Below are positions 1-33,182 of a stretch of DNA of 33,182 nt, piece by piece. Origin of the DNA: Verrucomicrobiota bacterium (lineage in GTDB: Bacteria > Verrucomicrobiota > Verrucomicrobiae > Limisphaerales > UBA11358); contig JACZKP010000044.1 in assembly GCA_014860005.1 (NCBI GenBank), forward strand, positions 1-33,182. The letters run 5' to 3'. The notes under the pieces are model-generated. The model worked only from the letters and a program-made list of their open reading frames with translations. It was not told the origin of the DNA and searched no databases. Positions within the stretch are counted from its first letter, which is position 1. Each line of letters opens with the position of its first letter. The position numbers were made by a program, and so were the translations under genes.

Positions 1-1
1 A

Positions 2-3000
2 GTCATGGCCGTCGGTCCTGGCGCGAATCCCGGCATCCTCCAACCCGGTGCGCGCGGACGTGTGCCGGTTTACTTCGAGGGATTCCTGAAAGATCGTGGT
101 GAGGGTGGAGTCCAATTCAGTGTCGGCAGTCTGACCGCGGACGATACGTTGATTGCAGACTGTGGCTCTCCCGCGCCCGGAATTCCGAATGAATTCAAAT
201 TCCCGCGCACTGGCGTCAAAGCGTTCGATCCTCACAGTTTTCTCACCAACCTTTGTCCGCAATCACTCTTCAGTCCGAACTGGTCGCAACTGAAGGAATC
301 TTCGCAACCCGAAACCGCTGATGGCGCTGGCTGGCACACCGTCTGGCAAAACGTCATCTCCAATGCCGGCCCGCTCTGGGCTGACTACGTGCTCATGCTC
401 GGCGACAACATGAATCACCTCGCCAAGATCGGCCAGCTTACCAACGACCCCGCCGCGTTGTTCAACTTTGAAGTATTCCAAGCCACCGCCGCGCTGAATC
501 CCGTCCGCACGCTTGCCGGCACAGTTGATGCCTCTGCGCCGTCGGCGGGAATGCCGCTGGTTTTTCGTCGCACCTATGGCCAGCCGATTCTTTCTCGTTA
601 CAAGCTCGGCCCGCTGGGTCGCGGGTGGTCGCACAACTGGGACATCTCCGTTCAACACCTGACGCAATTCCAAGGCGTGGTGATACACGGACCGAGCGGA
701 GCGGATCGTTTCTTTGGTCGCTACAACGACGGCCGTTACACCGCCACCGGCAGCGACACCGGCCAACTCATCGTCACGAACGGCCTGTTCCGGCTCATCG
801 AAGCCGATAAAACTGTTTGGGTCTTCACCACGAATGCTCCCGCTGGCCAACTCCAATACGTCGAAGACCCCAACGGCAATCGCATCACCTGCGGCTACTC
901 CGGCGCGCAGTTGACCTCGCTCACCCACACCAGCGGCAAGCAACTCCTCCTGCAATACAACGGCTCAGGTCGCCTCTCGCAAATCACCGACCCGCTCGGT
1001 ACGGGTGCTGCCGATGACCGCATCACCACCTACGAATACGACGGCTCGGGCGAACACCTCATCCGCGTCACCGCGCCCGGCAATCGCGTGACCACCTACG
1101 GCTATCACACCACCGGCATCCCGCAGCGACTTCACGCGCTCACCAACGTCACCTATCCCGACCTCACGCAGGACTCGTTCACTTACGACGCGCAAGGCCG
1201 CCTCATCCAGACCTCGCAGAACTGCTGCGGCGGCGCGCAACAAGTCACCTACGCCTACGATTCCGCCGGTACGGTCACCGTCACCGACGCCACGGGCCGC
1301 GCCACGCAACTCCTTTACGGCCTCGGCGGGCAACTCGCCCAGGTGCGCGACGGCGAGGGCCGCATCGTCAACTTCACCTACGACGACCTCGCGCAACTCA
1401 CCCAGCTTCTCGGTCCGGGCGGTGAGCGTTACCGTTACGGCTACGACGGCGGCGGCAACCTCGGCGGCATCGAAGACCCGCTCCGTCAGGTCAACAACTT
1501 CACCTACGAACCAAACTTCAACCGCCTCGCCCAAGTCCGCGACGCGCGCGGGAACGACTTGAAGTACGCCTACGACAATCGCGGCAACCTCACCGCCATC
1601 ACCTACGCGGATGCCACCGCGGAGCGGTTCGCCTACGACGCGCGCGGCAACGTCGTCACGTCCACCAACCGTCGCGGCGGCGTCATCACCTACGCATACA
1701 ATCCCGCCGGCCAGCTCACGTCCAAGGACTACTCCACCACGCCCGGCATCACCGACTTCACCTATGCTTACGACCTCGCGGGCAGTCTCACGAACGCCAC
1801 GTATTGGAATCCTCAACTCTCAACTCAAGAAACCCTCAACCTGCAATACGACCCCGCCACCGACCGCCTCACGCGCATCGAATATCCCGGCGGCAGATTC
1901 TTCGCGTTTGATTATGACGCCGCCGGACGCCGGACACGCCGCAGCGATCAGGACGGGCACATCAGCGCTTACCTCTATGACCCGCTGGGGCGGCTGGCGC
2001 GCATGACGAATGAGTTGGGCCAGATCATCGTGAACTACGATTACGATGCCGCCGGACGACTGAGCCGCAAGACGCTCGGCAACGGCGTGTTCACCACCTA
2101 CAACTACAACCAGGCCGGGCAGGTGACGCAGCTTGTTAATTCCCGCGCTGACAGCAACGTCCTCTCCAGCTTCAGCTACACCTACGATGCCTCCGGCCGC
2201 CGCGCCTCCATGACCACCCAATATGGATACCCTCTCCCCCCTGGGGGAGAGGGCCAGGGTGAGGGGGCGGTCACCTACGGCTACGACCCGCTCGGCCAGT
2301 TGACCAGCGTGACCTACCCGAACAGCCGCGTGGTGAACTACGCCTACGACGCCGCCGGCAACCGGACTCAGGTCACGGACAATGGCGTCCCCGCAACTTA
2401 CGCCGCAAACACGCTCAACCAATACACGAGCGCGGGCGCGGCCACTTTTGGCTACGACCTCGACGGCAACCTCACCAATCAACACTCAACTCTCAACCCT
2501 CAAATTTCAACCAACTACACTTACGACATTGAGAACCGCCTCATCGGCGTCGCCACGCCCGCCGACACCTGGACCTACACCTACGACGCCTTCGGCAATC
2601 GCATCGCCGCCACGCACAACGGCCAGACCACGCGCTACGTCATTGACCCCAGCGGCCTCGGCAACGTGGCCGCCGAATACGACGGCGGCGGCAGCCTCAT
2701 CGCCCGCTACGAACACGGCTTCGGCCTGCTCGCGCGCAGCGACGCCGCGGGCGACCCGGCCTTCTACACCTTCTCCGCCATCGGCCACACCAGCGAACTG
2801 ACCGACGCGTCCGGCGCGGTGGCCAACGCCTACGCTTACGACCCGTTCGGCCTCTCGCTCGCGAAGACCGAGGCGATTCCGAACCCGTTCGAGTTCGTCG
2901 GCGAATTCGGCGTGATGAACGAGGGGAACGGGTTGGAGTTCATGCGGGCGAGGTTTTACAACGGAGGGCCGTCGCGCTTTTTGAATGAAGACCCCCTTGG

Positions 3001-5257
3001 AATTCTTGGTGGCGTGAATGAATACCTGTATGCACTTAACAACCCCGTAGAATTGCAAGATGCTACGGGTCTCATCTCAAGTCCTGACACATGGCTTTCA
3101 CCTAATGAAACGCGGAACACCGTTCACGGGCCGATTTCTCCCGTTCAAGACCCGTGGCGAACCCAACCGAATCAACGATTAGGTGCGGGGCTCGTAAGAG
3201 CCATGCATGAGCCGCGATTCGTTAACGCCTTCAATCAGAATCTCACAGCGCCTTTGGCGATTGCTCCACTCACAATGGCTGTCGCTGTCGCACAGCCGTT
3301 GATCGCTGGTAAACTCACGTTCACGATGGGGGTAAATCTTTTGCTCGCTTCCGCAGGCTACGCGCCCCTTCTGCACCGCAACGATCCTCATGCTGAACGT
3401 GTTTACAACCACAATACGCAATCGTGGCAACTCGTCCGCTCACGCGACCCGAACGACAAACTCGGGCCGTCAGGATATGGCAGTGCGGGCTACCTGCCGG
3501 CGGGCGGCGTGATGGCCTATCAAATCCGGTTCGAGAATGTGAGCGACGCCACCGCCCCGGCCCAGCGCGTCATCGTCACCGACCCCCTCGACCCGAACCT
3601 CGACCTCAGCACCTTCGAGTTGACCGAGATCGCCTTCGCCAATCAAGTCGTCCCCGTCCCCGCCGGCCTGAACCATTACGAGACGCGCCTGGCCTTCACC
3701 GTCACCAACCAGACCCTCATCCCCCTGGGTGACGTGACCGCCTTCGCCATCGCCCCGCCGCCCACCAACGCCATCCTCGTCGAAGTGGCCGCGAACCTCG
3801 ACGTGCCCACGCGCCTGCTGACCTTGACCCTGACGGCCATTGACCCCAACACCGGCTGGTATCCCGAAAACCCGTTGACCGGTTTCCTCTATCCCAACGA
3901 CGACACCGGCCGCGGCGACGGCAGCATCAGTTTCCTCGTCCGCCCGTTGCCCGGCCTCCCAACCGGCAGCACCATCACCAACAAGGCGGACATCGTGTTT
4001 GACTACAACGACCCGATCATCACGCCGCTGGTGTTGAACACTATTGACGGACACGCGCCGACGAGCGCGGTTCAGTTCTTGCCCGAACTCAGCGGGCGCA
4101 TCTTCCCGGTGCAATGGACCGCCCAGGACGATCCCGGCGGCAGCGGCCTGGCCGGGGTGGATGTGTTTGTGACGGTGGACGGCACGAACACGGTGCAATG
4201 GCTGGATCGAACGCTGGCCACGAGCGCGTGGTTCATCGGCGAACGCGGACACAGCTACGCCTTCCATAGCGAGGCGCGCGATAACGTCGGCAACGTGGAG
4301 GCTGCGCCCGCCACGTTTGACACCGCGACCTTCGTTCCCACCAATGCGCCCATACTGGAAGCCGTGACGAACTTCACCGCCATGCCTGGTTCGTCGTCGG
4401 AATTCACCAACAGCGTGGCGCAAGGCAGTCCACTTGGTTCATGGGCCTTCAGCCTCGGTGCGGGCGTGCCGGCCGGCGCTTCGGTGAACCCGACCAACGG
4501 CGTGTTCCGCTGGACGCCTTCCTGCGCCCAAGCCACCACCACGAACGTCATCACGGTCTGGGTGACTGATACCGGACGTCCCACCGTGATGGACGCGGTG
4601 AGCTTCACGGTTGTCGTCAGTGAATGTGTGCAGCCGAGCCTCGGCCAGCAGGTGTTGCTCGCGGGCGACAGCGGGCGCGTGCCCATCTTCCTGATTTCCA
4701 GCGTGGCGCTCACGAATCTGGAAATGACCTTGATCGCGCCACCAGGCCGGTTGACGGACTACAATGTCGAAATCCTGGTGCCGCAAGTTTGCAGCAACTC
4801 AATAACACCGGTGGGCAATGGATTGCACCGGCTCGAATTCGTGGCCTGTGCCGGTCAATGGCTGATTGGCACGCAGCAGATCGCATGGCTGAATTTCACC
4901 GCGCCCTCGAATCAATCATCGGCCTTCGTGAAGCTGGAGTTTGACGACCTCGTTGGCTACATGGCTGATGGAACACCCGTCGCCAACTTCGCCCCGCAAT
5001 CCGGCCGGGTGGTCATCGTGGGCGAGGAGCCATTGCTGGAGGCGGTGCGGACGGCAGATGATCAAGTGCAACTGCTGCAATACGCCATTCCCGGCAGCCT
5101 GGTGGAAGTGCAATGGACAACCAATCTTCCGCCAACCGACGACTGGGTGACTTCCGGCGAAACCACGCAGTCGAATCTCGTTCAGGAAACCGGCATATTT
5201 GCGCCCGTTGGTCCGGGGCTGTTCTTCCGGGCGATACGCACGAGCGGTGGGCCGTGA
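2..5257 (+). CDS. RHS/YD-repeat giant extracellular protein (5' partial)
   Basis: The frame is open to the left edge and the first ATG (position 5) is not followed by a signal peptide, so the true start is probably outside the window. From that ATG, about residues 1-180 are an N-terminal region of the type found before RHS cores in large secreted proteins. A DUF6531-like entry (R-R-T-Y-G then G-R-G-W-S-H-N-W) begins near residue 181. Dozens of YD repeats (motifs such as YDAAGR and YAYD) follow to about 950. The RHS core-closing motif (ARFYNGG, then SRFLNEDPLG, then NNPVELQDATG) lies at about 980-1022. Unlike toxin-type RHS proteins, some 730 more residues follow: a DPNDK domain (about 1148-1340), Ig/cadherin-like domains (about 1348-1540), a possibly cohesin-like segment (about 1540-1675) and a terminal W...FFRAI domain. 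Likely role: surface or secreted adhesin-like shell protein. I see no toxin domain. Two short repeat families are translated inside it. Confidence 0.9.
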   Translation, partial: VMAVGPGANPGILQPGARGRVPVYFEGFLKDRGEGGVQFSVGSLTADDTLIADCGSPAPGIPNEFKFPRTGVKAFDPHSFLTNLCPQSLFSPNWSQLKESSQPETADGAGWHTVWQNVISNAGPLWADYVLMLGDNMNHLAKIGQLTNDPAALFNFEVFQATAALNPVRTLAGTVDASAPSAGMPLVFRRTYGQPILSRYKLGPLGRGWSHNWDISVQHLTQFQGVVIHGPSGADRFFGRYNDGRYTATGSDTGQLIVTNGLFRLIEADKTVWVFTTNAPAGQLQYVEDPNGNRITCGYSGAQLTSLTHTSGKQLLLQYNGSGRLSQITDPLGTGAADDRITTYEYDGSGEHLIRVTAPGNRVTTYGYHTTGIPQRLHALTNVTYPDLTQDSFTYDAQGRLIQTSQNCCGGAQQVTYAYDSAGTVTVTDATGRATQLLYGLGGQLAQVRDGEGRIVNFTYDDLAQLTQLLGPGGERYRYGYDGGGNLGGIEDPLRQVNNFTYEPNFNRLAQVRDARGNDLKYAYDNRGNLTAITYADATAERFAYDARGNVVTSTNRRGGVITYAYNPAGQLTSKDYSTTPGITDFTYAYDLAGSLTNATYWNPQLSTQETLNLQYDPATDRLTRIEYPGGRFFAFDYDAAGRRTRRSDQDGHISAYLYDPLGRLARMTNELGQIIVNYDYDAAGRLSRKTLGNGVFTTYNYNQAGQVTQLVNSRADSNVLSSFSYTYDASGRRASMTTQYGYPLPPGGEGQGEGAVTYGYDPLGQLTSVTYPNSRVVNYAYDAAGNRTQVTDNGVPATYAANTLNQYTSAGAATFGYDLDGNLTNQHSTLNPQISTNYTYDIENRLIGVATPADTWTYTYDAFGNRIAATHNGQTTRYVIDPSGLGNVAAEYDGGGSLIARYEHGFGLLARSDAAGDPAFYTFSAIGHTSELTDASGAVANAYAYDPFGLSLAKTEAIPNPFEFVGEFGVMNEGNGLEFMRARFYNGGPSRFLNEDPLGILGGVNEYLYALNNPVELQDATGLISSPDTWLSPNETRNTVHGPISPVQDPWRTQPNQRLGAGLVRAMHEPRFVNAFNQNLTAPLAIAPLTMAVAVAQPLIAGKLTFTMGVNLLLASAGYAPLLHRNDPHAERVYNHNTQSWQLVRSRDPNDKLGPSGYGSAGYLPAGGVMAYQIRFENVSDATAPAQRVIVTDPLDPNLDLSTFELTEIAFANQVVPVPAGLNHYETRLAFTVTNQTLIPLGDVTAFAIAPPPTNAILVEVAANLDVPTRLLTLTLTAIDPNTGWYPENPLTGFLYPNDDTGRGDGSISFLVRPLPGLPTGSTITNKADIVFDYNDPIITPLVLNTIDGHAPTSAVQFLPELSGRIFPVQWTAQDDPGGSGLAGVDVFVTVDGTNTVQWLDRTLATSAWFIGERGHSYAFHSEARDNVGNVEAAPATFDTATFVPTNAPILEAVTNFTAMPGSSSEFTNSVAQGSPLGSWAFSLGAGVPAGASVNPTNGVFRWTPSCAQATTTNVITVWVTDTGRPTVMDAVSFTVVVSECVQPSLGQQVLLAGDSGRVPIFLISSVALTNLEMTLIAPPGRLTDYNVEILVPQVCSNSITPVGNGLHRLEFVACAGQWLIGTQQIAWLNFTAPSNQSSAFVKLEFDDLVGYMADGTPVANFAPQSGRVVIVGEEPLLEAVRTADDQVQLLQYAIPGSLVEVQWTTNLPPTDDWVTSGETTQSNLVQETGIFAPVGPGLFFRAIRTSGGP
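1811..1840 (+). repeat. CTCAACTCTCAAC-type short repeat inside the RHS gene, copy 1
   Basis: A C/A/T-only stretch interrupts the YD repeats and contains the 13-mer CTCAACTCTCAAC at 1812-1824. It is translated as NPQLSTQ. The same 13-mer recurs at 2485-2497 in a different reading frame, so the similarity is at the DNA level rather than the protein level. Origin as a dispersed genomic repeat is inferred. Confidence 0.6.
2230..2265 (+). repeat. Palindromic REP-like element translated in frame within the RHS gene
   Basis: The arm CCCTCTCCCCC (2230-2240) pairs perfectly with GGGGGAGAGGG (2243-2253) around a 2-nt loop, followed by a GGCCAGGGTGAGGG tail. It breaks the YD-repeat pattern, being read as PLPPGGEGQGEG between TTQYGY and VTYGYD. 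The sequence resembles the CCCTCTCCCC...GGGTGAGGG elements that are scattered between genes in many bacteria. Its presence in the coding frame suggests insertion of a mobile palindromic repeat without loss of the frame. Confidence 0.75.
2480..2512 (+). repeat. CTCAACTCTCAAC-type short repeat inside the RHS gene, copy 2
   Basis: A run containing only A, C and T carries the same 13-mer as copy 1 (2485-2497), then CCTCAAATTTCAACC. It is translated as HSTLNPQIST between two YD units. The different frame from copy 1 points to a nucleotide-level repeat. Confidence 0.6.
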
Positions 5258-5293
5258 GTTACCATCGGCGACCGCGATCAAGTCATGCGCGGT

Positions 5294-6553
5294 TCATTGC
5301 CGACAGAACCGTTCGAAGTTCCCGCCGAACAAATTCTTCACGTCGCGCTCGATCTCGGCGGGCGTGACCTGCCAGCCGGTTTGTGCCAGGGCGCTGTATT
5401 TGTCCACGAGTACCTTGGCGATAATCCGGCGTGAGTGTTGCCATTTGTAGATGATTTGTTCCAGTACCCGCGCGTCCGAGTGTTGCGGCGTGAAACTCAA
5501 CCCCAGCAACTCCATCCGCATCCGCGTCATTTCATCAATGAGATACGGCACGTTGGTGAACCACCAGCAGCCAAAGACATGCAGGTTGCGGAACTTGCGC
5601 GCCAGCACGCACAACTCATGCTGATTTTCGCGCGCCAGCACCGTGACCATGAATTTGTTTTCGGGAAAGCCGGCGCACAAATTTTGCAGGGCGGTCAAGT
5701 CGCTCAAGCCCACGCCATCGCCCGCCAGCCGGAGTTGCGGGTTGACTGCGCGCTTCACACCGGGCATGAGCGCGAAGGGCAGGCCAAACTCGCGACAGTG
5801 CGGCAGCACGGCGTTCTCGATAAGCTGGGCGGTGACATTCGCGGCGGGGAATGTGAAATCAGGCGGGATGGACACCATCACATAAGCCGCGTCCATGCGC
5901 CGGGTCCAATCCGCCAGGAAACGGCGGACTTCGTCAAAAGTCTTCTGCGAAACCTGTTCGGCTTCCACCGTGTAACCCCAACGCGCCAGTGTGGCCGCTG
6001 TTTCCGACCAGGTCAGCAGCAACGGATCAATGCGCAGGCACGCCTGAAACCGTTCATCACGGCGATACCCCTGTTCCCACACGGGCCGTTCCAGATCATC
6101 GAAGGGCGAGTTGGTCATGTAGATTTTCTGCACGCCCGCCAGTTCCATGCAGCGAGTGATGTGCTGATCGGCGTCCTGGGCAGCGACCCAGCCGCGCAGG
6201 GCGGGCAGGTCGCGCTTCTTCACGTCCAGGCCCAGCGCGTGCAACGTGGTGAGCACGCCACGGCATGATTCGGAAACCGGCGAGTGTGCGAGGAACAGGT
6301 GCTGCCAAACCAACTCCGCCTGTTCGGTCTTGGACATTGCCCAAAACTTTTCGTAAGGCACGTCCAGATAGCGGAACGCCTCCGCGACCAGGTAGTGATA
6401 AATCAGCAGTTCATCAATGCCCCACAGCAGCAACTCGCGGAACGCGGGTGCGTAGAGGTGCGTGTGGATGTCCGGCAGTTCGGTGGACATCACCACGTTT
6501 TCAATTTGTGTGGCGAACGGCAGTTGGGCCGCCTCGGCGTGAATCGTTTTCAT
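5294..6553 (-). CDS. Uronate-isomerase-like amidohydrolase-superfamily protein
   Basis: A 419-residue cytoplasmic protein with no signal peptide. An amidohydrolase-type metal motif D-I-H-T-H lies at residues 28-32, followed by a segment (WGIDELLIYHYL) that resembles glucuronate/uronate isomerase relatives annotated in Planctomycetes and Verrucomicrobia. Canonical UxaC carries D-x-H-C/T-H and acts on D-glucuronate or D-galacturonate; this protein is divergent, so the substrate is uncertain. The start is the ATG at 6553. The gene converges on the RHS gene with only 36 bp between the stops, and no uronate catabolism partners (uxaB, kdgK) are in the window. It could equally be a different sugar-acid isomerase or hydrolase. 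The superfamily is fairly sure; the reaction is not. Confidence 0.7.
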   Translation of the reverse strand: MKTIHAEAAQLPFATQIENVVMSTELPDIHTHLYAPAFRELLLWGIDELLIYHYLVAEAFRYLDVPYEKFWAMSKTEQAELVWQHLFLAHSPVSESCRGVLTTLHALGLDVKKRDLPALRGWVAAQDADQHITRCMELAGVQKIYMTNSPFDDLERPVWEQGYRRDERFQACLRIDPLLLTWSETAATLARWGYTVEAEQVSQKTFDEVRRFLADWTRRMDAAYVMVSIPPDFTFPAANVTAQLIENAVLPHCREFGLPFALMPGVKRAVNPQLRLAGDGVGLSDLTALQNLCAGFPENKFMVTVLARENQHELCVLARKFRNLHVFGCWWFTNVPYLIDEMTRMRMELLGLSFTPQHSDARVLEQIIYKWQHSRRIIAKVLVDKYSALAQTGWQVTPAEIERDVKNLFGGNFERFCRQ

Positions 6554-6745
6554 GCTGGTGGAACGCTAAGAAAAAGGATCGGACCCGGCGATAAGAATTT
6601 CAGTTGCAGTGCGCAGGCGAAGGCCATGCTGCCTGACCCTCGGAGCGCGGACCGCCGAGGCCGCGCGAGTCAATTCCCGGTGAATCACTGACTGTTGATG
6701 ACCGAGTCCTTAGTTAAAGCTCACAGGAGGCCAGATCAATTCTGC

Positions 6746-7525
6746 TCAACCCCCAATCTGCCTCAATAATCCTTTTGCCCGCCGCACCCATACGCGATCC
6801 CGGCGGCGTTGGAACGCGGGGGCGTGAACGTCATCCGCCAGCACCTCTTTCAATTCCGGACGGGCAAGGTCGGGCTGATTCTTCGCCAGATAAAGCTCGG
6901 CCAACTGGACCTTCGCGCGCGGATACGAATGGTTTTCCGTCACTTGCCGCCACATTGCCAGCGCGGCATCGGTTTCGCCGAGCGCCGTTAACGCTTCGGC
7001 GAGCGCCATCAACGTGTGGCCGTAGTCGTGTCTTGGGTTCTCGGCCACGACGCCCTCCAACAACGGACGCGCTTCGGCGGCGCGTTTCAATCGCAGCAGG
7101 CACTGGCCGAGATGGGCACGGGTATCCGGGTCTTGCGAATCGCGCTCCAGCGCGGCGCGGTAGGACGCTTCGGCCCTGGCCAGTTTGCCTTGTTGAAAAT
7201 AAACATCCCCCAGTTGCGAGTGGTGATGCGCCTTGTCGAGATGATGAATCTGCGCTTGAAGCTCCTTGATGCGTTGGCGGGTCTGCGTGCCGGGCAGTTC
7301 AAAACCGCGCGTGGCCGACGGCGCCGCGCGATACACGAGGAAGTAATAAAGCACCGCGGACAACCCCCACCCAAAGGTCAGGAAGATGAAGACCGCCCAA
7401 AGCCATTGCTCGCGGCGGATGGCATCCACCAGCATCCAAATCTGAAACACCACGAACAGGAATCCCAGCGCACCACTGATGACATACTTCCAATTGGCGG
7501 AATCCGATAGCAGCGCGGCGAACAT
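6746..7525 (-). CDS. Membrane-anchored TPR-repeat protein
   Basis: A 259-residue protein. Two hydrophobic helices near the N-terminus (about residues 13-35 and 40-63, rich in W, F and L) are separated by a charged turn (RREQW), so the protein should sit in the inner membrane. A short coiled or linker segment (about 75-100) leads into roughly four TPR units (about 103-240) with the typical W/L-G-Y-A-F spacing, for example HSQLGDVYFQQGKLARAEASY. TPR domains bind proteins; the partner is unknown. The N-terminal two-helix module resembles small membrane phospholipase-D-nuclease N-terminal/DUF-type modules, an uncertain match. The start is the ATG at 7525. It is transcribed away from the GT2 gene across a 172-bp intergenic region. 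Confidence 0.75.
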   Translation of the reverse strand: MFAALLSDSANWKYVISGALGFLFVVFQIWMLVDAIRREQWLWAVFIFLTFGWGLSAVLYYFLVYRAAPSATRGFELPGTQTRQRIKELQAQIHHLDKAHHHSQLGDVYFQQGKLARAEASYRAALERDSQDPDTRAHLGQCLLRLKRAAEARPLLEGVVAENPRHDYGHTLMALAEALTALGETDAALAMWRQVTENHSYPRAKVQLAELYLAKNQPDLARPELKEVLADDVHAPAFQRRRDRVWVRRAKGLLRQIGG

Positions 7526-7697
7526 GGGAGCAGCTTAGGCAACGGCTGGCAGGGAGGCAACGGCGGGGTTTGCGCCAACCGCACACCGATTTGAATGCCA
7601 CTTGATGCTGCGTTGTCATATCCACCGAAGTGACTGCGGCAATCTCAACTTGTTTCAGGCCATCGCCTCGCGTATTAATCTGCGGGCCGCGCGACGC

Positions 7698-8456
7698 ATG
7701 AACCCGACCCTTATCGTAATGCCGACGTACAATGAGCGGGAGAATCTCCCACGCATGGCGCAACGGCTTCTGGCGCTCCCGGTCAAGGTGGACCTGCTGG
7801 TGGTGGACGACAATTCACCCGATGACACGGGCAAACTGGCCGACGAACTCGCCACGCAACACCCCGAAATCCACGTCCTGCATCGCGCGGAGAAAAACGG
7901 CCTGGGCCGGGCCTACATCGCCGGCTTCAAGTGGGCGCTGGAGCGCGGCTATGAGTTTGTGTTCGAGATGGACGGGGATTTCTCCCACAACCCGGACGAC
8001 ATCCCGGCATTTCTGGAAGCGGCCCGCGAGGCGGATCTGGTGCTTGGCTCGCGTTACCTCAACGGCATTCGCATCATGAACTGGCCGCTCAGCCGGCTCA
8101 TGCTCAGCAAGAGCGCGGCAGCCTATGTGCGGATCATCACCGGCATGCCGTTCACCGATCCCACCGGCGGTTACAAATGTTTCCGCCGCCGGGCGCTCGA
8201 AGCCATCGAGTTGGAGGCGGTGCGTTCCAACGGATACAGTTTTCAGATCGAGATGACGCACAAGCTCTGGCGACAGGGTTACCCGATTGTGGAAGTGCCG
8301 ATCATTTTTACCGAGCGCGTGCAGGGCCACTCAAAAATGTCCGGTCACATCGTGCGCGAAGCGTTAATCATGGTGTGGCACCTGTGGCTCCAAAATGGCT
8401 GCCGCCGCAAGCCTCGGCCCCGCGCCAGGAGCAAATCTTCGTCCTCGCACAATTGA
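7698..8456 (+). CDS. Polyprenol-phosphate mannosyltransferase-like GT2 (DPM1 type)
   Basis: A 252-residue GT-A-fold family 2 glycosyltransferase. The N-terminus reads VMPTYNERENLP (residues 7-18), then VVDDNSPDDT (35-44) for nucleotide-sugar binding, then MDGDFSHNP with the D92-x-D94 metal site. GSRYLNG, DPTGGYKCFRR and the late VPIIFTERVQGHSKMS motif are all typical of dolichol/polyprenol-phosphate mannose synthases, which transfer mannose from GDP-mannose to a lipid phosphate on the cytoplasmic membrane face. There is no C-terminal GtrA or Lnt domain and no clear membrane helix, so it resembles the soluble DPM1 subunit type. The ATG at 7698 is chosen because the motif core begins at once after it; the frame is open further upstream but the added residues do not look like this family. 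Confidence 0.88.
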   Translation: MNPTLIVMPTYNERENLPRMAQRLLALPVKVDLLVVDDNSPDDTGKLADELATQHPEIHVLHRAEKNGLGRAYIAGFKWALERGYEFVFEMDGDFSHNPDDIPAFLEAAREADLVLGSRYLNGIRIMNWPLSRLMLSKSAAAYVRIITGMPFTDPTGGYKCFRRRALEAIELEAVRSNGYSFQIEMTHKLWRQGYPIVEVPIIFTERVQGHSKMSGHIVREALIMVWHLWLQNGCRRKPRPRARSKSSSSHN

Positions 8457-8482
8457 CCAACTCGAACGGCTGGTGGTGGCAA

Positions 8483-8510
8483 TTGCCAAACGCCAGAATT
8501 TCGCTACATT
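8483..8510 (+). promoter_or_regulatory. Candidate sigma-70 promoter for the FMN reductase gene
   Basis: TTGCCA (8483-8488, five of six to consensus) and TACATT (8505-8510, four of six) are spaced by 16 bp. The -10 hexamer ends 7 bp before the ATG, so transcription would begin at or almost at the start codon, giving a leaderless or near-leaderless mRNA. It overlaps the 3' side of the short gap after the GT2 gene. It is sequence resemblance only. Confidence 0.35.
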
Positions 8511-8517
8511 CCAGCGC

Positions 8518-9081
8518 ATGATAACCCTGATCGTTGGCACGAACCGGCCTGACAGCAATTCCCGCAAGGTCGCCCGGCACATGGAGGAGATTTACGCGGA
8601 ACTGAAGGTTCCGCTGCGCGTGCTGGATCTGGCCCAACTGCCGCCGGAGATTTTCGCGCCAGCATCTTACGCGGAGAAACCGGAATCCTTTCAGCCGTTC
8701 TCTGACGCCGTGCTGCAATCGGCCGGTCTGCATGTGGTGACACCCGAATACAACGGCAGCCTGCCCGGCGTGCTCAAGTATTTCATAGACATGCTCAAAT
8801 TCCCCGAGAGCTTCGAGCGACGCCCCGTCTGTTTTACAGGGTTGGCTGCAGGAGTGTGGGGCGCGCTACGACCCGTCGAACAACTCCAGGCCATTTTTGG
8901 CTACCGCAACGCCTACATCTATCCTGAACGCGTGTTCCTGCCGCAGATCAACAACCTGCTCGACGCGAGTGGCCGGCTCAAGGATGCCGAATTGCTGGGC
9001 CGCTTGACGAAACAAGCCGAGGGTTTCGTCGGTTTCGTCGAACGCCTGCAAAACCAGAAGCCGCAGGAAGCCAAAAACTGA
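8518..9081 (+). CDS. NADPH-dependent FMN reductase family protein
   Basis: A 187-residue flavodoxin-fold protein. It opens with a beta strand and an FMN phosphate loop, IVGTNRPDSNSRKVA (about residues 5-19), and has the PEYNGSLPGVLKYFIDML motif that shapes the FMN pocket and dimer in the NADPH-dependent FMN reductase/azoreductase (PF03358) family. Such enzymes reduce FMN, quinones, chromate or azo compounds with NAD(P)H. The physiological substrate here is not indicated. The ATG at 8518 is chosen because the Rossmann-like strand starts directly after it; upstream in-frame codons overlap the GT2 gene. It lies 61 bp behind the GT2 gene and may be co-transcribed with it or use the promoter-like motif described above. 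Confidence 0.88.
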   Translation: MITLIVGTNRPDSNSRKVARHMEEIYAELKVPLRVLDLAQLPPEIFAPASYAEKPESFQPFSDAVLQSAGLHVVTPEYNGSLPGVLKYFIDMLKFPESFERRPVCFTGLAAGVWGALRPVEQLQAIFGYRNAYIYPERVFLPQINNLLDASGRLKDAELLGRLTKQAEGFVGFVERLQNQKPQEAKN

Positions 9082-9391
9082 GAGCCCCAACCATAGGAAG
9101 GCGCTGTGAAATTCAATGTACCACACACTCTGCTGCCGGCAGCCTAGTCCTTAAACAAGCGCATGACGGTTGGTGAAACACTACACCGGGCAAGAATTGC
9201 GAAATTTGAATGTTTGATTTTCAGATCCGACTCTCCACAGGTCACCCTTTGCCTACAAATCGCATAGGAGCGACGACTCCGGTCCAACTCGACGCTTTTG
9301 ATCCCATTTTTCGTCTTCCGCGGAGACACTTCTTCTGTGGTTGGGTAGTTCTGTCAGCCGTCGGGCGCTTTTACGCCACAAGCACCAGCCG
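9082..9391. other. Intergenic stretch between FMN reductase and IS1380 transposase
   Basis: About 310 bp with no coding sequence I trust. The base composition is visibly more AT-rich than its surroundings. One end of the IS1380-type element should lie near its right side, but I could not find a convincing terminal inverted repeat or target duplication by eye. Confidence 0.4.
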
Positions 9392-10786
9392 TTAGAGCCG
9401 TTCCCAAGTCGCAAAAAAGTCTTCCAACCAACCGTTGTATCCCAGCACCCGGTAGATCACTCGGCGAGCCGTCCGGACGATCTGGCAGGGGATCATCATA
9501 ATCGCGTTGAGGAACCGCCGGAACTCCGCTTTCACCAGTTCCAGTCCCCGCTCCCGATTGGGCACGAGCAGGCCGTACCAACTCTTGAGATTCCAAGCCA
9601 GCGCCGCCATGACCAGGTAAGCCCAGTTGCTCAAGAGATCGTTGACCGGCATGCGCATGGCGTTCACACCGTTCTTTAGCTGCTCGATCACATTCTCTTG
9701 ATCGCACCGCCCGTTGGCCAGGCCGACGATCTTCGCCGCCGCGTCTTTGCGGTTGGTGATGTAGAAAAAATACCGGATCTCATCCCGGAGCGCTTTTTCT
9801 CCCTTCTGGATGCTGAGGTTCTTGCGCACGATCACTAACCGATACTTCCGGTCGCACTTGAGCGGCTGATAGTCGATTTCGGCAATGTCTTCGCCGACCA
9901 GGACCTGATTCCTGAACGCCTTCTCGATGACGATTGGTTCTTTGTGGCGAACGGCTTTCTGGCGCGCTTCCGTCAGGATTTCGTACTTCGGCAACCGTTC
10001 GAGCCGCTTCCAGGCGCTGGCGGGCAGGGCTTCCGCCAAGCCGACGACCTTGGGGTGCGCATCCATGCCCAAAATGAAACGTCGCCCCGCTTGCTCCCAC
10101 CGATCCAGATGGGCCGTGTGCGTAAAATCCGTATCGCCGCGGATCGTCACCGTCCCGGCGGCCGGCGCCACCAGGTCCGCGGCTCGGTCGATCCATTCCA
10201 CGCTCCCGCTGTGACTGGCCGATTGCCCGGGGCGGTTGATCAAGTAAAGCACTTCCTTCGTATTGGCCAGGCTGACGATCAACGGCGCGTAGCCCCAGAT
10301 CCCTTTATACGACAGCCCGATTCCTTCCTTACATTCACCGTAGGTCCTGGCAATCGTTCCATCCACAGCAAGGAACGCCTCCTTCAAAAATCCCGCCGGC
10401 TGCACCTTCCAAACGGCCTGACGCGATCGATTGAAACATTCCTGCAGCGTTAGAATATCCGATGCATCGAACCGCCGCGTAAAATCCCCCGCCGTCGTCG
10501 GATCCGGAATCCGTTGCGCGTCCAACCCATTGAGAAAGTTCTCGTCCTGGCGTCGTTGCTCGATGTCTTCCAAGCGGACTCCCCCGGCCAGGAGGTTGTA
10601 GGCGATGTTCAGCACATGATCGCTCTCGTGGTAGGGCAGATGTACTTTCAGCAGATTCAAATGGAGATCGATCTCCTCCACCAGACCCAAGCGCTGCACC
10701 ATTAAGTGCATGGCTCCGATACCACCACAGTTGACCGCCGCCACGCGCTCGGCCATCTCGGAGTGAATGTTGCTGCCTTTGAACAT
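9392..10786 (-). CDS. IS1380-family (IS4-like DDE) transposase
   Basis: 464 residues from the ATG at 10786, the usual size for this family. The RNase-H-like DDE triad is visible: D142 in FLAVDGTIA, D218 in IRGDTDF, and E364 in the signature R-x3-E-x6-K (RCDQENVIEQLK). The N-terminal segment, including NIHSEMAERVAAVNCGGIG and DPTTAGDFTRRF, matches IS1380-group transposases. The frame appears intact, so the protein could be active. An in-frame TTG at 10822 (LAAKNWEDQP) is an alternative start. The open frame further upstream runs into the neighbouring defective element and is not part of this gene. Terminal repeats were not identified, and the 5' end lies only 56 bp from the boundary of the adjacent element, so this IS may be truncated on that side. 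Confidence 0.88.
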   Translation of the reverse strand: MFKGSNIHSEMAERVAAVNCGGIGAMHLMVQRLGLVEEIDLHLNLLKVHLPYHESDHVLNIAYNLLAGGVRLEDIEQRRQDENFLNGLDAQRIPDPTTAGDFTRRFDASDILTLQECFNRSRQAVWKVQPAGFLKEAFLAVDGTIARTYGECKEGIGLSYKGIWGYAPLIVSLANTKEVLYLINRPGQSASHSGSVEWIDRAADLVAPAAGTVTIRGDTDFTHTAHLDRWEQAGRRFILGMDAHPKVVGLAEALPASAWKRLERLPKYEILTEARQKAVRHKEPIVIEKAFRNQVLVGEDIAEIDYQPLKCDRKYRLVIVRKNLSIQKGEKALRDEIRYFFYITNRKDAAAKIVGLANGRCDQENVIEQLKNGVNAMRMPVNDLLSNWAYLVMAALAWNLKSWYGLLVPNRERGLELVKAEFRRFLNAIMMIPCQIVRTARRVIYRVLGYNGWLEDFFATWERL

Positions 10787-10841
10787 TGGACGGGGCTGGT
10801 CCTCCCAATTCTTTGCGGCCAATCGGCGCTGGATTCTATTC

Positions 10842-10889
10842 TGTCGGGGGAAGAACAAAAGTGAACAGAGTTGTCCAAACAAAAGTGGA
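10842..10889 (+). repeat. Left terminal inverted repeat of the deleted element
   Basis: It begins TGTCGG and contains CAAAAGTGAA (10856-10865) and the inner block TGTCCAAACAAAAGTGGA (10872-10889). The reverse complement of 11752-11769 differs from the inner block at one base in 18. The two CAAAAGTG copies within the arm could be transposase-binding repeats. Confidence 0.75.
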
Positions 10890-11155
10890 TTTCTCTTTTC
10901 GATTGGAGTTGGGGCTGGCCTTTTCTTCACGCCCCCGGTTTCCTTGCCGCGTCCGGATGCAGGATAGGGCTCTGCGGAAGCGCAACCTGAGCGGCCTCCG
11001 GTCCAAGGGTTGAGTTCATCAACCATCCACGCCCAGGCCGCAAGGCTTGGGTCTTTTGTCTGCCGTTGGTGGACTCCTCAACCCTTGTTCCAAAGCGAAA
11101 AACTTCCCCGCCTTGAACCCCACCCGCCGCCGCACCACACTCCCGCCTAAATGAA

Positions 11156-11743
11156 AAGAAGCAACTCGCCCGGCGGACCCCGCCGCTCTACGTCCAGCAA
11201 ATCCTCGCCGCCTTCAACGCCGGTCAACTGGATGCCCCCACCGCGGCCTAGTGCCTGATGATCAGCCGCACCCGGCTCTATGAACTGCGTCATCAGTGGC
11301 TGGCCGATAAAACCGGCTTCGCACCCCAGCCTTCCGGCGGCAATCACTACACCCCGTGGCCGCCGGCGGCCCACGACTTCCTGGCCAACATCCTCCCCCA
11401 CAGCCAGCCGCTCAATTTCGCCCTCCTGGCCAACGAACTGGCCCGTCGTTTGGACTTCCACCGCTCCCGGCCCGCCGTCGCCCACTACGTCCAGCAACAC
11501 TTCCCCCAAGCATGTCGCCCCACAACCGCCCGGCCCCAAACCCCGACGCCGCTGCACCACCAACGCCGGCTGAACACCGACGGCACCTTGGACTTCCTCG
11601 GCCAAAACTGGCCCGTCGCCACCTTGCGTCAGAAAACCGTCACCCTCGTCCACCACCCGGAGCAGTGCTTCTGGGTCATCCCCCAAACGCCCGACCCAAA
11701 ACATCCCGTCTGGCCTACCGTCCTGGCTCACCACCGCCTATGA
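11156..11743 (+). pseudogene. Transposase remnant: HTH N-terminus joined to C-terminal part, catalytic core missing
   Basis: The frame begins KKQLARRTPP with no start codon and is cut by an in-frame TAG at 11249-11251. Around the stop the reading resembles a helix-turn-helix (AAFNAGQLDAPTAA, stop, then ISRTRLYELRHQWLADK). A helical segment (LLANELARRLDFHRSRPAV) follows. After a Pro/Thr-rich junction at about 11515-11565 it passes to a C-terminal segment (RRLNTDGTLDFLGQNW) of the kind seen after the DDE core in integrase-type transposases. No D-D-E core fits between them, so an internal deletion is inferred. The reading ends at TGA 11741-11743, just inside the right inverted repeat. It is non-functional. 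Confidence 0.6.
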
Positions 11744-11751
11744 AATCCCAG

Positions 11752-11798
11752 TCCGCTTTTGTTTGGACATCTTTTCCGCTTTTGTCCTTTCGCCGACA
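11752..11798 (-). repeat. Right terminal inverted repeat of the deleted element
   Basis: TCCGCTTTTGTTTGGACA (11752-11769) is the inner block, TTCCGCTTTTG (11774-11784) the second block, and CCGACA (11793-11798) the outer tip. It mirrors 10842-10889. It ends 47 bp before the ATG of the RCC1-repeat gene, so the element end lies in that gene's upstream region. Confidence 0.75.
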
Positions 11799-11845
11799 TA
11801 ATTTTTCTTTGTGTTGCCGGTTTTGCAAATTAAGCTCTCAGTACT

Positions 11846-14800
11846 ATGAGTAATTCTGTTTTGACCTCCCCAGGAGAGGTTTCACGGCAAACGGTGAAGG
11901 CAAAAAGTTCCATAGTCGGTTTAATCAGCGCCATCCTTGCGGCCTCCCTCCTGTCGATACCATCATCCCACGCGGCAGGTAACGTGGTGGCATGGGGCGA
12001 CAACAGTCGTTTCCAAAGTAGTGTTCTGCCGAATCTAACGAACATCGTGGCGGTGGCCGGCGGTTCATTTCATAGTCTCGCGCTTGAGCGTGACGGCAAA
12101 GTGCGGGGCTGGGGCGAGAATAATTTCGGCAAGGCCACTCCGCCTCCTGGTTTGTCAAACGTCGTGGCGCTGGCGGCGGGCGGCGAATTCAGTCTGGCGC
12201 TGCGAAACGACGGAGCGGTGGTCGCTTGGGGCAATCAATCTGCAATCCCAGGCGACTTAACCAATGTGGCAGCCATCGCCGCAGCATTGGCCAATGGACT
12301 GGCCCTTACCCGCAATGGCGAGGTGATCTCCTGGGGCGCCGCCTCGCCTGCCCCCGCGAGTGCGACCAACGCAGTGGCGATTGCCGCAGGGACGACCCAT
12401 AGCCTCGCACTCAAAGGAGACGGCACTGTAATCGCGTGGGGCAATGAGGCTTTGGGCAAGACGACAGTCCCGACCGATCTGACAAATGTCGTGGCGCTGG
12501 CCGCCGGCCAATTCCACAGCCTGGCCCTGACCGGCGACGGAATAGTGGTCGCTTGGGGCGACAACACTTACGGCCAAGCCGCTGTCCCCGTCAATTTGTC
12601 AAACGTGGTCGCAATCGCCGCGGGTGCGTTTCACTCCCTGGCCTTGAGAAGCGATGGCAGCCTTTTCGCCTGGGGCGATCCTACCTACAACCAGCACATC
12701 GTGCCGGAGGGTGTTTCCAACGTCATCAGCTTTGCCGGGGGTCGTTATCACAGTTTGGCCGTCATTGGCGACGGCTCACCGGTGATCACCGTGCAGCCCG
12801 TCAGTCAGTATGATGCCGACACGCAAACGGCACGCTTCCAAGTGATGGCAACCGGGTATCAACCATTGAGCTTCCAATGGCAACGTGACGGCGAAGACAT
12901 CCCGGGCGCGACAACTTCTGTTTTGGTGCTGGACAATTTGCACCCCGCGGATACCGGTGTGTATTCCGTGATCGTGAGCAATGCCTTGGGCTCGGTGATT
13001 AGTGAACTGGCGGTATTGCCCCCTTGGTGGCAACGACCGTACATCGTTGAACAGCCACCGGATTTGAATCCGTTCTGCAACACCGCTGCCACGCTGAAGG
13101 TGAACGCAGGCGGGTGGCCGGCGCTGAATTATCAATGGCACTTCGAGGACAACCCGATCGAAGACGCGACCAACGCTGTGCTGACGTTAAACAACGTCAC
13201 GCTCGACCAGGCGGGCGACTATTGGGTCTTGATCACCAACTTGAATGGCTCAGTGACAAGCCGTGTGGCAACAGTGACGGTCGTCGGTGATCCGCCACTG
13301 ATCACCAGCCCGCTGCTGGCCAGCGGCAAGCAGGGTGTGCCGTTCAGCTACTTCATCACCGGCCTGCACAATCCCTCGTCCTTCAACGCAGAAGGGCTGC
13401 CCTCGGGACTGATCGTTGACTCGCTGACCGGCGAAATCCAGGGGACGCCGGAGGAGAACGGCTCGTTTGACGTGCTGTTGAGCGCGACCAATCTGTGCGC
13501 CATGGCCACCGCCAATCTGACCCTCACGCTCACTTCCTCCGTGCCCGTCATCACCAGCGCATTAACCGCTGCGGGTATTGAAGAGGTGAATTTCACCTAT
13601 CAGATTACTGCCACGGAATCTCCGACCGCGTTTGCCGGGCAGAACCTGCCGCTCGGTCTGACCGTGGATCCCCTTACCGGCCTGCTCTCCGGTCGCTCGG
13701 TGTATGCCGGGGAATTCGCCGCGACGATTTCCGCCAGCAACGAATGGGGCACGGGCCGCACCAACCTGCACTTGAGTTTCACCAACGGGACGGTCACGGG
13801 GCTGGCCATTGCCGACGTAACCTACGATTACTCCTCGCCCTATCTCCTGGATTTCGAATTCTCGCTGCGCGACACAGATGATCCGGCCGAGGGCCGCGCG
13901 GTGGTCGTGCCGCCAAGCTGGCTGACGGTCGTCTGCATGGAGGATGAGCAATCCATCAGCCCGACGGAAACCGCAATCATTCTGCAACGCGCCACAGCCA
14001 AACTGCTCAAGGCGTTCCTGGTGTTGGATTTCACCGACAGCATGGCTTCCCTGACTAATGGCGACAGCAACAACGACGGCATCTCCGACGCAGTGGACGG
14101 CATGGTCCGGGGCGCGAAGGATTTCGTGAACCAACAGTCGGCGGAAGCCCAGATTGGCGTGTACGAGTTTCATCGCGAGGACGTTGATCCGCAGCAAGTC
14201 GTGGGGCTTACCACTGACAAAGTGCTGCTCAATGAATCCATTGACCGCATTTGGGTGGATTACGTCCAGGATTTCCCGGCCGGTTCGCGCTGCTGGGATA
14301 CGTTGATGGCCGCCATTACCGACTTGGGAGCGTCGAACCGGGACGAACAGCACTACGTGATCTTCGTTTCCGACGGCCGCGACGAATCGAGCATCAGCAC
14401 CGTGGACGAAGTCATTGACGCGGCGCTGGCCAACAACGTGAAGATCTTTGGCGTCGGTTTCGGCGCGGAACTCGACGACGCGCCGCTGTTGGCGATCACC
14501 TCGCAAACCATGGGGCGTTATTACACGGCGACGAACGCCGCTGATTTGGCCGCGGAATTCGCCCAGATCGGCAAAGATGTGAACGGCCAGTACTTGTTGC
14601 GCTGGGCCACGCTGAAGCGCTCCGATACTGCCTTCATGCCATCGTTCCAGATCAGTTACCAGGGATACGATGCCTATTCGCCAACCAATCCCGTTTTTCT
14701 CGACCCCGACAACCCGTTCGAGGTGGACGACACCACCGATCCGCCCACCACCAATTACTTTTACATCACCAACATCATCATCGCGGCCTACGTGCCGACC

Positions 14801-15613
14801 GAGCATGTCGGCGATGTGACTCGCGGCGCGCTAAGGCTGGTCGCCGATGCGCAATCACAACTCACGGCGGTGAATCTGCGCGCGGCCTACATGCCCCGCC
14901 ACATCCGCCAACTCCGGCTGCATTACCGGGCGAATTACCCCTGCACCCCTCGTTTGATGTCCACTGAACCCGACGAATTGCTGCACGGGTGGACGCTGGC
15001 TGAAACCGATGATGGTGCGGGCGGCAAGTGGCTGGAAATCACCAGTCCATTTCCCCAAAGCCTGACCAACAGCCTGCCCTTTGCCACCCTCGGAAACTTG
15101 ATTCAGTTTACTTTCCGCGACCTGACCAATGCCGCAATTGCGTTCAGTCTGCTGGAGGTGGACAACAGCATTTACGCCAGCACCGGCGGCCAGAGCTTCG
15201 CGATCGAGAATCCCGCCGAATTCACCACCGTTTATCCGGCGCTGCCGTTCGCCACGCCCGTTCCGTGGCTGATGGCGAACGGATTCACCAACGACTTTGT
15301 TAACGCGGAGTTGAGCGACCCCGATGGCGATGGCTTGCTGACATGGCAGGAATACCGCGCCAACACCAATCCGTGCGATGCCAGTTCCACCTTCTTTGTG
15401 CATAACCTGATGCAATCCGAAGCGTCCGGTCTTTACGAAATCACTTTCAGCACGGCATTGCATCGCCGCTACCAGTTGGAGACCTCCAACGAGCTGCTGC
15501 TCTGGCAAATCCTCCAATCGGATATTGAAGGCACCGGAAACGAGGTCACCCTGATTGACAGCCGGGTTCCTGCGGCGGAAACCCAAACGTTCTACCGGGT
15601 GCTCGTGTACTGA
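11846..15613 (+). CDS. Secreted RCC1-repeat / Ig-like / vWA / EF-hand mosaic protein
   Basis: 1255 residues. A Sec signal peptide (hydrophobic GLISAILAASLLSI, cleavage near SSHA, about residue 43) is followed by six or seven RCC1-like blades (about 47-308; repeats of VVAWG, NVVAIAAG, HSLAL). Two Ig-like domains (about 312-475; WQRDGEDIPGATTSVL, DTGVYSVIVSN) and two putative-Ig He_PIG domains (about 480-650; LPSGLIVDSLTGEIQGTP) come next. A vWA domain (about 715-915) has a MIDAS-like D728-F-T-D-S and D843 in VSDGRD, with a calcium-loop motif DSNNDGISD at 740. After an unassigned region, an EF-hand/TSP3-like loop DPDGDGLLTWQE starts at D1158, followed by a YQLETS...W...FYRV end domain. Likely extracellular binding protein. 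The ATG at 11846 lacks a ribosome site; a GTG at 11894 preceded by AGGAGAGG, with a long 14-nt spacing, is an alternative. Confidence 0.88.
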   Translation: MSNSVLTSPGEVSRQTVKAKSSIVGLISAILAASLLSIPSSHAAGNVVAWGDNSRFQSSVLPNLTNIVAVAGGSFHSLALERDGKVRGWGENNFGKATPPPGLSNVVALAAGGEFSLALRNDGAVVAWGNQSAIPGDLTNVAAIAAALANGLALTRNGEVISWGAASPAPASATNAVAIAAGTTHSLALKGDGTVIAWGNEALGKTTVPTDLTNVVALAAGQFHSLALTGDGIVVAWGDNTYGQAAVPVNLSNVVAIAAGAFHSLALRSDGSLFAWGDPTYNQHIVPEGVSNVISFAGGRYHSLAVIGDGSPVITVQPVSQYDADTQTARFQVMATGYQPLSFQWQRDGEDIPGATTSVLVLDNLHPADTGVYSVIVSNALGSVISELAVLPPWWQRPYIVEQPPDLNPFCNTAATLKVNAGGWPALNYQWHFEDNPIEDATNAVLTLNNVTLDQAGDYWVLITNLNGSVTSRVATVTVVGDPPLITSPLLASGKQGVPFSYFITGLHNPSSFNAEGLPSGLIVDSLTGEIQGTPEENGSFDVLLSATNLCAMATANLTLTLTSSVPVITSALTAAGIEEVNFTYQITATESPTAFAGQNLPLGLTVDPLTGLLSGRSVYAGEFAATISASNEWGTGRTNLHLSFTNGTVTGLAIADVTYDYSSPYLLDFEFSLRDTDDPAEGRAVVVPPSWLTVVCMEDEQSISPTETAIILQRATAKLLKAFLVLDFTDSMASLTNGDSNNDGISDAVDGMVRGAKDFVNQQSAEAQIGVYEFHREDVDPQQVVGLTTDKVLLNESIDRIWVDYVQDFPAGSRCWDTLMAAITDLGASNRDEQHYVIFVSDGRDESSISTVDEVIDAALANNVKIFGVGFGAELDDAPLLAITSQTMGRYYTATNAADLAAEFAQIGKDVNGQYLLRWATLKRSDTAFMPSFQISYQGYDAYSPTNPVFLDPDNPFEVDDTTDPPTTNYFYITNIIIAAYVPTEHVGDVTRGALRLVADAQSQLTAVNLRAAYMPRHIRQLRLHYRANYPCTPRLMSTEPDELLHGWTLAETDDGAGGKWLEITSPFPQSLTNSLPFATLGNLIQFTFRDLTNAAIAFSLLEVDNSIYASTGGQSFAIENPAEFTTVYPALPFATPVPWLMANGFTNDFVNAELSDPDGDGLLTWQEYRANTNPCDASSTFFVHNLMQSEASGLYEITFSTALHRRYQLETSNELLLWQILQSDIEGTGNEVTLIDSRVPAAETQTFYRVLVY

Positions 15614-15733
15614 CCGCGCTTCGAAGCAGTCGTGGCGAGGGGCAACGCGGCAGGTGTGTCCGCACTCCGAAGCAAATGTGGTCCCCTCGTGAGCATTCCT
15701 CCTTTCAGGGCTGAAGTGATCTGGGAACTGCAC

Positions 15734-15763
15734 TTGAAAACTCAGTAAGCCTGCGCACATAGT
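15734..15763 (+). promoter_or_regulatory. Candidate promoter for polX
   Basis: TTGAAA (15734-15739) and CATAGT (15758-15763) are spaced by 18 bp. The -10-like hexamer ends 6 bp before the ATG, so the transcript would be leaderless or nearly so. No Shine-Dalgarno sequence precedes this ATG. It is a weak match to consensus. Confidence 0.3.
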
Positions 15764-15769
15764 TTGCGC

Positions 15770-17518
15770 ATGGACAAAGATAAAGTGGCGGAAATTCTGG
15801 TGGACATCGGCACGCTCCTGGAGCTTAAAGGGGAAAACCCGTTCAAGACCCGCGCCTATGGCAATGCCGCCCGCGCTCTGGAAAATCTCTCCGAGCCGCT
15901 CGCGCAGATTGTGGCGGAAGATCGCCTGGGCGAAGTTAAAGGCGTCGGCGAAGGCATCGCGAAGAAGATCAAGGAACTCGTGGAAACCAGCAAGCTGGCT
16001 TATTACGAGGAACTGAAGGCTTCGATTGCGCCCGGGCTCGTGGCGCTGCTCGATATTCCGGGACTTGGCCCAAAAAAGATTCAAGTCCTGAACAAGCAGC
16101 TCGGCGTGGATTCGGTGGAAGCCCTCGAACAAGCCTGCAAGGACGGCAAGGTCGCGGAACTTGATGGCTTCGGCGAGAAAACGCAAACCAACCTGCAGGA
16201 AGGCATCACGCAACGGCGGCTCTACGCCTCAAAACATTTGTTGAGCGACGCGCTCCGCGTGGCGGAACCACTCCTGGAAAGCCTGCGCCAGCATCCCGAC
16301 GTAATCCGGTGCAGCACCGCCGGCAGTCTGCGCCGTTCCAAGGAAGTCATCGGTGACATTGACCTGCTCGCCTCTTCCAAGAATCCCGCCGAGGTCATCA
16401 CGTATTTTGTCCAGCAACCTGGCATCCTGAAAATCATCGCGCAGGGCGACACCAAGGCGAGTGTGATTCTGGAGGGCGGCATTCAATCCGACCTGCGCGT
16501 GGTGAGCGACCGGGAGTATCCGTTCGCGCTCGCGTATTTCACCGGCAGCAAGGAGCACAACATCGTCATGCGCCAGCGCGCCATCGCTCGCGGCCTGCGG
16601 CTCAACGAATACGGTTTGTTCAAATCCAAGGAGGAAACGCGCGATCCCAAGTTGCTCGTTGGTTGCCAGGACGAGGCGGAGATTTACGAACAACTGGACC
16701 TGGCCTGCGTCCCGCCGGAATTGCGCGAGGATCACGGTGAATTCGCGGCCGCCGAAGAAGCCGCGCTGCCCAAGCTGCTCGAATGGACCGATCTCAAAGG
16801 TTCGTTGCACAACCATTCCATCTGGAGCGATGGCCACCATCGCACGGCGGAAATCGCCCAATACATGGAAGATCTCGGCCTGGAATACTGGGCGATCACC
16901 GACCATTCCAAATCTTCCTTCCAAGCCAACGGACTCGACGCCGCGCGGGTGCGGCAGCAGCTCAAGGAAATCAAACAAGTAAACGAACAACTTGCCGAAC
17001 GCGGCAGCGACTTCCGGCTGCTCACGGGCATCGAGGTGGATGTGCTCAAAGACCGGCTGGATTTTGACGACGATTTGCTCGCGGAACTGGACGTGGTGGT
17101 GGCGAGCCTGCACGTGCCGGCCAACAACGAGGCCGAGAACACCAAGCGGCTGATTCGCGCGGCGGAAAACAAGTTTGTCCATACCATCGGCCATTTGTCA
17201 GGCCGGCTGTTGCTCGAACGCGAGCCATACCCGGTGAATCAACAGGCGGTGATTGATGCCTGTGCCGCCACGGGCACGTGGCTTGAGCTGAACTGCAATC
17301 CGCGCCGATTCGATCTCGACTGGCGGCTGTGGCCCTACGCCAAGTCCAAGGGCGTGAAGTGCGTCATCAATCCTGACGCGCATCGCAACGAACACGCGAA
17401 TTTCCTGCGCCTCGGCATCGGCGTCGCCCGCAAAGGCTGGCTGACCAAGGCGGACGTGATCAATACGCTGCCGCTGGAGAAATTGCGCAAGGAACTCCAG
17501 AAGAAGCGCGCCAAGTAG
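15770..17518 (+). CDS. polX: DNA polymerase X family protein (PolX) with PHP domain
   Basis: 582 residues, the full family length. Residues about 1-150 hold the pol-beta 8-kDa-like and helix-hairpin-helix region (GVGEGIAKKIKELV; IPGLGPKKIQVLNKQLGV). The nucleotidyltransferase palm carries G185-S-L-R-R and the catalytic aspartates D196 and D198 (GDIDLL), with D241 in IQSDLRV. The C-terminal PHP domain starts LHNHSIWSDGHH (H347, H349) and continues with ITDHS and the late INPDAHRNEH motif, giving a Mn-dependent 3'-5' exonuclease and phosphatase-type site. Bacterial PolX fills short gaps in base excision and other repair. The ATG at 15770 is preferred over the in-frame TTG two codons upstream because it directly precedes the conserved helical start. 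No palm or PHP key residue looks missing. Confidence 0.95.
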   Translation: MDKDKVAEILVDIGTLLELKGENPFKTRAYGNAARALENLSEPLAQIVAEDRLGEVKGVGEGIAKKIKELVETSKLAYYEELKASIAPGLVALLDIPGLGPKKIQVLNKQLGVDSVEALEQACKDGKVAELDGFGEKTQTNLQEGITQRRLYASKHLLSDALRVAEPLLESLRQHPDVIRCSTAGSLRRSKEVIGDIDLLASSKNPAEVITYFVQQPGILKIIAQGDTKASVILEGGIQSDLRVVSDREYPFALAYFTGSKEHNIVMRQRAIARGLRLNEYGLFKSKEETRDPKLLVGCQDEAEIYEQLDLACVPPELREDHGEFAAAEEAALPKLLEWTDLKGSLHNHSIWSDGHHRTAEIAQYMEDLGLEYWAITDHSKSSFQANGLDAARVRQQLKEIKQVNEQLAERGSDFRLLTGIEVDVLKDRLDFDDDLLAELDVVVASLHVPANNEAENTKRLIRAAENKFVHTIGHLSGRLLLEREPYPVNQQAVIDACAATGTWLELNCNPRRFDLDWRLWPYAKSKGVKCVINPDAHRNEHANFLRLGIGVARKGWLTKADVINTLPLEKLRKELQKKRAK

Positions 17519-17588
17519 CGACGATTCTCCCGGCTGAACGTTTCATGTCACTCGACGCTACCCGCAAACAACTTCAACTTCACATCGC

Positions 17589-18161
17589 ATGCACTCCCCC
17601 GAGACGAAAGCCAAGCCGGAACGAATCACCCGGACCAAAGCTGGCCTGGTGGTGGTGGACATTCAGGAGCGGCTGTTGCCATCCATCTTCGAACGCGCAC
17701 GAGTTGTGCAGAACGCGCTTCGGCTTATCAAAGGCGCTACAATTCTGGGGCTGCCGGTGCTGGCCACGGCGCAATATCCCAAAGGCATCGGCGCGACAGT
17801 GCCGGAGATTGCGGCGGCGATTCCTGACTTCGCGCCAATAGAGAAAACGGCGTTTAGTTGTGTCGGAGCGCCAGTATTTACCGAAACGCTGCGCGTACGC
17901 GGTGTGAGCGATGTCGTGCTCTGCGGCATCGAGGCGCATGTGTGTGTGTGCCAGACGTGTCTCGACTTGCTGGCAGCGGGCTATCGTCCATTCGTCGTGG
18001 CCGACGCGGTTTCCTCGCGCACGGTGGAGAATCACCGGTTCGGCGTGGAGCGGATGCGTGACGCGGGAGCAATCATTGTTTCGACGGAAATGATCCTGTT
18101 TGAATTGCTGGAACGTGCGGGGACGGATGAATTCAAACAGGTGCTGGCCCTGGTGAAGTAA
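17589..18161 (+). CDS. Isochorismatase-fold cysteine hydrolase
   Basis: A 190-residue protein of the isochorismatase-like hydrolase (YcaC/nicotinamidase-related) family. The catalytic triad is visible: D24 in LVVVDIQERLLP, K86 in PIEKTAFSC, and C119 in GIEAHVCVCQT, preceded by the cis-peptide-forming region VLCGIEAH. Such enzymes hydrolyse amide or ester-like small molecules; the substrate of this subgroup is generally unknown. A long charged N-terminus (about 17 residues) precedes the first strand. The ATG at 17589 is the only convincing start. It follows polX by 70 bp on the same strand and could share its transcript. It converges on the DUF1080 gene with a hairpin between them. Confidence 0.88.
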   Translation: MHSPETKAKPERITRTKAGLVVVDIQERLLPSIFERARVVQNALRLIKGATILGLPVLATAQYPKGIGATVPEIAAAIPDFAPIEKTAFSCVGAPVFTETLRVRGVSDVVLCGIEAHVCVCQTCLDLLAAGYRPFVVADAVSSRTVENHRFGVERMRDAGAIIVSTEMILFELLERAGTDEFKQVLALVK

Positions 18162-18183
18162 CCAGTCGTCATCTCAAAACAAA

Positions 18184-18210
18184 GCGGCGCACGCTCTTCA
18201 CGTGCGCCGC
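18184..18210 (-). terminator. Hairpin terminator between converging genes
   Basis: GCGGCGCACG (18184-18193) pairs perfectly with CGTGCGCCGC (18201-18210) over a 7-nt loop. Read on the minus strand the stem is followed by TTTGTTTTG, so it fits an intrinsic terminator for the DUF1080 gene. On the plus strand it lacks a T-run but may still act as a weak barrier after the isochorismatase-like gene. Confidence 0.7.
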
Positions 18211-18238
18211 GCGAAAGCAACGGACGTTCCGCCGCTGC

Positions 18239-18874
18239 TCAATCCAGCCGCTTCACGCGAATGTTCTTGTAGTGGATCGTGCTGCCCGGATCGTGGCCCT
18301 GCAACGCGAACGTTCCTTCGCCAAGTTTGCGCTCGAACGGCCTGCCCGGCTGCGCCCCCTCCGGTTCGAAGTATTGCAGCACAATCTTGCCGTCCACCAT
18401 CACGGTGACTTTCTTCCCCTCGACAAGGATTTCCTGCGTCCACCACTTCTTGTCCTGCGAAAGAGACTGACTCACATTGACGAGGCCGTACAGGCTACCC
18501 GTCTTGATCCAGTCACCTTGCGTGCAATTGACCTGCGACTCAAAGCCCGCGCGCGGCCAGTCCGTCGCCTGGTACTTGGTGTGGAAATAAATTCCGCCAT
18601 TCGAGTTGGGCTCGGTCATGACCTCGACCTTGAGGTGGAAGTTCTTGAACGCCTTTTCGTCGCCCACGTAGAACAAGTGACAGCGCGGGCCGCTGGCCAC
18701 GAACGCGCCGTCCACGATTTTCCAGGTATCGGGATTCTCCTCGGCCTTTTTCCAGCCGTTGAAGGTTTTGCCGTCCATGAGCGAGGTGAAGCCCGGCTCA
18801 ACCTCAGCTTGTAGCGCGGTTGCGGTGGTGACTATGGCAGCGATGGTTAAGATGGAAACAAGTTGTCGTCTCAT
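18239..18874 (-). CDS. Secreted DUF1080 (3-keto-disaccharide hydrolase-type) protein
   Basis: 211 residues. A Sec signal peptide (MRRQLVSILTIAAIVTTATA, cleavage about residue 22 near LQA) precedes a single concanavalin-like DUF1080 domain. The domain motifs are GFTSLMDGKTFNGWKK, WKIVDGAFVASG, the lipid/sugar-binding strand region F-K-N-F-H-L-K-V-E-V, NGGIYFHTKY, FESQVN, and the closing TFALQGHDPGSTIHYKNIRVK. PF06439 proteins are very abundant in Verrucomicrobia and Planctomycetes and include 3-keto-glycoside hydrolases acting in the periplasm or outside. The strand motif E-x-Q is conserved. The start is the ATG at 18874. It lies downstream of pyrD with a 263-bp gap and so is probably transcribed separately. 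The exact substrate is unknown. Confidence 0.9.
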   Translation of the reverse strand: MRRQLVSILTIAAIVTTATALQAEVEPGFTSLMDGKTFNGWKKAEENPDTWKIVDGAFVASGPRCHLFYVGDEKAFKNFHLKVEVMTEPNSNGGIYFHTKYQATDWPRAGFESQVNCTQGDWIKTGSLYGLVNVSQSLSQDKKWWTQEILVEGKKVTVMVDGKIVLQYFEPEGAQPGRPFERKLGEGTFALQGHDPGSTIHYKNIRVKRLD

Positions 18875-18975
18875 GGTCGGGAAATTACGCCGGCGAAGCG
18901 CAGTAAGCCAAGCGAAAACACAGCGGGTTCACAACTGACGGGTTTGCCATCGGGAACGGGGCGTAGTGTCAGCTT

Positions 18976-18991
18976 CTCAGGAGCTCCTGAG
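18976..18991. repeat. 16-bp perfect palindrome in the DUF1080-pyrD gap
   Basis: CTCAGGAGCTCCTGAG is self-complementary. It lies about 100 bp upstream of the DUF1080 start and could be an operator or the remains of a dispersed repeat. The rest of the 263-bp gap holds no gene I can support. Confidence 0.4.
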
Positions 18992-19137
18992 TCGGCAGGA
19001 CCGTAATCCATCCCCGGTGATGACGGTCGGGAGCTCCAAATTACGCGCTCCAGACATGCTTGGGATGGTGCAAGTTTAGCCACACGGTGGAAGGGATTGA
19101 TGCCGGTAGCCAGTCGGGTCGGGAAGAAGGCCCGCAA

Positions 19138-20106
19138 TCATTTCGGGGGTCGCACGCTCCCGACAATCTCGCTGACATCAAGAATTCCGCCGCGCTGCAT
19201 GAAGTCGCGAATTCCTTTGATCACATGCAATGCGGTTTGTGGCTCGTAAAAATTCGCCGTGCCTACTGCCACCGCCGTCGCTCCCGCCATCATGAATTCG
19301 ATGGCATCCGTTGCGTTCTGGATGCCGCCCATGCCGATGATCGGAATCTTTACGGCCTTCGCGGCTTCCCACACCAGCTTGATGGCGATGGGCTTGATGC
19401 ACGGTCCTGTTAGCCCACCGGTCACGTTGGCGAGTTTGGGTCGGCGGGTTTCGATATCAATGGCCATGGCCGGGAAACTGTTGGTGACCGCGAGGGCGTC
19501 GCTGCCGGCTTCTTCGGCTGCCTTGGCGTAAGGCGCGATGTTCACGACGTTGGGACTCAGCTTCGTGATCAACGGGAGGCTCGTCGCCTTGCGGCACGCG
19601 GCCACCACCTGGCTGAGAAGTTTGCAGTCCGTGCCGAATTGCGCGCCGCCTTCCTTGATGTTGGGGCAGGACACGTTGAGTTCCAAAGCGCCCACGCCGC
19701 CAAGGCGGTCGAAACGTCGCGCCACCTCGGCGTATTCCTCAACTGTGGTGCCCCAAATATTGATGATTGTCGGGACTCTCAGTTCTTTGAGGAATGGCCA
19801 ATACTTCTGGATGAAACCATCCACACCCGGTCCCTGCAAACCGATGGCGTTGATCAAGCCACTGGCGACTTCAACCGTGCGCGGGGTGGGATTGCCGCGG
19901 ACGGGATTGAGCCGAATCCCTTTCACCACGACCGCACCAAGTTGATTGAGGTCGAGGAGTTCCGCGTATTCGACACCGTAGCCGAAGGTGCCGGAGGCAA
20001 CCGTCACGGGGTTCTGCATCCGCAGTTTGCCAATCTGCACGGATAAACTCAGTTCGCGCCTGGTGTTGGCGGCTTCGGATTTCGGATTTCGGATTTCGGA
20101 TTTCAT
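19138..20106 (-). CDS. pyrD: Dihydroorotate dehydrogenase B, catalytic subunit
   Basis: A 322-residue class 1B (NAD-linked) dihydroorotate dehydrogenase, an FMN TIM barrel that oxidises dihydroorotate to orotate in pyrimidine synthesis. Seen are the N-terminal strand (LSVQIGKLRMQNPVTVASG), the catalytic cysteine C147 in LNVSCPN, and FMN-phosphate loops (IIGMGGIQNATDAIEFMMAG; VAVGTANF). Cys as the base is the class 1 mark, and the pyrK partner upstream indicates type 1B. The ATG at 20106 overlaps the pyrK stop as ATGA and has a strong GGAGGTGA ribosome site 5 nt upstream. A TTG at 20121 is less likely. The first dozen codons are four copies of a 7-bp tandem repeat (EIRNPKSE), which makes the N-terminus about 15 residues longer than usual. 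Confidence 0.95.
   Translation of the reverse strand: MKSEIRNPKSEAANTRRELSLSVQIGKLRMQNPVTVASGTFGYGVEYAELLDLNQLGAVVVKGIRLNPVRGNPTPRTVEVASGLINAIGLQGPGVDGFIQKYWPFLKELRVPTIINIWGTTVEEYAEVARRFDRLGGVGALELNVSCPNIKEGGAQFGTDCKLLSQVVAACRKATSLPLITKLSPNVVNIAPYAKAAEEAGSDALAVTNSFPAMAIDIETRRPKLANVTGGLTGPCIKPIAIKLVWEAAKAVKIPIIGMGGIQNATDAIEFMMAGATAVAVGTANFYEPQTALHVIKGIRDFMQRGGILDVSEIVGSVRPPK
20074..20101 (-). repeat. Four tandem copies of a 7-bp unit at the pyrD 5' end
   Basis: The plus-strand unit is TTCGGAT (minus strand ATCCGAA) repeated exactly four times, starting a few bases after the pyrD ATG. Because 7 is not a multiple of three, gain or loss of one unit would shift the pyrD frame. The translated form (SEIRNPKSE) matches a peptide I associate with a dispersed repeat of Verrucomicrobia and Planctomycetes, from memory and not checked. 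Confidence 0.8.
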
Positions 20107-20888
20107 CCCGTCACCTCCCAAACTACCGCACGCGAATCAAACACCGGTCCTTCCGTGCAGGTGCGCTGGTATTCCCAAGCATTGCCAGCTTTGACGGGAA
20201 TCACGCATGTCAGGCAAACACCCACGCCGCAACACATGTGTTCGTCCATGGAGAGTTCCGCTGGCACATTGAATTCCTCAGCGATCCTGCCCACAGCTTT
20301 GAGCATGGGCGTCGGGCCGCAGGCAAACAATTTGCGTCCCGCAGTGGTGCGCTTGAGTTCGGCGATCAGCGGCAGGGTTACGAGTCCTTTTTCCCCGTGG
20401 CTGCCATCTTCTGTGGTGGCGCGGACTTCCCAGCCGAGGGCGCGGAATTCCTCCTCGCACAAGATGTCCACGCGCCGCCGGCCACCGACGAAGACGACGC
20501 CCTTTTGCGGCGAACGCTCGGCCAGCAGAAACATCGCGGCCATACCATAGCCGCCCGCTATCAGCAGGGGTGTTTCCGCTCCAGGAGATGGAACGGTGAA
20601 GCCGTGGCCGAGCGGCCCGATGACGCTCAATTGTTCGCCCGCTCCCATCCGTGACAAAACTTCAGTGCCCTTGCCAATGGCCTTGTAAAGAATTGAAAAC
20701 GTCTCGCCTTCGACCTGGAAGATGCTGAAGGGCCGCCGCAGCAGCGCGTCCCTCATCGGCAGAATGCGCACGTGGGCGAACTGGCCGGGCTGCACCAGCG
20801 GGGCGATCTGTGGGGCGCGTACCACCAGTCGAAAGTAAAGGTCTGTCGCGCATTCGTTGGAAACAATGTTGACGGTTTGCTCGACCAT
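20103..20888 (-). CDS. pyrK: Dihydroorotate dehydrogenase B, electron transfer subunit
   Basis: A 261-residue ferredoxin-reductase-type flavoprotein that passes electrons from PyrD's FMN through FAD and a [2Fe-2S] cluster to NAD+. Visible are the FAD-binding R-R-P-F-S-I motif, the FAD/NAD linker (LIAGGYGMAAMFLLAE), ACGPTPML in the nucleotide domain, and the PyrK cluster cysteines C220-x4-C225-x2-C228-x15-C244 (CCGVGVCLTC ... TC). Cys219 is an extra neighbour. The start is the ATG at 20888. It follows the hopene cyclase stop by 70 bp on the same strand and overlaps pyrD by 4 bp, so translational coupling of pyrK and pyrD is expected. Its product would be inactive without pyrD. Confidence 0.95.
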   Translation of the reverse strand: MVEQTVNIVSNECATDLYFRLVVRAPQIAPLVQPGQFAHVRILPMRDALLRRPFSIFQVEGETFSILYKAIGKGTEVLSRMGAGEQLSVIGPLGHGFTVPSPGAETPLLIAGGYGMAAMFLLAERSPQKGVVFVGGRRRVDILCEEEFRALGWEVRATTEDGSHGEKGLVTLPLIAELKRTTAGRKLFACGPTPMLKAVGRIAEEFNVPAELSMDEHMCCGVGVCLTCVIPVKAGNAWEYQRTCTEGPVFDSRAVVWEVTG

Positions 20889-20958
20889 TTGCGGCGTGGA
20901 GCATGGTGAGCAGGCTTGAAGCTGTCAACTTTCCGGCACACCGGGTGGAAATCTCCTG

Positions 20959-23013
20959 TCAGTTGTGGAGGCTCGCCAAAGCGCTGACCGGGCGCGAAGG
21001 GAGAATTTCGCGCGGTTGGCCGTTCAGCACGGGAGACTGGCCGACGGCGCGTGCCAGCAATTGCCGGTAAGTCGCCAAGGCCAGCAGCGGCCAGGCGTTC
21101 CGGTACATGTCGTACTTGAGATAAAATACTTTCGGAAAACCTGTCCCGGTGATTTCGTCTTCGGTCCAGGAACCGTCGGGGTTTTGCGTGCGAACGAGAT
21201 ACTCGATCCCGCGTTTGAGGCTTGGCAGGTGCGGATTGTCAAACGCACACAAGCCCATGACCGCCCAGGCGGTTTGTGAAGCGGTGCTCGGTCCCTGACC
21301 TTTGAACACCGGATCGTCGTAGGTATTGCAGCGTTCACCCCAGCCGCCGTCAGCCTGCTGGACGCTTTCGAGCCAGTTGCGCGCCTGGAGCAACCACGGC
21401 TGGCTCATGTCCAGATTCAACGCGCGCAAACCGCGCAACACCTGCCAGGTGCCATAAATGTAATTCACTCCCCAGCGCCCATACCACGAGCCGTCCTCCT
21501 CCTGCTGCGTGCGGATATAGTCGAGCGCCTTCTGCACCTGCGGGTGATCGGGACGCCAGCCTTCGTAACCGAGTAATTCCAGAATCCGGGCGGTGATGTC
21601 GGCACACTCCGGGTCCAACATCGCGTTGTGGTCGGCGAACGGAACCTTTTCCAAAATGTTCTTGGTGCAGTCCTTGTCGAATGCCGCCCAGCCGCCATCT
21701 TTGCATTGAAAAGCCATCATCCAATTCAATCCGCGCAGGAAACACTCGTCGCGACGGGCGGGATTGTCCGTCGGGATCTTTCGCAGGGCCAGCAGCACCA
21801 TCGCCGTGTCATCCACGTCGGGATTCCACTTATTTTCAAATTCAAACACCCAGCCACTGGGCTCGACGTCCACCGCATTTTTGTACTGCCAGTCGCCGCG
21901 GAAACGGATTTCCTTGGACATCAGCCATTCCGCCGCCTGTTTGATTTGCGGATGATCCTCCGGTACGCCGGATTCGCGCAGGCACATTGTGACGATCGCC
22001 GTGTCCCAAACGGGCGAAAGGCACGGTTCAATCCGCACGCTATCCGCCGTTTCATGCTCCAGCTTCTTCAACTCCCGCTCCGCGCGCCTCACCTGCGGAT
22101 GATCATCGGGATAACCGAGCGCCTTGAGCGCGATGAGCGCGTTGAGCATGGCGGGATAGATGGCCGCCAGGCCATCCGAGCCCTCGAAACGTTCCAGCAT
22201 CCACTGTTCGGCTTTTTTCAAGGCGCGTTTGCGGAAGGGATGGATGCTGTTTTGGGCGAACCACTCGGCAAATTTGTGCAGGCGGTCGAGCCACAGGAAA
22301 AAATTCCGCCACGACAGCCGGTCAGGGTCGGGTGGCAGAGCCAGGTCGCGCTCGTGAAATCCCTGCGGGTAGAGTTCGTCAAGGGTGACGTTGTTTTTCG
22401 GCCGGCGCGTGGGTTTGAAATGATTGATGATGGCCAGCGGCACGAGCATGGCGCGTGACCAGTTGCTCATGTCCCAGAAATTCACGTGAAACCACTTCCC
22501 GATAAGCAGCACTTCACACGGGATCGTCGGAACATATTCCCACGGGAACAACCCCAGCAGCGCGAGATACAACTTGGAGAAGGTGTTCATCCGGGGCACA
22601 CCTCCCAGATTCAACGCCACGCCGCGCGCCCGCAACATGCGGGGGTCCGTGACGGCCACACCCGCGAGTTTGAGTGCCAGATACGCCTTGATGGTGGCAT
22701 TTACTTCAGCCGGCCCTCCGTGGTAGATATTCCAGCCGCCGTCGGCCAACTGCATGGAAAACAGGTGGTTCGCTGCCTTGCGCTGCCATTCCCGGTCCAC
22801 ATTCCCGTTCCAATGGTGATACGCCACCATGTCCGAGACGAGGGTGGAATCCACCATCAATTCACCCACCCAATAGCCCTCCGGCTTTTGGATGTTAAGC
22901 AAATAATCCTGCGACCGCCGCAAGGCGGTTTCCCAGGTGGACCTGCTTTGGGTGCCGAATTCGGGTTCTTGCTTCAAGTTCCCGATTAGGCTGGGTTCAG
23001 TCGAAAAAGACAC
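20959..23013 (-). CDS. shc: Squalene-hopene cyclase
   Basis: From the chosen GTG start, 684 residues, normal for the family. It cyclises squalene to hopene or hopanol at the membrane. The catalytic D-x-D-D motif reads WNPDVDDTAMVL, and several QW motifs occur (QLADGGWNIY, QCKDGGWAAFD, QEEDGSWYGRWG, QQADGGWGE, QNPDGSWTE). The late GTGFPKVFYLKYDMYRN is typical. The frame stays open to an ATG at 23163, adding 50 residues (MVCIMSPSG...) that have no counterpart in known cyclases and cover a perfect palindrome. I therefore prefer the GTG at 23013, though neither start has a ribosome site. No other hopanoid genes (hpnCDE) lie in the window. It heads a minus-strand run into pyrK and pyrD. Confidence 0.93.
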   Translation of the reverse strand: MSFSTEPSLIGNLKQEPEFGTQSRSTWETALRRSQDYLLNIQKPEGYWVGELMVDSTLVSDMVAYHHWNGNVDREWQRKAANHLFSMQLADGGWNIYHGGPAEVNATIKAYLALKLAGVAVTDPRMLRARGVALNLGGVPRMNTFSKLYLALLGLFPWEYVPTIPCEVLLIGKWFHVNFWDMSNWSRAMLVPLAIINHFKPTRRPKNNVTLDELYPQGFHERDLALPPDPDRLSWRNFFLWLDRLHKFAEWFAQNSIHPFRKRALKKAEQWMLERFEGSDGLAAIYPAMLNALIALKALGYPDDHPQVRRAERELKKLEHETADSVRIEPCLSPVWDTAIVTMCLRESGVPEDHPQIKQAAEWLMSKEIRFRGDWQYKNAVDVEPSGWVFEFENKWNPDVDDTAMVLLALRKIPTDNPARRDECFLRGLNWMMAFQCKDGGWAAFDKDCTKNILEKVPFADHNAMLDPECADITARILELLGYEGWRPDHPQVQKALDYIRTQQEEDGSWYGRWGVNYIYGTWQVLRGLRALNLDMSQPWLLQARNWLESVQQADGGWGERCNTYDDPVFKGQGPSTASQTAWAVMGLCAFDNPHLPSLKRGIEYLVRTQNPDGSWTEDEITGTGFPKVFYLKYDMYRNAWPLLALATYRQLLARAVGQSPVLNGQPREILPSRPVSALASLHN

Positions 23014-23066
23014 ACGGGTAGCCTGTAATTCTGAGCTGAAAGTGTAAAGACGATAATCCGCGGCAC

Positions 23067-23084
23067 TTTTGGTAATTACCAAAA
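23067..23084. promoter_or_regulatory. 18-bp perfect palindrome upstream of shc (possible operator)
   Basis: TTTTGGTAATTACCAAAA is fully self-complementary, and a partial second half-site (AATTACC) follows on its right. It sits 54 bp before the preferred shc start. On the minus strand TTGGTA within it is followed after 18 bp by GATTAT, a weak promoter match, so a bound repressor would cover the -35. The shape resembles FadR/GntR-type operators (TGGT...ACCA) but the spacer differs, so the regulator is not identified. Confidence 0.5.
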
Positions 23085-23471
23085 TTACCTCGCTCAATCG
23101 GAAAATCTCACTTCTCCACAACCGGATTGGGGAGGTGCCGCTTGGGCTCATAATGCACACCATTTAGCGAGCGATCTGGGTAGGCATTGCTGCTATTTTA
23201 AGGCAATCCCCTGCGCCCAATTATGTGGAATCCGGCGACAAATCCAATCTGGTCGCCGAGCACACTCCCTCCCAAAAATTTCCGGGCAGCAGGATTCGGT
23301 AAGCCTGATTGACCTGATTTCGTCCCCAACCGGTGGCTTCGGAGCTTGATTTGAACGGGGCATCAGGCGGTGCTGTGGCAAGCCAGTTCAAAAAAAGTTC
23401 GCTTCACGTGCCATAAATCGGGTACACCATGCGGCCCGCGGTGAACTGACCGCCGGTTTCGATTGAAAAAC
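23085..23471. other. Divergent intergenic region between shc and hisG
   Basis: Nearly 390 bp to the hisG ATG, holding the regulatory region for both directions. Part of it is the doubtful 5' extension of the shc frame. Beyond that I see no further gene, RNA or strong promoter pair. A TAAAAT (near 23197, minus sense) is a lone -10-like hexamer. Confidence 0.4.
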
Positions 23472-24350
23472 ATGAGCAAGCAAGTGCTGAGGTTTGGATT
23501 GCCCAAGGGCAGTTTGCAGGAGTCCGCGCTTCAGAAAATGGCGAAGGCGGGCTGGAACGTTTCCGTGAGCAGCCGGTCCTACGTCCCCTACGTGGATGAC
23601 GAAGAACTGGCCATCCGGCTGATTCGCGCGCAGGAGATCAGCCGGTATGTCGAAAATGGCGTGCTCGATGCGGGCATCACCGGCCATGACTGGATCATCG
23701 AGAATAATTCCAAGGTTCATGAGGTGGGCGAGTTTGTCTTTAGCAAAGTCAGCCGTCAGCCCACGCGCTGGGTGCTCGCCGTACCGGAACATTCGCCGAT
23801 CAAGTCGGTGAAGGACCTCAAGGGCAAACGCATTGCCACCGAAGTGGTGAATCTCACGCAACGCTGGCTCAAGCAGCATGGCGTGAAGGCGGAGGTGGAG
23901 TTCTCCTGGGGCGCCACGGAAGTGAAGGCACACGAGATGGTGGATGCCATCGTCGAGGTGACGGAAACCGGCGCCTCACTGCGGGCCAACAAGCTGCGCA
24001 TTGTCGAAACTCTGCTGACGTCCTCGCCACGATTGATCGCCAATCACAAGGTTTGGAAGAACAAGTGGAAGCGAAAAAAGATCGAAACGATGGCGTTGTT
24101 GTTGCGCGGCGCGCTGGAGGCGGAATCGAAGGTCGGCCTCAAGATGAATATCGCGCAGAAGAATCTGCAGAAGCTGCTCGCCAGTCTGCCGGCGCTGCGA
24201 AATCCGACCATCTCCCAACTCAGCCAGCCGGGCTGGGTGGCGGTGGAGACGATTATTGACGAGGCGGTGGTGCGTCATTTGATTCCGCAACTGAAAGCAC
24301 ACGGCGCCGAAGGAATTATTGAATACCCGCTGAACAAAGTAGTATATTAA
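23472..24350 (+). CDS. hisG: ATP phosphoribosyltransferase, long form
   Basis: A 292-residue enzyme that starts histidine synthesis by joining ATP and PRPP. Seen are the N-terminal [14 protein letters not shown], the substrate region ([16 protein letters not shown]), [15 protein letters not shown], and the PRPP-binding stretch [17 protein letters not shown]. The C-terminal 70-80 residues ([20 protein letters not shown]...) are the ACT-like histidine-binding domain, which marks the hexameric long form; no hisZ partner is needed. The ATG at 23472 (MSKQ) is preferred over a TTG three codons earlier. It is the only his gene in the window. The small bS22-like gene follows after 11 bp, presumably on the same transcript. 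Confidence 0.95.
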
Positions 24351-24361
24351 CCGCGAAACCT

Positions 24362-24463
24362 ATGGGTTCACTGAAAAAACGCCGCAAGGCGAAGATTAAC
24401 AAACACAAACGGCGCAAGAAGCTGCGTCAGCATCGTCACAAGAAGCGTACCTGGCAGAAGTAG
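24362..24463 (+). CDS. Tiny AURKAIP1/COX24-domain (bS22-like) ribosomal protein
   Basis: A 33-residue, very basic protein starting MGSLKKRRKAKINKHKRRKK and ending at TAG 24461-24463. It begins with the MGSxKKRRK signature and continues with the H-K-R/K-K-L-R-x-x-R-H-K-K pattern of AURKAIP1/COX24-domain proteins. Members of this family bind the small ribosomal subunit: bS22 in actinobacteria, and mS38 in mitochondria. It has no acidic residues and lies 11 bp after hisG. There is no Shine-Dalgarno sequence. It is easily missed because of its length. Function by family only. Confidence 0.85.
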   Translation: MGSLKKRRKAKINKHKRRKKLRQHRHKKRTWQK

Positions 24464-24497
24464 TCTTCCGGCCGGGGCGTTCGTCACCATGCCACGC

Positions 24498-24521
24498 CAG
24501 CGGCGGAATCCTCCGCCGCTG
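24498..24521 (+). terminator. Hairpin between the bS22-like gene and the TPR lipoprotein gene
   Basis: CAGCGGCGGA (24498-24507) pairs perfectly with TCCGCCGCTG (24512-24521) across the loop ATCC. The downstream tract is only loosely T-rich (GCTTTGTTG), so termination may be partial. It would separate the hisG unit from the next gene, whose ATG comes 20 bp later. Confidence 0.5.
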
Positions 24522-24541
24522 CGCGTGCTTTGTTGTACAGC

Positions 24542-26260
24542 ATGAGCCGCCACTGTTTTTACCCGGTTGCCGTTCTCGGTTTGAGCGTCTGGCTCATCGC
24601 CGGGTGTCGCACCATGCCCGTGGTCAGCGGCAATGATGGCGCTGATCCGGGCGCAAAGCCCAGCGCCCGGAAGGAGAGTGCGCGCAAAGCTGCCCGCAAC
24701 GAAGAAAGCGAATTGCGGCAACGGGCGAAAGCGCATGCGCACTACGCTGCCGGCGTCATCCACGATCTGAACGAAGCACCGGAACTCGCGCTGGCGGAAT
24801 TCACCCAGGCAGCGCAGGCGGATCCGGACAACGAGGCGCTGACATTGGAGGTTTCGCGGCGGCTACTCCAGACCAAGCAACCGGAGAAAGCATTGGAATT
24901 GTTGCGACTGGCTGCGGCGCGACCCAACGCATCGGGCATGGTGTTTGCGCGATTGGGATTCGTTCATGCCCAGCTTGGCCAGCATGATCAGGCCATGGAG
25001 GCCAGCCGCAAGGCCATCAACAAAATGCCGGATGCGTTGGTGGGCTACCAGAATCTGTTCCTCGCCTATCTCCAGACCAGCCAACCAGAGGCAGCGCTCA
25101 AGGTGCTGGACGAGGCGGCCTTGCGCCCGGCGACAAACCCGGAGTCTCTGATGGCCGTGGCCGAGCTGTACGCGAATTACGCGATGCAGTTCCCCAGTCA
25201 GCGCGGGGAGGTTCACGCCAAAGGGCTGAAGGTGTTGAACCGCGTGCGGGAACTGACGCTGCCCTTGCCCCAACAACGCCTCAAACTGGGCGACGGCTTT
25301 AATTTGTTTGGCGACACCCAGACCGCGGCGGAGATTTACCGCGAATTACTGCGGCCCGACAGTGAGTTTCCCTCACTGCGGCAAATTGTACGCGTCAAGC
25401 TGGTGGATATTTACCTGCGGGCCAATGACCACGGGCGCGCGGCCGAACTGCTGGAGGAGATATTGCGCGACGAACCCTCCAACGCGCAGGCGCATTACCA
25501 ACTGGGCCGCCTTGCCTATGAAGCGGAACGCTGGGCCGAGGCGGTGGCGCGATTCAAGAGTGTGATGCTGTTCAATCCCAACTTCGAACAGGCCCACTAC
25601 GATCTGGCTGCGGCGCAAATCGCCCTCGGCGATGCCGGAGACGCGGTGGTGGTCCTGGATCAGGCCCGCGCCAAGTTCTCCTCCAACTTCGTGGTCGAGT
25701 ATCTCCTTGGCGTGGCGCACAACCGTGAGAAAAACTATGCCGACGCGGTGCAGCATTACACGGCCGCCGAAGTCATCGCCATGGCCACCGACACGAACCG
25801 GCTTAATCAAGGATTCTATTTTCAACTAGGCGCCGCATTCGAGCGCCACGGCGACCGCCAGCAGGCGGCGCGCTATTTTGAGAAGTGTCTTGAACTGGCG
25901 CCGGATTTCCATGAAGCCATGAACTACCTCGGTTACATGTGGGCCGAGCAAGGCGAGAACCTGGAACGGGCGCGCGACCTGATTGTGCGGGCACTTAAGG
26001 CCGAGCCGGATAACGAAGCATACCTCGACAGCATGGCTTGGGTGTTGTTCAAGTTGAATCAACCCTGCGAAGCGCTGGCATACATGCTCAAAGCCGTGGC
26101 TGCGGCCGAGGAACCGGACGCCACACTGTTCGATCACTTGGGCGACATTTACGCCGCGTTGAATGAACCCGAACAAGCGCGCGAAGCGTGGCGCAAATCG
26201 CTGGCCGTCGAGCCCAACGAGGCCGTGCAGAAGAAACTTGGCGCGGCGGAAACGGAATGA
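24542..26260 (+). CDS. TPR-repeat lipoprotein
   Basis: 572 residues. The ATG at 24542 gives MSRHCFYPVAVLGLSV then the lipobox LIAGC (Cys at about 22), so the protein should be lipid-anchored after signal peptidase II cleavage. An in-frame TTG at 24530 is less likely. A charged linker (about 35-65) is followed by some ten TPR units over about 68-560 (for example AHYAAGVIHDLNEAPELALAEF and AHYQLGRLAYEAERWAEAV). No enzymatic domain is visible. Proteins of this build serve as scaffolds for envelope or export complexes (compare PelB- and BamD-like TPR lipoproteins), but no partner gene is adjacent. It lies downstream of the hairpin after the bS22-like gene. Confidence 0.85.
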   Translation: MSRHCFYPVAVLGLSVWLIAGCRTMPVVSGNDGADPGAKPSARKESARKAARNEESELRQRAKAHAHYAAGVIHDLNEAPELALAEFTQAAQADPDNEALTLEVSRRLLQTKQPEKALELLRLAAARPNASGMVFARLGFVHAQLGQHDQAMEASRKAINKMPDALVGYQNLFLAYLQTSQPEAALKVLDEAALRPATNPESLMAVAELYANYAMQFPSQRGEVHAKGLKVLNRVRELTLPLPQQRLKLGDGFNLFGDTQTAAEIYRELLRPDSEFPSLRQIVRVKLVDIYLRANDHGRAAELLEEILRDEPSNAQAHYQLGRLAYEAERWAEAVARFKSVMLFNPNFEQAHYDLAAAQIALGDAGDAVVVLDQARAKFSSNFVVEYLLGVAHNREKNYADAVQHYTAAEVIAMATDTNRLNQGFYFQLGAAFERHGDRQQAARYFEKCLELAPDFHEAMNYLGYMWAEQGENLERARDLIVRALKAEPDNEAYLDSMAWVLFKLNQPCEALAYMLKAVAAAEEPDATLFDHLGDIYAALNEPEQAREAWRKSLAVEPNEAVQKKLGAAETE

Positions 26261-26344
26261 GGCTGAGAAGATGGACCTGCGAGCAAAACAAATGTTCGGC
26301 TGGGCTCCGAGGCGAGAAAACTGACGGGCTTTGTCACTAACCAC

Positions 26345-26728
26345 ATGGACTATCGTTTTGAAAAGCATTACACGCGCGAGGAGGCGCAGGTGCTGCTGCC
26401 CCAGGTGCGCCAATGGTTGCAGCAACTCAACCATCTGCGGCGCGAACTTGAGCGTTTTGACAAGCGCCTGAGCGGCCTGATGAATCCGGGGCAGGATGTG
26501 GGCGGGGAGTTGGTGAACAACTGGATTCGCGCGCTCGCGGATACGCAGCAGGTGCTCGGCGAATTTCAATCGCGCCAGATTTTCATCAAGGATCTCGAAC
26601 GCGGCCTGTTGGATTTCCCCGCCATCATCGGCGGACGGGAAGTTTTTCTCTGTTGGGAACAGGACGAGGAAAGCATCGAACACTGGCACGATCTGGACGC
26701 GGGCTACGGCGGACGGGAGTTGTTGTAG
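26345..26728 (+). CDS. DUF2203 family protein
   Basis: A 127-residue cytoplasmic protein. The N-terminal half is helical and charged (TREEAQVLLPQVRQWLQQL). The C-terminal half has the diagnostic family pattern: FIKDLERGLLDFPAI, then GREVFLCWEQDEE, then IEHWHDLDAGYGGRELL. PF09969 proteins are widespread and small; their biochemical role is not known. The start ATG at 26345 follows the TPR lipoprotein by 84 bp, and the peptidase gene comes 38 bp after its stop, so the three may be one unit. The clustered His, Asp and Glu (HWHDLD) suggest possible metal binding, which is inference. Confidence 0.85.
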   Translation: MDYRFEKHYTREEAQVLLPQVRQWLQQLNHLRRELERFDKRLSGLMNPGQDVGGELVNNWIRALADTQQVLGEFQSRQIFIKDLERGLLDFPAIIGGREVFLCWEQDEESIEHWHDLDAGYGGRELL

Positions 26729-26766
26729 GCAACGGCCCGCAGCCCTGTGATGACCAGCGATTACTC

Positions 26767-28203
26767 ATGATTCAACAGCGCAACGGGATGATGGTTTCTG
26801 ACATTTTCAGTCGGATATTGATGCTTCTGCTCCTCGGAGTTTGTCCGTGGCTCAGTGAAGCGCAGTCAAACGCGGCGACCTCCGAAACGGCAGCAAAGAA
26901 ACTCTTGATCATCGCGCCGGATGCTTTCCACGGCGCGCTCGTGGATTTTGTGACGCACAAGCGAGGCTTGCTGCCGACGGAACTGGTTTCGCTGGAGAAA
27001 GTTCTGCGCACGACTGCCGGTGTGGATGATCCCGAGAAACTGAAACGATTTCTGTATGGCGAGTGGCGGAAGCATTGGGCCGGTTATGCGCTACTGGTGG
27101 GCGACGTGGATGTGTTGCCGGTGCGTTACATGGTGCTCGACCGAGTCACGCCGGCGGCGTTCGATTACGCGTTCTATCCCAGCGACCTTTACTATAGCGA
27201 TCTGGCCAAGGCGGACGGTTCCTTCGACGATTGGAACTCGCAGAAAGACACCTTTCACGCGGGTTACTTCGGGGAGGTGCGCGGCGAGAAGAACAAAAAT
27301 GACCCGATCAATTACGATCAAGTGGATTACCAGCCGGACTTGGCGGTGGGACGCTGGCCGGTGAGTACGCCGGAGGAAGTGCGTGTGGTGGCGGCGAAGA
27401 CGGTGACTTACGAACAGAGCGTCCTGGCCAACACCAGTCCGCATCTGCGCCGCGCGGCATTGTTCGCCGTCAGCGGTTGGGTGGACACACGCGGATTGCT
27501 GGATCGCGTGGCGGCGAGACTGGCGGGCGATTGGGAGATTGAGAAAAGCTATTACTCGGATGCGCGCCGCCAATCCGGCACCCCGCCGCCGGATCGCGCG
27601 CAGGTGCGGGAATTGTTCAACCGCGGTCTGGGCCTGGCCATTCACACCGGTCACGGCCAGCCGGATTCGTGGGAGCAAGCTTTCTTCCTGCGCGACCTTG
27701 ATCGCATTGCCAACGCCGACGCATTGCCCGTGGTCATGTCGGCGGGTTGCAGCACGGCGTATTTCGCGCCGCTGGCGCCGTATGATGGTTACGTGGATGT
27801 GGAGGGCAAGGAGCACATTGGGACGGACAAGAAACAGGTCTTCACCGCGCCGCCGCCGCCACCGTCACCCTATCAGCGCGGGCGCTACAATCCGACCGGA
27901 TTGGGGGAACAGATTCTCAAGCGCAGCGCGAACGGCGCGGTGGCTTACATCGGCTGTAACACCGGCAGCCAGCCGTGCGGGCTGACGCTCGTCGAAGGAT
28001 TCGTCAGTGCATTAGCCGCGGCCAGTGAGCCACGCCTGGGGGATTGCTGGGCCGAGGCCATCCGGCATTACTACGCGAAGGAACGGCTGGAAAGTTTGAA
28101 ACCGACTGCCGATTGGTATCCGCCGAGCATCTTCTTTCAGGGCATGAAATTCATGATGTTCGGCGACCCAAGCCTGCGTATGCCGACGGTTAATCCGCGC
28201 TGA
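26767..28203 (+). CDS. Secreted C25 (gingipain-type) cysteine peptidase
   Basis: 478 residues from the ATG at 26767. A hydrophobic signal stretch (ILMLLLLGVCPWL, cleavage near SEA-QS) shows export. The catalytic dyad of peptidase family C25 is visible: H296 in IHTGHGQPDSW and C328 in VMSAGCSTAYF, each at the end of a strand as in gingipains. The caspase-like fold is supported by LLIIAPDAF, YALLVGDVDVLP and PDLAVGRWPVSTPEEV. It ends almost at once after the domain (FMMFGDPSLRMP), with no type IX C-terminal sorting domain, no Ig-like domain and no propeptide of the gingipain kind. Other starts (ATG at 26788 or 26791) would give a shorter signal. The stop overlaps the facing release-factor-like gene by 14 bp. 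The substrate is unknown. Confidence 0.88.
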   Translation: MIQQRNGMMVSDIFSRILMLLLLGVCPWLSEAQSNAATSETAAKKLLIIAPDAFHGALVDFVTHKRGLLPTELVSLEKVLRTTAGVDDPEKLKRFLYGEWRKHWAGYALLVGDVDVLPVRYMVLDRVTPAAFDYAFYPSDLYYSDLAKADGSFDDWNSQKDTFHAGYFGEVRGEKNKNDPINYDQVDYQPDLAVGRWPVSTPEEVRVVAAKTVTYEQSVLANTSPHLRRAALFAVSGWVDTRGLLDRVAARLAGDWEIEKSYYSDARRQSGTPPPDRAQVRELFNRGLGLAIHTGHGQPDSWEQAFFLRDLDRIANADALPVVMSAGCSTAYFAPLAPYDGYVDVEGKEHIGTDKKQVFTAPPPPPSPYQRGRYNPTGLGEQILKRSANGAVAYIGCNTGSQPCGLTLVEGFVSALAAASEPRLGDCWAEAIRHYYAKERLESLKPTADWYPPSIFFQGMKFMMFGDPSLRMPTVNPR

Positions 28204-28603
28204 CCTTGGCGCGAAAACTCTTTTTCTCGCTGTGGCGCGCCTTCGCGGCGAGCATCCGATCCTTGGCGCGGCGTGAGCGTTTGCGTTTCTGGCGGCGAAT
28301 TCTTTCTCGCTCCGCGCGCTGGGTGGCCACGTAGCCCTTCTGCTTCTCCTCAATCTTGTCGAGCAACAGCCGCCGCGCCAGGAAACGGTTCATGCCCTGA
28401 TACCGGGTGGTCTGGCATTTGACCCGCAATCCGCTGGGCCGATGCAGGAGCATGACACAGGAAGAACTCTTGTTGACCTTCTGCCCGCCGGCGCCGCCGG
28501 AACGCACAAACGTCTCCTCAATGTCACTTTCCTGCACGCCCAGCGCGGTCATGCGTTGCGCGAGTTGGGCCAGTTTATCGGCGGATGGAAGCACCAGGCT
28601 CAT
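28190..28603 (-). CDS. GGQ-domain release-factor-like protein (ArfB/PTH type)
   Basis: A 137-residue protein with only the class I release factor catalytic domain. G39-G40-Q41 lies in RSGGAGGQKVNKSSSCVML, the loop that reaches the peptidyl transferase centre. It lacks the stop-codon recognition domains. The C-terminal tail is very basic (RERIRRQKRKRSRRAKDR), as in ArfB/ICT1, which enters the empty mRNA channel to release peptides from stalled ribosomes. Motif spacing also resembles the bacterial 'release-factor-like' group related to mitochondrial C12orf65/PTH. The ATG at 28603 is a clear start. The gene faces the C25 peptidase gene, and the last 14 bp overlap. Function as a ribosome rescue factor is inference from family. 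Confidence 0.88.
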   Translation of the reverse strand: MSLVLPSADKLAQLAQRMTALGVQESDIEETFVRSGGAGGQKVNKSSSCVMLLHRPSGLRVKCQTTRYQGMNRFLARRLLLDKIEEKQKGYVATQRAERERIRRQKRKRSRRAKDRMLAAKARHSEKKSFRAKVSAD

Positions 28604-28656
28604 GCCGGGAGCTTGAACTCATTACCGGCGGAAAGCAAACCGGTGATTGTGGTGCT

Positions 28657-29208
28657 TCACGGTTTGGAAACGAACGGATTGCCCTTCAGATAGAACCGCA
28701 GATGCCGTTTCGCCCAATGCTTGGCGTAATCCACTCCAATGCGTGGACGCTTGATGATTTTTAATGATTCGGTTTTCGCAGGATTGGCGATGAAGAAATC
28801 GTCGCTGAGCAAATCGTGACCGTCGAGGCGCTTGTCAATTTTCAGGGCGCGGCAGAGCAGCCCCGGACCGCATGTGCGGCCTTCGACGTTTTGCACCGGT
28901 TCAATCGCCCGCAGCAGTATGGCCGAACCGTGGCCGGCACGTTCCGTGACCACGTTCATACAGTAGTACATGCCATAAATGAAATAGACGTAGGCATGTC
29001 CCGGTGGCCCGAACATGACTTGGTTGCGCTGGGTGCGTCCTTTCGCCGAATGGGCCGCAAGATCGTGCGGCCCAAGATACGCCTCCACCTCGACGATCCG
29101 GCCTATCCGTTGTACGCCGTTTGATCGGATGACGAGGTGTTTGCCCAGCAACTCCCGGGCAACCAACCCCGTGTCGCGGTCGTAAAATGAACGCGGCAGC
29201 TTTTGCAC
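28657..29208 (-). CDS. DNA-3-methyladenine glycosylase (AAG/MPG family)
   Basis: 183 residues from a GTG start. It removes alkylated purines such as 3-methyladenine in base excision repair. Family motifs are visible: LPRSFYDRDTGLVARELLGK at the N-terminus, the catalytic region RIVEVEAYLGPHDLAAHS with the Glu that activates water, then GRTQRNQVMFGPPGHAYVY, IYGMYYCMNVV, and CGPGLLCRALKID. Size and order fit the single-domain bacterial Mpg (about 185-200 residues). No ATG lies near; the GTG at 29208 starts MQKLPRSFY, while a TTG at 29229 would add seven residues. It lies 53 bp upstream of the release-factor-like gene on the same strand. Confidence 0.92.
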   Translation of the reverse strand: MQKLPRSFYDRDTGLVARELLGKHLVIRSNGVQRIGRIVEVEAYLGPHDLAAHSAKGRTQRNQVMFGPPGHAYVYFIYGMYYCMNVVTERAGHGSAILLRAIEPVQNVEGRTCGPGLLCRALKIDKRLDGHDLLSDDFFIANPAKTESLKIIKRPRIGVDYAKHWAKRHLRFYLKGNPFVSKP

Positions 29209-29282
29209 GCCGACAGCTTGCCAGAGCAAGCACGTAATGCAAAGACGCCTGACGGTTTCCGTCCGCGTGTGGAGTATGCGGG

Positions 29283-30638
29283 TTAGAGCCTTGCCAGTTC
29301 ACCCCTGCGCGCCCAGACTTTCTCGAAGGCCTTGACATATTGGTCCTCCAGTTCGGGAGCGTCTTCGTAGAACAAGGGCAGGTGCAGCGCGGTGCGGTTA
29401 ACCTGTTCCGTGCCGCGAAGGGTTGCGGGAATGTTGACCGGGTGATGCCACCACTTGGCCTGCGAGTAGAGCTTGAATTTGTGCTGCTCAGGGTAGCCCC
29501 CGGAGAATCCGCCGAACCTCACGCCTTCGGCCTGAAGCGCCTTCAGCGCCTGGTTGCGCGTAAACCCGGCTTTCTTCTCATCGAGCAACAGCATGTTGAT
29601 CGCGTAATAGACTCGCTTCATGTCGGACCGAATCCACGGTTCGCTCAAGCCCGGCAATTGCACCAAACGCTCATTCAACCGGCGCACCCGGCGGCTCACG
29701 GCGTCGTTCATCGCATCAAGACCACGGAGTTGCACGCGACCAATGGCGGCGGACAGAGGATGCATACGGTATTTCTGGCCAAAGCCCGTGCCGTCGTATT
29801 GACGATACGGACTGTTCTCCGGGAACGTCGGCGGGGCTTCATAATGGCCGAACGCCGTGGCCCGCTCGTAGTACTCCCTCGATTGATAGATCCCCATTCC
29901 GCCTTCAATCGTCGGCATCACCTTGGAGGCTTGAAAGCTGTAAATCGCCATGCTGCTCAACGTGCCTACTTTCTGGCCGCCAATGGAGGCCCCGTGCGCG
30001 TGCGCTGCGTCTTCACAGACGATCAAGCCTTTCGCTTTGGCCCAGTCGTTGATCTTGTCCATTTCACACGGCATGCCCCAGGAATGCATCGGCACCAGTG
30101 CGCGGGTGTTCGGTGTGAGTTTACGCTTGGCATGCTCGAGATCGAAGCAGGCCGTCTTCGGGTCCAGATCAATGAAGATGGGCACGAACCCAAAGAAGCG
30201 CATCGGCGCGATGGTCGCGAAAAATGTGTATGACGGCACCATGATCTCGCTGCCGGGCGGCAGGTCGAGCGATAGCGCGAAAAACATGGCGGTCAGCGCA
30301 CTCGTGCCGTTGATATGCGATTTCACAAACGGCGCCTGGAGATATTCTTTCCAGTCCTGCTCGAAGAGCGGCAGTTCCTGGTAAAACCGATTGCTGTCGA
30401 GGATTGAACCTACAGCCTTCTTTTCCGCTTCCGTGTAGCGCGGCCATCGGACCAACGCATTGAAGCGGTCATTGGGGAACGTCACCGACTTGCTGCCGCC
30501 GGCCACAGCCAGCGTTTCTGTTTTGGTCTGGCCAAGGCCCGGCGTGGCGACAGCTAAGACGGCAGCGGCGGTGGAACTGGTCTTGAGGAATTCCCGGCGC
30601 GTGACGACGGGCCGGTTGGAGGAAAATGAGTTCTTCAT
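29283..30638 (-). CDS. Tat-signal DegT/DnrJ/EryC1/StrS-type aminotransferase
   Basis: 451 residues from the ATG at 30638. The N-terminus carries a twin-arginine signal (VTRREFLKTSSTAAAVLAVA), cut perhaps near PGLGQ. A complete fold-type I PLP domain follows: the conserved NGTSALTAMFFAL near 120, VPSYTFFAT, the PLP-contacting VCEDAAHAHGA, and K239 in YSFQASKVMPTIEGGMG, the Schiff-base lysine. DegT enzymes normally make amino sugars on nucleotide-bound keto sugars in the cytoplasm, so export is odd; a Tat route would allow folding with PLP first. It lies 65 bp after the fucose-isomerase-like Tat protein on the same strand, and the two likely form one operon. The substrate is unknown. The alternative is a protein that lost catalysis, but the key Lys and Asp remain. 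Confidence 0.88.
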   Translation of the reverse strand: MKNSFSSNRPVVTRREFLKTSSTAAAVLAVATPGLGQTKTETLAVAGGSKSVTFPNDRFNALVRWPRYTEAEKKAVGSILDSNRFYQELPLFEQDWKEYLQAPFVKSHINGTSALTAMFFALSLDLPPGSEIMVPSYTFFATIAPMRFFGFVPIFIDLDPKTACFDLEHAKRKLTPNTRALVPMHSWGMPCEMDKINDWAKAKGLIVCEDAAHAHGASIGGQKVGTLSSMAIYSFQASKVMPTIEGGMGIYQSREYYERATAFGHYEAPPTFPENSPYRQYDGTGFGQKYRMHPLSAAIGRVQLRGLDAMNDAVSRRVRRLNERLVQLPGLSEPWIRSDMKRVYYAINMLLLDEKKAGFTRNQALKALQAEGVRFGGFSGGYPEQHKFKLYSQAKWWHHPVNIPATLRGTEQVNRTALHLPLFYEDAPELEDQYVKAFEKVWARRGELARL

Positions 30639-30703
30639 TGGGGTGGTCTTTCGGTTTGGGTAGTTCAACATTGTTTCAGCGCAGTGGTAATAGGGCAGGG
30701 GAT

Positions 30704-32164
30704 TCAACAATTCGTTCGGATCTCCAGTTCGTAGAGTTGCGCCAGCGTCTTCAGGTGACGCGCGAAGTCGCCACAATACAGCACCGGATGCGGGCCGCCA
30801 TAGACGCTGCATACGTCGGTCACACCTTCTATCTTGACCAGTGTGCGTGTGGCGCAGCCGCCGGTTGGCGGGCTGGCAGGCGAGGAAATCACCTCCCCGC
30901 GCCAGGCATCCAACTGATTCTTTCCGCTATGATACTTGCAGAGCGTGACGGTTTCACCACGCGGCCATTGCACGTCCAGCGCCAGCGTCTTGGGCATTTG
31001 ATGGAAAAACGGGCGCAAGTCATAGGCCGTTTCCTTGCCGCGCGGGCCGTGCAATCGCGTCGTGCAGGTGCAATGCGATGCGAAGTAAAGATTCTGCTCC
31101 GTGTCGAACTCGGGATTGTGCTGAAAGCCGCCCCGCCCGAAACAGTTCGCGCCCAGCATCAACGTGAGCGTGGCGTTCAAATCATTTTCGCAGCCGCACG
31201 GCACAAGATTGCCGTTGTTCAATGCAAAGCTAAGACACGGTTTACGATGTTTCAGCATCAAACACTCAATGGTGATGGCGTCGGCGTCGTGAAGCTCCAT
31301 GATCTTCTGGACGGCGGCATGGGAACGCACGGCGTCGCGAAAGGCATCATGGCTCATATCCGTGACTCGCCGTGCCCGGCGGCGCACCGAGCGTGCGAGC
31401 CGCTCCATCTCCGAGGACACCACCACTTCGTCGAATATCCGGTTGAAGTGATCCGTAGGCACGCCGTGAATGGGCATCCCGAAGAACGGTTCGTTGGCGT
31501 CGGCTTCCTGTTTGAGGCTGCCCGAGACACGCAACAAACGGCTCTGGCGCATCCGCGTCATCGCGTGGACTGCGCGTAATCCGCGTTCGAGCGCGTCCCA
31601 ATTCTCGATGGAATGGATGTATTGCATCCGCGGCGCGGTGCGGAAGTATTCCGGCGGCAACTGATGATTCGCGCCCACCGGCTGGTAGAGAATGATCGGA
31701 CCTTTCCACGCCTCAAGGATGGGCCGCAGCTTGGGGCTGAAACTGTTCCAGAAATTGAACAGTAACAGCGCGTCGGGTTTCGCGGTTTCGAGGCTGTTAA
31801 TGAATGCGCGAATGCCCGCGTCGGTGTAAATGGCCTGGTTCTCAAGCGCGAGCGTCACTTCAAGGTCGCGGGCCAGCTCGCGCAATCGCGTGAGGAATTT
31901 GGCCTGCTGTTGTTCCGGTGCGAACTGGTTACCCGGCCAGGTGAACCACTCGTGTTTGCTCCAATGATCTTCATTTTTGCCGGCCAGCACGATGTCCGCG
32001 GGCGGATAAAAGAACGCCCCCCGAATCAGCCCCGGTTTCTTTTTGCGCAGCGATTGATTCAGGCTGCCGGACGCGGCGGCAAAGCCTTCCAGTGGGAAAA
32101 TCGTCAGCGCGGCCAGTGCAGCGGCGGATTTCAGGAAAGTACGGCGGTCATGCTGAATGTTCAT
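30704..32164 (-). CDS. Tat-signal L-fucose/L-arabinose isomerase-like protein
   Basis: 486 residues from the ATG at 32164 (an in-frame start at 32194 would move the Tat motif inward). The signal HDRRTFLKSAAALAALTIF is of twin-arginine type. The C-terminal half resembles the FucI/AraA C-terminal domain: E300 in ITIECLML, E326 and D328 in GCENDLNATLTLML, H364 in FASHCTC, and H459 in VYGGPHPVLYCGDF. These sit where the isomerases bind Mn2+ and substrate. The first half (about 40-280) is divergent. The family match is distant, so sugar isomerase activity is inference; it might bind or modify a sugar acid outside the cell. It is upstream of the Tat-type DegT gene. A GAGGGAG sequence about 11 bp before the ATG could be its ribosome site. 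Confidence 0.75.
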   Translation of the reverse strand: MNIQHDRRTFLKSAAALAALTIFPLEGFAAASGSLNQSLRKKKPGLIRGAFFYPPADIVLAGKNEDHWSKHEWFTWPGNQFAPEQQQAKFLTRLRELARDLEVTLALENQAIYTDAGIRAFINSLETAKPDALLLFNFWNSFSPKLRPILEAWKGPIILYQPVGANHQLPPEYFRTAPRMQYIHSIENWDALERGLRAVHAMTRMRQSRLLRVSGSLKQEADANEPFFGMPIHGVPTDHFNRIFDEVVVSSEMERLARSVRRRARRVTDMSHDAFRDAVRSHAAVQKIMELHDADAITIECLMLKHRKPCLSFALNNGNLVPCGCENDLNATLTLMLGANCFGRGGFQHNPEFDTEQNLYFASHCTCTTRLHGPRGKETAYDLRPFFHQMPKTLALDVQWPRGETVTLCKYHSGKNQLDAWRGEVISSPASPPTGGCATRTLVKIEGVTDVCSVYGGPHPVLYCGDFARHLKTLAQLYELEIRTNC

Positions 32165-32383
32165 GGTGTGAATATCTCCCTCAGGGATGAGCAATGCCTT
32201 GCTCCTCTGATGCGACCCGGATTAGCGAGTGAGCCCTGTCTGTCCCGACTCATGCCGCAAACTTATGCCCGCGGGAGTCAGGGGTAAACGGTAAAAACTT
32301 AGAACGCCGCGTAAAAAACCATCGCGGGCCTCAAAGCCGGACGCGGTCCGGCGGGCCAGATCATTCGCCGCCAACAAAACTAA

Positions 32384-32593
32384 TTTGCCGAACACACGGC
32401 CCGGATGAACTATCGCGCGGTCGCCGAGCGCGGCTGGGCGATTGGCTCCGGCCCGGTGGAGTCGGCCTGCCTCCAAGGGCAAGGCCGGTTCAAACGCAGC
32501 GGCCTATTTTGGACGCCGCTGGGCTTGCGTCACCCGTGCGCCTTGATCGAGGCGCGCCAAAACGGTCACTGGGATAACCTATGGAATCAGTAA
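32384..32593 (+). pseudogene. C-terminal fragment of an ISKra4-like transposase
   Basis: The reading begins after an in-frame TAA (32381-32383) as FAEHTARMNYRAVAERGW and contains the tail motif AIGSGPVESAC, then RFKRSGLFW, then LRHPCALIEAR and NGHWDNLW before TAA 32591-32593. This order is typical of the C-terminus of ISKra4-like (UPF0236-related) transposases. About 70 residues of a protein several hundred long remain, so it is a dead scrap. An ATG at 32405 makes a small open frame but there is no reason to expect a product. Confidence 0.75.
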
Positions 32594-32906
32594 ACCCGGG
32601 GGGGACCTACCAGAGGCACACGACAAACCTCCCGGAAGAACATCAAATCCTCGCGGAGTCTTCGATCACCAATTATTGTAGGATCATCAATTCCGTGGCG
32701 ACGAAATTCACTGCTGTGCGGCAAGCGCCTTGTCCGAGCAGCAATGTCGGGCTTCATTCAAGTTAATTGGACATCGGTTCGGAATTTGCGAATTCCGACC
32801 GATAAAGGTCAGATGCACCGTCTGGGGTAGTTGACGCAATTCAATGCGTGTTTGCCCCGTGGGGAAACCAGTTGCGTCGGGCGCAGATTTCTCGTATGAA
32901 ACACCC
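32594..32906. other. Intergenic stretch with a hairpin before the last gene
   Basis: About 313 bp without a supported gene. A hairpin lies at 32774-32802: TCGG and TCGGAATT pair with AATTCCGA and CCGA, with one bulged T and a TGCG loop. No T-run follows on either strand. The segment 32810-32906 leads to the partial secreted protein and probably holds its promoter, which I could not place. Confidence 0.45.
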
Positions 32907-33182
32907 ATGCAGATGTCCAAGTATTTCTCCCTCCTTGGCGCGGCGGCCTTGCTAGCCGGCGCAACCAACCTCCACGCCGAAACCGAGGCGCAAGCCCGGG
33001 CCCGCGAGGCGCTCCGCCAGAAGATGCTCGAACTGGACGCCCAGCAGCAGCCCGCGCCGGGTCGCGCCGCGCCGGCAAGACCTCTGGCGCCGGCCTCCGC
33101 CCCGCCTCCGGTGGAGCCCGTGCCGCGCCAACCAGTATCACCCGTTGCCGCGCCCGCGCCCGCGCCTGTGGCTCGGATATAC
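32907..33182 (+). CDS. Secreted Ala/Pro-rich protein of unknown function (3' partial)
   Basis: An open frame of 92 codons runs off the right edge. From the ATG at 32907 (or 32913) it begins MQMSKYFSLLGAAALLAGAT, a Sec signal peptide with cleavage near NLHA (about residue 24). A short helical, charged segment (EAQARAREALRQKMLELDAQ) comes next, and then a Pro/Ala-rich stretch with many PAP repeats. Similar Glu/Arg helix plus Pro/Ala-rich proteins are common in Verrucomicrobia with no assigned role. High GC (over 70% by eye) in this part is from the Ala, Pro and Arg codons. Confidence 0.65.
   Translation, partial: MQMSKYFSLLGAAALLAGATNLHAETEAQARAREALRQKMLELDAQQQPAPGRAAPARPLAPASAPPPVEPVPRQPVSPVAAPAPAPVARIY

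Follow-up and report, generated by a model that had tools for sequence, protein, structure and literature searches.

Two genes in the 33,182-nucleotide stretch of verrucomicrobial DNA analyzed here (the window) lie 65 bp apart on the minus strand, and both encode proteins that begin with a predicted twin-arginine (Tat) signal. Do their closeness and their matching signals mark a pathway? The first-pass annotation had taken them for a unit that sends a sugar isomerase-like and a DegT aminotransferase-like enzyme through Tat. The first gene, P1 (32164..30704, minus strand), has an ATG start and encodes a Tat-signal protein of 486 residues, beginning MNIQHDRRTFLK, with a predicted L-fucose/L-arabinose isomerase fold and no Pfam family. 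The second, P2 (30638..29283, minus strand), also has an ATG start and encodes a Tat-signal DegT/DnrJ/EryC1/StrS-type PLP enzyme of 451 residues, beginning MKNSFSSNRPVVTRREFLK. The reading that we favor, with a probability of roughly 0.78, is that P1 and P2 belong to independent Tat-exported families and have been neighbors since P1 came between an older leader and P2, with no conserved pathway joining them.

P1 has a predicted sugar isomerase fold and an altered metal site

Structure comparison of the predicted model showed that the L-fucose/L-arabinose isomerase (FucI/AraI) fold spans the whole P1 chain, which on this model is of that fold. Sequence profiles did not bear out the isomerase-like label: searches of Pfam, NCBIfam, and PDB sequences returned no isomerase family, with nothing above noise in Pfam or NCBIfam and no PDB match, and hhalign of P1 against AraA and FucI gave no significant match (probability about 0.2 on a scale of 100); of this comparison we kept nothing but the local pairing between H459 and FucI H528. 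Weak matches to RNase Z, RepSA, a PadR-like regulator, and xylanase were overruled by the fold. P1 and the FucI/AraA enzymes (PDB 6k1f, 1fui, 7cyy, 4f2d) are alike in predicted fold at 12 to 16% identity, but P1 differs from them in its Tat signal, in having no fixed neighbor genes, and in having no match to an isomerase sequence profile. We would not classify P1 as an L-fucose isomerase.

The family itself is sizeable. At least 645 relatives were found at E ≤ 1e-3; among the 120 listed, identity was at least 66%, and those with a protein name were all called hypothetical. Scanning genome contigs turned up 61 loci with P1, in Verrucomicrobia, Kiritimatiellae, Lentisphaerae, Hydrogenedentota, Planctomycetota, and a few other groups, while a class-wide search at E ≤ 1e-80 found P1 in 5 of 286 genomes, four of them at 37 to 38% identity. 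Distant relatives (24 to 32% identity where measured) were seen at four loci (L025, L026, L030, and L143), and the first three carry RR near the start, which suggests that exported proteins of the FucI fold extend beyond the P1 group.

To examine the active site we used an alignment of 58 rows, made of the 61 loci less eight (four fragments and L020, L042, L053, and L054), four distant relatives, and the P1 of the window. Among the residues that the first-pass annotation had named as catalytic, E326, H364, and H459 stood up, each present in 57 of the 58 rows with a gap in the remaining one; E300 (Glu in 44 rows) and D328 (Asp in 40) did not. We take the metal ligand set of FucI and AraA to be Glu, Asp/Glu, and His. 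In P1 this set is incomplete by sequence alignment: the Glu and the His are there, while the Asp/Glu position is Asn350, beside His349. The acid ligand of FucI (D361) and that of AraA (E333) align with Asn350/His349, and D361 pairs with N350 in both MAFFT modes, the residues being mapped by sequence motif at 12 to 16% identity. Both H349 and N350 are found in 57 of the 58 rows.

These changes lend weight to an alternative in which P1 is no isomerase at all and the fold now serves a different metal-dependent reaction, or binding. The replacement of the acid ligand by Asn with a conserved His next to it speaks for this alternative, as does C367, which is present in the P1 rows shown and absent from the four distant paralogues. 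On the other side, the retention of E326, H364, and H459 keeps metal binding plausible, and the correspondence to FucI and AraA is a motif-level one; we put the alternative just short of even odds. P1 probably accommodates a metal and a sugar-like substrate in an altered site (E326, His349/Asn350, H364, and H459), and would be a sugar-binding enzyme that depends on a metal, with or without isomerase activity. Of the sugar isomerase-like assignment, then, the fold survives in the predicted model, whereas the sequence profiles and the changed acid ligand do not agree with it.

P2 is a DegT-type enzyme with other neighbors elsewhere

P2 is a member of the DegT/DnrJ/EryC1/StrS family, matching PF01041 over residues 69 to 425 at 226.3 bits (cut-off 19.8; E = 9e-67), with 8gyh as its best match in the PDB sequence search (E = 1.5e-39). 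In an alignment of 27 rows, comprising 26 genome loci and the window, residues N110, H185, D210, H213, S234, Q236, and K239 are invariant; going by the DegT family, we take K239 to be the Schiff-base lysine and D210, S234, and Q236 to belong to the PLP site. The earlier assignment of P2 as a DegT-type PLP enzyme that keeps K239 was therefore confirmed. The predicted model of P2 was too poor for use (pLDDT 59.9). P2 has PF01041, the catalytic Lys, and the PLP-site residues in common with DegT sugar aminotransferases (perosamine synthetase 3bn1; 8gyh), but differs from them in its conserved Tat signal, by which it is predicted to be non-cytoplasmic. P2 would be a periplasmic transaminase-type enzyme working on free keto or amino sugars.

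At a first set of 16 P2 loci, other genes recur downstream of P2 on the same strand. A TIM-barrel gene is present in seven of them (L100 and L102 to L107) and a sodium-solute symporter gene in eight (L100 to L107), L101 having the symporter gene without the TIM-barrel gene. PF01261 was above cut-off in both TIM-barrel members scanned (L105 and L107), as was PF00474 in the single symporter examined in this way (L105). The genomes with these loci are labeled as Hydrogenedentota, planctomycete, or uncultured bacterium. By eye, a Sec-like start was seen in five of the seven TIM-barrel proteins; the starts of the other two (L103 and L104) are miscalled. From these gene orders, P2 with a PF01261-type TIM-barrel gene and a PF00474-type symporter gene emerges as a candidate conserved extracytoplasmic sugar cluster. 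It resembles what the first-pass annotation had in mind, with another isomerase, and is a better lead than P1 and P2.

One alternative is that P2 has its place in an extracytoplasmic sugar route with partners other than P1: in some genomes it would join the TIM-barrel isomerase-like protein, which has a signal peptide, and the symporter in making and importing a modified sugar, while P1 stands alone. The recurrence of both genes downstream of P2 and their Pfam assignments favor such a route; however, searching the window and the 10 P2 loci from its order (E ≤ 1e-5) turned up neither gene, neither is present at the remaining eight of the 16 loci, and one locus has the symporter only. We regard the route as tentative, with the odds leaning against it. 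Two other loci (L097 and L098) have an additional DegT gene immediately upstream of their P2 orthologue.

Among the loci examined, P1 and P2 are adjacent only in the window

The first-pass annotation rested its two-gene unit on shared export and spacing, and the spacing holds: the two reading frames are on the same strand, and the gap (30639..30703, minus strand) is 65 bp, which would allow co-transcription here. The pair itself was not found elsewhere when its order was checked in other genomes. No P2 match was present at any of the 61 P1 loci (tblastn, E ≤ 1e-3), 51 of which have at least 1.5 kb of sequence downstream of P1 and 53 at least 1.5 kb upstream. Conversely, none of 26 P2 loci had a P1 match (E ≤ 1e-30 for 16 of them and E ≤ 1e-3 for 10 more from the order of the window), two of these loci (L092 and L104) having less than 1.5 kb upstream. 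Genes at the P1 and P2 loci were called with a custom codon-usage caller. By these calls, and with contig ends included, P1 has no gene on its own strand within 250 bp at 26 of the 61 loci; the operon-like neighbors are mixed, no Pfam family occurring in more than three of the 45 (of 61) that were scanned.

Co-occurrence in the same genome is another matter. Among 320 genomes of the window's order, P1 is found in eight (E ≤ 1e-80), P2 in 12 (E ≤ 1e-110), and both in three, more than expected (Fisher p = 0.002, genome size not controlled). Of 30 genomes that bear P1, a DegT match of some kind (E ≤ 1e-20) is present in 29 and a P2 orthologue (at least 50% identity) in 15, none of which lies within the flanks examined around P1. 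Since the two genes co-occur in three genomes of the order and P2 orthologues accompany P1 in half of the P1-bearing set, a looser, unlinked functional tie between them is possible.

Among the P2 sequences found in genomes, the nearest (90% identity) is in G377, in a region (L131) that shares P2 and six further genes with the window in the same order and is missing P1. The common order is P2, methylpurine-DNA glycosylase, RF-1 domain, TPR, squalene-hopene cyclase (20959-23163 in the window, minus strand), and two dihydroorotate dehydrogenase-type genes. The 132-bp leader that precedes P1 in the window (32165..32296, minus strand) is 87% identical to positions 8383-8514 of L131, a degree of conservation similar to that of nearby genes, and in L131 it runs directly into the 5' region of P2. 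The two alignments meet at one point: the leader match ends at window position 32165, which is L131 8514, and the alignment on the P2 side begins at window position 30687, again L131 8514. What the window has in excess of L131 (30688..32164, minus strand) is therefore the P1 coding sequence with about 16 bp, its edge uncertain by a few bases, and the P1-P2 gap, from about position 30687 onward to P2, matches the 5' region of P2 in L131. An RNA element around the leader, P1, and P2 was considered and set aside, Rfam giving no match at E ≤ 5.

A gain of P1 in the lineage of the window is the simpler reading of this empty site, since P1 is missing from every other P2 locus examined; the argument is one of parsimony with a single syntenic genome. 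The converse, that P1 was lost in G377, is the less simple account. A distant P1 relative (32% identity) is found elsewhere in G377. L131 is also without the counterpart of most (26736-28181) of the peptidase C25 gene (26653-28203, plus strand), which suggests that the gain or loss of one gene is no rare event in this region; at that difference, the junction in L131 lies at 11020/11024 and the sequences are otherwise collinear. Composition gave no sign of a foreign origin of P1, whose GC3 of 0.727 falls within the range of seven other genes of the window (0.670 to 0.761). P1 grouped with L001 of Verrucomicrobia subdivision 3 (support 99/86; 54 of 62 rows), and this grouping, together with the matching composition, makes a donor close to this lineage likely. 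Under the reading that we favor, P1 would have arrived as a single gene between the older leader and P2, and the leader may now drive the reading of both genes. Directly upstream of the leader is a degraded stretch preceded by stops (32384-32590, plus strand), which had no Pfam match and which we provisionally call transposase-like.

These findings bear on the idea that P1 and P2 carry out a dedicated two-step pathway outside the cytoplasm, sugar to keto sugar and then transamination, with selection holding the genes together. Their spacing, their common strand, the RR signals on both proteins, and a co-occurrence above expectation within the order are what one would expect of it. Yet neither the P1 nor the P2 loci show any adjacency, the closest syntenic genome has the leader followed by P2 with no P1 between, and the metal site of P1 is altered. 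We rejected the pathway on the lack of linkage and the empty site, leaving it quite improbable, and the joint extracytoplasmic pathway proposed earlier is unsupported.

The twin-arginine signals are conserved in both families

The RR signals described in the first-pass annotation are present in both proteins and conserved in their relatives. The predicted signal peptide region of P1 (32075..32164, minus strand) covers the first 30 residues, with the motif DRRTFLK (R7/R8), and matches PF10518 at 22 bits (E = 1.4e-4), below the cut-off of 22.7. That of P2 (30546..30638, minus strand) covers the first 31 residues, with the motif TRREFLK (R14/R15); it scores 17.1 bits with PF10518, again below cut-off, and 21.0 bits with TIGR01409, above the cut-off of 16.7. 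Orthologues were checked for loss of the motif, and it is retained: an RR motif followed by a hydrophobic stretch is found in 60 of 61 P1 relatives, the exception (L042) being cut by a contig end, and R7 and R8 are present in all 58 rows of the P1 alignment. Likewise, R14 and R15 of P2 are kept in 27 of 27 rows and in all 30 aligned proteins. This conservation is far beyond chance, and TatC was present in six of the seven related genomes examined. That the motifs are not working export signals and both proteins stay in the cytoplasm is highly improbable, for although both fall below the PF10518 cut-off and TatC was not found in one genome (G011), the motif persists in both families across several phyla and TIGR01409 is above cut-off in P2. 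Tat export of both P1 and P2 is what these signals predict.

Two further features were seen at the N termini of the 60 P1 relatives. A lipobox-like [GAS]C lies within 35 residues after RR in 14 of them (e.g., L003, L012, and L060), and a CxxC lies just ahead of RR in 27, with MCESC-like starts in planctomycete loci (L028 to L032).

Sugar isomerases and DegT transaminases are usually cytoplasmic. The glucose-fructose oxidoreductase of Zymomonas is a sugar-converting enzyme that is exported by Tat with a tightly bound cofactor, though it differs from P1 and P2 in its fold and in its cofactor (NADP). PvdN and PtaA of Pseudomonas are PLP enzymes reported to be exported by Tat folded with their cofactor, PtaA being a periplasmic transaminase (PMC6206403). 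They act on pyoverdine side chains and have PLP and the Tat route in common with the predicted P2. Given that report, the loading of a cofactor before export should be no obstacle, and it is plausible by analogy that P2 receives PLP in the cytoplasm. Most likely, each of the two enzymes would fold and load its cofactor in the cytoplasm and cross the membrane folded via Tat, as in the reported cases of PvdN and PtaA. Outside, P1 and P2 would each act on free sugars or on keto or amino sugars.

Implications for sugar chemistry outside the cytoplasm

Both enzyme families, with their conserved Tat signals, are real and occur in genomes of Verrucomicrobiota, Planctomycetota, and Hydrogenedentota. 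Our literature search, mostly without subscription papers, found no paper on DegT or isomerase-like families that carry Tat signals in these phyla. The families offer a direct test of isomerase- and transaminase-type sugar chemistry outside the inner membrane, and the Tat-borne DegT family raises the question of how an exported transaminase would obtain its amino donor and keep its PLP. The locus also serves as a control lesson: the closeness and the matching signals of two genes are not evidence of a pathway.

A broader proposal is that planctomycete, verrucomicrobe, and hydrogenedentote types of bacteria use a set of Tat-sent, cofactor-carrying extracytoplasmic sugar enzymes, among them a FucI-fold family whose metal site is re-tooled, a DegT transaminase family, and, in some, clusters of DegT, TIM-barrel, and symporter genes, for amino- or keto-sugar chemistry before uptake. 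We consider it unlikely as it stands; if it were true, the arrival of P1 behind the P2 leader would be a recruitment into such a route.

Other genes of the window include one for an RHS-repeat protein (5-5257, plus strand) and one for a 3-keto-disaccharide hydrolase (PF06439; 18242-18874, minus strand), the latter unlinked to P1 and P2 and a further hint of keto-sugar chemistry.
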